Under the pieces are notes generated by a model. The model searched no databases. It was given only the letters and a program-made list of their open reading frames with translations, and was not told the DNA's origin. A program made the position numbers and the translations under genes. From Kushneria indalinina DSM 14324 (GTDB lineage Bacteria; Pseudomonadota; Gammaproteobacteria; Pseudomonadales; Halomonadaceae), in assembly GCF_003385845.1 (NCBI RefSeq), contig NZ_QRDJ01000009.1:62001-126000 (forward strand): DNA of 64,000 nt. Direction: 5' to 3'. Shown here one piece after another: positions 1 to 64,000 of the stretch; within the stretch, counting starts at the first letter, position 1; the number at the start of each line of letters is the position of its first letter.

Positions 1-927
1 GCGGGTCTCGCCAATGCGGTCACAGGTTTCACGAATGGCCGCCAGTGTCCGGTCGCGGTCCTCGTCGCGCTCGGCGCGAATGTCGAGCGTCATGCGCACC
101 TCGCCGGGGATGACGTTGACCGCGCCGGGAAAGGTCTCGAGCGAGCCAACCGTGGCGACGATGCCGGCGGCGCGCGCCAGCGTTTCGATGGCCACGATCG
201 CCTCGGCCGCCCCGGACAGCGCATCACGCCGCAGCGCCAGCGGCGTGGTACCGGCATGACCCGCCTCACCGCCGATGGTAATGCTGAACCGGCGCGCACC
301 GGCAATGGCCGTGACCACGCCCAGCGAGCGGCGCTCGGCTTCCAGCACCGGGCCCTGCTCGATGTGCGCCTCCAGATAGCCGGCCACGGTCTCGGGGGCG
401 CGGGCGGCATCACCGACGCGCTCGGGGTCGAGGCCGAAGTCGATGAACGCCTGGCGAAGCGTCACGCCGTCACGACCGGTGATCTCCCACCAGGCGTCGT
501 CCCAGCTGCCGGCCACGGCGCGGCTGCCCAGCAGCGCGGTGCCAAAGCGGGTGCCCTCTTCATCGGCAAAGGCGACGACCTCCACCGAGCGGGTCGGACG
601 CTGGCCGGCGGCGTTTAAACGCGCCGCCACACCGATCGCCAGCAGCACGCCCAGCGGGCCGTCAAAGCGCCCGGCGTTGATCACGCTGTCCGAGTGCGAG
701 CCCAGCACCAGCGCCGGCAGGGACGGATCACGCCCTTCCAGACGCCCCCACTGGTTGCCGGCGGCGTCCTGCCAGGTCTGCATGCCGGCGTCCTGCATCC
801 ACTGCGCCAGCTGCGCATTGGCGCGGGCGTGTTCCGGCGTCAGGTAGCAGCGCGTGAGCTGACCGGCATCGGCCGAGATGGCGGCCAGCTGATCACAGGC
901 CGCAACGATGGCGTCACCGTTATGCAT
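1..927 (-). CDS. Allantoate amidohydrolase / N-carbamoyl-L-amino-acid hydrolase family (M20), 3' end cut by window
   Basis: The frame is open from the ATG at 925-927 to the window edge (309 codons, no stop), so the C-terminus is missing. The translation has the binuclear-metal M20 amidohydrolase motifs in order: GSHSDTV (His about residue 78), RFDGPLGV (Asp about 89), ADEEGTRFG (Glu about 123-124) and HIEQGPVLE further on. The family hydrolyses ureido or carbamoyl groups, for example allantoate to ureidoglycine plus ammonia and CO2. The start codon overlaps the end of the upstream aminotransferase gene by 8 bases, so the two are probably translationally coupled. The PucG-type neighbour makes allantoate the likeliest substrate, but N-carbamoyl amino acids cannot be excluded by sequence reading alone. 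Confidence 0.85.
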   Translation of the reverse strand, partial: MHNGDAIVAACDQLAAISADAGQLTRCYLTPEHARANAQLAQWMQDAGMQTWQDAAGNQWGRLEGRDPSLPALVLGSHSDSVINAGRFDGPLGVLLAIGVAARLNAAGQRPTRSVEVVAFADEEGTRFGTALLGSRAVAGSWDDAWWEITGRDGVTLRQAFIDFGLDPERVGDAARAPETVAGYLEAHIEQGPVLEAERRSLGVVTAIAGARRFSITIGGEAGHAGTTPLALRRDALSGAAEAIVAIETLARAAGIVATVGSLETFPGAVNVIPGEVRMTLDIRAERDEDRDRTLAAIRETCDRIGETR

Positions 928-2185
928 GAGCGCTCCCCGGCTTCTGTTGTGAGCTCTGCTGTGGGTTTTGCTGATAGTAATCACGCGCAGCGCCGGCGCC
1001 GCTGCCGGCAGTGATGCTGACCCCGGCCTGACGCAGCACCTCTTCAAGTGCGGCGAGCGTGGTCATGACGGTGTCGCGACGAGCGTTGTAGCCCATGGTG
1101 CCGATGCGCCAGATACGCCCGTGCAGCGGGCCGAAGGAGGTGCCGATCTCGATGGCGTAGTCTTCCAAAAGCGTACGGCGCAGCACCTCGCCTTCCACGC
1201 CGTCGGGAATGTAGATGCCGACCACGTTGTTCATGCGATGGCCCTGATCGCCAAAGAGTTTGAGCCCCATCGCCGACAGTCCGCTGGTCAGCGCGCCGCC
1301 GTGCAGGGCGTGACGGGCCACGGCCTGATCCATGCCTTCGTTGACCAGCAGCCTTGCGCATTCACGCGCGCCATACAGCATGCTGGTGGCTTCGGTGTGG
1401 TGATTGAGACGCGCCTCGCCCCAGTAATCGAGGATCATCGACAGATCGAAATAGTTCGAGCGAATGCGCACGCCGCGCCCGGCATCATGGCCGTCGCCGA
1501 CCAGCCCGGCTTCGACATGCGAGCGCGCGCGGATGCATTCGACGGCGCGCGGCGACAGCGTGGTCGGCGCACTGCCGGAGGGCCCGGCCAGGCACTTCTG
1601 CAGCCCGGCAGTGACGGCGTCGAGCTGCCAGGCATCGGTGTCCAGCGCGTTGCCGGCCAGCGATGCGGTGGCGTCGGTGTAAAACAGCACGTCATGCGCG
1701 CGGCAGATCTGTCCGATCGCTTCAAGCGGCTGGCACATGGTAGTGGAGGTGTCGCCCTGCACCATGGCGAGCACCTTCGGGCGCACGTCACGAATGGCCG
1801 TCTCGACCTGCTCGGGCGTGAAGACCTCGCCCCATTCGACCTCGATGATGTGAACGTCGGCACCGGCACGCTCGGCGATCTCGCGCAGCAAATGTCCGAA
1901 GCGGCCGAAGACCGGCACCAGCACCCGATCGCCCGGCTCGATCAGCGACACCAGCACCGCCTCGATGCCGGCGCGCGAAGTGCCGTCGATCAATAGCGTC
2001 GCGTCATTTTGGGTGCGAAAGACATCGCGATACAGCGCCTGGGTCTCGTTCATGCAGGCGGTCATGGCGGGGTCGTATTGGCCGATCAGCGGCGCGGACA
2101 TGGCGCGCAGCACGCGCGGGTCGGCGTTGATCGGCCCGGGGCCCATCAGAAGGCGTGTAGGGGGATTGAAGGACTCAAAGGACAT
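920..2185 (-). CDS. pucG: Class V aminotransferase, (S)-ureidoglycine/alanine/serine-glyoxylate aminotransferase type
   Basis: 421 residues with a class V PLP aminotransferase fold. N-terminal LLMGPGP motif, substrate/PLP region DGTSRAGIEA about 68-76, FYTDATAS about 168-175, and the Schiff-base Lys in GLQKCLAGPSG at about residue 197. The family moves amino groups to glyoxylate. The coupled allantoate amidohydrolase downstream points to the PucG role, (S)-ureidoglycine plus glyoxylate giving oxalurate and glycine, which is inference from context. A serine- or alanine-glyoxylate aminotransferase would look very similar. The gene is divergent from the TAXI transporter and shares a 253-bp intergenic region with it. 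Confidence 0.8.
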   Translation of the reverse strand: MSFESFNPPTRLLMGPGPINADPRVLRAMSAPLIGQYDPAMTACMNETQALYRDVFRTQNDATLLIDGTSRAGIEAVLVSLIEPGDRVLVPVFGRFGHLLREIAERAGADVHIIEVEWGEVFTPEQVETAIRDVRPKVLAMVQGDTSTTMCQPLEAIGQICRAHDVLFYTDATASLAGNALDTDAWQLDAVTAGLQKCLAGPSGSAPTTLSPRAVECIRARSHVEAGLVGDGHDAGRGVRIRSNYFDLSMILDYWGEARLNHHTEATSMLYGARECARLLVNEGMDQAVARHALHGGALTSGLSAMGLKLFGDQGHRMNNVVGIYIPDGVEGEVLRRTLLEDYAIEIGTSFGPLHGRIWRIGTMGYNARRDTVMTTLAALEEVLRQAGVSITAGSGAGAARDYYQQNPQQSSQQKPGSAHA

Positions 2186-2438
2186 GACAGGCCACCTTGT
2201 TACGATCGTTTCATATAGATGCTATAGGAAATCATGGTTGCAACGCGACCCCTCGATGATTGATTTTTATCATCACACAGCGTGCCAAGACATCAGTAAC
2301 CGCCCCCACCAAGCTGTCATGAAACTTAAGTTAGTAAGATGGTCGTTTTGCAGTCCTGTCACTGCGGCAGTAACGTAGCGTCACCTGACAGGCCCGGCCT
2401 GTCACAAGGGATAACAAGCCATAAAAAGGAACCTTCCC
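2186..2438. promoter_or_regulatory. Divergent intergenic region with a perfect 9-1-9 palindrome
   Basis: This 253-bp gap separates the minus-strand pucG/amidohydrolase pair from the plus-strand TAXI receptor. A perfect palindrome, TGACAGGCC-C-GGCCTGTCA, lies at 2386-2404. An extra half site, CCTGTCA, is at 2355-2361. The TAXI gene has a Shine-Dalgarno-like AAAAAGGAA just before its ATG. The palindrome is about 35 bases upstream of that ATG, so it could be an operator near the transcription start or a leader hairpin. The -35/-10 hexamers are not convincing. Confidence 0.45.
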
Positions 2439-3425
2439 ATGATCAAACGCCAGACCCTTACTGCGATGCTGTCGGCGACCGTCATGACGCTGGGAGCGCT
2501 TGCGCTCTCCAGCACCAGCGCTCAGGCCGGTCAGCAGCAGTTCATGACCATCGGCACCGGCGGTCAGACCGGTGTCTATTACGTGGTGGGTCAGTCGATC
2601 TGTCGCTTCGTCAACCAGGGCGACAGCGGCTATCGCTGTAATGCGCCGTCGACCGGGGCCTCGGTGGCCAACGTCAACGGCATTGAAAACGGTGACCTGG
2701 ATCTGGGCGTGGCCCAGTCCGACGTGCAGTACAACGCCTATAACGGTGAAGGCCAGTTCGAGGGCAGCGCTCACGAGGACCTGCGCTCGGTCTTTGCCAT
2801 GCATGGTGAGCCGCTCACTCTGGTGGCACGCGCCGACTCCGGCATCGAAACGCTGGATGACCTCAAGGGCAAGCGCGTCAACATCGGCAACCCGGGCTCG
2901 GGCAACCGCGCTACCATGGAAGTCGTGATGGCCGCCAAGGGCTGGAGCACCAGCGACTTTGCGCTCGCCTCCGAGCTCGACAGCGCCGAGCAGGCCTCGG
3001 CCCTGGCCGACAACAACATCGATGCCATGGTGTTTGTCGCCGGTCACCCCAACGGCTCGATTCAGGAAGCGACCACCACGGTGGATGCCCGCATCATTCC
3101 GCTCGACGGCGACGTGATCCAGACGCTGGTGGAAGAGAACCCCTACTACAGCTTCTATGACATTCCCGGCGGCATGTACAAGGGCAATCCGGATGACGTG
3201 AAGACCTTTGGTGTCGGCGCGACCGTGGTCAGCGCCGAGAAGGTCGACGACGACCTGGTCTATGCCGCGGTCAGTGCCGTGTTCGACAACTTCGAGCGAT
3301 TCAAGAAACTGCATCCTGCCTTCGCCAACCTTGACCCGGAAACCATGGTCAATCAGGGCCTGTCGGCGCCGCTGCACGAAGGTGCGAAGCGCTATTATCA
3401 GGAGAAGGGCTGGCTCAACGAGTAA
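2439..3425 (+). CDS. TAXI family TRAP transporter solute-binding receptor
   Basis: 328 residues with a Sec signal peptide (positive MIKRQ, hydrophobic core, cleavage near SAQAG about residue 30). The mature start MTIGTGGQTGVYYVVGQ is the hallmark of TAXI receptors (TRAP-associated extracytoplasmic immunogenic proteins). Further family features are STGASVANVNGIENGDLDLGVAQSD and GKRVNIGNPGSGNR. It should bind a small substrate in the periplasm and hand it to the fused permease encoded next. Many characterised or suspected TAXI substrates are glutamate/glutamine or dicarboxylates, but the substrate here is unknown. The Shine-Dalgarno AAGGAA sits about 8 bases before the ATG. Confidence 0.92.
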   Translation: MIKRQTLTAMLSATVMTLGALALSSTSAQAGQQQFMTIGTGGQTGVYYVVGQSICRFVNQGDSGYRCNAPSTGASVANVNGIENGDLDLGVAQSDVQYNAYNGEGQFEGSAHEDLRSVFAMHGEPLTLVARADSGIETLDDLKGKRVNIGNPGSGNRATMEVVMAAKGWSTSDFALASELDSAEQASALADNNIDAMVFVAGHPNGSIQEATTTVDARIIPLDGDVIQTLVEENPYYSFYDIPGGMYKGNPDDVKTFGVGATVVSAEKVDDDLVYAAVSAVFDNFERFKKLHPAFANLDPETMVNQGLSAPLHEGAKRYYQEKGWLNE

Positions 3426-3437
3426 GCCGGTCTGACC

Positions 3438-3460
3438 CGGGCCGTGATGATCACGGCCCG
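3438..3460 (+). terminator. Hairpin between TAXI receptor and permease (attenuator/mRNA 3' end)
   Basis: A perfect 10-bp stem, CGGGCCGTGA (3438-3447) and TCACGGCCCG (3451-3460), with a 3-nt loop begins 12 bases after the receptor stop codon. No T-tract follows, so it is more likely a 3' mRNA stabiliser or partial attenuator than a strong terminator. Such an element commonly keeps binding-protein expression above that of the membrane component. Confidence 0.55.
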
Positions 3461-3478
3461 TTGATCATTGTTGACGGC

Positions 3479-3504
3479 GCAACGCTCCCACTCGGGGGCG
3501 TTGC
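3479..3504 (+). terminator. Second hairpin in receptor-permease gap
   Basis: An 11-bp stem with one G-T wobble: GCAACGCTCCC (3479-3489) and GGGGGCGTTGC (3494-3504), loop ACTC. A weakly T-containing stretch follows. With the preceding hairpin it gives a tandem structured spacer of 136 bases between the two TRAP genes. Confidence 0.5.
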
Positions 3505-3561
3505 GTCATTTCCGATCCGGGCCGCTGTTCCGGAACGGTCCTGCCGCCAGAGGATGCGGAC

Positions 3562-6168
3562 ATGAACACGACTCCCTCTTCAACCGGACACCAGAGCGTG
3601 GATGCCAAAGAGCTGGCAGCCGCCTCCGATACCGGCGGACGCCAGCTCCAGGGCCTTACCGGACGCCTGCTGCTGGCCGTAGCCGTTGCCTGGTCCCTGT
3701 TTCAACTCTGGATTACCTCACCGCTGCCCTATCTGATGGGGTTTGGCGTGTTCAGTGCCACCGAGGCGCGCTCGATTCACCTGGGCTTTGCGCTTTTTCT
3801 GGCCTTTCTCTCCTGGCCGGCGCTCAAGCGCTCGCCGAAGGATCGCATCCCGGTCACGGACTGGGTGCTGGCGGTGGTGGCCGCCTTCTGCGCGCTGTAT
3901 ATCTATCTGTTCTACGCCCAGCTCTCCGGTCGTCCCGGCAACCCGATTCTGCAGGATGTCATTGTCGGTGTAACCGGGCTGGTGCTGCTGCTGGAAGGCG
4001 CCCGTCGAGCGCTCGGGCCGCCGCTGATGATCGTGGCGCTGGTCTTTCTGGGCTATTCGCTGGCAGGGCCGTACATGCCGGGCATGCTGGCCCACCGCGG
4101 CGTGAGCTTTGATGCCCTGATCAACCATCAGTGGCTGACCACTCAGGGCGTGTTCGGCATTGCGCTGGGGGTGTCCACCAGCTTTGTCTTTTTGTTCGTG
4201 CTCTTTGGCGCGCTGCTCGACAAGGCCGGCGCCGGCAATTATTTCATCAAGGTGGCCTTTTCGATGCTGGGCCACTACCGCGGCGGGCCGGCCAAGGCGG
4301 CCGTGGTGGCCTCCGGGCTGACCGGTCTGATCTCGGGCTCCTCGATTGCCAATACGGTCACCACCGGGACATTTACCATCCCGATGATGAAACGGGTGGG
4401 GTTCTCTCCGACCAAGGCCGGCGCCGTCGAGGTGGCCTCCTCGGTCAACGGCCAGATCATGCCGCCGGTCATGGGGGCCGCCGCTTTCTTGATGGTCGAA
4501 TACGTCGGCATCCCCTACGTCGAGGTCATCAAGCACGCCTTTTTACCGGCGATGATCTCCTACATTGCGCTGTTTTATATCGTCCATCTCGAGGCCATGA
4601 AGGCCGGCATGCAGGGACTTACGAGTTCGAATCCGCCAAAACCCTGGCTGTTCAGGCTTTTGGGCTTTGCCACTGGCCTGGTCGGTCTGATGGCGCTGAG
4701 TGCCGTGGTCTATTACGGGCTGGGCTGGCTCAAGCCAGTGCTGGGGGAGGCCACCCCCTGGGTGGTGTCGGTCGCGCTGGTGGTCATCTATGTGGCCCTT
4801 TTAAAGCTGGGGGCGCGCTATCCCGAGCTTGAGACCGACACGCCTGATAGCAGCATCACGACGCTGCCGCAGACCAGACCGACCGTCATGGTCGGGCTGC
4901 ACTATCTGCTGCCGGTGGTGGTGCTGGTCTGGTGTCTGATGGTCGAGCGGCTCTCGCCGGGGCTGTCGGCTTTCTGGGCGACCGTCCTGATGATGGTCAT
5001 CATGGTGACGCAGCGTCCGCTGAGTGCTTTCTTCCGCGGCCGACTTGCCCTGGGCGAGAACCTGCGCCAAGGCGTGCTGGATCTCTGGAGCGGGCTGGTC
5101 GACGGCGCTCGCAACATGGTCGGTATCGGCATTGCCACCGCCACGGCCGGCATCATCGTCGGGGCAGTATCGCAGACCGGCGTCGGCCTGGTGCTGGCCG
5201 ACCTGGTCGAGCATCTCTCGATGGGCAGTCTCTTTTTGATGCTGCTGCTCACCGCGGTTCTGAGCCTGATTCTGGGCATGGGGCTGCCGACCACTGCCAA
5301 CTACATCGTGGTGTCGGCGCTGCTGGCGCCGGTCATCGTGCAGCTGGGTCAGCAGCAGGGACTGATCGTGCCGCTGATCGCGGTGCATCTGTTCGTGTTC
5401 TATTTCGGCATCATGGCCGACGTCACCCCGCCGGTGGGACTGGCCTCGTTCGCCGCTGCCGCCATTTCGGGCGCCGACCCGATCCGCACCGGCTTTCAGG
5501 CCTTCTGGTACAGCCTGCGTACCGCCGCGCTACCGTTTCTGTTCATCTTCAATACCGATCTGTTGCTCATCGATGTCGATCTCTGGCACGGCATCGTGGT
5601 CTTTGTGGTGGCCACCGTTGCCATGCTGGTCTTTGCCGCAGCCACCCAGGGCTGGTTTGTGGTGCGCAACCGCTGGTACGACACCATCCTGCTGCTGCTG
5701 ATCGCCTTTACCCTGTTCCGGCCCGGCTTCTGGCAGGATATGATCGTGCCGCCCCATGAAGAAATGCCGCCGGCGCAGTTTGCGCAGGCCTACGGCGAGC
5801 TGGGCCCGGAGCAGTCGCTGCGCGTCGGCATCGAGGGGCTCAACGATTACGGCGCGCCCATGAGCCTTGTGATCGAAGTCCCGGCCGTTGAAGGCGAGAC
5901 CGGTCAGGAGCGACTCGACAACCTGGGACTTGCGCTTCGTCAGGACGGAGACACCACGCTTGTGGACATGACCACCTGGGGCAGTCAGGCCAGCGAGCTG
6001 GGCTTTGACATGGACCAGACGATCACCTCGGTGGCCCTGCCCCGCGAGCGTTTTGCCAAGGAGTGGCTCTGGATCCCGGCCCTTCTGGTACTGGGGCTGA
6101 TCATCTACTTGCAGCGCCGGCGCCGAACGGATCACACTGAGTCACGCATGGCCGCAACCAATGCCTGA
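3562..6168 (+). CDS. TRAP transporter permease, fused 4TM/12TM subunits (TAXI type)
   Basis: 868 residues, the usual size of TRAP permeases in which the small (DctQ-like) and large (DctM-like) subunits are fused. Many hydrophobic segments cover about residues 40-860. Typical DctM-type motifs are GSSIANTVTTGTFTIPMMKR (about 258-277), EVASSVNGQIMPPVMGAAAF, GMGLPTTANYIVVSALLAP and FYFGIMADVTPPVGLASFAAAAISGADP. It should drive substrate uptake with the Na+ or H+ gradient, taking the ligand from the TAXI receptor upstream. A predicted non-membrane loop of about 100 residues lies near the C-terminus (from PPHEEMPP), before a last helix. Confidence 0.92.
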   Translation: MNTTPSSTGHQSVDAKELAAASDTGGRQLQGLTGRLLLAVAVAWSLFQLWITSPLPYLMGFGVFSATEARSIHLGFALFLAFLSWPALKRSPKDRIPVTDWVLAVVAAFCALYIYLFYAQLSGRPGNPILQDVIVGVTGLVLLLEGARRALGPPLMIVALVFLGYSLAGPYMPGMLAHRGVSFDALINHQWLTTQGVFGIALGVSTSFVFLFVLFGALLDKAGAGNYFIKVAFSMLGHYRGGPAKAAVVASGLTGLISGSSIANTVTTGTFTIPMMKRVGFSPTKAGAVEVASSVNGQIMPPVMGAAAFLMVEYVGIPYVEVIKHAFLPAMISYIALFYIVHLEAMKAGMQGLTSSNPPKPWLFRLLGFATGLVGLMALSAVVYYGLGWLKPVLGEATPWVVSVALVVIYVALLKLGARYPELETDTPDSSITTLPQTRPTVMVGLHYLLPVVVLVWCLMVERLSPGLSAFWATVLMMVIMVTQRPLSAFFRGRLALGENLRQGVLDLWSGLVDGARNMVGIGIATATAGIIVGAVSQTGVGLVLADLVEHLSMGSLFLMLLLTAVLSLILGMGLPTTANYIVVSALLAPVIVQLGQQQGLIVPLIAVHLFVFYFGIMADVTPPVGLASFAAAAISGADPIRTGFQAFWYSLRTAALPFLFIFNTDLLLIDVDLWHGIVVFVVATVAMLVFAAATQGWFVVRNRWYDTILLLLIAFTLFRPGFWQDMIVPPHEEMPPAQFAQAYGELGPEQSLRVGIEGLNDYGAPMSLVIEVPAVEGETGQERLDNLGLALRQDGDTTLVDMTTWGSQASELGFDMDQTITSVALPRERFAKEWLWIPALLVLGLIIYLQRRRRTDHTESRMAATNA

Positions 6169-6170
6169 CC

Positions 6171-6206
6171 TTTTGCGCCGCCCGATATTGCCCGGGCGGC
6201 GCAAAA
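6171..6206 (+). terminator. Terminator-like hairpin after TRAP permease
   Basis: A perfect 14-bp stem, TTTTGCGCCGCCCG (6171-6184) and CGGGCGGCGCAAAA (6193-6206), with an 8-nt loop starts 2 bases after the permease stop. The flanking A/T runs are inside the stem, and no further T-tract follows on the + strand. Confidence 0.6.
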
Positions 6207-6233
6207 GATTAAGCCCTGCAAAGAGTTGTCGAA

Positions 6234-6268
6234 TTTATAAAAGTTTAAACCGCGCTCAACTTTATAAA
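6234..6268. promoter_or_regulatory. Imperfect inverted repeat with two TTTATAAA palindromes
   Basis: TTTATAAAAGTT at 6234-6245 and AACTTTATAAA at 6258-6268 form an imperfect inverted repeat in a markedly AT-rich stretch upstream of the AhpD-like gene. Each half holds the palindrome TTTATAAA, centre-to-centre 27 bp. It could be a promoter/operator region. No specific regulator is recognised. Confidence 0.35.
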
Positions 6269-6339
6269 GGCAGGCTGTGGATTAAATTCTGCCAAGGGCG
6301 TTAAATAGGACCAGATTCATACCATTTTGAGGTGCCGTC

Positions 6340-6768
6340 ATGACCGGTGAACGTCCCAAGCGAATCGATGCGACCGATATCTACCACACCACCCGTGCGG
6401 TACGACATTGTAGTCTCGACCCTTCCATTCGCTGTCTGGCAGAGCTTCGTACCTCGCAGATCAACGGCGGCTGCGACAACTGCGAAAATCTGCGCGTCAG
6501 TGAAGCTGAAGCGCTGGGCATCGATGCCGAGAAACTTCGCGAGCTGGCACGCTGGGCCGACTCCGACCGATTTACTGCTCGCGAGCGTGCTGCACTTGCC
6601 TGGTGTGAATCCTTCACGCATTTTCGTCCGGTGGATGCCAGCACCCGCATGATGGCCATCAATACCTTCTCGCCGCGTGAACTCGCCGACCTGACCCTGG
6701 CCATCGAGCTGACCAGCACCATGTCGCGCGTGGCCCGTCACATGGACAGCGACGTCCGCTTCGGCTGA
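6340..6768 (+). CDS. AhpD/carboxymuconolactone decarboxylase-like protein with altered active site
   Basis: 142 residues. RTSQINGGCDNCENL (about residues 37-51) matches the AhpD/CMD-like alkylhydroperoxidase motif, in which a CxxC pair is normally followed four residues later by a proton-relay His. Here Cys45 and Cys48 are present, but the position expected for His is Arg52. There is also an extra Gly before the first Cys. The second half (FTARERAALAWCESFTH, FSPRELADLTLAI) fits the all-helical CMD fold. Function is probably thiol-based peroxide or redox chemistry, uncertain because of the missing His. GAGGTG 5 bases before the ATG is a good ribosome-binding site. Confidence 0.7.
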   Translation: MTGERPKRIDATDIYHTTRAVRHCSLDPSIRCLAELRTSQINGGCDNCENLRVSEAEALGIDAEKLRELARWADSDRFTARERAALAWCESFTHFRPVDASTRMMAINTFSPRELADLTLAIELTSTMSRVARHMDSDVRFG

Positions 6769-6802
6769 GCGTCCGGACGCCGGTGCAATCCGCCGGCATG
6801 AT

Positions 6803-6844
6803 TTGACCTGGATCAGACCCCGGACATGACGATGCTCGTAGCAT
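6803..6844 (+). promoter_or_regulatory. FNR/Anr-dependent promoter of hemN
   Basis: TTGACCTGGATCAG at 6803-6816 matches the FNR/Anr consensus TTGAT-N4-ATCAA at 8 of 10 defined positions. A -10-like TAGCAT is at 6839-6844, placing a start site near 6851. The FNR site is then centred close to -41.5, the class II activation position. HemN is the oxygen-independent enzyme and a known FNR/Anr target in related bacteria, and the regulator gene lies just downstream. Confidence 0.7.
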
Positions 6845-6879
6845 GGCACGATCACTGCCTGCCGCGAGCATCGCCCATG

Positions 6880-8289
6880 TTGTCACCTGCTCCCCGATCC
6901 GATCGTCCTGATGCCACGTTTTCTCCGGACGCTGCCCTGCTCAAGCGTCACGATGGTGCGGGACCCCGCTACACCTCCTATCCGCCCGCCACGGCCTTTA
7001 CCAACCATTTTGGTTCCGAGCAGCTGACGCAGGCGCTCTCACGCAGCAATGCCACCGGCCGTGCGCTGTCGCTGTATGTGCATATTCCCTTTTGCCGACG
7101 CATCTGCTTTTACTGCGGCTGCAACCGCATTGCGACCCGTCAGACCGCCATGGCCGAGCCCTATCTGGACCGGCTGACCCGCGAGATGGGCCTGATGCGC
7201 CACCAGCTGGACGGTGACCGCATGGTCGAGCAGCTCCACTGGGGCGGCGGCACCCCGACCTTTCTCGATCTTGATCAGATGAGCCGGCTGATGGATCAGC
7301 TGGGGGCGCATTTTACCCTCTCCGGCCATCGTGACCGCGATTTTGCCATCGAGATCGATCCCCGCGAGGCCGACGTCTATACCCTGCGTCATCTGCAGTC
7401 GCTGGGGTTCAACCGGTTGAGTCTGGGCGTGCAGGATCTGGATGTGCGCGTGCAAAAGGCCATCAACCGGATTCAGCCGCGTGAGCTGAGTGAAAACCTG
7501 ATCGACGAGGCGCACCGGCTGGGCTTTCGTTCACTGAATCTGGATCTGATCTACGGCCTGCCGCATCAGAGCGTGACAAGCTTTGCCGACACCCTGGATC
7601 AGGTAATCGACATGGCACCGGCCCGGCTGTCGGTGTTCAACTACGCCCATCTGCCCGAGCGCTTTCTGCCCCAGCGACGCATCAACAGTGCTGACCTGCC
7701 GGACACGGCCACCCGCTTTGCCATCCAGTGCATGACGGTGGAAAAGCTGACCCGGGCCGGCTACATCCATATCGGCATGGATCACTTCGCAAGGCCTGAC
7801 GACAGCCTGGCCGTGGCGCAGCGCGAAGGCGAACTGCAGCGCAACTTCCAGGGCTATACCACCCATGCACAGTGTGACCTGGTCGGTCTGGGCGTCTCTG
7901 CCATCAGCCAGATCGATGATGTCTACGCCCAGAATTCGGCCCAGCTGGAAACCTGGCAGGACGCCATTGATCATGGCCGGCTGGCCACCTGCCGCGGGGT
8001 GCGCCTGAGCGCCGATGACCGCCTGCGCCGTTACGTGATTCATCGTCTGATGTGTGACATGCGTCTCGATTTCGACGCACTTGAAGCCACCTTTCACATT
8101 AACGTGTCACACTATTTTGCAAACGTGTTTGAAAGGCTTGCCACCTTTCGACGAGACGGCCTCATCGAATATGATAAGCACTCGCTGATGGTGACCCCCA
8201 TGGGACGCTTGTTGATACGCCAGCTGGCCATGACCTTTGATACCCATCTGCCGGCCGAAAGCCGCCAGCAGTTTTCACGCATTCTCTAG
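6880..8289 (+). CDS. hemN: Oxygen-independent coproporphyrinogen III oxidase
   Basis: 469 residues from the ATG at 6880. A radical-SAM enzyme converting coproporphyrinogen III to protoporphyrinogen IX without oxygen. Visible motifs are GPRYTSYPPA near the N-terminus, the HemN-type cluster motif CRRICFYCGCNR (CxxxCxxCxC), WGGGTPTFL, and IEIDPRE. An in-frame ATG at 6826 exists but lies only 9 bases past the FNR box and upstream of the inferred -10 (6839-6844). I therefore prefer 6880, which leaves about 24 residues before GPRYTSYP as in other HemN proteins. The following gene is the FNR/Anr regulator. Confidence 0.95.
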   Translation: MSPAPRSDRPDATFSPDAALLKRHDGAGPRYTSYPPATAFTNHFGSEQLTQALSRSNATGRALSLYVHIPFCRRICFYCGCNRIATRQTAMAEPYLDRLTREMGLMRHQLDGDRMVEQLHWGGGTPTFLDLDQMSRLMDQLGAHFTLSGHRDRDFAIEIDPREADVYTLRHLQSLGFNRLSLGVQDLDVRVQKAINRIQPRELSENLIDEAHRLGFRSLNLDLIYGLPHQSVTSFADTLDQVIDMAPARLSVFNYAHLPERFLPQRRINSADLPDTATRFAIQCMTVEKLTRAGYIHIGMDHFARPDDSLAVAQREGELQRNFQGYTTHAQCDLVGLGVSAISQIDDVYAQNSAQLETWQDAIDHGRLATCRGVRLSADDRLRRYVIHRLMCDMRLDFDALEATFHINVSHYFANVFERLATFRRDGLIEYDKHSLMVTPMGRLLIRQLAMTFDTHLPAESRQQFSRIL

Positions 8290-8403
8290 GGACGGGGATT
8301 ATCGCAAGGCTGATGCCCGGCGCCGAAATCGGCAACAGGCAGCGGGCTCCCGTTCTGGAAGCGCCCGGCACACCACTCACATGCACAGGAGCATGCCAGG
8401 CCA

Positions 8404-9147
8404 ATGAACACCTCTCATCTTCACCAGACACGCTGCCAGACCTGCTCGTTGAGCTCACTGTGTCTGCCACTTTCCCTGTCTCTTGATGATGTTGAGCAGT
8501 TTGACACGATTGTGCGACGGCGCTCGCCGCTGACCCGTGGTGAAAGCCTCTACATACAGGGCGAGACGTTTGAAAACGTCTATGCCGTGCGCAGCGGCAG
8601 TCTCAAGCAGACCGTCATCGAGGCCGACGGCGAGGAGCAGATTACCAGCTTCTATCTGCCCGGCGAGCTGGTGGGGCTCGACAGCATCGACAGTGCCACC
8701 CATCCAGGGTTTCTGACCGCGCTTGAGCGCACCACGGTGTGTGAAATTCCCTTCAAGCGACTGGAAAGCCTCTCGGAGCATCTCCCCGAGCTTCGTCATC
8801 AGCTCTATCGCTGCATGAGCCGTGAAATCGTCGATGACCGCCGCCTGATGCGGCTGCTGTCCAGCAAGACCGCCGATGAGCGGCTGGCGAGCTTCTTTCG
8901 TAACCTCTCGGTGCGCTTTGACCGCTGCGGCCACAGCGCCGAGCGCTTTCGCCTGCCGATGTCCCGCAGCGACATCGGCACCTATCTGGGACTGGCGATT
9001 GAAACCATCAGCCGCGTGCTGGGCCGGTTTCAGCAGCAGGGGATGCTCAACATTCAGGGCCGTCACGTCGAAATCCTGGACATGGCCGCACTGAGCGAGC
9101 GCGCCGGCATCGTCGCGAACTGTGGCAGCGAACGCCATCTCGCCTGA
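8404..9147 (+). CDS. anr: FNR/Anr family oxygen-sensing transcriptional regulator
   Basis: 247 residues of the CRP/FNR family. N-terminal cysteines RCQTCSLSSLC (Cys11, 14, 20) plus the cysteine in TTVCEIPF (about 117) are the four ligands expected for an FNR-type [4Fe-4S] oxygen sensor. A cyclic-nucleotide-like beta roll follows. The C-terminal helix-turn-helix contains ETISRVLGRF, whose Glu, Ser and Arg are the FNR DNA-reading residues for TTGAT half sites. It should switch on anaerobic genes, including hemN immediately upstream, where a matching box is present. AGGAG is visible shortly before the start. Confidence 0.93.
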   Translation: MNTSHLHQTRCQTCSLSSLCLPLSLSLDDVEQFDTIVRRRSPLTRGESLYIQGETFENVYAVRSGSLKQTVIEADGEEQITSFYLPGELVGLDSIDSATHPGFLTALERTTVCEIPFKRLESLSEHLPELRHQLYRCMSREIVDDRRLMRLLSSKTADERLASFFRNLSVRFDRCGHSAERFRLPMSRSDIGTYLGLAIETISRVLGRFQQQGMLNIQGRHVEILDMAALSERAGIVANCGSERHLA

Positions 9148-9177
9148 TGGCCGGTGGCGCCACACGACCGGCCAAAA

Positions 9178-9206
9178 AAAACGCCCCGACCATGTCGGGG
9201 CGTTTT
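9178..9206. terminator. Bidirectional intrinsic terminator (anr / DUF488)
   Basis: A perfect stem, ACGCCCCGAC (9181-9190) and GTCGGGGCGT (9194-9203), loop CAT, is flanked by an A-run on the left and TTTT on the right. It can end both the plus-strand anr transcript and the minus-strand DUF488 transcript. Confidence 0.85.
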
Positions 9207-9225
9207 GGTATTCCTGTGGCGATCG

Positions 9226-9627
9226 TTAATGCGCCTCGGCCACCGGCGCAGAGTCACTGACCACACCTTCTTCACGCAGCATCTCTAAAATCACCTCTCG
9301 CAGAATCGGCAGATGCGAGCTTTCCAAGTCACGCACGGCACTGACCAGGGTCAGCCGACGCTGTCGCGCCTGGGCCAGCAGCGGCTCGAGATCGCCCGGG
9401 TTAAGCTCCAGACGATAGCGTCGCTCAAAGGTCACACGATCGATTCGCCCGCTTTCCCAGGCGTCACGCAGGCGACGTGATGGCGCCACGGCACGATACC
9501 ACTGCTCGACCGAGAGCTCCTCCTCACGCTTGCCACGCGGCCATACCTGATCCACCAGCCAGCGCGCCCCATCATGCTGGGTCGAGTGCTGATAGACCCG
9601 CTTGAGGCGGATATCGCCAATAAGCAT
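9226..9627 (-). CDS. DUF488 family protein
   Basis: 133 residues from the ATG at 9625-9627. Matches the small DUF488/YeaO-like family: N-terminal IRLKRVYQHS, WLVDQVWPRGKREEE, VAPSRRLRDAW, and a C-terminal LTLVSAVRDLESSH. No biochemical role is established for most members. The longer reading from 9645 adds MMSGGN, but AGGGGG lies 4 bases upstream of 9627, making that ATG the better start. Transcribed toward the shared terminator with anr. The alpha/beta-hydrolase gene is 187 bases upstream on the same strand. Confidence 0.85.
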   Translation of the reverse strand: MLIGDIRLKRVYQHSTQHDGARWLVDQVWPRGKREEELSVEQWYRAVAPSRRLRDAWESGRIDRVTFERRYRLELNPGDLEPLLAQARQRRLTLVSAVRDLESSHLPILREVILEMLREEGVVSDSAPVAEAH

Positions 9628-9814
9628 ATTACCCCCTGACATCATGTTCCCAGAGCTGGAAGCCCTTCTTCTTTTGAGGTTTCAGCCCGTCAAGAATACA
9701 CCGGGCGCCAGGTCGTTTCACGCAGGAAGGACGGCCCGGCACAGTCGGCATCGATCAGGTTTACCATACCGGGCCGCCAGGCGGGTGACAGCCGGCCCGG
9801 GCCGTCGCAGGAAT

Positions 9815-10708
9815 TCACTCATGCGGCTGTGGGGTGTCGTACCATGCCAGGATGGCTTCGCCCACATCATCGGGGTACTCCTCATGCACCGACAGCCGAC
9901 CACGAGACAGTGACACCGTATCGACCCGGGGCAGCGCCCCCATGGCGCGCATCTCGGCGCGCGAGCGCGGCGGCATGTTCTCGCTCATGAGCAAAAGCGT
10001 GCGAGCGCTGGCCCCCTTGAGCGCCGCCACACAGGCCTCGCGACTGTTGAAGGGATCCACCCCACCGGTCACGAAGCGAATCGAGCCGTGGCGGGCGCCG
10101 GGCGTGCGGGCGATCCGACGCTTGGCGGCCAGACGCTCCCCCGACAGCCAGTCGGGGGTTTCGTAGACATGCTCCCCGGCCATGCGGCGCAAGAACCAGT
10201 TGCTGACGTTGAGCCGATAGATCCCCGCGCCGATGACCGGGCGATCAAACCAGGCGCGCAGGTGCCCGAACCAGGGCTTGTGCTCACCGGCCATGGTCGG
10301 CAGCGGCCCGCGCCAGGTCGGCGCGATCAGCACCAGCCGGTCGGCAGCGTCGGGGTGTTCCTCCAGATGTCGAATGACCATGCCCGCCCCGTGGCCGGCG
10401 GCGACGATCATCTCGGGCAGAAAGACCACTTCATCGAGCAGATAATCGATAAAGGCCGTCAGCATGCGCGGCTCGGCCTCCATGAAGGGGCGCGGCCGGT
10501 CACCAAAGCCGGGCCAGTCCACCGAGACCGTGGTAAAGCGCTCGGCCAGCCCCACCTGCAGCGCGTCCATTTCGTGACGCGTCGAGATGCTCGACAGCGC
10601 CGGCAGCAGCAGCACTTCCGGCCCCTGCCCGCGGCGGGTCACGCCGACCTCGATGGGCATGCCGCCCCACGCCCAGTGAAGCGTCTCTTCTGTTACGTCA
10701 TTGTCCAT
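9815..10708 (-). CDS. Alpha/beta-hydrolase-fold protein lacking the nucleophile serine
   Basis: 297 residues with an alpha/beta-hydrolase layout: oxyanion-side strand EVLLLPALSS (31-40), VSVDWPGFGD (61-70), nucleophile elbow region IVAAGHGAGM (101-110), VLIAP, a cap region, and a late LSVHEEYP that could hold the catalytic His. The elbow reads G-H-G-A-G, so His106 replaces the usual Ser of GxSxG. Either the enzyme is inactive, non-hydrolytic, or uses different chemistry. Substrate unknown. Divergent from the ParA gene. Confidence 0.75.
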   Translation of the reverse strand: MDNDVTEETLHWAWGGMPIEVGVTRRGQGPEVLLLPALSSISTRHEMDALQVGLAERFTTVSVDWPGFGDRPRPFMEAEPRMLTAFIDYLLDEVVFLPEMIVAAGHGAGMVIRHLEEHPDAADRLVLIAPTWRGPLPTMAGEHKPWFGHLRAWFDRPVIGAGIYRLNVSNWFLRRMAGEHVYETPDWLSGERLAAKRRIARTPGARHGSIRFVTGGVDPFNSREACVAALKGASARTLLLMSENMPPRSRAEMRAMGALPRVDTVSLSRGRLSVHEEYPDDVGEAILAWYDTPQPHE

Positions 10709-10887
10709 GTCATTGCCTCTCTTGCCGGAACGCCTTGCGCCACTGATGACCCATCATGACACAGGATCATCGACGCCGATGCCGACACGTCAACCATGAT
10801 GCTGTCATCAAAGTGTCATCACACCGACACAAACTGGGGCGCCATGATCCGTGACCCAATCCGTAAGCCATCGACAGGAATGCTGAT
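10709..10887. promoter_or_regulatory. Divergent gap between hydrolase-like and ParA genes
   Basis: 179 bases. TGTCATCA occurs twice at 10803-10810 and 10814-10821 with an 11-bp period, about one helical turn, so a dimeric regulator could bind one face. No other structure seen and no clear hexamer pair. Confidence 0.3.
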
Positions 10888-11622
10888 ATGCAGATGCTGG
10901 CGCTTTACAGTATCAAGGGAGGCGTGGGCAAGACGGCATCGGCCATCAACCTCGCCGCCCAGGCCAGTCTTGCCGGACAGCGGGTACTGATCTGGGATCT
11001 GGATCCGCAGGCAGCCACCACCTTCTATCTGCGCAACAAGCCCAAAATACGGGGTGGCGGCGTCGAGAAGCTGGTGAAGGGCAAGGCCACGCTTGAGAAA
11101 ACCATTCGGGAAACCGACATGGCGAACCTGGATCTGCTGCCGGCCAGTCTCGAATCCCGCGAGATGGATATCCTGCTGGAAGGACGCAAGGGCAGTCGCC
11201 TGCGCAAGGTGCTCAAGCCGGTCAGCGATGACTATGACCTGATCGTTCTGGACTGCCCGCCCGGTCTGACCGCGCTGTCGGAGCAGATCTTTTCCAGCGT
11301 GGATGCCCTGCTGGTACCGGTGGTGCCGACGACGCTGTCGATGAGAACCCTGACGCAGCTGCAGCAGTATCTGGACGAGGAAAACATCGCCACGCCGCTG
11401 TGGCCCTTCCTCACCCTGGTGGACCGCAGGCGCAAGCTGCATCAGGAGAGCATGACCAGCTTTCGGGCAGCGTGGTCGACCCATCTATCGGCCAATATCC
11501 CCTATGCCAGTACGGTCGAGCAGATGGGCACCCATCAGGCGCCGCTGGCACAGTTCGCGCCGCGCACGGCGGCCGCCGTGGCCTATCGCAACCTGTGGGA
11601 AGAGGTCTCGAAACGTCTGTAG
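10888..11622 (+). CDS. ParA-family ATPase (orphan)
   Basis: 244 residues. Deviant Walker A KGGVGKTASA (about 10-19), the ParA-type DLDPQAATT at about 38-46, and Walker B region LIVLDCPPG. These are signatures of ParA/MinD-type ATPases that position DNA or cellular cargo. No parB-like gene or parS-like repeat is seen next to it, so this is an orphan ParA whose partner must be elsewhere. AGGAA about 8 bases before the ATG serves as a ribosome-binding site. Upstream, TGTCATCA occurs twice with an 11-bp period (10803-10810 and 10814-10821). Confidence 0.85.
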   Translation: MQMLALYSIKGGVGKTASAINLAAQASLAGQRVLIWDLDPQAATTFYLRNKPKIRGGGVEKLVKGKATLEKTIRETDMANLDLLPASLESREMDILLEGRKGSRLRKVLKPVSDDYDLIVLDCPPGLTALSEQIFSSVDALLVPVVPTTLSMRTLTQLQQYLDEENIATPLWPFLTLVDRRRKLHQESMTSFRAAWSTHLSANIPYASTVEQMGTHQAPLAQFAPRTAAAVAYRNLWEEVSKRL

Positions 11623-11656
11623 ACGGATGCTGTCGCCAGACCCTCAACGTAAAGGG

Positions 11657-11685
11657 ACAGGGCCGACGCGTACCGTCGGCCCTGT
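11657..11685. terminator. Hairpin between convergent parA-like and DUF2780 genes
   Basis: A perfect 12-bp stem, ACAGGGCCGACG (11657-11668) and CGTCGGCCCTGT (11674-11685), loop CGTAC, lies between two convergent genes. No T-tract is present on either side, so termination strength is uncertain. Confidence 0.6.
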
Positions 11686-11695
11686 CGATGCGAGC

Positions 11696-12373
11696 CTAGC
11701 GACCGGCATTCCCCCAGATGCCACCCAGCGAGCCCAGAAGGCTGCTGGAGACCCCTTCCTGGCCCAGATAGTTGAGCATGACCGGGGCGAACTGGCTGAC
11801 CATGCCGGCATCCATGCCCAGCATGCTGAAGGCACTCGAGGTCAGCGACGACGTATTACCGCCCTGGCTGTTGCCCCCCATGCCGGAGAGTTTCGACAGC
11901 ATCGACTGGCTGCCGGACAGCGCCTGAGCGCTGGAGAGCAGGCCATCCACGCCCGGCGCCTGATTGGAGAGCTGGTTGAACTGGTCACTGCCCAGCTGAT
12001 TTTTCGCCGCCGCCAGCAGCGCCGCCGAGCCACCGATGGCCTGGGTCTGGCTCACCCCCAGTTGATCGGTCAGCTGGCTGATCAGCTGGGACGCCTGCCC
12101 CAGATTGTGACCGGTCGTGCCGACCGCCGCCGCCTGCTGCTGACGCGGGGCGCGCTCCAGATTCAGAAACTGTCCCAGCTGTGACGAAAGGCCCTGCTGA
12201 TCCTGCTGGTTCTGCTGCACCGGCGCCTGCGCCTGTTGGGCCTGCTGACCCTGCGGGCTCTGGCTGTTCATCGCCTCCATGGCCCGATTGACATCATTTA
12301 GATTAAACGCCAGCGCCGAGGTCGACAGGCTTGCCATGCCCACACTTGCCAGTACCGCGATTGTCTTTTTCAA
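11696..12373 (-). CDS. Secreted Q/S-rich DUF2780-type protein
   Basis: 225 residues. The start codon is TTG at 12371-12373, supported by GGGAG a few bases upstream and by the typical signal peptide that follows (MKKTIAVL, cleavage after ALA about 22). Residues about 37-62 are almost entirely Gln, Ala and Pro. The rest is helical and rich in Ser, Gly and Gln, with the repetitive Leu/Ser pattern seen in the DUF2780 (VcgC/VcgE-like) family. Function of the family is unknown. No membrane segment apart from the signal peptide. Confidence 0.7.
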   Translation of the reverse strand: MKKTIAVLASVGMASLSTSALAFNLNDVNRAMEAMNSQSPQGQQAQQAQAPVQQNQQDQQGLSSQLGQFLNLERAPRQQQAAAVGTTGHNLGQASQLISQLTDQLGVSQTQAIGGSAALLAAAKNQLGSDQFNQLSNQAPGVDGLLSSAQALSGSQSMLSKLSGMGGNSQGGNTSSLTSSAFSMLGMDAGMVSQFAPVMLNYLGQEGVSSSLLGSLGGIWGNAGR

Positions 12374-12570
12374 CGCTGCTCTCCCTGCAATGGACGCGCC
12401 GGAGACCGACGCGCCCGAAAATGATCACTCCTGTGCGGTTGGACAGGCGCACGGCGCCGAGGTTCGGCCGCCACTCCCTGAAATAACGGCTAATGGCCTG
12501 ATTGTTCGTCCCATTGCCCGACCAGGGCCTCGCTATCATGACAGGCCTTATCCGCCAGGAAATCGTTAGC

Positions 12571-12762
12571 ATGTCTGTCATGACCCGCACACTTCTGATG
12601 GCCCTTTTGCTGGCCGTGACGCTGGCCGGCTGCAGCTATCAGCCCGCCCGTATCCATCCAGAGCCGGCCGTGATCATTGATGACGGTCACCCCGGTCACG
12701 GCAATGGCCACGGTAACGGTAACTTCTGCCCGCCCGGGCAGGCCAAAAAGGGCAACTGCTGA
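12571..12762 (+). CDS. Small HGNG-rich lipoprotein
   Basis: 63 residues. A signal sequence ends in the lipobox LAGC (Cys about residue 21), so the protein should be lipidated and anchored in a membrane from the periplasmic side. The short mature part has a His/Gly/Asn stretch (GHPGHGNGHGNGN) and two cysteines near the end (FCPPGQAKKGNC). The His-rich stretch might bind metal, which is a guess. An upstream in-frame ATG at 12502 would place 23 residues before the signal peptide and is unlikely. Confidence 0.7.
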   Translation: MSVMTRTLLMALLLAVTLAGCSYQPARIHPEPAVIIDDGHPGHGNGHGNGNFCPPGQAKKGNC

Positions 12763-12766
12763 GACC

Positions 12767-12790
12767 ACGGCGCCTTCGGGTGCCGTTTTT
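12767..12790 (+). terminator. Intrinsic terminator with TTCG tetraloop
   Basis: Stem ACGGCGCC (12767-12774) and GGTGCCGT (12779-12786) with one G-T pair, tetraloop TTCG, followed directly by TTTT. A textbook terminator after the lipoprotein gene. It also shows that the ATG at 12780 cannot be the start of the downstream MFS gene. Confidence 0.9.
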
Positions 12791-12857
12791 ATTCCAGGCT
12801 GAAGGCGACTCAAGACGCAATCTGTACCAGGCTTGCGACACAACAGGGAGTCTCTTC

Positions 12858-14060
12858 ATGTCCGGTTCAGCAACATCGACACAGCGCTCTCCGGGGCGCG
12901 CTTCGTTTCTTCTGGTCACCTTCGCCTTTTTGATGGCCATGCTGGGCACCACCCTGCCCACGCCGCTCTACCCGATCTATCAGACGCGGATGGACTATTC
13001 CCAGATCATCATCACGGTGATCTTTGCAGCCTACGCCGTGGGCGTGATTACCGCCCTGATCGGTTTTGGCAGTTGGTCGGATCAGCTGGGCAGAAGGCGG
13101 TTACTGCTGGGCGGGCTGGCGCTGGCGATCGTCAGCAACGTGGTGTTCCTCTCCAGCCCCGAGCTGGTGCCGCTGTTGATCGGCCGACTGCTGTCGGGCC
13201 TGTCGGCGGGCATCTTTACCGGCACGGCAACGGTGGCCGTCATCGAGCAGGCGCCGCCCGAATGGCAGAAAGGCGCCACGCTGACTGCCACCGCCACCAA
13301 CGTCATGGGGCTGGGTCTGGGACCGCTGGTCGCGGGCGTGCTGGCGCAGTACGTGGCCTGGCCGCTGCACCTGCCCTACGCCCTGCATATCGTGCTGTGC
13401 CTGCTGGCCATGGCAGGCGTCTGGTGGGCACCGGAGACGGTCGAGCGCCCCGAGCGCATCAAGCTTCGCATCCAGCGCCTGGGGATGCCCGATGAGGTAC
13501 GCGGCGTCTTTGTACCGGCCGGCATTGCCGGTTTTGCCGGCACCGCCGTGCTGGGGCTTTTCACCGCCGCCGCGCCGTCGTTCGTTCAGAAGATCCTGTC
13601 GATCGACAACCTCGCCATGATCGGCGTGGTGGTGATCACGCTCTTTATTGCCTCGGCGCTGGGTCAGGCCTGCATGCGCTTTATCCCCGAGCGCCAGCGC
13701 CTGATCGTTGGCTGTCTGATTCTGGCCGCCGGCGTGCTGGTGGTGGGCAGTGCCATCGGCCTTGCTTCGCTGGGTCTGATGCTTGCCGGGGCGGCCATTT
13801 CGGGCGCCGGTCAGGGGCTGACCCTGCGCGCGGGACTGGGCGAGGTAGTGGGCGCCTCGCCGAAGGACCGCAAGAGCGAGGTCACCTCGACCTACTTCGT
13901 GGTGATTTATGTAGCGATCTCGCTACCCGTGGTAGGGCTGGGCGTCACGGCGGCGCTGACCAGCCTGGCGGCCGCCGGCATCGCCTTTTCCATCATTGTC
14001 GCGGCGCTGGCGCTGACCGCCATGGGGCTTTTGATCCGGCGTCAGCGCCGCGAGGGGTGA
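12858..14060 (+). CDS. MFS transporter
   Basis: 400 residues from the ATG at 12858 (AGGGAG 7 bases upstream). About 12 hydrophobic segments. The MFS signature GSWSDQLGRRRLLLGG lies between helices 2 and 3, with GRLLSGLSAGIFTGT in helix 4. Probably a proton-coupled drug or metabolite exporter. The substrate cannot be told from sequence. A longer frame opens at 12780, but that would start inside the terminator stem. The gene is convergent with the lactate permease, with only 8 bases between them. Confidence 0.85.
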   Translation: MSGSATSTQRSPGRASFLLVTFAFLMAMLGTTLPTPLYPIYQTRMDYSQIIITVIFAAYAVGVITALIGFGSWSDQLGRRRLLLGGLALAIVSNVVFLSSPELVPLLIGRLLSGLSAGIFTGTATVAVIEQAPPEWQKGATLTATATNVMGLGLGPLVAGVLAQYVAWPLHLPYALHIVLCLLAMAGVWWAPETVERPERIKLRIQRLGMPDEVRGVFVPAGIAGFAGTAVLGLFTAAAPSFVQKILSIDNLAMIGVVVITLFIASALGQACMRFIPERQRLIVGCLILAAGVLVVGSAIGLASLGLMLAGAAISGAGQGLTLRAGLGEVVGASPKDRKSEVTSTYFVVIYVAISLPVVGLGVTAALTSLAAAGIAFSIIVAALALTAMGLLIRRQRREG

Positions 14061-14068
14061 TTCAGACC

Positions 14069-15688
14069 CTACACCAGCAGCGACAGCACGAAGGTCCAGA
14101 GGCAGGCATAGGCCAGCAGCGCCAGGCTGTAGCGCAGCGTGGCGCGCATGATGTCGGACTCATGCCCCACCAGCCCGACGGCGCCGGCCGCAATGGCGAT
14201 CGACTGGGGCGAAACGACCTTGGCCATGACGCCCCCGGCGGTATTGGCTGCCACCAGCAGGGCCTGACTGGTGCCGATCTGACCGGCCGTGACGGCCTGA
14301 AGATGCGCAAACAGCACGTTGTTGTTGACCACCGAGCCGGTAATGAACACGCCCAGCCAGCCAATCACGGGGGAGATCAGCGGGAAGACCCGGCCGGTCT
14401 CGGCCAGCGCCAGGCCCAGCGTTGAGGAGGTGCCCGAGAAGTTGGCCACATAGGCCACCGCCATCACCAGACATATTGTCGCCAGCGGACGCCAGAGCTC
14501 GCGCACGACGCTCAAAAGCTGATCAAGGCTCTGGCGCAGCGACAGGGTTTTCGAGGTCAGCGTGGTCACGATCACGGACAGCAAAATGGCCGTGCCCGCC
14601 GCGCCTACCAGCTCTATCTTCCAAAGTGCTGCCAGCGCATGGGGCGCCGTGGCAATGGGCGGCAGCTCCTGCACCTGCAGATGAAGCCCCGGGATCGGCA
14701 GCAGCAGGACGGTGGCCGCAAGCACCCCATCCGGAGCAAACAGGGCACGAAAGGCCGGCAGACTCCACACCATGATGATGGCGGTCAGGATATAAAACGG
14801 TGACCAGGCCAGCAGCACGGCCTTCAGGGGCCAACGGGTCGTATTCACCGGCGGCGCGCCGGGCTCGCGATAGAGGTGCTTCGGCCGCCACACCCGCATG
14901 AACAGTGCCAGCGCGCCCATGGATAGCAGCGGCGGCACCACATCCACCAGCTCCGGGCCCAGCAGATACAGCACCAGCGCCTGGCTGCCCGAGAACAGCA
15001 CGCCCACCATCAGGACCACCGGCCAGGTCTGCTTCAGCCCGCGCCAGCCGTCCAGAATCATCACCAGCAGAGCCGGAATGAACAGCGTGGAGAGCTGCAA
15101 AATGGCGATCAGCATCGGCGCCAGCGCGCTCGTGGTGACCCCACCCTGCTGCGCGCCGACAATGATGGGAATGCCGATCGCCCCGTAGGCGCCGGCCGCG
15201 GCGTTGGCCACCAGACACAGCATGGCGGCGCGAATCGGCTTGAAGCCCAGCTCCACCAGCAGCGCGGCACAGATGGCGATCGGCACGCCAAAGCCCGCCG
15301 CACCCTCGAGAAAGGCACCGAAGCAAAACGCGATCAGCAACACCTGTATGCGCTGATCCTCCGAGATGGTCGCGATGCTGGCGCGGATAATCTCGAACTT
15401 GCCGCTTTTGACCGCGATCCGATACAGCCACACCGCCATCAGCACGATATAGCCGATCGGCCAGAGCCCGTTGGCCGCGCCATAGAGAGCGGCCATCACC
15501 GCCTTTTGCAGCGGCATGCCGAAAAGCCACAGCGCCATGACCAGCGACAGCACCAGCGTAATGCCCGCCGCCGTCAGCGCCTTGAGCCGAAACACGGTCA
15601 GCGCCAGCAAAAAGAACACCATCGGCGCGGCCGCCACCAGCGCCGACAGCAGCGACTGATTGAGTGGATCGTAGAGCTGTTGCCACAT
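14069..15688 (-). CDS. lldP: L-lactate permease family transporter
   Basis: 539 residues, highly hydrophobic, matching the LldP/GlcA family. N-terminal MWQQLYDPLNQSL, AALYGAANGLWPIGYIVLMAVWLY, AFCFGAFLEGAAGFGVPIAI, ANAAAGAYGAIGIPIIVGAQQG, and C-terminal VVNNNVLFAHLQ are family blocks. It should import lactate (and possibly glycolate) with protons. GGAGGA 8 bases before the ATG is a strong ribosome-binding site. It lies 27 bases downstream of a D-lactate-dehydrogenase-like gene on the same strand, so the two probably form an operon. Confidence 0.92.
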   Translation of the reverse strand: MWQQLYDPLNQSLLSALVAAAPMVFFLLALTVFRLKALTAAGITLVLSLVMALWLFGMPLQKAVMAALYGAANGLWPIGYIVLMAVWLYRIAVKSGKFEIIRASIATISEDQRIQVLLIAFCFGAFLEGAAGFGVPIAICAALLVELGFKPIRAAMLCLVANAAAGAYGAIGIPIIVGAQQGGVTTSALAPMLIAILQLSTLFIPALLVMILDGWRGLKQTWPVVLMVGVLFSGSQALVLYLLGPELVDVVPPLLSMGALALFMRVWRPKHLYREPGAPPVNTTRWPLKAVLLAWSPFYILTAIIMVWSLPAFRALFAPDGVLAATVLLLPIPGLHLQVQELPPIATAPHALAALWKIELVGAAGTAILLSVIVTTLTSKTLSLRQSLDQLLSVVRELWRPLATICLVMAVAYVANFSGTSSTLGLALAETGRVFPLISPVIGWLGVFITGSVVNNNVLFAHLQAVTAGQIGTSQALLVAANTAGGVMAKVVSPQSIAIAAGAVGLVGHESDIMRATLRYSLALLAYACLWTFVLSLLV

Positions 15689-15715
15689 GAGCAGATCCTC
15701 CCGGGGATCAGATCT

Positions 15716-16735
15716 TCAGCGCGAGGCGCCATCGCCCCGCATCAGGGCGTTATCGCAGTGGGCGCCACGCGCCAGGCAGAGCAGGTTGTTGAAGGTGACC
15801 TGGGCAATCTCGCGCAGGGCCTCGACCGTGAAAAAGCCCTGATGGCCGGTCACCAGCACGTTGGGAAAGGTCATGAGGCGTGAGAACACATCGTCATCGA
15901 TGATCTCGGAGGAGCGGTCCTTGAAGAACAGCCCGCTCTCCTGCTCGTAGACATCAATGGCCAGCGCGCCGAGCTGGCGGGACTTGAGCGCCTCGATCAC
16001 CGCACAGGTATCGATCAGCGCCCCACGAGAGGTGTTGATCAGCATCGCCCCGGGTTTCATGCGCTCAAGCGAGGCTTCATTGATCAGGTGATGGGTCGCC
16101 TGGGTCAGCGGACAGTGCAGCGACACGATGTCGGACTGCGCCAGCAGCGTGTCGACCTCCACGATCTCGCCGATGGCCTTGAAATCCTCGGCCGGAAACG
16201 GGTCGCTGCCCAGCACCCGACACCCCAGCCCCTTGAAGATACGCGCCGTGGCCAGACCGATTCGGCCGGTGCCCACGATGCCGACGGTCTTGCCCTGCAG
16301 CGTTACGCCCAGCAGGCCATCAAGGGCGAAGTTGCCTTCACGCACCCGGTTGAAGGCGCGATGGGTATGGCGATTGAGCGTCATGGCCAGCGCCAGCGCA
16401 TGCTCGGCCACTGCTTCAGGCGAGTAGGCCGGCACCCGGGCGACGAAAAACCCGAGCCGCTCGGCGGCGGCCAGATCGATGTTGTTGAACCCCGCACAGC
16501 GCAGCACGATCGCCTTCACGCCCATGCCGGCCAGTGCCTCGAGCACGCGCTCATCCAGCACGTCGTTGACGAACACGCACACGGCGTCACTGCCTTCCGC
16601 CAGTGCCGTGGTCTGATGGGTCAGCGTTACCTTCTGGTAAATCAGCTCAAACGGTTCCTCGGCAAAGCCCTCGAGCCGGGCCTCTTCAAAGAAACGTTCA
16701 TCGTAGGGCTGGGCACTATACAGCGTGACTTTCAT
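15716..16735 (-). CDS. ldhA: D-2-hydroxyacid dehydrogenase, D-lactate dehydrogenase (LdhA) type
   Basis: 339 residues from the ATG at 16733-16735, preceded by GGAG. It begins MKVTLYSAQPYDERFF like LdhA-type enzymes. The NAD-binding motif is GKTVGIVGTGRIGLA, followed by SLHCPLTQATHHLIN, NTSRGALIDT, and the catalytic His region VLVTGHQGFFT. Interconverts pyruvate and D-lactate with NAD(H). A longer reading from 16858 adds 41 low-complexity residues with no ribosome-binding site. Its position directly upstream of the lactate permease suggests lactate fermentation or lactate use. Confidence 0.88.
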   Translation of the reverse strand: MKVTLYSAQPYDERFFEEARLEGFAEEPFELIYQKVTLTHQTTALAEGSDAVCVFVNDVLDERVLEALAGMGVKAIVLRCAGFNNIDLAAAERLGFFVARVPAYSPEAVAEHALALAMTLNRHTHRAFNRVREGNFALDGLLGVTLQGKTVGIVGTGRIGLATARIFKGLGCRVLGSDPFPAEDFKAIGEIVEVDTLLAQSDIVSLHCPLTQATHHLINEASLERMKPGAMLINTSRGALIDTCAVIEALKSRQLGALAIDVYEQESGLFFKDRSSEIIDDDVFSRLMTFPNVLVTGHQGFFTVEALREIAQVTFNNLLCLARGAHCDNALMRGDGASR

Positions 16736-16958
16736 GAGGGACTCCGCAGGATGGCTGCTCTGACAGGCGGCTGTTGATTCTCTACTGCCTACGACTTTAG
16801 CAGGGGGGTGCGCTGGCGCTTTTGATGCAGGACAAATTGGCGAAAAAAGCCGCGTCACGGCCTTTTCGAGGCGCTGAAACGGCGTAACATGGTGCCCTGC
16901 CCGGCCCGGTTTTGGACGCGATCGATTGATCAGATGCTATCGACCTGAAGAGTGCCTC

Positions 16959-18719
16959 ATGCTGCAACCCGTATCCCGCCAGAGTGACCTGACGCTCGAA
17001 AAAACCGCGATTCCGCCGCGCCCGGACAACGTCAGCACCTGGGCCCCCCTGTCGATTCCCGCCTTTCGCATCATCTGGATCGCCAATCTGTTCGCCAACC
17101 TGGGTGTGTGGGCGCAGTCGGTGGCGGCGGCCTGGGTCGTGACCTCGGCGCATGGCAGCCCCGTCATGGTGGCCATGATTCAGGTCGCCGCCGCCGCCCC
17201 GCTGGTGTTGATGTCGATCGTGACCGGCGTGATTGCCGACAACTACGACCGACGCAAGGTGATGCTCTTCGGGCTTTTCATCGAGGTACTGGGCGGGGTC
17301 TTCATCACCGTCATCGCCTTTATGGGGCTGCTCACGCCAACCCTTCTGATCGCATCGATTTTGTGCGTGTCGGTTGGCGGTGCCATTACCACGCCGGCCT
17401 GGCAGGCGGCGGTCAACGAACAGGTGCCGCGCAACCTGGTCAGCAGCGCGGTGCTGCTCAATAGTGTCAACTACAACGCCGCCCGCGCCATCGGCCCGGC
17501 CATCGGCGGCATGCTGCTGGCCGCGCTCGGGCCGGCGTGGATCTTTCTGCTCAACGTCTTTTGTTTTTGCACCCTGATCTGGGCACTGTGGCGCTGGCGA
17601 CGCGCCGTGCCCAAAAAAAGCCTGCCGCCCGAGCGGCTGTGGGAGGGGGTCAAGGCCGCCATTCACTTCACCCAGTATTCCAGCGTCACGCGTTTGATCA
17701 TGCTGCGTTCGTTCATCTTTGGTATTTCGGCCAGTGCCATCTGGGCGCTGCTGCCGTTGCTGGCGCATGATCATCCCGGCGGCAACGCCTCGCTCTACGG
17801 CTACATGCTGGGTGGGCTGGGCGTGGGGGCGATTGCCGCCAGCACGCTGGTCAATCGGGCTCGCCGCCGTCTTGGCAGCAGTCGACTGATCAGCGTAGCG
17901 GCCATGATGCTGGGGGGCGTGATGCTGGTGCTGGGCGGGTTCAATACGCTCTGGGCGCTGTTTCCGGCGCTGATCATCGGCGGCAGCTGCTGGATTGCCG
18001 CGGTGGCCTCCTACAACTCCGCCGTGCAGGTACTGGTGCCGGACTGGGTCAAGGCGCGGGCGCTGGCGCTCTATCAGACCGCGCTCTACGCCGGGCTCAC
18101 CATGGGCTCGTTTCTCTGGGGCCATATGGCCGAGGGACTGGGCACGCAGACGGCGCTGATGATGGCCGGCGGCCTGCTGCTGGTCTCGGCGCTGGTGCTT
18201 TTGCCCTCGCGCCTGCCGGAGCTGGACAGCGACAGCCTGATGGGCGCGCCGGAGACCCGCACCGAGGCGCCGGACTTCGAGTTCAACCCCGGTCGCGGCT
18301 CGGTGATGGTGACCATCGAATATCGCATCAATGCCGATCAGGTTCGCGATTTCGCCCGCGCCATTCGCCCCCTGCGCCGGCTGCGGCTGCGCAACGGGGC
18401 CAAACGCTGGTCGCTGTATCGCGATGTCGAAGCGCGCGATCTGTGGCAGGAGGTCTTTCTGGTCCCCAACTGGCTGCAGCATCTGCGCATGCAGGATCGT
18501 CAGACCATGGCCGACCGCGCCATCATCGAGCGGGTCGCCGCCATGCATGTCGGGCCCGAGCCACCGCGCATGCGTCACGGCGTCAGCTATCGCACCGCCC
18601 GCTATGACGGCGAAGGCGCCGCCCTCAGGCCGGTGCAGACACAAGCCCTCGATGACCACGCCCCCTGGGGGGAGGAGGATCATCATGGCGACCCTGACAG
18701 CCCGGGCGCGAGCCGTTAG
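16959..18719 (+). CDS. MFS_3-family exporter with C-terminal soluble domain
   Basis: 586 residues. Twelve-helix MFS part (about 25-420): LFANLGVWAQSVAAAWVV, a motif-A-like VIADNYDRRKVMLFG, and NSVNYNAARAIGPAIGG. A soluble C-terminal domain follows (about 445-570: MVTIEYRINADQVRDFARAI, LRNGAKRWSLYRDVE). This organisation is that of the MFS_3 (transmembrane secretion effector, EntS-like) family. Role may be siderophore or drug export. The substrate is unknown. I chose 16959 rather than 16926 because GAAGAG lies upstream of the former. recQ starts 36 bases downstream. Confidence 0.8.
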   Translation: MLQPVSRQSDLTLEKTAIPPRPDNVSTWAPLSIPAFRIIWIANLFANLGVWAQSVAAAWVVTSAHGSPVMVAMIQVAAAAPLVLMSIVTGVIADNYDRRKVMLFGLFIEVLGGVFITVIAFMGLLTPTLLIASILCVSVGGAITTPAWQAAVNEQVPRNLVSSAVLLNSVNYNAARAIGPAIGGMLLAALGPAWIFLLNVFCFCTLIWALWRWRRAVPKKSLPPERLWEGVKAAIHFTQYSSVTRLIMLRSFIFGISASAIWALLPLLAHDHPGGNASLYGYMLGGLGVGAIAASTLVNRARRRLGSSRLISVAAMMLGGVMLVLGGFNTLWALFPALIIGGSCWIAAVASYNSAVQVLVPDWVKARALALYQTALYAGLTMGSFLWGHMAEGLGTQTALMMAGGLLLVSALVLLPSRLPELDSDSLMGAPETRTEAPDFEFNPGRGSVMVTIEYRINADQVRDFARAIRPLRRLRLRNGAKRWSLYRDVEARDLWQEVFLVPNWLQHLRMQDRQTMADRAIIERVAAMHVGPEPPRMRHGVSYRTARYDGEGAALRPVQTQALDDHAPWGEEDHHGDPDSPGASR

Positions 18720-18755
18720 GCTATCGCTCCTTCCCGTGATGACCGGAGCTTTCGC

Positions 18756-20753
18756 ATGCCCACTGACGCGACCGATACCGCGCACCAGACCCTTGAGACG
18801 GTCTTCGGCCTTGACGACTTTCGTACCGGCCAGCAGCCGGTCATCGAGCGGGTGCTGGCCGGGCGCTCCACGGCGGCCATCTTTGCCACCGGCGCCGGCA
18901 AGTCGCTGTGCTATCAGCTGCCGGCGCTGCACCTGCCCCATCTGACGCTGGTCATTTCACCGCTGCTGGCGCTGATGCAGGATCAGCTCGCCTTTCTGAA
19001 ATCCCGCGGCATTGCTGCAGCCAGCATCGACTCGACCATGGACCGCGACGCCGTGCGCGAGGTGATGACGCGCGCCCGTCAGGGGGAGCTCAAGATCCTG
19101 ATGGTGTCGGTCGAGCGGCTGCGCAACGAGCGCTTTCGTCACTTTCTTCAACAGGTGGCCATCTCATCGATGGTGATTGACGAGGCCCACTGTATCTCCG
19201 AGTGGGGCCACAACTTTCGCCCGGACTATCTGCGCCTGCCCGAGTATCAGCGCGAGTTCAATATACCGCAGGTGCTGCTGCTGACCGCCACGGCCACGCC
19301 GCAGGTCATCCAGGACATGCAGCGAAGCTTTGCCATCGACGAGGGTGACGTGATCACCACCGGCTTTTATCGCCCCAATCTGAACCTGCAGGTGCGACCG
19401 GTCGCCCAACAGCAGCGTGTTGATGCACTGATCGAGTGGCTGGCGCCGCAGCAGGTTTCGGGGCAGGAAGCGCCCACCATCATCTATGTCACCCTGCAGC
19501 AGGGTGCCGAGACGGTGGCAAGGGCACTGTCGGCGCACGGCATTCAGACGCGCGCCTATCATGCGGGGCTTGGCGCCGAGATTCGCGACGAGATCCAGCA
19601 GCAGTTCATGCGCGGCGAGGTGCCGGTGATCGTCGCCACCATCGCCTTTGGCATGGGCATCGACAAGCGCAATATCCGCAACGTCGTGCATTTTGACCTG
19701 CCCAAATCGATCGAGAACTACAGCCAGGAGATCGGCCGGGCCGGGCGTGACGGGGCGTTCTCGACCTGTCTGATGCTGGCCGGGCGGGACGGTCTGGGGG
19801 TACTGGAGAACTTCACCCATGGCGATACCCCCGAGCGCGAGGGCATCCAGCGGGTGCTCGAAGAGATTCAGGCCGCGGGGCAAACGCCGGAGCGCCAGTG
19901 GCCGGTGGTGATGAATACCCTCTCGCGGGACAGCAACATCCGGGCGCTGCCGCTGAAAACGCTGCTGGTGCGCCTTGAGATGATGGGCGTTATCGCGCCG
20001 CGCTTTACCTACCTGGCCGAATATCGCCTGCGCTACCAGCTGCCACCGGCGGAACTGGCCGCGAAATTCGAAGGCGAGCGCGCCGATTTCATCCGCCTGG
20101 TGATCGACAACATCCCCATCGCCCGCACCTGGGGCACGGTGGATTTCGAGCGCGTGCATCAGGCCGGTCAACACGCCGGCATTGATGCCACGCGCACCCG
20201 TGTCATCACGGCGCTGGAGTACTTTCAGGACAAGGGCTGGGTGGTGCTGGAGGGCAAGCGCATGACGGATGTCTTCGAGGTATGTACACCCGATATCGAC
20301 CCGGTGAGCATGGCGCGCGAGCTGCACGAGGGCTTTTGCACCCGCGAGCGCGCCGATATCGAACGGCTGTCGCAGATGCTGTCGCTTTTTGAATCCGACA
20401 CCTGCCTCACCCGGCGGCTGGCCCTGCACTTTGGCGATACGAACGCGCCCGAGCGCTGTGGGCACTGCTCGGTGTGCGACGGCCATGTGGCTCGGCTGCC
20501 GGCGCCGCCCACATCTACCCCGCTGGAGTCACACTCGTTTGAGGCACTTGCCGGACCGCTGATCGCCCGTCATCAGGAACAGTTCCAGCGAGCGCCCACC
20601 CCCGAGCGAGTCGCGCATTTTCTCTGCGCGCTGGCCATGCCGGTGTTCACGCCGCTCAAGGTGCGCGGGCTCAAGACGTTTGGGGCGCTGGAGGGCTACA
20701 CCTATCCGCAGGTACGCCAGTGGGCCGAACAGCATCTGAACACGCAAGGCTGA
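18756..20753 (+). CDS. RecQ-family ATP-dependent DNA helicase
   Basis: 665 residues, somewhat longer than E. coli RecQ. Motif 0 FGLDDFRTGQQPVIE, Walker A TGAGKSLCYQLPAL (about 46-59), DEAH box DEAHCISEWGHNFRPDY, motif III LLLTATATPQV, and the helicase C-terminal motif QEIGRAGRDG. The zinc-binding region has four cysteines (TCLTRRLALHFGD and ERCGHCSVCD). The C-terminus does not show an obvious HRDC repeat. It should unwind 3'-tailed or branched DNA in repair. It might be a second RecQ-like enzyme rather than the main RecQ. The HDAC-like gene starts 1 base after its stop codon. Confidence 0.88.
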   Translation: MPTDATDTAHQTLETVFGLDDFRTGQQPVIERVLAGRSTAAIFATGAGKSLCYQLPALHLPHLTLVISPLLALMQDQLAFLKSRGIAAASIDSTMDRDAVREVMTRARQGELKILMVSVERLRNERFRHFLQQVAISSMVIDEAHCISEWGHNFRPDYLRLPEYQREFNIPQVLLLTATATPQVIQDMQRSFAIDEGDVITTGFYRPNLNLQVRPVAQQQRVDALIEWLAPQQVSGQEAPTIIYVTLQQGAETVARALSAHGIQTRAYHAGLGAEIRDEIQQQFMRGEVPVIVATIAFGMGIDKRNIRNVVHFDLPKSIENYSQEIGRAGRDGAFSTCLMLAGRDGLGVLENFTHGDTPEREGIQRVLEEIQAAGQTPERQWPVVMNTLSRDSNIRALPLKTLLVRLEMMGVIAPRFTYLAEYRLRYQLPPAELAAKFEGERADFIRLVIDNIPIARTWGTVDFERVHQAGQHAGIDATRTRVITALEYFQDKGWVVLEGKRMTDVFEVCTPDIDPVSMARELHEGFCTRERADIERLSQMLSLFESDTCLTRRLALHFGDTNAPERCGHCSVCDGHVARLPAPPTSTPLESHSFEALAGPLIARHQEQFQRAPTPERVAHFLCALAMPVFTPLKVRGLKTFGALEGYTYPQVRQWAEQHLNTQG

Positions 20754-20754
20754 G

Positions 20755-21672
20755 ATGCGCCTGCCGCTGATTCACCATCCGGGCTATACGTTCGAGTGGC
20801 CCGAGCGCCATCCCTTCCCGATGGCCAAGTTCCGCGCCCTGCGCCAGCAGCTCTCGGCGCTGGGTTTCGATGATGATCCGCTGATCGACTGGGTCACGCC
20901 GACGCCGCCTGCCAGTACCGCGCTGCTGCGGGCCCACACGGAAGCCTGGCTGCAGACCTTTTATCTGGGCGACAGCGACCCGAAGGCCCGAAAGCGCAGC
21001 GGCTTTGACTGGTCACCGCAGCTGGCCGAGCGCACCCTGCTGGAAGTGGGCGGCACGCTGTCAACGCTTCGCGCCGCACTCGAGACGGGCCTTGCCTGCA
21101 ACACCGCCGGCGGCACCCATCACGCCTACCCGGACGCCGCCAGCGGCTACTGCCTGCTCAACGACCTGGCGGTGGCCGCCCATGAGGCGATGGCCGTTTA
21201 CGGCGTGACCAACATCCTGATCATCGACTGCGACGTCCACCAGGGCGATGGCACCGCGTTTGCCTTTCAAAATGACCCGCGCGTGTTTACCTGCTCGATC
21301 CACGGCGCGGACAACTTTCCGTTTACCAAACGTCAGAGCGATCGGGACATCGCCCTGCCCCGCGGGACCGATGACGCCGCCTACCAGGCCGTGCTGGAAC
21401 GTGAAATCCCGGCACTGCTGGACCGCCTGCAGCCCGAGCTGGTGTTTTTCGATGCCGGCGCCGACGTCCATGCCGGTGACCGACTGGGGCATTTCGAGCT
21501 GAGCCTTGACGGCATCTACCGGCGCGACCTCTTTGTACTGCATCAGTGCCGAGCGCGCAGTATTCCGGTGGCGGCGGTGATCGGCGGCGGCTATGACCGC
21601 AATCTCGCAGCACTGGCCGAGCGCCACGCGCAGCTGTTTCTGGCCGCGCGCGAGCTACTGCGCCAGACGTAA
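20755..21672 (+). CDS. Histone-deacetylase-fold hydrolase (HDAC11/acetoin-utilisation-like)
   Basis: 305 residues with the arginase/deacetylase fold. Active-site blocks are AGGTHHAYPDAASGYCLLNDL (His-His charge relay), IDCDVHQGDGTAF (Asp and His zinc ligands), FFDAGADVHAGD (third ligand Asp) and VIGGGYDR. The bacterial members deacetylate small acetyl-amines or proteins. The exact substrate is unknown. The ATG follows the RecQ stop by a single base, which implies translational coupling and a shared transcript ending at the terminator just downstream. Confidence 0.87.
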   Translation: MRLPLIHHPGYTFEWPERHPFPMAKFRALRQQLSALGFDDDPLIDWVTPTPPASTALLRAHTEAWLQTFYLGDSDPKARKRSGFDWSPQLAERTLLEVGGTLSTLRAALETGLACNTAGGTHHAYPDAASGYCLLNDLAVAAHEAMAVYGVTNILIIDCDVHQGDGTAFAFQNDPRVFTCSIHGADNFPFTKRQSDRDIALPRGTDDAAYQAVLEREIPALLDRLQPELVFFDAGADVHAGDRLGHFELSLDGIYRRDLFVLHQCRARSIPVAAVIGGGYDRNLAALAERHAQLFLAARELLRQT

Positions 21673-21673
21673 A

Positions 21674-21705
21674 AAAAGCGCCGGAGCCATGGCCCCGGCG
21701 CTTTT
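21674..21705. terminator. Bidirectional intrinsic terminator
   Basis: AAAAGCGCCGG (21674-21684) pairs with CCGGCGCTTTT (21695-21705), with inner GCC/GGC pairing. A/T tails on both sides suit both the plus-strand deacetylase transcript and the minus-strand M16 peptidase transcript. Confidence 0.85.
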
Positions 21706-21731
21706 GATGACCAACACGTTACGACCGTTGA

Positions 21732-24449
21732 CTACTGCGCCGCCGGCCCCCGAATACCGGTGACAAACCCATCCGGGCGAATGTGTGCCCTGAAGGCTTC
21801 CTGCACCTCTTCGGGGGTGAGTTTCACGAACTGCTCCGCCGCCCGGGTGGTGGCATCCAGCGGCTTGTCGGAGAGCGCCAGATCCAGCAGCGAGCCGCTG
21901 ATCGCGCCGTAGCTGGCCGCCTGCATCGGCATGGCCCGCAGCAGAATGCTCTTGGCCCGGTGTAGATCGCTGTCGCTGACCGGTTCATTCTGCAGGCGCT
22001 GGAGGTTGTGGATGATCAGCTCGCGCGCCTGATGGACCTTGTCAGGGTCGCTTCCGAAGCTGACGTTGAAGCGCCCACGATGGGCCTGCAGCGCCAGATT
22101 CGAGCTGACGCCGTAGACCAGTCCGCGCTGTTCGCGCAGCGCCTGGTGCAGCCGCGAGGCGAAATCACCGCTGAGGACCTGATTGCCCAGAAACAGCGCA
22201 AAGCGATCATCACTGTCGCGATCCACATCGATCATCTGCGACAGGGTGACCTGCGACTGGCTGGCGGCGCTGTCGGGCGTATTAAACGCGCCGGCCTGAT
22301 TGAGTGCCACGGCCGGATAGTCCACCTCGGGTTTTGCCCCCTGCGCCTGCCAGTCGCCGAAGTAGCGCGCGACCTGATCACGCACCTGCTCGGGGTCAAC
22401 GTCACCCACGACCACCATGGTGGTCATGTCCGGGCGGGAAATGCGTTCAAAGTACTGCTTCATGTCCTCGAGCGTGATGCTATCCAGCGACTCGGGCGTC
22501 ATGTGGCGCCGCTGGGGGTCATCGTCGGGCAACAGCGCCCCGAGCATGGCGTTGGTATTCAAAAAGCCGGGGCTTTGCAACCGGCCGGGCAGCGCCTGGG
22601 CGCTCTGCTGCTTGAGGGTATTGAAGGCCTCCTCGGAGAAACTCGGGTTGAGCTGATGCTCGGCCAGCAGCGCCAGCCCGTCGTCGAAGCGCGCCTTTGG
22701 CACCACCAGACCGAAGCGGGTGCCGGCCCGCTCCTCGGCCCCCAGCTCATCCACGGCCGCGCGCAGCGTTTGACGGTCACGCGACTGGCTGCCGTAGCCG
22801 TACATGCCTTCCAGTATCTCGCTGACGCCCTCCTTGCCCGGCGGCGCCTGCAGGTCCTCATTGGTCCTGATGGCACCGCTTAACATGACGCGATCGCTGG
22901 CGGTTTCAGGCTGCACGATCAGGCGCAGGCCGTTGTCGAGACGGTAGTCCTTCGGGTCGAGCGTCGAGACCGGAATGTCGAGATTATCGAAGGCGTGCTC
23001 GGCCCACTGCGGCAGTTCGACCGGTCCACTGGGCGTCGTGGTCAGATCCTCCGGCTCGCCATAGCCCTCACCGCTGGTCGGCTCGCCGGAGGTCTCCGGC
23101 GTCAGCACCGCGGTAATGGCGTGCTCGGGTTTCAGGAGCCTTGCGGCCAGCGCGTTGACGTCATCGACGGTGACCGCCTCATACTGCGCCTTCATGGCCT
23201 GCGGAGAGTCGAGACCGCGCTTGATCAGGGCATCCGACCAGGCGCTGGCCAGCCCCGAGACCGACTCACGGGAGGCGTCCACCTCGGCAATGATCCGGCG
23301 TTTGGCGGCCTCAACCAATGAGGGGTCCACGCCGTTGTCGGTCACGTCCTCGATGATGGTCTGCATGCGCGCCTGAATCGGCGCCGGATCACCGCCCTGC
23401 GGGAAGACGCCGACGGCCATCGCCAGGCCCGCATGGGGCTGCAGCTGGCCACCCATGCCGCCGGCCAGCGCCGTGCCGTCATATCCCATGCCGGCCAGCT
23501 CGCCGCGCTCGGAGCCCAGCACGTCCAGCAGGACCTGGGTGGTGGCGAAGTCGTCATCCTGCAGGCCGGGCGTGCGCCAGCCCATGTAGATCGAGCCATA
23601 GGGACTGTTGGTCGGCAGCTCGATGGTGCGCGCCTCCACCGGCTCGAAGTCGAATTCGGGCCGCTTGGGCAGATCGCGTTCGGGGATATCGCCAAACAGC
23701 GTCTGAACGCGGGAAAGCGCCTGTTGCGGGTCGACATCGCCGGCGATCACCAGCGTGGCGTTATTGGGCACATACCACTGATCGTGAAAGGCCTTCAGAT
23801 CGGCCGCGGTGGTGTTGTCAAAGGAGTCGCGCGTGCCCAGCGGTGTCCAGGCATAGGGCGTGCCGCGATAGAGCTCCTCGACCAGCTGGGTATAAAAGCG
23901 AAAGGCCGGATTGGAGAGATTGCCCGACACCTCCTGCTCGATGGCGCCGCGCTCCTGTGCCCAGTCTTCGGCACTCATGTCGATGGCCTTCATGCGTGAG
24001 GCCTCGATATGCAGCGCCACGTCCAGATCGTCGGTGGGGACGGTGAAGTGGTACTGGGTGCGGTCGTTTTCGGTAAAGGCGTTCATGTTGCCGCCCATGT
24101 TGGCCGAAATGACCGACAACTGATCCTTTGAAAGCCCCGGGCCACCGCGAAACATCATGTGCTCGACGGCGTGCGCCGTGCCGGGGAACTCGCTGGAGCC
24201 TTCACTGGAGCCGACGTGGTAGTTGACCTGAGTGGTCACCACCGGCGCCAGGTCGCTGTGCACGATGACAACCTCAAGGCCGTTGTCGAGCGTAGTGCGC
24301 AGTACGTCATCGCGCTGGTCCTGCGCCTGGGCCACACCCATGCTCGCCATGACCAGACACAGCCCGGCCAGACCGCGCCCGGTGCGTGACAGTCGAGCGC
24401 GCCACAAAAGGCCGGCGTTACCCGTGATGCCTGTTAACTGCATGTCCAT
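21732..24449 (-). CDS. Periplasmic M16 (pitrilysin/insulinase) zinc metallopeptidase
   Basis: 905 residues from the ATG at 24447-24449 (AGGG just upstream). An export signal ends near VAQAQ about residue 42. The inverted zinc motif HAVEH lies in TAHAVEHMMFRGG (His93, Glu96, His97). Two M16 halves follow, each about 430 residues. The second half (from about LDIPVSTLDPKDYRLDNGLRL) lacks an HxxEH motif, as is normal for the non-catalytic half. It should degrade peptides in the periplasm. The longer frame from 24710 overlaps hemY and is not supported. An alternative start is the ATG two codons later (24443). Confidence 0.9.
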   Translation of the reverse strand: MDMQLTGITGNAGLLWRARLSRTGRGLAGLCLVMASMGVAQAQDQRDDVLRTTLDNGLEVVIVHSDLAPVVTTQVNYHVGSSEGSSEFPGTAHAVEHMMFRGGPGLSKDQLSVISANMGGNMNAFTENDRTQYHFTVPTDDLDVALHIEASRMKAIDMSAEDWAQERGAIEQEVSGNLSNPAFRFYTQLVEELYRGTPYAWTPLGTRDSFDNTTAADLKAFHDQWYVPNNATLVIAGDVDPQQALSRVQTLFGDIPERDLPKRPEFDFEPVEARTIELPTNSPYGSIYMGWRTPGLQDDDFATTQVLLDVLGSERGELAGMGYDGTALAGGMGGQLQPHAGLAMAVGVFPQGGDPAPIQARMQTIIEDVTDNGVDPSLVEAAKRRIIAEVDASRESVSGLASAWSDALIKRGLDSPQAMKAQYEAVTVDDVNALAARLLKPEHAITAVLTPETSGEPTSGEGYGEPEDLTTTPSGPVELPQWAEHAFDNLDIPVSTLDPKDYRLDNGLRLIVQPETASDRVMLSGAIRTNEDLQAPPGKEGVSEILEGMYGYGSQSRDRQTLRAAVDELGAEERAGTRFGLVVPKARFDDGLALLAEHQLNPSFSEEAFNTLKQQSAQALPGRLQSPGFLNTNAMLGALLPDDDPQRRHMTPESLDSITLEDMKQYFERISRPDMTTMVVVGDVDPEQVRDQVARYFGDWQAQGAKPEVDYPAVALNQAGAFNTPDSAASQSQVTLSQMIDVDRDSDDRFALFLGNQVLSGDFASRLHQALREQRGLVYGVSSNLALQAHRGRFNVSFGSDPDKVHQARELIIHNLQRLQNEPVSDSDLHRAKSILLRAMPMQAASYGAISGSLLDLALSDKPLDATTRAAEQFVKLTPEEVQEAFRAHIRPDGFVTGIRGPAAQ

Positions 24450-24537
24450 TGATCCCTGACACGTTGATCCGCTGCGGGCGGCCCGCGGGGGCCGCACTCG
24501 TTGATTCAAAGACGGTACAAGGCGCGAAAGCGCCACG

Positions 24538-24560
24538 AAAAAGAGCGCCCGCAGGCGCTC
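24538..24560 (-). terminator. Terminator of the hemCDXY operon
   Basis: Read on the minus strand, GAGCGCC-TGCG-GGCGCTC is followed by TTTTT (plus-strand A run at 24538-24542). It lies about 20 bases after the hemY stop codon. Confidence 0.85.
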
Positions 24561-24579
24561 CATGAACCGGTCGTTGATG

Positions 24580-25800
24580 CTAGCTGGTATGTTCGCTGGG
24601 CTGCGGCAGCGCCGGCAGCGAACGGTCCAGCAGCTCCACGCTCTTGCGATAGTAGTGCTGACTCTTGCTGTGCTGGCCGAGACTGGCATAGAGCCTGGCA
24701 AGCTCGGCACAGGCCACGCCGCTGGGGCGCTGACGGTGACTGGCCTCGAAGTACTCCTGCGCCTTGCCCCAGTAGGCGTTGCGCAGCGACAGCCGACCCA
24801 GCGCCATCAGAAGTTCCGGGTCATTGGGCCGCTCCTGCAGCCACTTCTCGGCGGTGACCAGCTGGCGCTCGGGCTCGACCGACAGCAGGCCGTAATGTGC
24901 CACCAGCCGGCTGTCCCAGCGATTGCGCAGCGACTGGCGAATCATGCTCTCGGCTTCAGCGGCATCATTGCCGCGCTCAAGAATGCTGGCCTGCAGCAGG
25001 ACCAGATCCACATCGCCTCTGAGCGCTTCGGGCATCTCCGCCCAGAGCGTGCGGGCCCGCTCGGTATCCTGCTGCTGACCGGCCTGAGTCAGAAGGGCCA
25101 GATAGGTGCGCCGTTCGAGCACCCGACGCTCTTCTTCGCTGATCAGATCGTGACGTTCGAGCTTCGGCAGCAGCCGGCGCATGCCTTCCCAGTCTTCCAC
25201 GTTGAGATAGGCCTGCTTGAGCAGCTTGAGGACCTGCGGATGCTCCGGCATCTGGGTCTGCAGACGCGTCAGGGTAGCAAGCGCCTGCTCGGACTGCTGA
25301 CGGTCCAGCATCAGCTGCGCCTGCATCAGCCCCACGGCGCTGTCGGCGCCCTCGGTGCTGTGGTGCGCCTTTTTCAGAAGCTCATCGGCCTGCTCATGAC
25401 GGCCCTGATAGTGGGCCGCCAGCGCCGCGGAGAGATAGTTGACCAGCGGCGTGGAGGAGTCCTGCGCCGAGCGGGTCAGCGACTGCTCGGCACGCTTCCA
25501 GCGCCCTTCGGCCAGCGCCACCAGCCCCTTGACGGTGCGATGCATGGCCTGGCGATTGCGGGTACGGGCATTCCAGAGCTTCATGCGGCTGACCGGACGA
25601 CGCAGGCGCCAGAGCAGGCGCAGGACGAAATGCAGCACTAAAAAGAGCGCAAACAGCAGCAGCATGCCGAACCAGAAGGAGGTCTGCAGCGAGATGTCGC
25701 CCACCCGGATCAGGATGTAGCCCGGCGTGGACATCATCAGCTGGCCGATCAGCGCCCCGGCAGCCAGCCCGATGACAATGAACAGGATCAGCTTTCTCAT
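24580..25800 (-). CDS. hemY: HemY-like inner-membrane TPR protein
   Basis: 406 residues. Two N-terminal membrane segments (LILFIVIGLAAGALIGQL and a second around residues 40-62), then HemY_N-type sequence LKLWNARTRNRQAMHRTVKGLVALAEG (approximate) and TPR-like helical repeats to the end. In gammaproteobacteria this protein is encoded last in the hemCDXY operon. Its exact role is unclear but it is linked to heme synthesis. Overlaps the end of hemX by 4 bases, so the two are translationally coupled. Not the protoporphyrinogen oxidase that shares the name in Gram-positives. Confidence 0.9.
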   Translation of the reverse strand: MRKLILFIVIGLAAGALIGQLMMSTPGYILIRVGDISLQTSFWFGMLLLFALFLVLHFVLRLLWRLRRPVSRMKLWNARTRNRQAMHRTVKGLVALAEGRWKRAEQSLTRSAQDSSTPLVNYLSAALAAHYQGRHEQADELLKKAHHSTEGADSAVGLMQAQLMLDRQQSEQALATLTRLQTQMPEHPQVLKLLKQAYLNVEDWEGMRRLLPKLERHDLISEEERRVLERRTYLALLTQAGQQQDTERARTLWAEMPEALRGDVDLVLLQASILERGNDAAEAESMIRQSLRNRWDSRLVAHYGLLSVEPERQLVTAEKWLQERPNDPELLMALGRLSLRNAYWGKAQEYFEASHRQRPSGVACAELARLYASLGQHSKSQHYYRKSVELLDRSLPALPQPSEHTS

Positions 25801-27044
25801 GACGACGCCCCCTGACCGCTATTCTGGCCACTACGACGGGCGTTTTGCAGCTTGTTGAGGGCCTCGACCGAGCCGCTGATATCGGGCAGCTCGGGGCTGA
25901 TATTGCGCTGGCCGAGCTGCTCGAGCTGATCACGCACGCGCTGGACGTTGCTGTCCTCGGTGCGGAAATAAGTCGTAATCAGGGTGTTGGCGCGCTCAAG
26001 GCTTTCACGATAGATCTCTTCGTTGCTGCGCATCACGCCCAGCTGGGCCTGTTCCAGCAACAGCCGCACGTTCTGGCGCAGATAGCCTTCCTGGGCCGGC
26101 GTGATCAACGCCTCCAGCGGTTCGTCGTGACGGCGTACCGTGACCAGATCCTTGAGCTGGGTGCCCATGCGCGAAAGCTGTTCGCGCCAGCCGCCGGTAA
26201 ACAGCGACCCGTCATCCTGCTGAGCAGCCAGGGCCTCGCTCTCCTGCGACAGCGGCAGTTCCTCAACCTGATTCGCCATGGCCGACAGGGTCAAAAACAG
26301 GCCGTTCTGGTCCACGTTCGGCAGGCTCTCAAGGCGTGACAGCTCGCTGGCAATGGCGCGGCGCACCGGCAGCTGGGCCGGGTTATCGATCTGCTGCAGG
26401 CGCTGATCGGCGGTTTCGAGCAGCGACTGCGCACCGCTGATGTCGCGCTCAAGCTGCAGACGCTGGTTGGCCATGCGCAGCAGGTACTCAATCTCGGCGT
26501 TTTGCCACTGACGCTCATCGGTCTGCTGGCTGCGCGTGAGTTCTTCCATCACGCGCGATAGCGCCTGATCGTTTTCCTCAAGCTGCGATTGGAGCGTACT
26601 GATGCGCTGATCGCGCGACTCAAGCGCGCTCGAGACTTCGCGGGAGGACTGGCTGCTGCTCTGCTGAACCTGGTTGACGTCCTGGCGCAGCTGGGCCATG
26701 TCGTTGCGCTGCTGCTCGAACAACCAGGCGCCAAAGCCGATGGCGGCAAGCGAGAGCAACAGCAGAACAAGCAGGATGGGCAGCAGGACCGAACGACGCC
26801 CGTTTTTCTGGCGCGGCCGGTGTTCAGGACGCGTATCGCCTGGCTCGAACGGCCGACCGCTGTTGCTGACGCCGGCATCCGGCGAGGTGGTGCCGGTCAT
26901 GTTGCCGGTACGGGTGCTCTCGTCGGTAATCTCAGCATTCTCGACAGCCCCGTCCGTGCCGGTATCTGCCGGCGTGGCGCCAGAGGGCGTGCTGCCGGGA
27001 GAAGCGTTGCTGCGATCGTCGTTATCGTTTTCCTGCTTGCTCAT
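25797..27044 (-). CDS. hemX: HemX-like protein (uroporphyrinogen-III C-methyltransferase-like, inner membrane)
   Basis: 415 residues. An acidic, Thr/Gly-rich cytoplasmic N-terminus of about 80 residues, one membrane helix (VLLPILLVLLLLSLAAIGFGAWL, about 86-108), then a long coiled-coil region rich in Gln, Arg and Ser, and a helical C-terminal part. This is the HemX family arrangement. Despite the old name there is no sign of a methyltransferase domain. Encoded 17 bases after hemD and overlapping hemY. Confidence 0.88.
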   Translation of the reverse strand: MSKQENDNDDRSNASPGSTPSGATPADTGTDGAVENAEITDESTRTGNMTGTTSPDAGVSNSGRPFEPGDTRPEHRPRQKNGRRSVLLPILLVLLLLSLAAIGFGAWLFEQQRNDMAQLRQDVNQVQQSSSQSSREVSSALESRDQRISTLQSQLEENDQALSRVMEELTRSQQTDERQWQNAEIEYLLRMANQRLQLERDISGAQSLLETADQRLQQIDNPAQLPVRRAIASELSRLESLPNVDQNGLFLTLSAMANQVEELPLSQESEALAAQQDDGSLFTGGWREQLSRMGTQLKDLVTVRRHDEPLEALITPAQEGYLRQNVRLLLEQAQLGVMRSNEEIYRESLERANTLITTYFRTEDSNVQRVRDQLEQLGQRNISPELPDISGSVEALNKLQNARRSGQNSGQGASS

Positions 27045-27061
27045 TTATCGCTGCCCTTTTT

Positions 27062-27850
27062 TTAATCGGGTATGCCCGGCGCCTGCTGCCAGGCCACTGC
27101 CGAGGTCTCTGCCAATGTCTGCGGCGTGGCATCGCCGGCAATGAAAACACATTCGAAGTGATCCCTGCCTGCCATTGTAGCCAATCGCTGGCTGGAAACG
27201 ACCAGTGGACGCCTCCGACTGGCTGGCGTGCACCACTGATTGAGGTATTCAAGCTGCTCCTGACTGGTCACGATCAGCAGGGCAAAGTCGCCGCGCTCAA
27301 GCAGTGCAGCGGCCTCTGCCTCGGGCGGCTGCAGCTGCCGCTCATAGAGTGACAGCCGTGACACCTCGGCGCCACGCTCAAAAAGCGTCTGCTCAATCAG
27401 CTCTCGCCCCCCCTCCCCGGACACCAGCGCGATGCGAGCCCCATTGACGGCCTGCAGCCCGGGCAGCGCCAACAGCGCCTCGCTGGCGCTGCCGCTGCCC
27501 GACGCCGGAGCGCTGACATCAACGCCCAGGCCCGCCTCCAGAACACTTGCCGTGCTGATACCGGTGGCATGAAAGCTGATGCCCTCGGGCAACTGGGGCC
27601 AGCGTGCTTCGATGGCCTCGATCAGACAGGCCGCGGCAAACGGACTGGTGCAAATAATGTGGCGAAAGTTATCCAGATCATACAGGAGCGTGCGCTCGCG
27701 TGGGGTCAGCACGCGTGCGACCAAAGTCATGATGTTCAATGATCGAGGCGCCAGCCCGACCTGCTCGAGCGCCTGCTCCAGCGCCTGTGCACGGGCGCCG
27801 GGGCGAGCAATCAGTGCCGTGGGGCCATGGGTCGGACGCGAAAGGGACAT
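27062..27850 (-). CDS. hemD: Uroporphyrinogen-III synthase
   Basis: 262 residues. Weakly conserved family, but ALIARPGARAQALEQAL at the N-terminus, the FRHIICTSPFAAACLI region, FHATGISTA and ALLIVTSQEQLEYLNQW match HemD. It closes hydroxymethylbilane to uroporphyrinogen III with inversion of ring D. Position 9 bases after hemC and before hemX supports the assignment strongly. Confidence 0.9.
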   Translation of the reverse strand: MSLSRPTHGPTALIARPGARAQALEQALEQVGLAPRSLNIMTLVARVLTPRERTLLYDLDNFRHIICTSPFAAACLIEAIEARWPQLPEGISFHATGISTASVLEAGLGVDVSAPASGSGSASEALLALPGLQAVNGARIALVSGEGGRELIEQTLFERGAEVSRLSLYERQLQPPEAEAAALLERGDFALLIVTSQEQLEYLNQWCTPASRRRPLVVSSQRLATMAGRDHFECVFIAGDATPQTLAETSAVAWQQAPGIPD

Positions 27851-27859
27851 GTCAGGCCT

Positions 27860-28813
27860 TTAGCGCGGCGGGCGTTCGTCGGCGTAGACGGCATCAAGAA
27901 TGGCGCCGGCACCGCGCGACAGCAGGTCTTCGGCGACCTGAATCCCCAGCGCCTCCGGGTCATCGGCGGGGCCGCGGGCCTCGGCGTGAATGACCTGCGA
28001 GCCATCGGGCGCCCCGACCAGCGCCCGCAGCCACAGCGTCTGGTTATTGTCTTCCAGCACCGCGTAGCCGCCGATGGGTACCTGACAGCCGCCTTCAAGA
28101 CGGGTGTTCATGGCGCGCTCGGCCAGCACCCGCAGACTGGAAGTCGGGTCGATCAGCGGTGCGATCAGGGCGCGCAGGGTCTCATCATCGCTGCGACACT
28201 CGATGCCCAGCGCGCCCTGGCCACAGGCCGGCAGCATCACTTCCGGCGCCAGCCGCTCGGCGATGCGCATGTCCAGATTGAGCCGCTCGAGCCCGGAAGT
28301 GGCCAGCACGATCGCGTCGAACTCGCCGGCATCGAGCTTGCCCAGCCGGGTCTGTACGTTGCCGCGCAGGCTGAGCACTTCCAGATCCGGGCGGGCGGCG
28401 CGAATCTGCAGCGCACGTCGAAGGCTTGAAGTGCCGACTCGCGCGCCCTGCGGCAGAGACTCGAAGTTAGGATAATCATTGGAGACAAAGGCGTCCGTGG
28501 GCGCGCCGCGGTCCAGAATCGCGTGCAGGCCGAGCCCTTCAGGGAAGCTCATCGGCACGTCCTTCATGGAGTGCACGGCGATGTCGGCAAGCCCTGCCAG
28601 CATGGCCTCTTCGAGCTCCTTGACGAATAACCCCTTGCCGCCAATCTTGGCCAGCGGCGTATCCAGAATGCGATCACCGCGCGTGGACATGCCCACAAGC
28701 TCGACCTTGACCCCCGGATGCAGGGTTTCCAGGCGAGACTTGACGTGTTCCGCCTGCCACAGGGCGAGCTGACTCTTGCGGGTGGCGATTCTGATCGTGG
28801 CTCTGTCGGACAC
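27860..28813 (-). CDS. hemC: Porphobilinogen deaminase (hydroxymethylbilane synthase)
   Basis: 317 residues from a GTG start at 28811-28813. That GTG has AGGAG at good spacing and gives the usual N-terminus, followed by [21 protein letters not shown]. The upstream ATG at 28849 adds 12 unconserved residues. Family blocks: [42 protein letters not shown], and the dipyrromethane-cofactor Cys in [11 protein letters not shown]. It joins four porphobilinogens into hydroxymethylbilane. First gene of hemCDXY, divergent from argH. Confidence 0.96.
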
Positions 28814-28910
28814 GAGCGCTCCTGTAGAGGTCAAAACGAGGACTGACATGATAAAGCAGTCGCGCCCGGCAAAAAACAGTCATTGCCGGCGTCAGGGCGC
28901 GCGTGGCGTG

Positions 28911-28939
28911 CCGACAGACCATCGACTTCTTGTTACACT
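28911..28939 (+). promoter_or_regulatory. Putative promoter of the argH-lptM-lysA-dapF operon
   Basis: A -35-like CCGACA (28911-28916) and a -10 TACACT (28934-28939) are separated by 17 bases, upstream of argH and divergent from hemC. Modest match to sigma70 consensus. Confidence 0.45.
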
Positions 28940-29009
28940 GACCCGCCCATGGAGGCGGTAACATGCCGGCCTCCCGGTCCCGACCCTTTCGATGCAGGAT
29001 CGCCAGCAG

Positions 29010-30437
29010 ATGACGCAAACCACCAATCAATCCTGGGGCGGTCGCTTCAGCGAGCCGACCGACGCCTTTGTGGCGGCCTTTACCGCCTCCATCGGCTTCG
29101 ACCAGCGCCTTTATCATCACGACATCCGGGGCTCCATCGCCCACGCCACCATGCTGGCGCGGGTGGGGGTTCTGACCATTGATGAGCGTGACGCCATCGT
29201 TGACGGCCTGCAGCAGATCGAGGCCGAGATCGAGCGCGGCGAGATCGAATGGTCCGTGGCGCTTGAAGACATCCACATGAACATCGAGGCGCGCCTGACC
29301 GACCGCATCGGCATTGTCGGCAAGAAACTGCACACCGGACGTTCACGCAATGACCAGATCGCCACCGATATTCGCCTGTACCTGCGCGATGGCATCGACG
29401 CCGTCTCAAGCGAGCTCTCACGCCTGCGACAGGGCCTGATCGAGCTGGCTGACGCCGAGGCCGACACCATCATGCCGGGCTTTACCCACCTGCAGAGCGC
29501 CCAGCCCGTCACCTTCGGCCACCATCTGCTGGCCTGGCAGGAGATGATCGCCCGCGATCAGGAGCGCCTGCTGGATGCGCGCAAGCGGGTCAACATCATG
29601 CCGCTGGGCGCCGCAGCGCTGGCCGGCACGACCTATCCGATCGACCGTCACGTCACGGCCGAGCTGCTGGGCTTTGACCGTCCGGCCGAGAACTCGCTGG
29701 ATGCGGTCAGCGATCGCGACTTCGCCATCGAGTTCACCGCCTTTGCCAGCCTGTTGATGATGCACCTGTCGCGCATGAGCGAAGAGCTGGTGCTCTGGAC
29801 CAGCGCCCAGTTTGATTTCATCGACCTGCCGGATCGTTTCTGCACCGGCTCCTCGATCATGCCGCAGAAGAAAAACCCCGACGTACCCGAGCTGGTGCGT
29901 GGCAAGACCGGGCGCGTCTATGGCCACATGATGAGCCTTCTGACCCTGATGAAGTCCCAGCCGCTGGCCTATAACAAGGACAACCAGGAAGACAAGGAGC
30001 CGCTGTTTGACACGCTCGACACCGTGCTTGGTTCCCTGCGCGCCTTTGGCGACATGATTCCGGCAATTCGCGCCAAAAGCGACAACATGCATGAGGCGGC
30101 AAGGCGCGGCTTCGCCACCGCCACGGATCTCGCCGATTATCTGGTGCGTCAGGGCGTGGCCTTCCGCGATGCCCACGAAATTGTCGGCAAGGCGGTCGCC
30201 TTCGGCATTGAAGAGGGTCGCGATCTTTCCGAAATGACGCTCGACGAACTTCAGCGTTTCTCGGATCACATCGGTGACGACATCTTCGAGGTGCTGACCC
30301 TGGAAGGCTCGGTGGCTGCCCGCAACCACATCGGCGGCACCGCCCCCGATCAGGTGCGCGCCGCCGCACAACGTGCCCGCGAGGCGCTGGCCGCACTGCC
30401 GCGACACGCCCACAACCATGAGGATCATGCGCAATGA
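29010..30437 (+). CDS. argH: Argininosuccinate lyase
   Basis: 475 residues from the ATG at 29010, which has AGGA 10 bases upstream. An in-frame ATG at 28992 lacks one. [11 protein letters not shown] at the N-terminus, [34 protein letters not shown], and the fumarase/aspartase-superfamily signature [12 protein letters not shown]. Cleaves argininosuccinate to arginine and fumarate, the last step of arginine synthesis. Its stop codon overlaps the lptM ATG (ATGA), so it leads the operon argH-lptM-lysA-dapF. Confidence 0.97.
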
Positions 30438-30844
30438 ACCGCCTGATACCCGCCATGCTGGCCACTCTGGTGCTGGCCGGCTGCGGCCAGACCGGCCCGC
30501 TCTACATGCCCGGTGACGAGCAGTCCAGCGAGCGCTACGATCCGCAGGGCGCCTATCAACAGGACGACGTTCAACAGGACGACGTTCAACAGGACGACGC
30601 TCAACAAGGTGGCGTCCAGCAGGGTGACGTTCAACAGGGCGACGTCCGGCAAAACGATGATGCCGATCGCACGTCGCAGTCGACCAGCGACGGCATCAGC
30701 ACCGGCGGCGCCGGCAGCGAGAGCCAGGGCGGCGCGGTAAGCGTTCCCGAGGGCAACAGCCGCCCCGAGACCACCACGGGCGGCACGATTGGCGGCGCGG
30801 CCTCGACCGAGGCACCGGCAGCACCGGCTCAGGGGGGCACATGA
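30434..30844 (+). CDS. lptM: LptM-like (YifL) lipoprotein with expanded pentapeptide repeat tail
   Basis: 136 residues. The signal sequence and lipobox LAGC are followed immediately by GQTGPLYMP, the conserved core of YifL/LptM, the small outer-membrane lipoprotein that helps mature the LptDE lipopolysaccharide translocon. Its position just before lysA-dapF agrees with other gammaproteobacteria. Typical LptM is much shorter, about 50-70 residues. Here a hydrophilic tail is added, starting with six to seven QQxDV-type pentapeptides and then Ser/Gly/Ala-rich sequence. It overlaps argH and lysA by ATGA junctions on both sides. Confidence 0.85.
30557..30646 (+). repeat. Six tandem 15-bp repeats inside lptM
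   Basis: Units of 15 bases start at 30557, 30572, 30587, 30602, 30617 and 30632. The first two are identical, CAACAGGACGACGTT, and the third differs by one base. Later units drift (GGTGGCGTC and similar). They encode [30 protein letters not shown]. Being a multiple of three, copy-number change would not shift the frame. Confidence 0.95.
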
Positions 30845-32127
30845 GCACGCACTTTGTCTGGCACGATGAGCAGCTCCACGTCGAGCAACTGCCGCTTTCA
30901 AGCATTGCCGAACGCTTTGGCACGCCCTGTTATATCTACTCCGCAGCGGCCTTTCGTCAGCACTTTCTCGACTACGCTCGCCCGCTTGAAGGGACGCCAC
31001 ACCTGATCTGCTACGCCCTCAAGACCAACTCGAATCTGGCCGTGCTCAACCTGCTGGCGCGGCTGGGGGCCGGCTTTGACATCGTCTCGATCGGCGAGCT
31101 CGAACGGGTACTGGCCGCCGGGGGCGACCCGGGCCGAGTGGTCTTTTCCGGTGTCGGCAAGCGCATTGATGAGATGGCACGCGCGCTGGAAGTGGGCATC
31201 AAGTGCTTCAACGTGGAATCCGAGGCCGAGCTTGAGCGCCTGAACCAGGTGGCCGAACGTTGCGGTCAGGTGGCGGCGATCTCCATTCGGGTCAATCCGG
31301 ATGTCGATGCCCGCACCCATCCCTACATCTCCACCGGGCTCAAGGACAACAAGTTCGGTATCGCCATTGCCGATGCCGAGCGCGTCTATCAGCGCGCCGC
31401 CGAGCTGGCCCACGTCCATCCGGTGGGCATCGACTGCCATATCGGCTCCCAGCTCACCGAGCTCTCGCCCTTCCTGGATGCGCTGGATCGCCTGCTGGCG
31501 CTTTATGACCGGCTGGGTGAGCAGGGCATCCACATCGATCATCTGGATCTGGGTGGCGGCCTGGGCGTGGATTATGCCGGCGAGACACCGCCGCCGGTGG
31601 CGGACTATATCGCCGCGCTGCGCCAGCGCATCGGCAGCCGTGAGGTCGAGCTCATTTTCGAACCCGGCCGCTCGATCGCCGCCAACGCCGGCGTTTTGCT
31701 GACCCGGGTCGAGTATTTAAAACCCGGCGAGGCGAAAAACTTCGCCATCGTCGATGCGGCCATGAACGATCTGATCCGGCCCACGCTCTATCAGGCCTGG
31801 CAGAACATCACCGGCGTGGACCGGCGCGAAGCGCGTGAGACGAAGCGCTGGGATATCGTCGGCCCGGTCTGTGAGTCCGGCGACTACCTGGGCAAGGACC
31901 GCGAGCTGGCCATCGCCCCGAACGATCTGCTGGCGGTGCACTCCGCCGGCGCCTACGGCTTCGTGATGGCCTCGAACTACAACACCCGGGCGCGACCGCC
32001 GGAGGTGATGGTGGTCGGCGATCAGATGCACCTGGTGCGTGAACGCGAGCCGCTGGCCGCGCTCTGGGCCGGCGAGGCGCTGCTGCCCGAGACGGCCATC
32101 GCGCCGCAGGGAAATCACGCCTCATGA
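30841..32127 (+). CDS. lysA: Diaminopimelate decarboxylase
   Basis: 428 residues, fold-type III PLP enzyme. PLP Lys in [10 protein letters not shown] (Lys61), [50 protein letters not shown], and the C-terminal substrate motifs [12 protein letters not shown] and [13 protein letters not shown]. Removes the carboxyl group of meso-diaminopimelate to give lysine. Starts inside the last codon region of lptM (ATGA) and overlaps dapF by 4 bases. Confidence 0.96.
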
Positions 32128-32954
32128 TGCTGCATTTCACCAAGATGCACGGGCTGGGCAACGACTTCATGGTGATCGATCTGGTCACCCAGCGCGCGCG
32201 GCTGGACAGCGAGCGCATTCGCGCCCTGGCCGATCGTCGCTTCGGCATCGGCTTTGACCAGCTGTTGCTGGTCGAGCCCCCGTCGCGCCCGGACATGGAC
32301 TTTCGCTACCGCATCTTCAATGCCGACGGCAGCGAGGTGGAAAACTGCGGCAACGGCGCGCGCTGCTTTGCCCGCTTTGTGCTGGATCAAAAGCTCACCG
32401 CCCGGCGCGAGATCGCCGTACAGACCGCCGGCGGCAATCTGCTGCTGAAGGTGGCCGACGACGGCCGGGTCCGGGTCGACATGGGCGCGCCCCGCTTTGC
32501 TCCGGACGAGATCCCGCTGACCGCCGACGCCCAGAGCCATGACTACGCCCTGGACGTCGACGGACAGACGATCCATCTGGACGCTCTGTCGATGGGCAAC
32601 CCCCATGCCGTCATCGATGTCGCAAGTATCGATGACGCCCCCGTCGCCACGCTCGGGCCGCTGATCGAGGCGCATCCACGCTTTCCGAAACGCGTCAACG
32701 TGGGCTTCATGGAGGTCATATCGCGCCAGAGCGTACGCCTGCGCGTCTTCGAACGCGGCGTGGGCGAGACCCTGGCCTGCGGCACCGGCGCCTGCGCTGC
32801 GGTGGTCAGCGGCATCCGTCGCGGCCTGCTGGATCAGCACGTGGATGTGGCCCTGCCCGGGGGCGCCCTGAGTATCGAATGGGCGGGCTCGGGGCAGTCG
32901 GTCATCATGACCGGCCCCGCCGAACGCGTCTTCGACGGCCGCGTGGTTGTTTAG
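32124..32954 (+). CDS. dapF: Diaminopimelate epimerase
   Basis: 276 residues. Two-cysteine racemase: first catalytic Cys in [14 protein letters not shown] (Cys75), second in [14 protein letters not shown] (about residue 219). N-terminal [13 protein letters not shown] is also typical. Converts LL- to meso-diaminopimelate for lysine and peptidoglycan. ATGA overlap with lysA upstream. DUF484 begins 36 bases later. Confidence 0.97.
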
Positions 32955-32990
32955 CCCGGCGTTGTATAGCCCAGCCCCTCGGGAGATGAC

Positions 32991-33689
32991 ATGACGGATG
33001 ACCGTAGCGCGCCTGACCGCCAGCGCGCCGAAACACTTGACGCCGATCAGGTCAGCGACTGGCTTTCACGCCACCCCGATTTCTTTGAAGGCCGCGAAGC
33101 GCTTCTGGCGTCGCTGCAGTTTTCTCATCCCCAGACCGGCGGTGCCGTGTCGCTGGTCGAACGCCTGATTGCGACCCTCAGAGCGCGCACCGACAAGGCC
33201 GAGGGGCAGCACCAGGCGCTGTTGAACGCGGCGCGCCAGTATGACCAGCAGGCCGGAGCCATGCGTGCCCTGACCCTGTCGCTGCTGCAGGCCGAGAGCC
33301 GTGACGCGCTGACGCAGACCCTGACTGCCGAGCTGGGCGAGCGCTTTGACGTGCACCACATGGCCCTGTGGCGACAGCTCTCCCCCGGCGAGTGGCCGCA
33401 ACCGCCGACCTACGCCCTCAATGAGTCCACCGACCAGTGGTTTACGTCACACCTCTCCGGTGCTAGTGACTGCCTGACCCTGGACGCTGCCAGCGCCCCT
33501 CGGGTGCTGCCCGGCACGTACCTGAGCGGTGGTCGCTGCGCCGTCACCCGGCTGGCACTGGGCGAACGCCATGGCTATCTGGTGCTGGCTCATCCGGGCG
33601 AGACTTCACCGCCGTGGATCATGGCGGCAGAGAACATGACCTGGCTGGGCGAGGTCATGGCCCGTCTTCTGCTGAGGACCCCGTCATGA
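32991..33689 (+). CDS. DUF484 family protein (GAF-like)
   Basis: 232 residues. Opening helix region DQVSDWLSRHPDFFEGREALLASL is the diagnostic start of DUF484, followed by SLVERLIATLRARTDKAEGQ and a GAF-like domain. The gene is conserved between dapF and xerC in gammaproteobacteria. Its function is unknown. The stop codon overlaps the xerC start (ATGA), indicating coupling. Confidence 0.92.
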   Translation: MTDDRSAPDRQRAETLDADQVSDWLSRHPDFFEGREALLASLQFSHPQTGGAVSLVERLIATLRARTDKAEGQHQALLNAARQYDQQAGAMRALTLSLLQAESRDALTQTLTAELGERFDVHHMALWRQLSPGEWPQPPTYALNESTDQWFTSHLSGASDCLTLDAASAPRVLPGTYLSGGRCAVTRLALGERHGYLVLAHPGETSPPWIMAAENMTWLGEVMARLLLRTPS

Positions 33690-34669
33690 GTACACTCCAG
33701 CCGCTGGTCGATACCTTCATCGAACGCCTGCGCCATCGGCACAGCCCCGCCACGGTGGATGCCTATCGCCGTGACCTGACGGCGCTGATGGCGTTCATGG
33801 ACCGCGAGGAGATTACGTCGTGGGACGCGCTCGACATTCATCATCTGCGCCGCTTTCTGGGCCGCGAGCGCACCCGCGGTCTGGCGGCGCGCAGCCTGGC
33901 ACGGCGTCAGGCGGCCATCCGCCGCTTCTGTGATCTGCTGATCGAACACCATCTTATGGGCCACAATCCCGCCCGGCTGCTGGATACGCCCAAAATGCCG
34001 CGTCATCTGCCGCGACCGGTCGATGTCGATGTGCTGGGACAGTTTCTCGACACCCCTCACGACGATTCGCCGCTGGCGCGGCGCGATCAGGCCATGCTGG
34101 AGCTGTGTTACTCCAGCGGCCTGCGCCTGGCAGAGCTGGCCGGCATCGACCTGGGGGATATCGACGCCCACCGCGCACGGGTACGCGGCAAGGGGGACAA
34201 ACCGCGCCAGGTCCCCATCGGGCGCCGCGCGGCCACGGCGCTGGCCGCCTGGCTGGACGTGCGGGGCATGCTGGCAGGCCCCCATGAGCCGGCACTGTTT
34301 GTCGGCACCCGCGGCCAGCGGCTGGGGCACCGCGCCATTCAACTGCGCATGGCCCATCTGGGGCGAGCGCGTGGGCTGCCCGAGCACCTGCACCCTCACC
34401 GGCTGCGCCACAGCTTTGCCAGCCATCTGCTGGAATCCAGCCAGGACCTGCGTGCCGTCCAGGAGCTTCTCGGCCATGCCCATCTCTCCACCACCCAGGT
34501 CTACACGCGACTGGACTGGCAGCATCTGGCCGAGACCTTTGATCGCGCCCATCCGCGGGCGCATCGAAAGCCCGGTGCCGCTCGCACTGCCTCCTCTGCC
34601 AGCAACGTATCTTCTTCCGACGATTTATCTTCTTCCAGGACCTCGGACAATCAGGACACGCCCTCATGA
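33686..34669 (+). CDS. xerC: Tyrosine recombinase XerC
   Basis: 327 residues from the ATG at 33686. The frame is open further upstream but that would overlap DUF484 heavily. N-terminal SAM-like domain, then the catalytic Arg in SSGLRLAELAG, Lys in GKGDKPRQVPIG, HPHRLRHSFASHLL (His-x-x-Arg), LLGHAHLSTTQVYTRLD (His and nucleophile Tyr). Acts with XerD at dif to resolve chromosome dimers. A Ser/Thr/Ala-rich tail of about 40 residues (from HPRAHRKPG) is longer than usual. Overlaps yigB by ATGA. Confidence 0.95.
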   Translation: MSTLQPLVDTFIERLRHRHSPATVDAYRRDLTALMAFMDREEITSWDALDIHHLRRFLGRERTRGLAARSLARRQAAIRRFCDLLIEHHLMGHNPARLLDTPKMPRHLPRPVDVDVLGQFLDTPHDDSPLARRDQAMLELCYSSGLRLAELAGIDLGDIDAHRARVRGKGDKPRQVPIGRRAATALAAWLDVRGMLAGPHEPALFVGTRGQRLGHRAIQLRMAHLGRARGLPEHLHPHRLRHSFASHLLESSQDLRAVQELLGHAHLSTTQVYTRLDWQHLAETFDRAHPRAHRKPGAARTASSASNVSSSDDLSSSRTSDNQDTPS

Positions 34670-35388
34670 TCAAGGCCATCACTTTCGATCTCGACGACAC
34701 CTTCTGGGACAACGGCCCGGTGATGGCCGCGGTCGAACCCGGCCACTATCAATGGCTCGATGAGCAGATCGGCCATGCCGCGCATTTCCCGCTGGAGGAG
34801 TATCAGCGTCGGCGCATGGCGCTGGCACAGGAAAATCCGCTGTATCGGGGAGATTTCACCTGGCTGCGCCGCAGGACCCTGACCGACATGCTGACCGAAT
34901 TCGGTCTGGCCGAGGAGGAGGCGCGCCGCTGGGCCGATGACACCATCGAGCACATGCTGACGCTGCGCCACGATGTCACCCTCTTTGAAGAGGTACCGGC
35001 CATGCTGGAGGGGCTTCGCGCTCGCGGGGTGCGCCTGGGGGCGATCACCAACGGCAACGTGGATCTGGAACGGCTGGTCATCGCCGAGCACTTCGACGTG
35101 ATCATCAAGGCCGGGGTGGCGCTGGCGCCCAAGCCCGATGCCCGCTGTTTTCTGTCGGCCATGGCCCGGCTTGGCATGGCATCCCCGAGCGAAACGGTAC
35201 ACGTGGGCGACTCATGGACCGAGGATGCGCTGCCGGCACAGCGCCTGGGCATGCATGCGGCCTGGATTGATGCCAAAAACACGGGGCTGCCCGATCACGC
35301 GCCGGCCGGCATTCATCGCTTGGGCCACATTCGTGAGCTTGAAGCGCTGCTGGCGGAACTTGAGTCATCACACCATGAGCACCGATGA
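34666..35388 (+). CDS. yigB: HAD-family hydrolase, YigB-like (5-amino-6-(5-phospho-D-ribitylamino)uracil phosphatase type)
   Basis: 240 residues. HAD motif I FDLDDTFWDNGP (nucleophile Asp), motif II AITNGNVDLE, a Lys in ALAPKPDARCF, and motif IV VGDSWTEDALPA. Position directly after xerC is the conserved place of yigB, whose E. coli homologue is a riboflavin-pathway phosphatase with broad activity. The specific substrate here is not shown by sequence. Last gene of the argH-lptM-lysA-dapF-DUF484-xerC-yigB run. Confidence 0.88.
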   Translation: MIKAITFDLDDTFWDNGPVMAAVEPGHYQWLDEQIGHAAHFPLEEYQRRRMALAQENPLYRGDFTWLRRRTLTDMLTEFGLAEEEARRWADDTIEHMLTLRHDVTLFEEVPAMLEGLRARGVRLGAITNGNVDLERLVIAEHFDVIIKAGVALAPKPDARCFLSAMARLGMASPSETVHVGDSWTEDALPAQRLGMHAAWIDAKNTGLPDHAPAGIHRLGHIRELEALLAELESSHHEHR

Positions 35389-35472
35389 CAACAAAAAGTT
35401 GGAAAAATTCAGTTACCTTTTAAAACACTCGCCTATTATTAGGACATGAAATAATAAGCACGCTTTTTACAG

Positions 35473-35509
35473 TGGTTGACGGGGCATGATGATATGTCCC
35501 TGTCGACCA
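35473..35509. other. Strong imperfect hairpin in AT-rich gap after yigB
   Basis: TGGTTGACGGGGCAT (35473-35487) and ATGTCCCTGTCGACCA (35494-35509) can form a stem of about 14 bp including two G-T wobbles. It is followed by TAATGACTG, with no T-tract. The preceding 85 bases are unusually AT-rich for this window (TTTTAAAA, TATTATT/AATAATA dyad at 35434-35456). It could be the 3' end of the xerC-yigB transcript or a leader structure of the small gene downstream. Confidence 0.45.
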
Positions 35510-35571
35510 TAATGACTGCCTGACGTGGGTGTTCATCCCTTTTTCATCGACCCTGATAGGCTCTTCGGATC

Positions 35572-35916
35572 ATGCGTCCTCTCGATATCCTCAGCATTAC
35601 GCTGGTGCTCTGTGCCATGGCACTGGTGATTGCCCTGCCCATGTCGGACAACCAGGCGTCGCTGTCGAGTGACACGGGCCTCACTCATGGCCCGCTCCTT
35701 CAGTATCCGGGCCAGCAGCGGCAGGCCTCTGCCCTTTTGCAGTTCGACGGCGATCAGGGGCAGTCACAGCCCATGCTGTTTGATCCGGACCGGACAGGGC
35801 GTGACGCCCTGCCGATGCAGACCAGGCCGGTGCCCGGCATCGCTCTCCAACCAGAAACGCCCGCACCCTCGATGAGCATGCGCTACCCTGCCGGCCGCCA
35901 GATCTACAGCTTTTAG
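35572..35916 (+). CDS. Hypothetical small membrane-anchored protein
   Basis: 114 residues. One N-terminal hydrophobic segment (ILSITLVLCAMALVIALP, about 6-23), then a polar Gln/Pro-rich tail with no recognised domain. It could be an uncleaved membrane anchor or a signal peptide. Codon use is like its neighbours and it is the only open frame in this gap. I do not recognise a family. Convergent with engB, 21 bases away. Confidence 0.55.
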   Translation: MRPLDILSITLVLCAMALVIALPMSDNQASLSSDTGLTHGPLLQYPGQQRQASALLQFDGDQGQSQPMLFDPDRTGRDALPMQTRPVPGIALQPETPAPSMSMRYPAGRQIYSF

Positions 35917-35937
35917 ACGGCCCGGCCCGTTGCAGCC

Positions 35938-36573
35938 TCAGGTCGGATCCTGCGATGGCTTTTCGGGCGTGAGCCACTGGCAAAGGCGCTCGTTGAGCTC
36001 TTCCACGCCCACCCGGTCCTGAGACGAGAAAAGCTGCACGCTGATCAGGTCCTCCCACTCCTTGAGCTGATGGCGCACCTTCGACAAAACGCCCATGGCC
36101 GCGCCACGCTTGAGCTTGTCAGCCTTGGTGAGCAGGATGTGGAGCGGCATATCGTTGTCATCGGCCCAGCCCATCATCATCTGATCGAATTCGGTCAGCG
36201 GATGGCGAATATCCATGACCAGCACCGTGCCCTGCAGGGAGCGGCGCTCGCGCAGATAGTGCGCCAGATGCTCCTGCCACTCGCGACGCACGGCTTCCGG
36301 CACCTTGGCATAGCCATAGCCTGGCAGGTCAACCAGCCGGTACTGTGGATCATTCACGGTGAAAAAGTTGATCAGCTGCGTACGCCCGGGCGTTCTCGAC
36401 GTACGCGCCAGCGACTTCTGGTGGGTCAGCGTGTTGATGGCGCTGGACTTGCCGGCATTGGAGCGCCCGGCAAAGGCGACTTCAAGCCCGGTATCTGCCG
36501 GACAGTCGGCAAGCCGCGGGGCGCTGGTCAAAAACGTGGCCGACGGAAAGTGATGACGCATGACATCCGACAT
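35938..36573 (-). CDS. engB: Ribosome-biogenesis GTPase EngB (YihA/YsxC)
   Basis: 211 residues from the ATG at 36571-36573. GTPase motifs G1 [18 protein letters not shown]3 [13 protein letters not shown]4 [11 protein letters not shown]. Essential in many bacteria for large-subunit assembly. The frame extends upstream to 36633, but the added 20 residues are unlike EngB. The dsbA gene is divergent, 221 bases away. Confidence 0.95.
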
Positions 36574-36794
36574 GGGGGTATTTCCAACGATGAGACAATG
36601 GGCGACGATGAGATAATGCGGCGAGTGTAACACCCCCGGCTGACGCCTCGCTCGTCAGTCATGGTCGTGTCTGCCAGGATAGCAGGGAACCGTTCGCCTG
36701 TCGGGCGTTCAAAGTAACGATGAATAACAGGCTGATAACAACAGCGCTCAGGCACCATTGACACCATATTTGCTGTTCAGGGAGTAACACTGTG

Positions 36795-37457
36795 ATGTTG
36801 AAGCATTTTCCAGGCGCGCGCTGGCTGATGGCCGCCGTTGCCGTTTGCGGTATTTCAGGCGTGGCCATGGCGGCCGAACCGGTCGCCGGTCAGGACTACG
36901 AGGTTCTCGACAAACCGGTCTCAAGCGATGTGCCGGAAGGCCAGATCGGTGTCACCGAAGTGTTCTGGTATGGCTGCCCGCACTGCTACGAACTCGAGGA
37001 GCCGCTGGAAGCGTGGGTCGACACTCTGCCCGATGACGTGACCTTCGAGCGCCTGCCGGCCACCATGGGCAAGGTCTGGATGCGCCACGCCACCGCCTAC
37101 TACGCGGCGCAGGAACTGGGCATCTTCAACACACAGTTTCATCGCGACTTCTTTGACGCCATCCAGAAGGACGGCCATCGCATGACCGATGACGACGAGA
37201 TTGCCGAGTTCTTCACCAACTATGACGTCAGCAAGGATGACGCCCTCAAGGCGCTCAGCTCCTTTGGTGTCAAAAGCCAGCTCAATCAGGCCAATGCCCG
37301 CATGAAGGCCTACAAGCTCATGGGTGTCCCGGCACTGATCGTCAACGGGCAGTACGTCATTACCCCGCGCTCGGCCAACGGCCTGGACAACATGCCGGAC
37401 ATCGCCGAAGCTCTGATCGAGAAAACGCGCCAGGAACAGGAACAGGGCACCCGCTGA
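36795..37457 (+). CDS. dsbA: Periplasmic thiol:disulfide oxidoreductase DsbA
   Basis: 220 residues. Signal peptide (core AAVAVCGISGVAMA) with cleavage near residue 26. Thioredoxin-fold active site CPHC in FWYGCPHCYELE, and the cis-Pro loop GVPALIVNG. Introduces disulfide bonds into exported proteins. AGGGAG precedes the start. A GTG three bases earlier (36792) is equally well spaced, so the first residue is uncertain. Confidence 0.95.
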   Translation: MLKHFPGARWLMAAVAVCGISGVAMAAEPVAGQDYEVLDKPVSSDVPEGQIGVTEVFWYGCPHCYELEEPLEAWVDTLPDDVTFERLPATMGKVWMRHATAYYAAQELGIFNTQFHRDFFDAIQKDGHRMTDDDEIAEFFTNYDVSKDDALKALSSFGVKSQLNQANARMKAYKLMGVPALIVNGQYVITPRSANGLDNMPDIAEALIEKTRQEQEQGTR

Positions 37458-37470
37458 TTCATGTGCCGGT

Positions 37471-37495
37471 GGCCCGATACCGACCGTATCGGGCC
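37471..37495 (+). terminator. Hairpin after dsbA
   Basis: A perfect 10-bp stem, GGCCCGATAC (37471-37480) and GTATCGGGCC (37486-37495), with a 5-nt loop, followed by TTCCTGCCTT. Probably the dsbA transcript end, although the T-tract is weak. Confidence 0.6.
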
Positions 37496-37522
37496 TTCCT
37501 GCCTTGCCAACCGGAAGATTGA

Positions 37523-38347
37523 ATGCAGGACGATAGCCAAAGCGAACGCATCACGTCTCTTAAACTGCTCACCTTCAACATGCAGGTCGGCATTCATACC
37601 CACGCCTACCACCACTATGTGACGCGCAGCTGGCAGCATTTTCTGCCCCATCGCGGCCGATCCAGTCGCCTCGATGTGATGTGCGACACCTTTCGGGAAT
37701 TCGACCTCGTCGGACTACAGGAAGTGGATGGCGGCAGCTTTCGCTCCAGCAACGTCAATCACGTGGAGTATCTGGCCGCTCAGGCCGACTTTCCCTACGC
37801 TTCGCAGCAGCTCAACCGCGATTTCGGACGCTTTGCCAAGCACAGCAATGGCCTGCTCAGCCGTCTGGCCATCAGTCATACTGACAACCATCGCCTGCCC
37901 GGCCCCAAGGGGCGCGGCGCCATGCACATCCGTTTCGGCGAAGGCCCCGAAGCACTGCACCTGTTCGTGCTGCATCTGGCGCTGGGCACACGCACCCAGA
38001 ATCTTCAGCTCGACTACATCAGCGAGCTGGTCGCCCCGCTTAAAAACGTCATCATCATGGGTGATCTGAACTGTACCCACGACAAGCTCAAATCGCACCC
38101 GCGCTTTGCCCGCGCACTGTCTCTTGAACAGGGCCGTGGCATCCCCAGCTACCCTGCCTGGCAGCCTACCCGTGCGCTGGATCACATTGTGGTGTCATCT
38201 GCGCTCAAAATGAACCATCTGCGCGCGCTGCCGCCGCTTTATTCCGATCATCTGCCGTTGGCCGTGGAGGTCACCCTGCCGCTGCCCTGCGCGCGCAGTA
38301 TCTCCATTGCAAGGCTTGGCGGCACCACGCCGCACAGCGTGCGCTAG
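37523..38347 (+). CDS. Endonuclease/exonuclease/phosphatase (EEP) family protein
   Basis: 274 residues. EEP-fold motifs: KLLTFNMQVG near the N-terminus, LVGLQEVDGGS (metal-binding Glu), LHLALGTRTQ, VIIMGDLNC (Asp-Asn), ALDHIVVSS, and YSDHLPLAVEV (catalytic Asp-His). Members cleave phosphodiester bonds in DNA, RNA or lipids. No signal peptide is seen, so it is probably cytoplasmic. Exact substrate unknown. Not clearly co-transcribed with dsbA because of the hairpin between them. Confidence 0.85.
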   Translation: MQDDSQSERITSLKLLTFNMQVGIHTHAYHHYVTRSWQHFLPHRGRSSRLDVMCDTFREFDLVGLQEVDGGSFRSSNVNHVEYLAAQADFPYASQQLNRDFGRFAKHSNGLLSRLAISHTDNHRLPGPKGRGAMHIRFGEGPEALHLFVLHLALGTRTQNLQLDYISELVAPLKNVIIMGDLNCTHDKLKSHPRFARALSLEQGRGIPSYPAWQPTRALDHIVVSSALKMNHLRALPPLYSDHLPLAVEVTLPLPCARSISIARLGGTTPHSVR

Positions 38348-38382
38348 CTCCCGGCAGCGTTTTCTGTAGGGCCGCCACACGA

Positions 38383-38416
38383 AAAAGCGCCCCATCCGCA
38401 AGGATGAGGCGCTTTT
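38383..38416. terminator. Bidirectional terminator (EEP gene / nuo operon)
   Basis: AAAAGCGCCCCATCC (38383-38397) pairs with GGATGAGGCGCTTTT (38402-38416), one mismatch, loop GCAA. Serves the plus-strand EEP gene and the minus-strand nuo operon, whose last gene ends 22 bases away. Confidence 0.85.
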
Positions 38417-38437
38417 ACATGACCGGGCATACAGATC

Positions 38438-39886
38438 TCAGCCCAGGATGGCACTACTGACCAGCATGATCATCGGCTGCGGATAGATCCCCAGTACCAG
38501 CACGGCCAGCGCCAGCAAAATGACCATGATACCGCCGGCACGCTGCCCCCAGTCGCTGGAGGCATCATACTGCTCCTCCTCGGTCGGGTGCAGATAGAGC
38601 ATGACCATAACGCGCAGATAGTAGTAGAGGCTGAGAGCACTGCCGATGATGACGCCGGCTACCAGCCACCAGAGCTGTGCTTCCACGCCGGTCGCCAGCA
38701 CGTAGAATTTGCCGATAAAGCCTGCCGTCATCGGGATGCCGGCCAGCGAGAGCATCATCACCGTCATGACCGCCGCCAGATAGGGGCGACGCCAGAACAG
38801 CCCTCGATAGAACTTCAAGGAGGCCACATCGCTGCCCTGCCAGGGGCTCGACACCAGCGCAATGACGCCAAAGGTGGCGAGCGTGGTCGCCACATAGGTG
38901 ATCAGATAGATGCCGGTGGTCAGAAGCGCCAGATCATCGCTGGCCACTACCACGGTCAGCAGATAGCCCAGATGGCCGATGGAGGAGTAGCCCATCAACC
39001 GCTTGATGTTGTCCTGACGCAGCGCCATCAGGTTGCCGACCATCATCGACAGGAAGGCAATGATGGCCACAATCGTGTGCAGGCTGGCGATGTCGGTCAC
39101 CGGTGCACTCATGAACAGACGCATCAAAAGCGCAAAGACTGCAATCTTGCTGACCGTGGCCAGAAAGGCCGTGACCGGGGCCGGCGCGCCTTCATAAACA
39201 TCGGCGGTCCAGAGATGAAACGGTACCAGCGACAGCTTGAAGGCCATCGCGATCACCATCATGCCGATACCCATCAACAGCCAGCTGGCATGGCCGCCGC
39301 CTTCGGTCAGACGCGCCCCCAGATCGGCAAAGGCAAGCGACCCCGATTCGGCATACAAAAGCGCCATGCCAAAGAGCAGAAAGGCCGAGGCTGCCGCAGA
39401 CAGCACCATGTACTTGATACCCGACTCCAGCGACAGCCGGGTACGATAGGCGTAGGCCGCCATGCCGTAGAGCGGCACGCTCAGAAGCTCGAGCCCAAAA
39501 AACAGCGACAGCATGTGGTCGCTGGCCACCATGGTCAGGCCGCCCAGAACCGAGCAGCCCAGCAGCATATAGAACTCTTCCTTCTGGTCGTCAAAGCCTT
39601 CCAGATAGGCATGCGCCAGTGTCGTCGAGGCCAGTCCCGCAATCAGGATCAATGCCATATAAAGCACGGCATAGTTATCGACCAGAAGCAGCGGCGACAC
39701 GCGAATCGGCGTGACGGTCAGCACTGCCAGAAGCGAGACAAGGGCTGCGTTGAGGCCGATCGTGGTCAGCGAGGCAGTCACCACGTGATGGCGACGCCAG
39801 GCGATGCCCAGCATGACAACGATGACCGTGACGCAGACGATCAGAAGCGGTAACAGGGCGATCAGATGTGACAGGGTCAGATTCAT
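38438..39886 (-). CDS. nuoN: NADH:ubiquinone oxidoreductase subunit N
   Basis: 482 residues with about 14 membrane helices. Antiporter-like proton channel of complex I: LFFGLELLSVPLYGMAAY (conserved Glu of TM5), SGIKYMVLSAAASAFLLFGMALLY, MAFKLSLVPFHLWTADVYEGAPAPVTAFL, and DNIKRLMGYSSIGHLGYLL. Last gene of the nuo operon, 6 bases after nuoM. Confidence 0.96.
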   Translation of the reverse strand: MNLTLSHLIALLPLLIVCVTVIVVMLGIAWRRHHVVTASLTTIGLNAALVSLLAVLTVTPIRVSPLLLVDNYAVLYMALILIAGLASTTLAHAYLEGFDDQKEEFYMLLGCSVLGGLTMVASDHMLSLFFGLELLSVPLYGMAAYAYRTRLSLESGIKYMVLSAAASAFLLFGMALLYAESGSLAFADLGARLTEGGGHASWLLMGIGMMVIAMAFKLSLVPFHLWTADVYEGAPAPVTAFLATVSKIAVFALLMRLFMSAPVTDIASLHTIVAIIAFLSMMVGNLMALRQDNIKRLMGYSSIGHLGYLLTVVVASDDLALLTTGIYLITYVATTLATFGVIALVSSPWQGSDVASLKFYRGLFWRRPYLAAVMTVMMLSLAGIPMTAGFIGKFYVLATGVEAQLWWLVAGVIIGSALSLYYYLRVMVMLYLHPTEEEQYDASSDWGQRAGGIMVILLALAVLVLGIYPQPMIMLVSSAILG

Positions 39887-39892
39887 GTCGGC

Positions 39893-41416
39893 TCAGCCCG
39901 CAAACGAAGGTGAAACAGCAAACCAGTGACGCACTTCATGCATCGCGCCCTGCGAAATATCGAGCACCACCTGAGGATAAAGCCCCAGCGCGATGGTCAG
40001 CACCAGCGTGCTCAGCAGCATGGCGTACTCCCGACCATCAAGACGCGCGATGGTGGTCTTCTCGCGCGGCGGCCCCCAATAGACCCGGTGCATTAAAATC
40101 AGCGAGTAGATGGCTGACAGCACCAGTCCGGCACTGGCAATCACGACCACCCAGGGCACGACATCAAAGGCACCGAACAGGATCAAAAACTCGCCGATGA
40201 AGTTACCGGTGCCCGGCATGCCCAGTGAGGCCATGACAAAGGCCAGGGCAAAGCCCGGCAGCGCCCCCAGCCGACCGAACAGCCCGCCCATCTGACGCAT
40301 GTCACGGGTATGCAGGCGCTCGTAGAGCTGGCCGCTGATCATGAACAGGCCGGCCGCCGAGAAGGCATGCGCGACCATCTGCAAAATGACGCCCTGCAGC
40401 GCCAGCAGCGTACCGGAGTAGATACCGATCAGCACAAAGCCCATGTGAGAAATACTGGAACAGGCGATCAGACGCTTGATGTCGGTCTGGGCAAAGGCCA
40501 GCACGCCCCCGTAAAAGATACCGACCAGCCCCAGCGTCATGGCAATGGGCGCAAAGGCCTGCGAGGTTTCCGGAAACAGCGGCAGCGCAAAGCGCAATAG
40601 GCCATAGGCCGCCGTCTTGAGCAGGATACCGGCCAGATCCACACTGCCAGCGGTCGGTGCCTGGGCGTGGGCATCCGGCAGCCAGCCATGCAGCGGTACC
40701 ACCGGCAGCTTGACGGCAAAGGCAATGAAAAAGCCCAGCATTAATACCCATGACATGACCCCGGTGATCGGCGTTTCGCGCAGAATGCCGTAATCAAAGG
40801 AGAACACGCCGGTCTGGGTGTAGTGCATGAACACCAGCCCCAGAATGGAGACCAGCATCAAAAGCCCCGAGGCCTGGGTATAGATAAAGAACTTGATGGC
40901 CGCCGACACCGGTGACTTGCCTTCCGATTCATGCCCCCACAGGGCGATCAGGAAGTACATCGGCACCAGCATCATTTCCCAGAAAAAGAAGAACAGAAAG
41001 AGATCGATGGCCAGGAACACGCCGACCACGCCACCGATGACCCACATCAGGTTGAGGTGGAAAAAGCCGACGCGCCGATCGATCTCCTTCCAGGAGCAGA
41101 CCACCGCCATGATCCCCAAAAGCCCGGTCAGGGTAATCATGATCAGCGACAGGCCATCCAGCGCCAGATGGAACGTAATGCCAAAGGCATCGATCCAGGG
41201 CAGCTGGAACTGACTCTGCCAGTCAGGCGTATTGCCCACGACCTGCGACAGGCTGTAATCGCCGCTCACCCACAAAAAGAGCGCCATCACCAGCAGCAGT
41301 ACCATGGAGAGCAGCGCAATCCAGCGCGGCATGGCCGTATTGGGCCTGATCAGCTCGAACTGCCAGCACAGCAGCCCCCCGATAAAGGGTATGAGTAGTA
41401 GCCAGGGCAACATCAT
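39893..41416 (-). CDS. nuoM: NADH:ubiquinone oxidoreductase subunit M
   Basis: 507 residues, polytopic antiporter-like subunit. FFFFWEMMLVPMYFLIALWGHE (TM5 Glu), AFAVKLPVVPLHGWLPDAHAQAPTAGSVDLAGILLK, and DIKRLIACSSISHMGFVLIGIY. Pumps protons in the membrane arm. Starts MM, with the first ATG at 41414-41416. Its nearest Shine-Dalgarno (AAGGA) is about 12 bases away, so it may depend on coupling to the small ORF whose TGA overlaps this ATG. Confidence 0.96.
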   Translation of the reverse strand: MMLPWLLLIPFIGGLLCWQFELIRPNTAMPRWIALLSMVLLLVMALFLWVSGDYSLSQVVGNTPDWQSQFQLPWIDAFGITFHLALDGLSLIMITLTGLLGIMAVVCSWKEIDRRVGFFHLNLMWVIGGVVGVFLAIDLFLFFFFWEMMLVPMYFLIALWGHESEGKSPVSAAIKFFIYTQASGLLMLVSILGLVFMHYTQTGVFSFDYGILRETPITGVMSWVLMLGFFIAFAVKLPVVPLHGWLPDAHAQAPTAGSVDLAGILLKTAAYGLLRFALPLFPETSQAFAPIAMTLGLVGIFYGGVLAFAQTDIKRLIACSSISHMGFVLIGIYSGTLLALQGVILQMVAHAFSAAGLFMISGQLYERLHTRDMRQMGGLFGRLGALPGFALAFVMASLGMPGTGNFIGEFLILFGAFDVVPWVVVIASAGLVLSAIYSLILMHRVYWGPPREKTTIARLDGREYAMLLSTLVLTIALGLYPQVVLDISQGAMHEVRHWFAVSPSFAG

Positions 41417-41535
41417 GGCGTGATCGCATCCTTGATCGTTATTGTGGGCACAGTGGGCACGAGCAGCTGGGCAGCCCCATTACCGGCAACCTGTCGCGTC
41501 AAGGCAACGGCCCTGCATTGAAAAGATCTGGTCAT
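41413..41535 (-). CDS. Small ORF (40 aa) between nuoL and nuoM
   Basis: ATG at 41533-41535, 40 codons, TGA at 41413-41415 overlapping the nuoM start as ATGA. GGGAGGTGAC (41536-41545), close to a perfect anti-16S match, sits directly upstream. The protein runs from MTRSFQCRAVALTRQ to TITIKDAITP. It has one Cys and no membrane helix or known motif. Almost the whole 130-bp gap is used by it. It may be a real small subunit-like protein or a translated leader that couples nuoM translation to nuoL. Unknown family. Confidence 0.5.
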   Translation of the reverse strand: MTRSFQCRAVALTRQVAGNGAAQLLVPTVPTITIKDAITP

Positions 41536-41546
41536 GTCACCTCCCT

Positions 41547-43396
<1,850 letters not shown>

Positions 43397-43400
<4 letters not shown>

Positions 43401-43705
43401 CCTTTCATCTCGCTGGCTGCATCGATATCAAGCGTTTTGAAACGGCGCTGAAGCTGGATCAGAAAGCCCAGCCCGATACTGGCCTCGGCCGCCGCCAGCG
43501 TAATGATCGCAATGAACATGACCTGCCCGTCGGGCTGGCCCCAGTGCATGCCGGCCACGATAAAGGCAAGCCCTGCCGCGTTCATCATGATTTCAAGGCT
43601 CATCAGAATGAACAGCAGGTTGCGTCGTACCAGCAGCCCCGCAAGCCCCAGTACAAACAGGATGGCGGCCAGCGCCATGCCATGCTCCAGTGGTATGCCG
43701 CTCAT
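43397..43705 (-). CDS. nuoK: NADH:ubiquinone oxidoreductase subunit K
   Basis: 102 residues, three membrane helices. Buried Glu residues in [16 protein letters not shown] and [15 protein letters not shown] are part of the complex I proton path. Overlaps nuoJ upstream and nuoL downstream by 4 bases each. Confidence 0.96.
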
Positions 43706-44268
43706 GCCTGCCCCCCTTCATCATTGCCTGCCGGTGCGCGCTGCACGCTTTCGTTCATGTCACGCTCGAGTTGAGGCTCGTCGTTGCGCCCGATGTGCGA
43801 CGCCGCGATCAGCGCCGCCAGCAGCAGCATGGCCGCCAGCTCTACCGCCAGCAGGTAGGGGCCGAACATCTGAGTGCCGACCTCCTTGGCGCTGAGCTCT
43901 TCTCCGGAGATCGTGCCGATACCGCCGCCGTGCCAGAAGGAGAACACCAGAACTACCAGCAGCAGTGCCGCCATGATCGATGGGCCGACCCAGATGCGCG
44001 GCGCCAGCCAGCTGCGCTCCTGATGGGCTGTCTGACTGCCCAGATTGAGCATCATGACCACAAAGACGAACAGCACCATGATGGCCCCGGCGTAGACGAT
44101 CACTTCCAGGGCAGCGGCAAAGGGCGCACCGAGACTGTAAAACACCACTGCAACCGCCATCAGCGAGATGATCAGATACAGCAGCGCATGCACGGCATTG
44201 GTATGCGTGATGACGCGAAAGGTGGCAACGATGGCGACCAGTGCGGCCAGATAAAAAGCAATTTCCAC
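43702..44268 (-). CDS. nuoJ: NADH:ubiquinone oxidoreductase subunit J
   Basis: 188 residues with about five membrane helices. Family block [24 protein letters not shown] in helix 3. Membrane-arm subunit of complex I between NuoI and NuoK in the operon. A hydrophilic, Glu/Arg-rich tail follows the last helix. Confidence 0.95.
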
Positions 44269-44294
44269 GGCAAACTCCCCGATGCTGCTGCGCC

Positions 44295-44843
44295 CTAGGG
44301 CAGAAGCGTTTTGACGTCGACCGGCTCGGCCTCGTTTTGCGCCGCGCCCTTGGGCTTGCCGGCCACCGACAGTCCCGCGACACGATAGAAATTGTAGTTG
44401 TGGTCCTTGCCCGGTCCCGAAATCAACAGGTCACGCTTTTCAAAGACCAGCTCCTGACGGTTGTACTCGCCCATCTCGAAATCGGGCGTCAGCTGAATGG
44501 CCGAGGTCGGACAGGCTTCTTCGCACATGCCGCAGAAGATGCAGCGGGAAAAATTGATGCGAAAGAACTCCGGATACCAGCGGCCATCGTCCTTTTCACC
44601 CTTCTGCAGCGAAATGCAGGCCACCGGGCAGGCGACCGCACACAGGTTGCAGGCCACGCAGCGCTCTTCGCCATCGGGGTCGCGGGTCAGTACGATGCGC
44701 CCGCGGTAGCGCGGCGGCAGATAGGGTAGTTCTTCGGGATAGTTGACCGTCTCGCGCTTGTGGAAGGCATGCTTGAATACCATCCAGCCGGTACGCAGCT
44801 GCGTACCGGTGCCGGACACTACCTTGATGATCGAATGCAGCAT
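44295..44843 (-). CDS. nuoI: NADH:ubiquinone oxidoreductase subunit I
   Basis: 182 residues. Two [4Fe-4S] ferredoxin motifs, [18 protein letters not shown] and [18 protein letters not shown], carry clusters N6a and N6b. The N-terminus is amphipathic ([21 protein letters not shown]). Transfers electrons toward NuoB and quinone. The C-terminal tail is rich in Lys and Glu. Confidence 0.97.
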
Positions 44844-44877
44844 GTTTTCTGCCTCGTTCGTTGTTCAGCGAAGGGAA

Positions 44878-45855
44878 TCAGGCCGTCAAGAGGACGACCA
44901 CCCCGGTCACCAGAAGATTGATCAGCGTCAGTGGCAGACAGAACTTCCACCCGAACTGCATCACCCGGTCATAGCGCGGACGCGGCAGTGCCGCACGCGC
45001 CAGAACGAAGAGCATGACGAAAAAGGACGTCTTGAGCAGGAACCAGACGATCGGCGGCAGCAGCGGCCCGTGCCAGCCCCCCATGAACAGGGTGGTCAGA
45101 AGCGCCGACACCAGCACGATCCCCACATACTCGCCGATGAAGAACATGCCGAACTTCATGCTCGAGTACTCGACGTGGTAGCCGTCGGCAATCTCCTGCT
45201 CCGCTTCGGGCTGGTCAAAGGGCGCGCGGTGGGTCACCGCAACGCCGGCAATCAGAAAGGTCAGAAAGCCAAAGAACTGCGGCACGATATACCAGAGCCC
45301 TTCCTGACCGTTGACGATATCGCGCATGTTGAACGACCCCGTCATGGCCACAACGCCCATCAGCGAGAGCCCGATGAACACCTCATAGGACAGCGTCTGG
45401 GCCGAGGCACGCATGGCACCGATCAATGCGTACTTGTTGGCGCTGGCGTAGCCGCCAAAGAGCACCGCATAGACGTTGATGCCGGCCATGGCGAAGAAGA
45501 ACAAAATGCCGATATTGAGATCCGCCACGCCCCAGCCAGGAGTAATGGGGATCACCAGAAACGACAGCAAAAGCGAGGCAAAGGCGATTGCCGGCGCCAG
45601 CACGAAGAGCTTGCGATCGGCAAAGGGCGGAATCCAGTCTTCCTTGAAGAAGATCTTGATCATGTCCGCAATCAACTGCCCCGAGCCGAAGATACCGACC
45701 CGGTTGGGACCATAACGGTCCTGCCAGAGGCCCAGCAGTCGACGCTCGATCACGGTCAGGAAGGCGCCGCTGAGCACGGCCGCCAGCAGAATCACGATCG
45801 CCTTTAGAACGCCTACCGTGATGGCAAGCAGTACATCGGTACTCATCCAGCTCAT
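44878..45855 (-). CDS. nuoH: NADH:ubiquinone oxidoreductase subunit H
   Basis: 325 residues from the ATG at 45853-45855, the same length as E. coli NuoH. Blocks: [58 protein letters not shown], and [34 protein letters not shown]. Forms part of the quinone site. The frame extends to 45885, but 45855 overlaps the nuoG stop as ATGA, the arrangement used elsewhere in this operon. Confidence 0.96.
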
Positions 45856-48593
45856 GCGCTTACCTCCACGGTGACGGTGGCACACTCACCGGCAAGCCCG
45901 CGGGGGATGCCCGGCAGATGCGGCAGACCGATCAGGCCGGCGCGCATCTCGCGGCTGATCCTGACCGGCAGATGGAGCTGATGGCCGGAAGTCTGCAGAT
46001 AGATGGCCTCGCCCGGCGTGACGCCAAGGCGGTCGGCGTCCTCCTGACCCAACACCACAAAGGTGTCGCTCATGCGCTCCTGGATCGGCTCGGCGCGTGC
46101 CGACATCTCTTCGCCACCAAAGAGCTGCGGCAGGCTCACGACATACCAGCAGTCATCCCGCGGTTCAAAGGGCCGGGGAATGTCGGTAAACCAGGCGCGG
46201 TGAGCTTCTTCACTGCGCTGCTGATCGAAGAGTCGAATCCCCGGGTCGCCGGCACTCAGATGCCCGCCAACCTCATCCTGGAACTTGTTCCAGGCCTGCG
46301 GCGAGTTCCAGCCCGGCGCCCAGGCGAAGGCCACCTGCGAGCGGGGCTCGCCGTAGCCGCTGTAGCCTTCCATCGAAAAGGCGAAGGCAGAATCGGCATC
46401 CTGCGGCGCGCGGGGCTCGTGCACGTTGAGATTGGCGCGCATGGCCGTACGTCCGCTCGAACGGTGCGGCGAGCGCGCCAGCTTCTGCCCGCGGATACGA
46501 AACGAGGCACTGGGCGCGGCGTTACGAATGCCGGAAAGCTCCGGATGCACCCGGGCACAATCCGCCGTGACGTCATCGATCTGGGTCCAGTCGACACCGC
46601 GTCCTTCCATGGTGGTATGCAGGGCGTGCAGCCAGCGCCAGCTCTCATGGGTCAGATCATTGGGACGGTAGTAGCTCGGGTCATAGACCTGGAAGAAGCG
46701 CTGGGCGCGACCTTCATGGCTGACCAGTGTGCCGTCACCTTCGGCAAAGGTGGCCGCCGGCAGCGCCAGATGAGCACGCTCCAGCGTGGGCGTGCGCTGA
46801 TGGTCGATCACCACCAGCGTCTCGAGCGACGTCAGCGCCTGATCAATGGTGGCGCTGGCCAGACGCTGATACAGATCGTTTTCCAGCACGACCGCGGCAT
46901 CGGCGCGAGCGTCACCGCCCTGCATGGCTTCAAGCGCCCATTCCAGCGAATGCCCGCCCAGCATGGTCAGACCGGTACTGTTGGCCTCGCCACTGATCAG
47001 TGCCACCGAAGGCGTCTTTCCAGCGGTATTCAGCGCCCAGGCCAGATTGGCAGCGGCCTGCAGGACACCGGTGCTGCAGAGACTGGTGCCGGAGATGATC
47101 AGCGGCCGCTCGGCCCCCTTGAGCGCCTCGGCCATGGTGTCCACCAGTGCCAGGGTCGCATCATCCAGCCCGTCAATGGCCGGCGCGGACGAATCCAGTG
47201 CATGGGCCAGCGCCAGACCCAGCCGGCTGATCTCTTCAGGCGAGCCGTGCCAGGTGTCCCGAGCTATATCGTCCAGACGCGTTTCGGTCAGCGAGGCAAT
47301 AAAGACCGGTCGAGTGCGCCCCTGGCGCAGCGTATTCACGGCGTTGGCGTTCCAGGCCGGAATACCGTTGGCCTCGGCCATGTCCTCGCCGCGGGCATTG
47401 GCGGCCTGACGTACGGCCAGCGCCACGCGCGCCGCACTCTGGATCAGATCCTCGCCCAGCACGATGACCGCATCGTGCTCTTCGATCTCGCGCATCGACG
47501 GGATATGCCAGTGCCCTTCGCGCTGAAGCGTCTGGATCAGCTCAAGGCACTCGAGCTCGCGTTCGGCAATGCCGGTCGAGAAGTTCTCGGCCCCCACCAT
47601 TTCACGCAGCAGATGGTTGCTTTCAAGACTGGCCCGGGGCGATCCGATACCGATGACGCGCCGACTGCCCTTCAGGCGCTCGGCCGTACGATCCAGCGCG
47701 CTGTCGACGGTCAGGATCTCGGGCTCACGATCATCCACCCGCAGACTCGGCTGCTGCGGACGATCCGTGCGATTGACGTAGCCGTAGCCAAAACGTCCGC
47801 GGTCACACAGGAAATAGTGGTTCACATCGCCGTTGTAGCGATTCTCGATCCGGCGTACGTCCCCATAGCGCTCGCCCGGGCTCGTGTTGCAGCCGCTGGA
47901 GCACTGATGGCAGATGCTGGGCGCAAACTGCATGTCCCACTTGCGCGTGTATTGCTCGGAGTGGGTGCGGTCGGTGAAGACGCCGGTCGGGCAGACCTCG
48001 GTCAGGTTGCCGGAAAACTCGTTTTCCAGCGTGCCGTCGACGGTGCGGCCAAAATAGATGTTCTCGTGCGCCCCGAAGGCACCGAGATCCTCACCACCGG
48101 CGTAGTCCTTGTAAAAGCGCACGCAGCGATAGCAGGTAATGCAGCGGTTCATTTCATGGCCGATAAAGGGGCCAAGATCCTGATTCTTGTGGGTGCGCTT
48201 CTTGAACCGATAGCGGCGACGGTCGTGGCCGGTCATGACCGTCATGTCCTGCAGGTGGCAGTGACCGCCCTCTTCACAGACCGGGCAGTCGTGCGGGTGG
48301 TTGGTCATCAGCCACTCGATGACGCTGGCACGAAAGGCCTTCGCTTCCTCGTCATCGATCGAGATGTAGGAGTCATCCTTGATCGGCGCCATGCAGGACA
48401 TGACCAGCATGCCGCGATCGTCATCGGCATCCTTGTACTGCTTGACCGCGCACTGGCGGCAGGCGCCCACGCTGCCCAGCGCCGGATGCCAGCAAAAATA
48501 GGGGATATCGAGGCCCAGCGACAGGCAGGCGTGCAGCAGGTTGTCACTGCCGTCGACCTCGTAGTCCTTTCCGTCTACATGAATGGTTGCCAT
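45852..48593 (-). CDS. nuoG: NADH:ubiquinone oxidoreductase subunit G
   Basis: 913 residues. N-terminal [2Fe-2S] domain ([18 protein letters not shown]), His-ligated cluster region [34 protein letters not shown], and the molybdopterin-like domain with cluster N7 ligands [17 protein letters not shown]. Electron-input arm of complex I. Weak conservation in the C-terminal third is normal for this family. Gap of 82 bases to nuoF holds a small hairpin. Confidence 0.96.
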
Positions 48594-48617
48594 GAAGCTT
48601 GCCTTTTGCCTGTCACG

Positions 48618-48635
48618 GCCCGGCGAACACCGGGC
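48618..48635 (-). other. Hairpin in the nuoF-nuoG gap
   Basis: GCCCGG (48618-48623) and CCGGGC (48630-48635) with a 6-nt loop. No T-tract. A small stabilising or attenuating structure between nuoF and nuoG. Confidence 0.4.
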
Positions 48636-48675
48636 ACCTTGATCGTTATCTCACTCTTCGTGTCACATCCGGCCA

Positions 48676-50013
48676 CTATACCGAGCCCACCGGTATCGGC
48701 TCGGCGTGGGCTTCACGCTTCTGGTGACGAATGCCGGCCTCGAATTCCTGCCTGAAATGCTTGATGGCAGTCTCCAGCGGCATCGCCGCGCCCGGGGCGT
48801 GGGCACAGAATGTCTTGCCGGGGCCGATATCGTTGGCCAGCGCCACCAGCATGTCGATATCGCCTTCCTCTCCCTCGCCGCGCTCGATGGCGCGCAGGAT
48901 TTTCACGCTCCAGGGGAGCCCGTCACGACACGGCGTACACCAGCCGCACGACTCGCGAGCAAAGAACTCCTCGAGATTGCGGGTCAGCGATACCACGCTC
49001 TGATTGTGTGCCACCACGGTCATCAACCCGGTGCCCAGACGGCTGCCGGCCTTGCCGATGGCATCAAATTCCAGCGGTACCTCCAGATGCTCCGGCAGCA
49101 GAAAGCCGGTACTGCCACCGCCCGGCAGCCAGGTCTTGAGCTCAAGGCCGTCGCGCATGCCGCCGGCCATCTCCAGCAGCTCGGCACCGGTAATCCCCAT
49201 CGGCTGCTCGACAAGCCCGGGCCTTTTTACCCGGCCGGAGACGCCAAATAGCTTGGTGCCGCCATCCTCGCTGCGACCGCCGGAAAGCCCCTGATACCAC
49301 TCGCCGCCACGCAGGGCGATGGCCGGCACGTTGCACAGGGTCTCGACGTTATTGACCACGGTGGGCTTGCCCCAGGCCCCGCTCTGCCCCGGAAAGGGCG
49401 GCTTGGAGCGCGGATTGGCGCGCCGGCCTTCCAGCGAGTTGATCAGTGCGGTCTCTTCACCGCAGATATAGCGCCCGGCCCCGGTGTGCAAAAAGATGTC
49501 GAAATCAAAATCGCTGCCGCACACCTTCGGGCCCAGAATGCCGGCCTCGCGGGCCTCGGCCAGCGCCTGCTCGATACGCTCGGCCGCCAGTACATACTCG
49601 CCACGCAGGAAGATGTAGCCCATGCGCGCGTTGTTGGCGTAGCCGGCCAGAATCATCCCCTCGATCAACAGATGGGGGATCTCCTGCATCAGCATGCGGT
49701 CCTTGAAGGTACCGGGCTCCATTTCGTCGGCGTTGCAGACGATGTAGCCCCGCGGATGCTCATCACCGCGCGCCGTCAGACTCCACTTGGTGCCGGCCGA
49801 GAAACCGCCGCCGCCGCGGCCGCGCAGGTTGGCGGTTTTCATGTTTTCGATCAGATCATCCGGCGACAGGTCGCGCAGTGTGTTGCGCAGAGCTTCGTAG
49901 CCGTCCTTTTGCTGAAATTCTTCCAGCCCCACATAGCCGCGATCCTCGCGCAGACGATAGGTCAGCGGATGGGTTTCGCCGTTGGTACTGGTGGAAAAGA
50001 GATGACTGGTCAT
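48676..50013 (-). CDS. nuoF: NADH:ubiquinone oxidoreductase subunit F
   Basis: 445 residues. NADH-binding Gly-rich [18 protein letters not shown] region [39 protein letters not shown], and [4Fe-4S] ligands in [15 protein letters not shown]. First electron acceptor from NADH. Overlaps nuoE by 4 bases. Confidence 0.97.
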
Positions 50014-50567
50014 GTGTAGCGCTCCAGAAGGGCCGACACTTCCCCGGGTTCAAGCGGCCCGTGCAGATCCTCGTTGATCATGAGCGCCGGGGCACGATCA
50101 CAGGCGCCCAGACAGCACACCGGCAGTAGCGTGAAACGATCATCGCCGGTGGTCTGACCCAGCCCGATGCCGAGCTCGTCCGAGAGGGCATCACGCAGCT
50201 CATCATAACCGGTCAGAAAGCAGGAGCTGCTGTCACAGATCAGGATGACGTGGCGCCCGACAGGCTGGCGAAAGATCAGGCTATAGAAGGTCGCCACCCC
50301 CTCGACATCACTGGAGGGAATGCCCAGTACGTCGCTGATGGCGATAATGGCGCCGTCCGAGACCCAGCCGCGCCGCTTCTGCACGGTCTTGAGCGCGCCG
50401 ATGGAGGCCGCCCGCGGGTTTTCGTAATGCCCCATCTCGTGCTCGATTTCAAAGCGCTCTTCCTCGGTGAGCTCGAAATCGTCCGGGCGTCCAGCGCTGG
50501 CAATCAGGTTACCCTGACTGGCCTTGCTGACGCGGGTATTGCCGGTTGCGGGAGTATCCATGGTCAT
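50010..50567 (-). CDS. nuoE: NADH:ubiquinone oxidoreductase subunit E
   Basis: 185 residues. Thioredoxin-like [2Fe-2S] fold with ligands in [12 protein letters not shown] (C-x4-C) and [12 protein letters not shown] (C-x3-C). Part of the NADH dehydrogenase module with NuoF and NuoG. Ends in an ATGA overlap with nuoF and starts 3 bases after nuoCD. Confidence 0.96.
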
Positions 50568-50569
50568 GG

Positions 50570-52339
50570 TTATCGATCCACGTCGGCCATTACAAAGTCG
50601 ATGCTGCCCAGGTGCGCGATCAGATCCGGCACGAAACCGCCGTTGATGACGGCCGGAATATGCTGAAGATGGGCAAAGCTGGGCGTACGAATCCGGGTGC
50701 GATAGCTCATGGTGTTGCCATCGCTGGTCAGGTAGTAGCTGTTGAGCCCCTTGGTCGCCTCGATCATCTGAAACGATTCGTTGGGCTTGAGCACCGGCCC
50801 CCAGGAGACCTGCAAAAAGTGCGTGATCAGGGTCTCGATGTGCTGAAGCATCTTGTCGCGCGGGGGCGGCGTGGTCAGCGGATGATCGGCCTTGTAGTCA
50901 CCCTCGGGCATGTTTTTCAGACACTGCTCGATGATTCGAAGGCTCTGGCGCATCTCCTCGATGCGCAGCATGCCGCGATCAAAGACGTCGCCGTTGGTAC
51001 CGACCGGAATATCAAAGTCGAAGTTCTCATAGCCCGAGTAGGGCTTGGCCTTTCTCAGATCGTACTTGAGGCCGGTGGCACGCAGATTGGGCCCCGTCAC
51101 GCCCCAGGTCAGCGCCTCGGCCGTGGTATGGGTGGCAATATTGACCGTACGTTCGCGCACGATGGAGTTGTCCATCATGGCACGCTCGTACTCATCCAGC
51201 CGCGGCGGCATCCAGTCGAGAAACTCGCGGACCAGGCGGTCCCAGCCGCGCGGCAGATCATGCGCCACACCACCAATGCGAAACCATGCCGGGTGCATGC
51301 GAAACCCGGTGATCGCCTCGATCACGTAATAGGCGCGCTGGCGATCGCTGAAGGTGTAAAAGACCGGCGACATCGCGCCCAGATCCTGCAGAAAGGTGCC
51401 CAGAAACAGCAGGTGGGAGTTGATGCGAAACATCTCTGACATCATCACGCGGATGGTTTCGGCTCGCGGCGTGACGGTAATCCCGGCGAGCTTCTCGGTG
51501 GCCAGAATATAGGGCAGGTTGTTCATCACCCCGCCGGTGTAATCGATCCGGTCGGTATAGGGGATATAGCTGTGCCAGGACTGGCGCTCGGCCATTTTCT
51601 CGGCGCCACGATGGTGATAGCCGATGTCCGGTACGCAATCGACCACTTCCTCCCCGTCAAGCTGCAGCGCGATACGAAACACGCCGTGCACCGAGGGGTG
51701 GTTGGGGCCCAGGTTCAGGAACATGTAATCGGTATCGCCGCTCTGTCGCTTCATGCCCCACTCTTCGGGGTTGAAGCGCAGCGCTTCCTGCTCGCGGTCC
51801 TGGCCTTCCATCGTCAGCGTGTAGGGATCGAACTCGGTCGCACGCGCCGGGTAGTCCTTGCGCAGCGGATGGCCATGCCAGGTCGGCGGCATCAGCATGC
51901 GGGTCAGGTGCGGGTGGCCCGTGAACTCGATGCCGAACATGTCAAAGACTTCACGCTCGTACCAGTTGGCATTGAGATAGACGTTGCACAGGGTCGGGAC
52001 GCGCAGATCATCCTCGTGCAGCGCCACCTTGATCATCAGCTCGCTGTTACGCTCAAGCGACATCAGCTGATAAAAGACCGTGAAGTCTGCCGGCGGCAGG
52101 CCGCTTCGATGCATGCGCAGACGCTCGTCCACGCCATGCAGGTCATAGAGCATGACAAACGGCTTTCTGACCTGCTGCACAAAGTGCATGACCTCGATGA
52201 GCTGCTCACGCGCGACCCATACCACCGGCATGCCGGTCAGCGTGGGCTGCACTACCAGGTTCGCCTCGCCAAAGCGGGCCTTCAGCTCATCAACAATGGC
52301 GAAGCCTGTATTGCCTGCCTGTGAAGTCTCGCTCGTCAT
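50570..52339 (-). CDS. nuoCD: NADH:ubiquinone oxidoreductase fused subunit CD
   Basis: 589 residues from the ATG at 52337-52339. The N-terminal NuoC part (to about 180: [25 protein letters not shown]) is fused to NuoD ([45 protein letters not shown] junction region). The fusion is typical of many gammaproteobacteria. NuoD helps form the quinone pocket. A longer frame from 52390 adds 17 residues without support. Confidence 0.96.
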
Positions 52340-52402
52340 CCGTTGTTTTCCATCGCCAGTGAACCGGACCTGCCTGCCCCGTGGAGGCACCTGTGCCGGT
52401 CA

Positions 52403-53080
52403 TTACACTTCATCGGGTGAACGCAGCTCGGTGACCGCAATACGCTCATCACGCTTCTTGTCGCGCTGGGAGGGCATCTCCGCCTTGTAGACGCCCTGAT
52501 CGCCCACGACCCAGGTCAGCGGACGACGCTCCTGCTGAATGGAGTCCTGCAACAGCTGCAGCCCCTGAAGGAAGGCTTCAGGGCGGGGCGGACAGCCCGG
52601 GATATACACATCAACGGGTAGAAACTTGTCGACGCCCTGCACGACCGAATAGATGTCATACATGCCGCCGGAGTTGGCACACGACCCCATCGAGATCACC
52701 CACTTGGGCTCGAGCATCTGGTCGTAGAGCTGCTGGATGATGGGCGCCATCTTCACGAAGCAGGTGCCCGACACAACCATCACGTCAGCCTGGCGGGGCG
52801 AGGCGCGCAGCACCTCGGAACCAAAGCGTGCGACGTCATGCGGCGCGGTAAAGGCCGTGGTCATTTCGACATAGCAGCAGGACAGCCCGAAGTTGTAGGG
52901 CCAGAGAGAGTTCTTGCGTCCCCAGTTGACGACGTTGTGCATGATGTTTTCAAGCTTGCCCATGAAAACATTGCGGTGCACCTGATCATCCATGGGGTCG
53001 TCGACGACGCGTCGCTCCCCGACCGGGTACTGACTGTCCTGGGGAGCATCAGGGTCGATGCGCGTAAGCTTGTAGGACAT
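52403..53080 (-). CDS. nuoB: NADH:ubiquinone oxidoreductase subunit B
   Basis: 225 residues. N2 cluster ligands are the adjacent cysteines in [11 protein letters not shown], then [12 protein letters not shown] and [13 protein letters not shown]. Passes electrons to quinone. Located 63 bases upstream of nuoCD and 72 bases after nuoA. Confidence 0.97.
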
Positions 53081-53152
53081 TTAGAGTCCTCCCGGAAAAC
53101 GTCATTGATCGGTACTGATGCCTTTTCAGGCGGCTGACATGCCTGCCAGTGC

Positions 53153-53587
53153 TCAGTTATCGGCTTGATCACGCTGGGCAGGCTGGTGAACTCGATCCGG
53201 CTGCACGCGGCGCTTCGGCACCCAGTCCAGCGCGCCGACGCGACTGTCATAGATCAGACCGGCCAGCAGAATGAAGATGAAAATGGTGGCGCCGATCAGC
53301 CCGGTCCAGCCGGTTTCGCGGATGGAGATGGCCCAGCCGAAAAGATAGAGGGCTTCCACGTCAAAGATGACGAAGAGCATGGCGACCATGTAGAACTTGA
53401 CCGAGAAACGCTGATGGGCGCTACCGGCCGGCACGATACCGGACTCGTAGGGCGTTTCCTTGTTGTGCCCCCATGCCCGCCCGCCAAGCAGGGCGGAGGC
53501 GGTCACCATGAAAGTACACAGGGCCAGTACGGCGACAATGAAAACACCGACCGACCAGTTTTGGGCCAGTTGCGCTGCCAGATCCAT
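53153..53587 (-). CDS. nuoA: NADH:ubiquinone oxidoreductase subunit A
   Basis: 144 residues, three membrane helices. NKETPYESGIVPAGSAHQRFSVKFYMVAMLFVIFDVEALYLFGWA is the conserved block (the loop and helix 2). First gene of the nuo operon. The tail after the third helix is hydrophilic (VGALDWVPKRRVQPDRVHQ). Confidence 0.96.
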   Translation of the reverse strand: MDLAAQLAQNWSVGVFIVAVLALCTFMVTASALLGGRAWGHNKETPYESGIVPAGSAHQRFSVKFYMVAMLFVIFDVEALYLFGWAISIRETGWTGLIGATIFIFILLAGLIYDSRVGALDWVPKRRVQPDRVHQPAQRDQADN

Positions 53588-53947
53588 GGACGCTCACTCA
53601 TCTTGGTCTGCCCGGGCGACGTTGCATCGGCCAGAGCTTTCGTTATTCAACCATCCGGGAAGCACTGTTCGAATGACAGCTGCCCGAATGACAGGAAATT
53701 CTCGACTGCGGAAGGTCAGGTCAGCCGCGAGATCACCATCGTTACATTAGAAGCCGATGTGGGATTTCGCCAATGCCGTCATCGGCTTTTTTGATGTCGA
53801 TTTCAGAATGTTCTCCCTGTAGCCTTCCTGTATCCAACCAAAATATTGCCAGACCATATTAGACTTTGGTTTTACCCTTTCCGGCGTAGCAGACGCCGGA
53901 GCCGCCGCATGTCATACAGTACGACGTTTTCAACTCCTGGATAGCCC
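53588..53947. promoter_or_regulatory. Divergent nuoA/thiD intergenic region (360 bp)
   Basis: No convincing ORF. It holds two direct copies of CGAATGACAG with a 15-bp period (53670-53679 and 53685-53694), a terminator-like dyad at 53751-53792, and a small perfect hairpin TCCGGCGT/ACGCCGGA (53880-53887 and 53893-53900) in the thiD leader. The nuo promoter must lie here, but no clear hexamer pair stands out. No TPP-riboswitch-like sequence was recognised upstream of thiD. Confidence 0.5.
53751..53792 (+). terminator. Orphan terminator-like structure on the + strand
   Basis: AAGCCGATG (53751-53759) pairs with CATCGGCTT (53780-53788), with a 20-nt loop and T6 (53787-53792) at the end of the right arm. 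On the + strand it looks like an intrinsic terminator, yet no plus-strand gene precedes it. It may end an unlisted RNA or be an operator for nuo. Confidence 0.45.
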
Positions 53948-54748
53948 ATGCGCTCGACTCATTTTCTCTCCATTGCCGGCACCGACCCCAGCGGTGGGGC
54001 CGGACAGTCCGCCGATCTCAAGACGGCCAGCGCGCTGGGCGCGTACGCCTCCAGCGTGCTCACGGCCGTGCTGGCTCAGAACACCTGCGGCGTCCGCGAG
54101 GTCATGGCCCTGCCTCAGGCGCTGATTCGCGCCCAGCTTGAGGCCGTGTTCGAGGACATCGCCATCACCTGTGTCAAGATCGGCATGGTCAGTGATCTCG
54201 CGACGGCCAATCTGATTCGGGAATTCATCGAACGCTACCGGCCGGCGCATGTAGTGCTGGATCCGGTCATGGTGGCCAAGAGTGGTGACATGCTGGTGGA
54301 CCGTGACGGCTTTCACGCTGTGCGCGACGTGCTGATTCCGATTGCCGATGTCATCACGCCCAACCTGCCGGAAGCCGCCGTGCTGCTGGACACCGACATC
54401 CCTGCAAGCCATGAGGCCATGGAGGCGATGCTGCCGAAACTCGGCACGCTGGGCTGCGATATCGTGGTGCTCAAGGGAGGCTATCTGAAAGGCGATGTCA
54501 GCAACGACCTGGTGCTGACACCTGAAGGGACACACTGGCTGGAGGCGCCGCGCATCCAGACACGGTCACTACATGGCTCGGGGTGCACGCTGGCCTCCGC
54601 CATTGCAGCGCTGCTGCCCCGGCATGACACGCCGATCGAGGCCATCAGGGAGGCCAAGACCTACATGAGCCGGGCTCTGGAGGCTGCCGAGCGACTGGAC
54701 ATCGGCAAGGGCCAGGGGCCGGCCCATCACTTTCACGCCTGGTGGTAG
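53948..54748 (+). CDS. thiD: Hydroxymethylpyrimidine/phosphomethylpyrimidine kinase
   Basis: 266 residues of the ribokinase-like fold. LSIAGTDPSGGAGQSADLKT, VLDPVMVAKSG, VITPNLPEAAVLLD, and the anion-hole motif HGSGCTLASAIAA. It closes with GPAHHFHAWW, almost identical to E. coli ThiD. Phosphorylates HMP and HMP-P for thiamin synthesis. With thiS and thiG at 63 kb the window holds three thiamin genes in two places. First of the thiD-usp-dtd-SDR run. Confidence 0.95.
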   Translation: MRSTHFLSIAGTDPSGGAGQSADLKTASALGAYASSVLTAVLAQNTCGVREVMALPQALIRAQLEAVFEDIAITCVKIGMVSDLATANLIREFIERYRPAHVVLDPVMVAKSGDMLVDRDGFHAVRDVLIPIADVITPNLPEAAVLLDTDIPASHEAMEAMLPKLGTLGCDIVVLKGGYLKGDVSNDLVLTPEGTHWLEAPRIQTRSLHGSGCTLASAIAALLPRHDTPIEAIREAKTYMSRALEAAERLDIGKGQGPAHHFHAWW

Positions 54749-54842
54749 CTGCAGCGACAGGCAACCACTATCCTTTCAGCGGTGCTCCTGACATTACCGA
54801 TCTCTGCAAGCGCCCTCCTTATCACCGGGCAAGGATTCAGCC

Positions 54843-55697
54843 ATGAATACGACGCTGCTACTGGCCACTGATCTCTCCCATGAATGTCAGGCAGCCCTGG
54901 TACGGGCGCTGCATCTGTCGCAGCGCAGTCAGTCGCGCCTGGACATTCTGCATGTCGTGGACCCCTATCTGCCCGAACACACCCTTCCGGCACTGGTCCA
55001 TGCCATCGAGGAAGAGATCGATCGCAATCTCAACGCACTGTGTGCGCATCATGAACTGACACGTCCGGCCACCGAAATTCATATTGTCAGTGGCGTGCCC
55101 TATGCCGAGATCATTCGCGAGGCCTATGAGCGCAGCGCCTCGATGATCGTCATGGGCACCCACCGCAAGCAGGGCCAGCCGGATCTGATCGGCGGCACGA
55201 CCCTGTCGCGCGTCATGCGCCGGGCGCCCTGCCCGGTGGTCAGCATCCCGCACGACGGCGAGCCGGACTGGCAGGACATTCTGGTGCCGGTGGATTTTTC
55301 GCTGGCCTCGCGCCACACCCTCAAGGAGGTGCTGACGCGCTTTCCCAACGTGCGCCTGACGCTGTTACACGCCTGGGACATGCCGGTAGCGATGGAGCTG
55401 TGTGAAGGCACCAACTATCAGCACTGGCGTGACCTGGAACGCCAGCGCCTGCGCCAGCAGCTCGAGCTCGAAACCGAGCGGTTAATGAGTGACCTGCATG
55501 CCAGACCCGACCTGGAACTGGTCCTGCAGCAGGGCGACCCGTCGCAGGTGCTGCTCGACCGGCTGCGCCAGCAGCCGCCCGATCTGCTGGCGCTGGGCAG
55601 CCACATTCGCGTCGGCATCGGTCGCGCCACCGACAGCCTGCTGGAGCGACTGCTGACCGAAACCCGCGGCGATCTGATGCTCTGTCGTACCTGGTAG
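54843..55697 (+). CDS. Tandem universal stress protein (UspA family)
   Basis: 284 residues, two Usp domains. The first begins TTLLLATDLSHECQAAL and has a nucleotide-loop-like GTHRKQGQPDLIGGTTLSRVMRRAPCPVV (about 101-129). The second begins ILVPVDFSLASRHTL and ends GSHIRVGIGRATDSLLERLLTE. Probable stress-related ATP-binding protein of unknown target. AGGA upstream of the ATG. Confidence 0.88.
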   Translation: MNTTLLLATDLSHECQAALVRALHLSQRSQSRLDILHVVDPYLPEHTLPALVHAIEEEIDRNLNALCAHHELTRPATEIHIVSGVPYAEIIREAYERSASMIVMGTHRKQGQPDLIGGTTLSRVMRRAPCPVVSIPHDGEPDWQDILVPVDFSLASRHTLKEVLTRFPNVRLTLLHAWDMPVAMELCEGTNYQHWRDLERQRLRQQLELETERLMSDLHARPDLELVLQQGDPSQVLLDRLRQQPPDLLALGSHIRVGIGRATDSLLERLLTETRGDLMLCRTW

Positions 55698-55745
55698 CCG
55701 GGTGCGGCGGGTCCTTTCTATAACCCTGTTGACCACGGAGAGACC

Positions 55746-56183
55746 ATGCGGGCGCTGATTCAGCGGGTAAGCCAGGCAAGCGTTCATGTTGAAGGCGAAC
55801 GCATCGGCGCCATCGATGGGGGGCTGCTCGCCCTGATCGGCGTTGAGCGCGACGACACGCCAGAACGTGCCGACAAACTGCTGCACAAGATGCTCAACTA
55901 CCGCATTTTCAGCGACGACGAGGGCCGCATGAACCTGGGGCTGTCAACGACCGGTGGCGGGCTTTTGCTGGTTTCTCAGTTCACGCTGGTGGCCGATACC
56001 CGCAAGGGACTGCGCCCCGGCTTTTCCAGCGGCGCCACACCGGAAGATGGCAAGCGGCTGTTCAATCATCTGGTCGCCTCGGCCCGCAGGGCGCATACAA
56101 GCGTCGAGACCGGGCGCTTTGGTGCCGACATGCAGGTCTCACTGGTCAACGACGGCCCCGTCACGTTCCTCCTTGAAAGCTGA
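55746..56183 (+). CDS. dtd: D-aminoacyl-tRNA deacylase
   Basis: 145 residues, standard Dtd length. [18 protein letters not shown] at the N-terminus, active-site [21 protein letters not shown], and the C-terminal [10 protein letters not shown] carrying the Gly-x-Pro-type substrate-selecting loop. Removes D-amino acids (and glycine) wrongly attached to tRNA. GGAGAG just before the start. Confidence 0.96.
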
Positions 56184-56228
56184 ATGCTGGAAAGCTGACC
56201 CCTTCGAACTCTCGCAAAGGCAGGCCTC

Positions 56229-57005
56229 ATGAACACCTCTTTTTCTCCCGGGACTCGTGTGGCGTTGATCACCGGCGGCGCGCAGGGTATCGGCCGCGGT
56301 GTGACCGACTACCTAATCTCCCGCGACTGGCGCGTGGCGATTCTCGATATCGACGCTGACGCCATCGAGGAGATGCGCGAACGCCATGATCCGGCAAGGC
56401 TTCTGGCCATCACTGCCAGCGTCAGCGATGAAGCAGCGGTCGGTGATGCCTTCAAACAGCTGGAACACTGGCAGGGCCGGCTGGATCTGCTGGTCAACAA
56501 TGCAGGCCCCGCCGACCCATACTGCGGGCCGCTGGAGTCGCTGTCGCTCGAGCGCTGGCATCACTGGCTGGACAATCATCTCACCGGCGCCTTTCTCTGC
56601 TCACGCGCAGCGATCCCGCTGCTGCGCCGGACACAGGGCTCGATCATCCACATGGCCTCGACCCGCGCGCTGCAGTCCGAACCCGAAAGCGAAGGCTATG
56701 CGGCCAGCAAGGGTGGACTTCTGGCGCTGACCCATGCGATGGCCACCAGCCTTGGCCCGGACATTCGCGTCAACGCCATCTGCCCCGGCTGGATCGACAC
56801 CGGCGAGCATCAAAAGGCCGCCAACCGCGAAGCGCCGTCGCACAGTGACATCGATCGCCAGCAGCATCCGGTCGGCCGCGTGGGCCATCCCGATGATATC
56901 GCGGCGCTGGTCGCCTTTCTGGCCGGGCCAGAGGCCGGCTTCATTACCGGTCAGCACTTCCCCGTCGATGGCGGCATGACACGAAAGATGATCTACGCCG
57001 AGTAG
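56229..57005 (+). CDS. Short-chain dehydrogenase/reductase (SDR)
   Basis: 258 residues, classical SDR. NAD(P)-binding TGGAQGIGRGV (about 14-24), LLVNNAGPADPYCG, catalytic Ser in IIHMASTRAL and Tyr/Lys in GYAASKGGLLAL, and INAICPGWIDTG. ILDIDADAIEE with Asp at the end of beta-2 suggests NAD rather than NADP preference. Substrate unknown. Confidence 0.88.
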   Translation: MNTSFSPGTRVALITGGAQGIGRGVTDYLISRDWRVAILDIDADAIEEMRERHDPARLLAITASVSDEAAVGDAFKQLEHWQGRLDLLVNNAGPADPYCGPLESLSLERWHHWLDNHLTGAFLCSRAAIPLLRRTQGSIIHMASTRALQSEPESEGYAASKGGLLALTHAMATSLGPDIRVNAICPGWIDTGEHQKAANREAPSHSDIDRQQHPVGRVGHPDDIAALVAFLAGPEAGFITGQHFPVDGGMTRKMIYAE

Positions 57006-57027
57006 CCGGCCACCGGTCGTCGGACAC

Positions 57028-57062
57028 AAAAAGGGCCGCCACAACGGTGTGGCGGCCCTTTT
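57028..57062. terminator. Bidirectional terminator (SDR / chaB-like)
   Basis: AAAAAGGGCCGCCAC (57028-57042) pairs with GTGGCGGCCCTTTT (57049-57062), a long GC-rich stem with A/T tails on both sides. Confidence 0.88.
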
Positions 57063-57100
57063 CCGAAATCGGCAGAACAGCAATATTGATGGGGCCCGGA

Positions 57101-57331
57101 TCAGTGTTTCGGGTGCCACTTGCCATCGTCACCCTTGTGATACTTCGACTCGACAGCCTTCCAGGCCACCGCGTGGGCCGTTTCCTCTCGCGAGGCATCC
57201 CCGCGGCGATCGGAGGGCTTTTCATACTCGTCCCAAGCGCTGTTGAAGGCTTCCTTGTAGATGGTACGGGCATGCGGAGGCAGCACCTTGCGCGCACTGT
57301 CGGGGATATCATCACGATTGTCGTAGGGCAT
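57101..57331 (-). CDS. chaB: ChaB family protein
   Basis: 76 residues matching the ChaB family: LPPHARTIYKEAFNSAWDEY, then ETAHAVAWKAVESKYHK and a basic end. ChaB is described as a regulator of the ChaA cation antiporter in E. coli, but no chaA gene is in this window. Soluble and small. Confidence 0.9.
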   Translation of the reverse strand: MPYDNRDDIPDSARKVLPPHARTIYKEAFNSAWDEYEKPSDRRGDASREETAHAVAWKAVESKYHKGDDGKWHPKH

Positions 57332-57409
57332 TACGCCTCCCTGAAGTCAGCCGGTATCGATAAACACCTTCCCAGTGTAGACCGTTGAGCATCGCTGCCA
57401 ATGACAGCC

Positions 57410-59326
57410 TCAGGAAGCGGTGAGCTGTGCCTGCATCTCCTCAAGCGCCTCTTCGGCCTCCATCCAGGCCTGCTCGTCGCTTTCCAGCCGGGCCTTCCAT
57501 TCGCCCTGCTCGCGCAAAAGGTCGGTGAGTCGCGCCTTCTGATCGGCCTCGTAGATCGTCGGGTCCGACAGCTTTTCTTCCACGGCCTCGAGCGCCTTTT
57601 GCGCCTTTTCCATCGACTTCTCGGCGGCATCGCGCTGCTTTTTCAAGGGCTTCAACTGCTCGCGAAGCTCGGCGGCGGCACGACGCGTGGCCCGGCGATC
57701 CTCCTTCGGCGCGGCACTCTCATCGGCCTGCTCGGCGGGGCTGCGGGCGGCCTCGGTGAGACGGTTTTTCAGCCATAGCCGGTAGTCGTCCAGCGTGCCG
57801 TCAAAGGCAAACACCCGGCCATCGGCCACGCACCAGAACTCATCGACGCTGGCGCGCAGCAGATGGCGGTCGTGCGACACGATCAGCACGGCGCCGTCGA
57901 AGGCGGCCAGCGCCTCCGTCAGCGCGTCGCGCATGTCCAGATCCAGGTGGTTGGTCGGCTCATCGAGCAGCAGCAGGTTGGGCTTTTGCCAGGCGATCAG
58001 CGCCAGCGCCAGGCGGGCCTTTTCACCGCCGGAGAAGCGGGTGATCACCTCAAAGGCGTCGTCACCGCGAAAACCGAAACCGCCCAGAAAGTCGCGGATC
58101 ACCTGCTCGGAGGCCTGCGGTGACATGCGCTGCACGTGCATGAAGGCACTGGCACTTAAATCCAGCGCGTCGAGCTGATGCTGGGCGAAGTAGCCGACCG
58201 CCAGATGCTCGCCCTCGGTGCGCTCGCCCTTGAGCAGGGCCAGCTCGCCGGTCAGCGCCTTGATCAGGGTCGACTTGCCCGCGCCATTGGGGCCCAGCAA
58301 TCCGATACGGCTGCCCGGTGCCAGCGACAGGCGCACGTTGTCCACGATCGGTGTGTCGCCGTAGCCGATGCCGGCATGGTCGATCGACAGCAGCGGGTGA
58401 GAGACCTTGTCGGAACAGGGCAGCCGGAAGCGAAACGGCGATTCGGCGCGCAGCGGGGCGATATCCTCCATGCGCTCGAGCATCTTGAGCCGGCTCTGGG
58501 CCTGTTTGGCCTTGGTCGCCTTGGCGCGAAAGCGGCGCACGAAATCCTCGATCTCGGCCCGGCGCGCCTGTTGCTTCTCGCGCTCGGCCTCGCGCTGGGC
58601 CAGCCGTTCGGCGCGGGTGCGTTCAAAGGTGGTGAAATTGCCGCGATAGAGCTGCACGTGGCGCTGATCAAAGTGCACGATGTGATCACACACCGCATCG
58701 AGAAAGTCCCGATCGTGCGAGATCAGAAGCAGCGTGCCGGGATAGCGCACCAGCCACTGCTCGAGCCACAGCAGCGCGTCCAGGTCCAGGTGGTTGGTCG
58801 GCTCATCGAGCAGCATCAGATCCGAGGGCTTGAACAGCGTCTGCGCCAGATTGGCGCGCATGCGCCAGCCGCCCGAGAAATCCGACAGCGGTCGGTCAAG
58901 GTCTCGCTGGGCAAAGCCGAGCCCGACCAGCAGCTGCTCGGCCCGGGCTCTTGCCGTGTAGCCATCCAGCGACTCGATGGCACCGTGCAGCTCGGCCTCG
59001 CGATGGTGCTCACCGGCAGCATGCGCCGCCTCCAGCGCCTTTTGTGTCTCGCGCAGGGCGTGATCACCGTCGAGCACGAAATCGGTCAGGCTGCGCGAAA
59101 GCGTCACGATCTCCTGGCTCATGTGGGCAATCCGCACCCCGCCGTTGAGCGCCACCTCGCCGCGCTCGGGCGTCAGCTGCCCCAGAATCAGCTGGAAAAG
59201 GCTCGATTTACCGGTGCCGTTGGCGCCCACAATGCCGGCGTGGTGGCCCATCGAGAGCATGAAGTCTGCGGACTCGATCAGCGGTACCCCGCCACGTTGG
59301 AGCTCGAGCTGGCGAAATGCGATCAT
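57410..59326 (-). CDS. yheS: ABC-F family ATPase, YheS type
   Basis: 638 residues from the ATG at 59324-59326, near-identical in length to E. coli YheS. Two ABC domains: Walker A GANGTGKSS and GPNGAGKST; signatures LSDFSGGWRMR and RFSGGEKARLAL; two LLLDEPTNHLDLD Walker B blocks. The arm/linker between them is charged (QREAEREKQQARRAEIEDFV). A coiled-coil C-terminus follows. No membrane segments. ABC-F proteins act on ribosomes. The N-terminal extension to 59377 is not supported. Divergent overlap context with DUF2390. Confidence 0.94.
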   Translation of the reverse strand: MIAFRQLELQRGGVPLIESADFMLSMGHHAGIVGANGTGKSSLFQLILGQLTPERGEVALNGGVRIAHMSQEIVTLSRSLTDFVLDGDHALRETQKALEAAHAAGEHHREAELHGAIESLDGYTARARAEQLLVGLGFAQRDLDRPLSDFSGGWRMRANLAQTLFKPSDLMLLDEPTNHLDLDALLWLEQWLVRYPGTLLLISHDRDFLDAVCDHIVHFDQRHVQLYRGNFTTFERTRAERLAQREAEREKQQARRAEIEDFVRRFRAKATKAKQAQSRLKMLERMEDIAPLRAESPFRFRLPCSDKVSHPLLSIDHAGIGYGDTPIVDNVRLSLAPGSRIGLLGPNGAGKSTLIKALTGELALLKGERTEGEHLAVGYFAQHQLDALDLSASAFMHVQRMSPQASEQVIRDFLGGFGFRGDDAFEVITRFSGGEKARLALALIAWQKPNLLLLDEPTNHLDLDMRDALTEALAAFDGAVLIVSHDRHLLRASVDEFWCVADGRVFAFDGTLDDYRLWLKNRLTEAARSPAEQADESAAPKEDRRATRRAAAELREQLKPLKKQRDAAEKSMEKAQKALEAVEEKLSDPTIYEADQKARLTDLLREQGEWKARLESDEQAWMEAEEALEEMQAQLTAS

Positions 59327-59364
59327 GCAGTATCCTGTCCGGCCGGTTGCCGATAAGTGGTCGA

Positions 59365-59880
59365 ATGAACAAGTCAATGGGTTCCCATTCTAACCGAAAT
59401 CCTGCTCCGCTTTGGCCCTGGGCACTGGCCCTTTATGCCCGTCCGGGCGTCAGCGAGGCACTGCTTGCGCTGCAGGACGAGGCCGGCCTCGATGTCTGCG
59501 AGCTGCTCTGGGGGCTCTGGCTGCTCGCTCACGGCCGGGCACCAGGCGCTAATATCGATCAACAGCTTGCCCCGGTACGTCAGTGGCAACAGCACTACAC
59601 GCAGCCGCTGCGTCAATTAAGACGTGATCTAAAGCCACAGGCCATGGATCAGTCCGGACTCGAAGCGATGCGCACGCATATCAAACAGGCCGAACTGCAG
59701 GGCGAGCGTGAAACCCTGCGCCGGCTCGAAGCGCTGAGCATTGCCGCCATGCCCCGCCCTGCACACCTCTCTTCTGAAGCACTGTTGCGGCCCCTGACCG
59801 GCGAGCTCGAGACACATCATCAACGGCTGATTTCCCATCTACGGCTTGAAAGTGACAATATGGCGCCCCCATCGTGCTGA
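59365..59880 (+). CDS. DUF2390 / TIGR02444 family protein
   Basis: 171 residues from the ATG at 59365. LWPWALALYARPGVSEALLALQDEAGLDVCELLWGLWLLAHG is the family core. A helical C-terminal half. Function unknown. Commonly encoded next to a yheS-like ABC-F gene in gammaproteobacteria, as here, in divergent orientation with a 38-bp gap. The next ATG at 59377 is a possible start. Confidence 0.85.
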   Translation: MNKSMGSHSNRNPAPLWPWALALYARPGVSEALLALQDEAGLDVCELLWGLWLLAHGRAPGANIDQQLAPVRQWQQHYTQPLRQLRRDLKPQAMDQSGLEAMRTHIKQAELQGERETLRRLEALSIAAMPRPAHLSSEALLRPLTGELETHHQRLISHLRLESDNMAPPSC

Positions 59881-59983
59881 TAGTCTGTTGAAAGGCATTC
59901 GAAATTCCTTCAGGGATTGGCGTGATTTTTTTCACGGGGTGTTGTCCAACATCCCTTGATGACCATGTGTACAAGGAGCTTTC

Positions 59984-60838
59984 ATGAATAAACTGTTGAG
60001 CGCGGTCACTTTGAGCACGCTGATCGTACTGACCGGGTGTTCCGATGCTGACGACAGTCAGGACAACAACGCTGATGATCAGGCCACACAGCAGGAGCAG
60101 ACCCAGCAAAACGGCAATGACGCAAGCGCCCAGCAGCAGGACGACTTCGAGTCCGATCAGGCACGTCTGGCCTATGCCGTGGGTGTGACGTTGGCCCGCA
60201 ACCTTCATGAAGACATGGAGGATCTGGATGTTGATAACTTCACCAGTGGCATCAAGGATGTCTACGACGGCGACGACATTCGCCTGAGCGATCAGCAGAT
60301 CGGCGATGCCCTGCAGCAGTATCAGCAGCAGATGATTGCCGAACAGCAGCAGCAGATGCAGCAGCAGGCCGAGGAAAACGCCCAGGCCGGCCAGCAGTTC
60401 CTTGAAGAGAATGCCGGCAAGGACGGCGTGGAAACCACTGACTCGGGCCTTCAGTACCGCGTCATGGAATCCGGTGACGACAGCGGTGCACAGCCCGGCG
60501 ATGAAGACCAGGTTCGCGTCAATTATGAAGGCCGCACCATCGACGGTGAGGTGTTTGACAGCTCCTATGAGCGTGGCGAGCCGGTCACCTTCCAGACCAA
60601 CCAGGTCATTCCCGGCTGGCAGGAAGCGCTGAAGATGATGCACCCGGGCGATCAGTGGGAAATCTATGTGCCTTCCGATCTGGCCTACGGCGAAGCAGGC
60701 ACCGGCCCGATCGAGCCGAACCAGACCCTGATCTTCAAGGTGGAACTGCTTGACGTGGGCGATGACGCCACCAGCGCTGCAGGCGACGACGCCGGTACCG
60801 CTCAGCCCGGCGCCGCCGAGACGCAGTCAGCCAATTAA
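59984..60838 (+). CDS. FKBP-type peptidyl-prolyl isomerase lipoprotein (FkpA/Mip-like)
   Basis: 284 residues. Signal peptide with lipobox LTGC (Cys about 19), a Gln/Asp-rich linker (about 25-60), an N-terminal dimerisation-type helical domain (AYAVGVTLARNLHED and following, with a Gln-rich helix QQQQMQQQAEE), and the FKBP domain (about 160-255: VRVNYEGRTIDGEVFDSSYERG, VIPGWQEALKMM, DLAYGEAGTGPIEPNQTLIFKVELLDV). Folding catalyst in the periplasm. A Gly/Ala/Asp-rich tail follows. AAGGAG precedes the ATG. Confidence 0.92.
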   Translation: MNKLLSAVTLSTLIVLTGCSDADDSQDNNADDQATQQEQTQQNGNDASAQQQDDFESDQARLAYAVGVTLARNLHEDMEDLDVDNFTSGIKDVYDGDDIRLSDQQIGDALQQYQQQMIAEQQQQMQQQAEENAQAGQQFLEENAGKDGVETTDSGLQYRVMESGDDSGAQPGDEDQVRVNYEGRTIDGEVFDSSYERGEPVTFQTNQVIPGWQEALKMMHPGDQWEIYVPSDLAYGEAGTGPIEPNQTLIFKVELLDVGDDATSAAGDDAGTAQPGAAETQSAN

Positions 60839-60862
60839 AGCTGAAATGCAGTGTGAGGTACC

Positions 60863-60895
60863 AGCCACCGGGCCTGATCGCCCGGTGGCTTTTTT
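60863..60895 (+). terminator. Intrinsic terminator of the FKBP gene
   Basis: Perfect 11-bp stem, AGCCACCGGGC (60863-60873) and GCCCGGTGGCT (60880-60890), 6-nt loop, then TTTTT. Very strong terminator. Confidence 0.92.
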
Positions 60896-61236
60896 ATGCC
60901 CGGCCCCGGCGGTTTGATGCCTGACGCCGTGTAATGGGCGGTGGATAAACCCGGCCAAAATACCCTGTGGATAAGGTTGTGAGGTACTGTTTTATGACCG
61001 GCTTACGACCTGTGTATAAATGTCGCACACCCCTGCTGCGCTGATGGCAAATGCGGCAAAGAAAAAAGCTGTAAAAACCATAACGCTCTGTTTACTCTCA
61101 TTATTTAGAGAAACACGGTCAGATGACGGCCAAAATCCCGCATTGAGGCGCTTTACTTTCTGTCAAGCAAAAATTCCCAACGCCGTGTGGATAATTAATA
61201 GGAAAATTCATGTTTCAGCCGCCGTGACATTGTGCA
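60896..61236. other. AT-rich gene-free stretch with four DnaA boxes
   Basis: No credible ORF. Four copies of a DnaA-box-like 9-mer lie in the same orientation: GGTGGATAA (60940-60948, one mismatch), TGTGGATAA (60966-60974, exact), TGTGTATAA (61011-61019, fits TGTGNATAA) and TGTGGATAA (61186-61194, exact). Between the third and fourth is an AT-rich stretch with A-runs and T-rich segments. Almost no GATC. The arrangement could be a DnaA-titration locus, a replication-control site, or an origin. Confidence 0.6.
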
Positions 61237-61731
61237 TCAGCGACACGGCAGCGACAGATCGTACCAGCTGCCCAGAAGCCCCCGGGAAGTTGCCACCACA
61301 AGACTGCCGCGCACACGCTGCGTCTCGCTACCGCACGCGGGAAAATCAAACGTGCCGTAATAGTGACCGGGCGCCGCGGACGCCAGTGTTATGGTTGTAT
61401 GACGCGGGTGACTGCCGGTTTCCTCAAGCTGCGCTTTAACCTGCTCGGCCTCCAGACCATCCAGCACCATATCCACGCTCAGCTGTCCTTCCCGGTAATG
61501 CCACTGCGCCTGCATCTCGCCGAAGCGGCCCAGCGCCGTAAAGCAGCGCTCACTCAGCGGTCGGCACTCAAGCTCGGGGGCAAACCAGGTGGCCTGCGAT
61601 CGATTGCCGGCACCGACGTAGTAATAACCCAGATAGGCGATGGCCACGGTGACCGTAATCAGCGTGACGATGACCAGCGTGTTGAGCCAGCGCAGCGAGG
61701 GGATTTGAGAAGACGACACGGGTCTCGACAT
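61237..61731 (-). CDS. Hypothetical single-pass membrane protein, possibly iron-regulated
   Basis: 164 residues from the ATG at 61729-61731. One membrane helix near the N-terminus (LNTLVIVTLITVTVAIAYLGYYYVG, about 16-40), then a soluble domain with four cysteines (ELECRPLSERCF, PACGSE, LSLPCR). A TTG start at 61788 would add 19 residues. I do not recognise a family. The Fur-like inverted repeat at 61815-61847 lies about 85 bases upstream of the ATG. Confidence 0.7.
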   Translation of the reverse strand: MSRPVSSSQIPSLRWLNTLVIVTLITVTVAIAYLGYYYVGAGNRSQATWFAPELECRPLSERCFTALGRFGEMQAQWHYREGQLSVDMVLDGLEAEQVKAQLEETGSHPRHTTITLASAAPGHYYGTFDFPACGSETQRVRGSLVVATSRGLLGSWYDLSLPCR

Positions 61732-61814
61732 GAAAAAGCGTCCGGTGATCAGGCAGGCATTGCGCAGAGGATAGACAGGCGTGGTCAATAACAGCAGACA
61801 TTCATTTAAAAAAT

Positions 61815-61854
61815 ATTCTCATTTGTCTTGACTGGCCAAATGAGAATGGTTATC
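61815..61854. promoter_or_regulatory. Fur-box-like operator and divergent promoters
   Basis: ATTCTCATTTG (61815-61825) and CAAATGAGAAT (61837-61847) are a perfect 11-bp inverted repeat with an 11-bp spacer. CCAAATGAGAATGGTTATC (61836-61854) matches the 19-bp Fur consensus at about 13 positions. On the + strand TTGACT (61828-61833), 17 bases, TATCTT (61851-61856) forms a sigma70-like promoter. On the minus strand TTGGCC (61839-61834), 18 bases, TATTTT (61815-61810) faces the hypothetical membrane-protein gene. The operator overlaps both promoters, the layout expected for Fur repression. Confidence 0.65.
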
Positions 61855-61860
61855 TTTGAG

Positions 61861-61973
61861 ATGTGGTGATCGCCAGTCACCACATGAACAACCCGATATG
61901 TCAGGTATCGAGTGGTTCATCTCCTCATCAAGCTAGTCACGGTCCTTGAGCCGCCCGATTGGGCGGCTTTTTT
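61861..61973 (+). ncRNA. Candidate Fur-regulated small RNA (RyhB/PrrF-like layout)
   Basis: The predicted transcript starts near 61861, just after the -10 TATCTT. A 5' stem-loop, ATGTGGTGA/TCACCACAT (61861-61869 and 61877-61885, loop 7 nt), is followed by about 60 unpaired-looking bases. It ends in a strong terminator, stem AGCCGCCC/GGGCGGCT (61949-61956 and 61961-61968), then TTTTT. Size about 113 nt. The unpaired part includes TTCATCTCCTC, complementary to GAGGAGATGAA, a Shine-Dalgarno followed by AUG. No coding gene sits on this strand. The only ATG frame (21 codons from 61884) has no ribosome-binding site. Likely an iron-stress sRNA, not proven. Confidence 0.65.
61949..61973 (+). terminator. 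Intrinsic terminator of the candidate sRNA
   Basis: AGCCGCCC (61949-61956), loop GATT, GGGCGGCT (61961-61968), then TTTTT. The T-tract is on the + strand only. On the minus strand, where trmB ends at 62012, it would not work as a terminator. Confidence 0.9.
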
Positions 61974-62011
61974 ACGTCGGTCACATGACCCCGACATTGA
62001 TATCCGCCGGT

Positions 62012-62737
62012 TCAGGCCCGGTCAGTGCGCTGATAGATCAGATCCCACACGCCATGCCCCAGCCGCTCACCGCGGGTTTCAAACTTGGTGAGCGGCCGAA
62101 AGTCCGGACGCGGGACGTAATCACCGTCCTGTGCCAGCGTTTTAAACCCGGCCACCTCGTTCATGGTCTCGACCATGTATTCGGCATACGGCTGCCAGTC
62201 GGTGGCCATGTGGAAACGACCGTTCGGCTTGAGAACGCGATGCACACGATCGATAAAGGCCGGCTGCACGATCCGGCGCTTGTGATGACGCTTTTTGGGC
62301 CAGGGATCGGGAAAGAAGAGCTGCAGCGTATCGATCGATTCGGCGGGCAGACAGTCATCGAGCACCTTCAGCGCGTCCTCGCGATAGACGCGAACGTTGG
62401 ACAGGCCCGCCTTGTCGACGTCATCAAGCAGCTTGCCCACGCCCGGCGGATGTACCTCGATACCGATGAAGTCGGCCTCCGGATTGGCCATGGCCTGCTC
62501 GAACAGCGAGCCGCCCATGCCAAAGCCGATCTCGACCACGCATGGCGCCCGGCGCCCGAACAGTGCTTCCAGGTCCAGATGGCCCTGCTCGAGCGTCAGG
62601 CCCAGCCGGGGAAAGACCTCTTCCAGGCCGCGGCGCTGGGCCAGGGTCATGCGTCCGCTGCGTACCACATAACTCTTGATGCCGCGGTGCGGCGTCTCTT
62701 CACCGGCTTCAGGGCCCGGCGTTGCTTCTTCTGTCAT
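62012..62737 (-). CDS. trmB: tRNA (guanine-N7-)-methyltransferase
   Basis: 241 residues from the ATG at 62735-62737, close to the E. coli length. SAM-binding VVEIGFGMGGSLFEQA, IGIEVHPPGVGKLL, and the TrmB signature FPDPWPKKRHHKRRIV. Methylates G46 in tRNA variable loops. A TTG reading at 62752 adds five residues and has no clear ribosome-binding site. Minus strand, just downstream of thiG. Confidence 0.95.
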   Translation of the reverse strand: MTEEATPGPEAGEETPHRGIKSYVVRSGRMTLAQRRGLEEVFPRLGLTLEQGHLDLEALFGRRAPCVVEIGFGMGGSLFEQAMANPEADFIGIEVHPPGVGKLLDDVDKAGLSNVRVYREDALKVLDDCLPAESIDTLQLFFPDPWPKKRHHKRRIVQPAFIDRVHRVLKPNGRFHMATDWQPYAEYMVETMNEVAGFKTLAQDGDYVPRPDFRPLTKFETRGERLGHGVWDLIYQRTDRA

Positions 62738-62780
62738 CACAAGTATCGTCAAAAACGGTGGAACGGGTCATGACCCGGGG

Positions 62781-63584
62781 TCAGCCGGTAATCAGGCCTT
62801 CACTGGGCGATGAGGGGCTGGCGGCATAGGTCTTTCTGCCCATGCGCTCGGCCAGGCGGGCTTCACGCCCGGCTTCGACGGCCTTTTTCATGGCGCTGGC
62901 CATCAGCACCGGCTGACGCGCGTGGGCGATGGCCGAATTGATCAGCACACCATCACAGCCCAGCTCCATGGCCATGGCCGCGTCAGAAGGCGTGCCGATA
63001 CCGGCATCGACCAGAATCGGCACACGGGCATTGTCGACGATCAGCGACAGCGCATGCGGATTGAGCAGGCCGTGGCCGGAGCCGATCAGCGAGCCCAGCG
63101 GCATGACCGCACAGCAGCCCATCGACTCAAGCTCGGCCGCCACAATCGGGTCGTCACTGGTATACACCATGACATCAAAGCCGTCCTCGATCAGCGTGCG
63201 TGCCGCGCTGAGGGTCTCCATCACGTTGGGATAGAGCGTATGGTCGTTGCCCAGCACTTCCAGCTTGACCAGGTTGTGGCCATCCAGCAGCTCGCGGGCG
63301 AGCTGGCAGGTGCGTACCGCATCTCGCGCGTTATAGCAGCCGGCCGTATTGGGCAGGATGGTATAGCGCTCGGGATTAATGACATCGAGCAGATTGGGCT
63401 CGTCCGGATTCTGCCCGATGTTGGAGCGACGCACGGCAACCGTGACGATCTCGGCGCCACTGGCCGCAACCGCCGCGCCGGTTTCTTCAAGGTCACGATA
63501 CTTGCCGGTCCCGACCAGCAGGCGCGAGGTAAAGGTTCGCCCGGCAATGGTCAGGGGGCTGTCCCACTGGGAATCAGTGCTCAT
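62781..63584 (-). CDS. thiG: Thiazole synthase
   Basis: 267 residues from the ATG at 63582-63584, which has a near-perfect GAGGAG 7 bases upstream. Longer readings overlap thi[50 protein letters not shown], and [14 protein letters not shown] (Schiff-base Lys in VKLEVLG). Builds the thiazole phosphate of thiamin from DXP, dehydroglycine and ThiS thiocarboxylate. Confidence 0.97.
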
Positions 63585-63642
63585 GATGTTCTCCTCGAAC
63601 CCGTTCGGGGGTTCTGATGCGATTGCCCTCGGTGCGGCCGTA

Positions 63643-63843
63643 TCAGCCGCCGCCGATGGCATGAACAATCTCGACACGATCGCCCTCGTTGAGCGTCGTG
63701 GTCGCATGACGGGTGCGCGGCACGATGGCCTCGTTGACCTCCACGGCAATGCGCCGCCCGGTCAGCGAAAGTGTTTCGATCAGGTCAGCCACACTTTCGA
63801 TCTGATCGACCCGGCGCGCCTCCCCATTGATGTATAGCTGCAT
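63643..63843 (-). CDS. thiS: Sulfur carrier protein ThiS
   Basis: 66 residues from the ATG at 63841-63843 (AGGA upstream). Ubiquitin-like fold starting [12 protein letters not shown], and ending in AIGGG, where the C-terminal Gly-Gly is thiocarboxylated. Donates sulfur to ThiG, encoded 58 bases downstream. The longer frame reaching 63981 is a read-through extension. Confidence 0.95.
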
Positions 63844-63901
63844 GTCACATCCTGCATTGGCATCGGGGAGAGGCATTATAACGTCGCCTCCCGGGGCGCT
63901 C

Positions 63902-64000
63902 CTACCGTTTCGCGGCGCCTTCAGGGGATGTCCAGACCCCCTTCGCCAGCTGCTCGGGCTTTTTGAGCACGCTCGGATCAAAGACCGGCTCCTTGACGCC
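63902..64000 (-). CDS. Partial gene, C-terminal end only
   Basis: Thirty-two codons and a TAG (63902-63904) enter from the right edge, ending in TSPEGAAKR. Codon choice looks coding, and the alternative frames are closed or belong to the thiS extension. Too short to identify. It ends 58 bases upstream of thiS on the same strand. Confidence 0.45.
   Translation of the reverse strand, partial: GVKEPVFDPSVLKKPEQLAKGVWTSPEGAAKR

Follow-up and report, generated by a model that had tools for sequence, protein, structure and literature searches.

The element at positions 61814-61973 of the window, by which the whole analysed stretch of 64,000 nucleotides from Kushneria indalinina DSM 14324 is meant, most likely encodes a Halomonadaceae homologue of the small RNA PrrF. 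Taken as a whole, a Fur-controlled, iron-sparing sRNA of this type is the best explanation of the evidence, with a probability of about 0.92. A Fur-controlled iron-stress sRNA with the layout of RyhB and PrrF had already been proposed in the initial annotation, and this prediction from sequence is backed by a match to the Rfam family RF00444 (PrrF), by conservation within the family and by Fur-like boxes upstream. The further suggestion that the RNA might be new for its lineage stands in part: the gathering score of RF00444 was reached in 0 of 201 Halomonadaceae genomes, and the open-licence literature covered yielded no native PrrF from Halomonas, Halomonadaceae or Kushneria. It is no new kind of RNA; the kinship with PrrF is ordinary in kind and useful in scope, and concerns a branch that lies under the Rfam threshold.

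The placement of the element between a membrane protein gene and trmB agrees with the initial annotation; both genes are on the minus strand, the latter being recognised by PF02390. The features are as follows.

61237-61788, minus strand: gene for a small membrane protein, divergently oriented to the sRNA (open reading frame; its 164-aa form, 61237-61731, has no Pfam match)
61808-61825, plus strand: A-tract and TTCTCATTTG, just 5' of the -35
61828-61856, plus strand: sigma70-like promoter TTGACT-N17-TATCTT (promoter scan; TTGAC upstream in 20/20 promoter-independent loci)
61836-61860, plus strand: pair of Fur-box-like 19-mers that overlap at an offset of 6 bp and lie across spacer and -10
61861-61885, plus strand: 5' stem-loop with perfect 9-bp stem and loop TCGCCAG (sequence and fold; covariation in the aligned helix)
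61863-61974, plus strand: predicted sRNA, length about 112 nt (5' end placed from the position of the -10; RF00444 and R1 matches; fold)
About 61884-61919, plus strand: second stem-loop with loop TGTCA and conserved GTCAGG at 61900-61905 (fold)
61920-61947, plus strand: unpaired stretch with the targeting core TCTCCTCATCAAGCTAGTCACGGTC (61920-61944) and its flank (conservation; aligns to the PrrF consensus core)
61948-61974, plus strand: intrinsic terminator and T-run (terminator scan; covariation)
62012-62752, minus strand: trmB, convergent with the sRNA (PF02390, E 2.9e-57)

The sole plus-strand open reading frame of at least 60 aa that overlaps the element (61946-62773) is a mechanical one, antisense to trmB. 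Among 71 loci examined (about 2-4 kb each), trmB was found in 28, and a trmB-adjacent copy is present in 10/10 Kushneria genomes. In Kushneria genome G082, a full-core PrrF copy was also seen between two genes of the same strand that, judged by their translations, are probably trpE and trpG; the non-trmB copy of G103 resembles it.

Family Membership and RNA Structure

Homology decides the identity of the element; the promoter, Fur and terminator signals are singly at chance level. The RF00444 covariance model aligned to window positions 61828-61977 over its full length (model 1-150 of 150) with 66.1 bits, at E-values of 2.3e-10 in a 2.5-kb search (60500-63000) and 3.3e-11 in a further alignment run. 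A search of the whole genome gave 8.3e-11 for the element and no other RF00444 match. This significant alignment spans the promoter, the 5' stem, the core and the terminator, and its score lies below the gathering score of 90 bits. No match to RyhB or NrrF appeared for 60500-63000 among the Rfam results up to E 5.

The perfect 9-bp stem-loop described initially at the 5' end is present: ATGTGGTGA (61861-61869) pairs with TCACCACAT (61877-61885), and the energy fold, which began at 61862, displayed 8 of these 9 pairs. The stretch from this stem to the terminator had been described as unpaired, which is right for the core and wrong for the segment before it, where the second stem-loop forms; the GTCAGG of the latter occurs in 40 of 53 family copies. 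The T-ended terminator likewise exists, as a hairpin at 61948-61969 followed by the T-run, with one terminator found in 61000-63000 vs 1.8 expected by chance. The element has the conserved unpaired core and Rho-independent terminator by which a PrrF is recognised. The 25-mer core is exact in 40/53 copies and differs from the PrrF consensus core at two positions, where A replaces G and G replaces A, respectively. Its segment GCTAGTCACGGTC is invariant within the alignment described below, yet present in 45/53 over all copies, GCTAATCACGGTC being found instead in six.

None of 200 shuffles folds as well as the predicted RNA (z -4.67), and the minus strand likewise outdoes its shuffles (z -5.35). 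Because folding is strong on both strands, assignment to the plus strand relies on the promoter, the T-run and the model match. An alignment of the predicted transcript only, named A1, was made from 36 of the 53 family copies, 17 near-duplicate or long divergent copies being omitted. In A1, 92.7% of cells are paired vs 83.5% in shuffles, and 61 cells are changed on both sides vs 15.7 (0/500 shuffles as high; slid controls far lower), for a structure close to A1's own consensus, which favours the outcome of the test. Two-sided changes affect 6/8 pairs of the 5' helix and 4/7 of the terminator, together 10/15 pairs. A second covariance model, R1, was built from A1 with the promoter excluded; it finds the present copy, which was part of its input, at G000:C4:123863-123976 (G000 being the genome of the window), by position 61863-61976 of the window.

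Promoter Region and Fur-Like Boxes

The promoter reported initially on the plus strand is in place, with the -35 TTGACT at 61828-61833, a spacer of 17 nt and the -10 TATCTT at 61851-61856. The Fur-box-like 19-mer reported over its spacer and -10 proved to be two, at 61836-61854 and 61842-61860, each matching 13 of 19 positions of a Fur consensus. At the sequence level, the element has the Fur-box promoter of a PrrF. Promoter-like sites in 61000-63000 number one vs 0.8 expected by chance; a Fur score of at least 13/19 is reached at eight places in the window, two of which reach 14, both away from the element. The Fur box of this copy, taken alone, is unremarkable.

The promoter is part of the RF00444 model by which the A1 copies had been found; Fur-like boxes were therefore tested separately on 20 loci matched by R1 in genomes without an RF00444 match, all from genera g11 and g20 and from the listed stronger matches. 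A box of at least 11/19 lies upstream of 20/20 of these loci vs 37/520 control windows, and one of at least 12/19 upstream of 18/20 vs 8/520, the loci being related and not 20 independent events. Relative to the R1 model start, the box begins at -27 or -28 in 19 loci and at -22 in one. By eye, the Fur-like box of G016, G017, G082 and G103 seems to lie 5' of the -35 and not over the -10.

Just 5' of the -35, AAATGAGAAT, known from the main Fur-like box, recurs in the reverse complement of the A-tract/TTCTCATTTG element, and this element is possibly a second Fur half-site or an UP element. ATATTCTC occurs upstream in 19/30 copies of one set and in 22/53 family copies overall, and a similar A-tract/TTCTC element is also found 5' of the second Kushneria paralogue discussed below.

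Distribution in Halomonadaceae and Related Families

RF00444 matched 134/201 family genomes at E<=1e-3 vs 0/14 control genomes, and R1 matched 196/201, genomes of one genus not being independent in these counts. The covariance search and the survey of relatives that the initial annotation had recommended as a check were thus both positive. R1 gave no match in G018 and in four genomes of genus g3 (G002, G065, G076, G094), of which G065 and G094 do match RF00444. In the order, 47/293 genomes match RF00444, and 12/293 pass the gathering score, all in family f21, presumably Pseudomonadaceae. PrrF-type iron control would thereby not be confined to Pseudomonas and would reach almost every Halomonadaceae genome sampled, and the Rfam cut-off leaves out a large branch of PrrF. 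The family includes industrial chassis strains, and the P. aeruginosa PrrF1 scaffold is imported as a tool in Halomonas engineering (PMC13101641, PMC12164125, PMC13414033); the chassis species in which that scaffold is used probably has a PrrF-like RNA of its own.

The 25-nt core is absent from all 20 R1-only loci of g11 and g20, and its 3' half GCTAGTCACGGTC is kept in 19/20. In these loci, the 5' half was seen to be altered (TCTCCCTCTCATT or similar) with GCTAGTCACGG mostly kept, and the 5' hairpin includes TTGATGAG, a potential pairing partner of CUCAU in the same RNA. Among the matches listed, close pairs of copies (within about 400 nt) occur in at least 14/201 Halomonadaceae genomes, and at least one more genome (G022) has three copies. 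In another family of the order, five PrrF copies stand in tandem, about 280-300 nt apart (G449:C3:1547549-1548839).

Predicted Targets and Proposed Mechanism

The own genome holds the core complement GATGAGGAG 35 times and the reversed pattern 11 times; of the 35 sites, two are on the opposite strands of the two PrrF genes and one belongs to the candidate sponge described below. Some start codon lies within 40 nt at 13 of 30 sites inspected. Three of these 13 were recognised as iron enzymes, namely a large catalase (identified from the full gene, its 70-aa piece being below the Pfam cut-off), a molybdopterin Fe4S4 protein (22.3 bits vs a Pfam cut-off of 22.7) and aconitase (by coordinates), and two further genes had no Pfam match. 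The names acnA, katE-type and leuC used here are presumed from N-terminal sequences and family matches.

A core complement of at least 9 nt is present at the acnA start in 7/10 Kushneria genomes (absent in G015, G082 and G103) and at the large-catalase start in 5/8 loci (absent in G036, G082 and G103; the catalase fragment loci L289-L291 of G103 were left out). At the leuC start, a complement of at least 8 nt to the 3' half of the core is present in 7/10 Kushneria genomes. As background, 68 mechanically picked open reading frame starts of the window include one with at least 9 nt and two with at least 8 nt. Other catalases have a complement of more than 7 nt in 1/13 loci. By duplex energy, the sites in G000 (acnA -27.9, catalase and leuC -27.2) are not set apart from the background, the best of the 68 starts being at -28.4. 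SOD genes are a classical target of PrrF and RyhB. Contiguous core complement at SOD starts is at most 6 nt in 20/20 loci, by which SOD genes were ruled out as targets. Given the complements at the acnA, catalase and leuC starts of most Kushneria genomes, the core probably pairs over the ribosome site of iron-enzyme mRNAs; control of sodB by this RNA is not supported.

The observed promoter with its box, the structure, the core, the family-wide presence and the complementarity to gene starts are compatible with the following scheme. When iron is plentiful, Fe-Fur would occupy the overlapping boxes across the spacer and the -10 and block the promoter. As iron falls, the sRNA of about 112 nt would be made, and its unpaired core UCUCCUCAUCAAGCUAGUCACGGUC, probably together with Hfq, would pair at the ribosome-binding regions of mRNAs that encode iron enzymes the cell can do without: AcnA, the large catalase, LeuC and perhaps the molybdopterin Fe4S4 enzyme. 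Repression of these targets would spare iron.

Comparison with Known sRNAs and Alternative Explanations

RyhB, NrrF and ArrF are Fur-repressed, iron-sparing RNAs. They are named as PrrF-like in one report (PMC2851614), which also gives lengths of 116 and 114 nt for PrrF1 and PrrF2, close to the 112 nt or so of the element, and restricts the tandem prrF arrangement to P. aeruginosa among the pseudomonads compared. The element resembles PrrF1 and PrrF2 in its full-length alignment, its Fur-type promoter and the presence of aconitase among the predicted targets; it differs from them in scoring under the curated cut-off, in the two core positions and in the lack of complementarity to SOD starts. 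Unlike PrrF1/PrrF2 of Pseudomonas, the Kushneria genome holds one RF00444 match and one half-core paralogue.

Promoter-, Fur- and terminator-like sequences could also stand together between two genes by chance, with no sRNA there, as the chance-level frequency of each signal taken singly would allow. The full-length covariance match, the retention of GCTAGTCACGGTC in most copies, the covariation and the presence of the RNA in almost every family genome speak against such a coincidence, and conservation already makes it very unlikely. An iron-responsive sRNA akin to RyhB or NrrF instead of PrrF would have the same layout and Fur-type control; it is scarcely credible here, given that RF00444 alone scores well and that neither of those families was matched at the element up to E 5. 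A PrrF descendant that has changed in control or function, through another signal or regulator or with catalase and LeuC as main targets instead of general iron sparing, would accord with the SOD starts that lack a complement and with the seemingly displaced box of the four genomes named above. It is improbable, if less so than the other two, as a Fur-like box precedes all 20 independently found loci, and acnA, leuC, a catalase and the molybdopterin Fe4S4 enzyme are all iron proteins. A Fur-controlled PrrF homologue is accordingly preferred.

A Paralogue and a Candidate Anti-PrrF Sponge in Kushneria

R1 detected a second copy in the own genome (G000:C1:902215-902322, E 1.4e-7), which is absent from the RF00444 matches of the Rfam scan. 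It is a half-core paralogue that keeps GTATGTCAGGTGCC and TCTCCTCATCATCAGG and is without CTAGTCACGG. In 5/8 genomes, the acnA complement extends over 12 nt to this paralogue vs 10 nt to the main RNA. On the same strand, at about C1 902033-902123, lies a terminator-ended element whose end is about 90 nt 5' of the model start of the paralogue. This candidate sponge of about 95 nt folds strongly (94 nt, z -5.39), matches no Rfam family at E<=1 and stands beside the paralogue in 8/10 Kushneria genomes, G082 and G103 being without it. No sigma70-like promoter passed the scan there, and the candidate might therefore form the 3' portion of a longer RNA.

The element includes a block, ACTGCTTGATGAGGAGCAGT, whose first 19 nt, ACTGCTTGATGAGGAGCAG, are identical in 8/8 genomes and all 20 of whose positions, with the final T, are identical in seven. 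Within this block, 13 nt are exactly complementary to the PrrF core. The block forms a hairpin, in which a U-G pair closes the loop GATGAG at minimum energy. It is kept in G090 as well, where most of the remaining element is changed. The case for a sponge rests on the exact-complement shuffle test, in which, among 20,000 dinucleotide shuffles of the element, one (G000) or ten (G090) were as good against PrrF1. The loop of a second hairpin carries CCUGAC, the complement of GUCAGG, the other conserved motif of PrrF; in G090 the 7-nt loop is exactly CCTGACA, complementary to TGTCAGG of PrrF, and the other seven genomes have CCTGACT. This motif is only suggestive, because CCTGAC is frequent in shuffles (11% for G000, 3.5% for G090). 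The whole-RNA duplex energies between sponge and PrrF1 (z -1.2 to -3.4 in the eight genomes; 1 to 33 of 300 shuffles as good) are weak evidence against a strong interaction, and they were set aside because they are dominated by long, loose pairing and hardly beat shuffles.

It is tentatively proposed, at somewhat less than even odds, that Kushneria evolved a dedicated anti-PrrF sponge, which would titrate the two PrrF RNAs and fix either the threshold or the end point of iron sparing, with the paralogue serving only targets of the 5' half of the core. Alternatively, the element would be an sRNA in its own right that only has the sequence in common, or the remnant of an inverted PrrF copy. The sponge candidate is a more novel lead than the PrrF homologue itself and, if true, would offer a compact example, open to testing, of an sRNA that evolves alongside its antagonist. 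Two reviews describe SkatA, derived from the katA 3' end, as a sponge of PrrF1 in P. aeruginosa (PMC8395346, PMC9438474), and among the titles listed on PrrF and RyhB sponges none concerned Halomonadaceae. Like SkatA, the Kushneria candidate would pair with PrrF and titrate it; unlike SkatA, it is a separate terminator-ended element 5' of a paralogue and displays its complements in hairpins.

The 14-mer GCTTGATGAGGAGC occurs once in G000, beside the paralogue, and at 42 places in 33/201 family genomes, 29 of them outside Kushneria. Several of the latter sites are in frames reading LDEE, including G030 and G045 with an identical hairpin sequence; 20 of the 29 were inspected, for a downstream start codon only, and no sponge is inferred there. 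In all GTDB contigs, the 18-mer CTGCTTGATGAGGAGCAG was found in 43, of which five are from Kushneria and 38 are scattered over many taxa.
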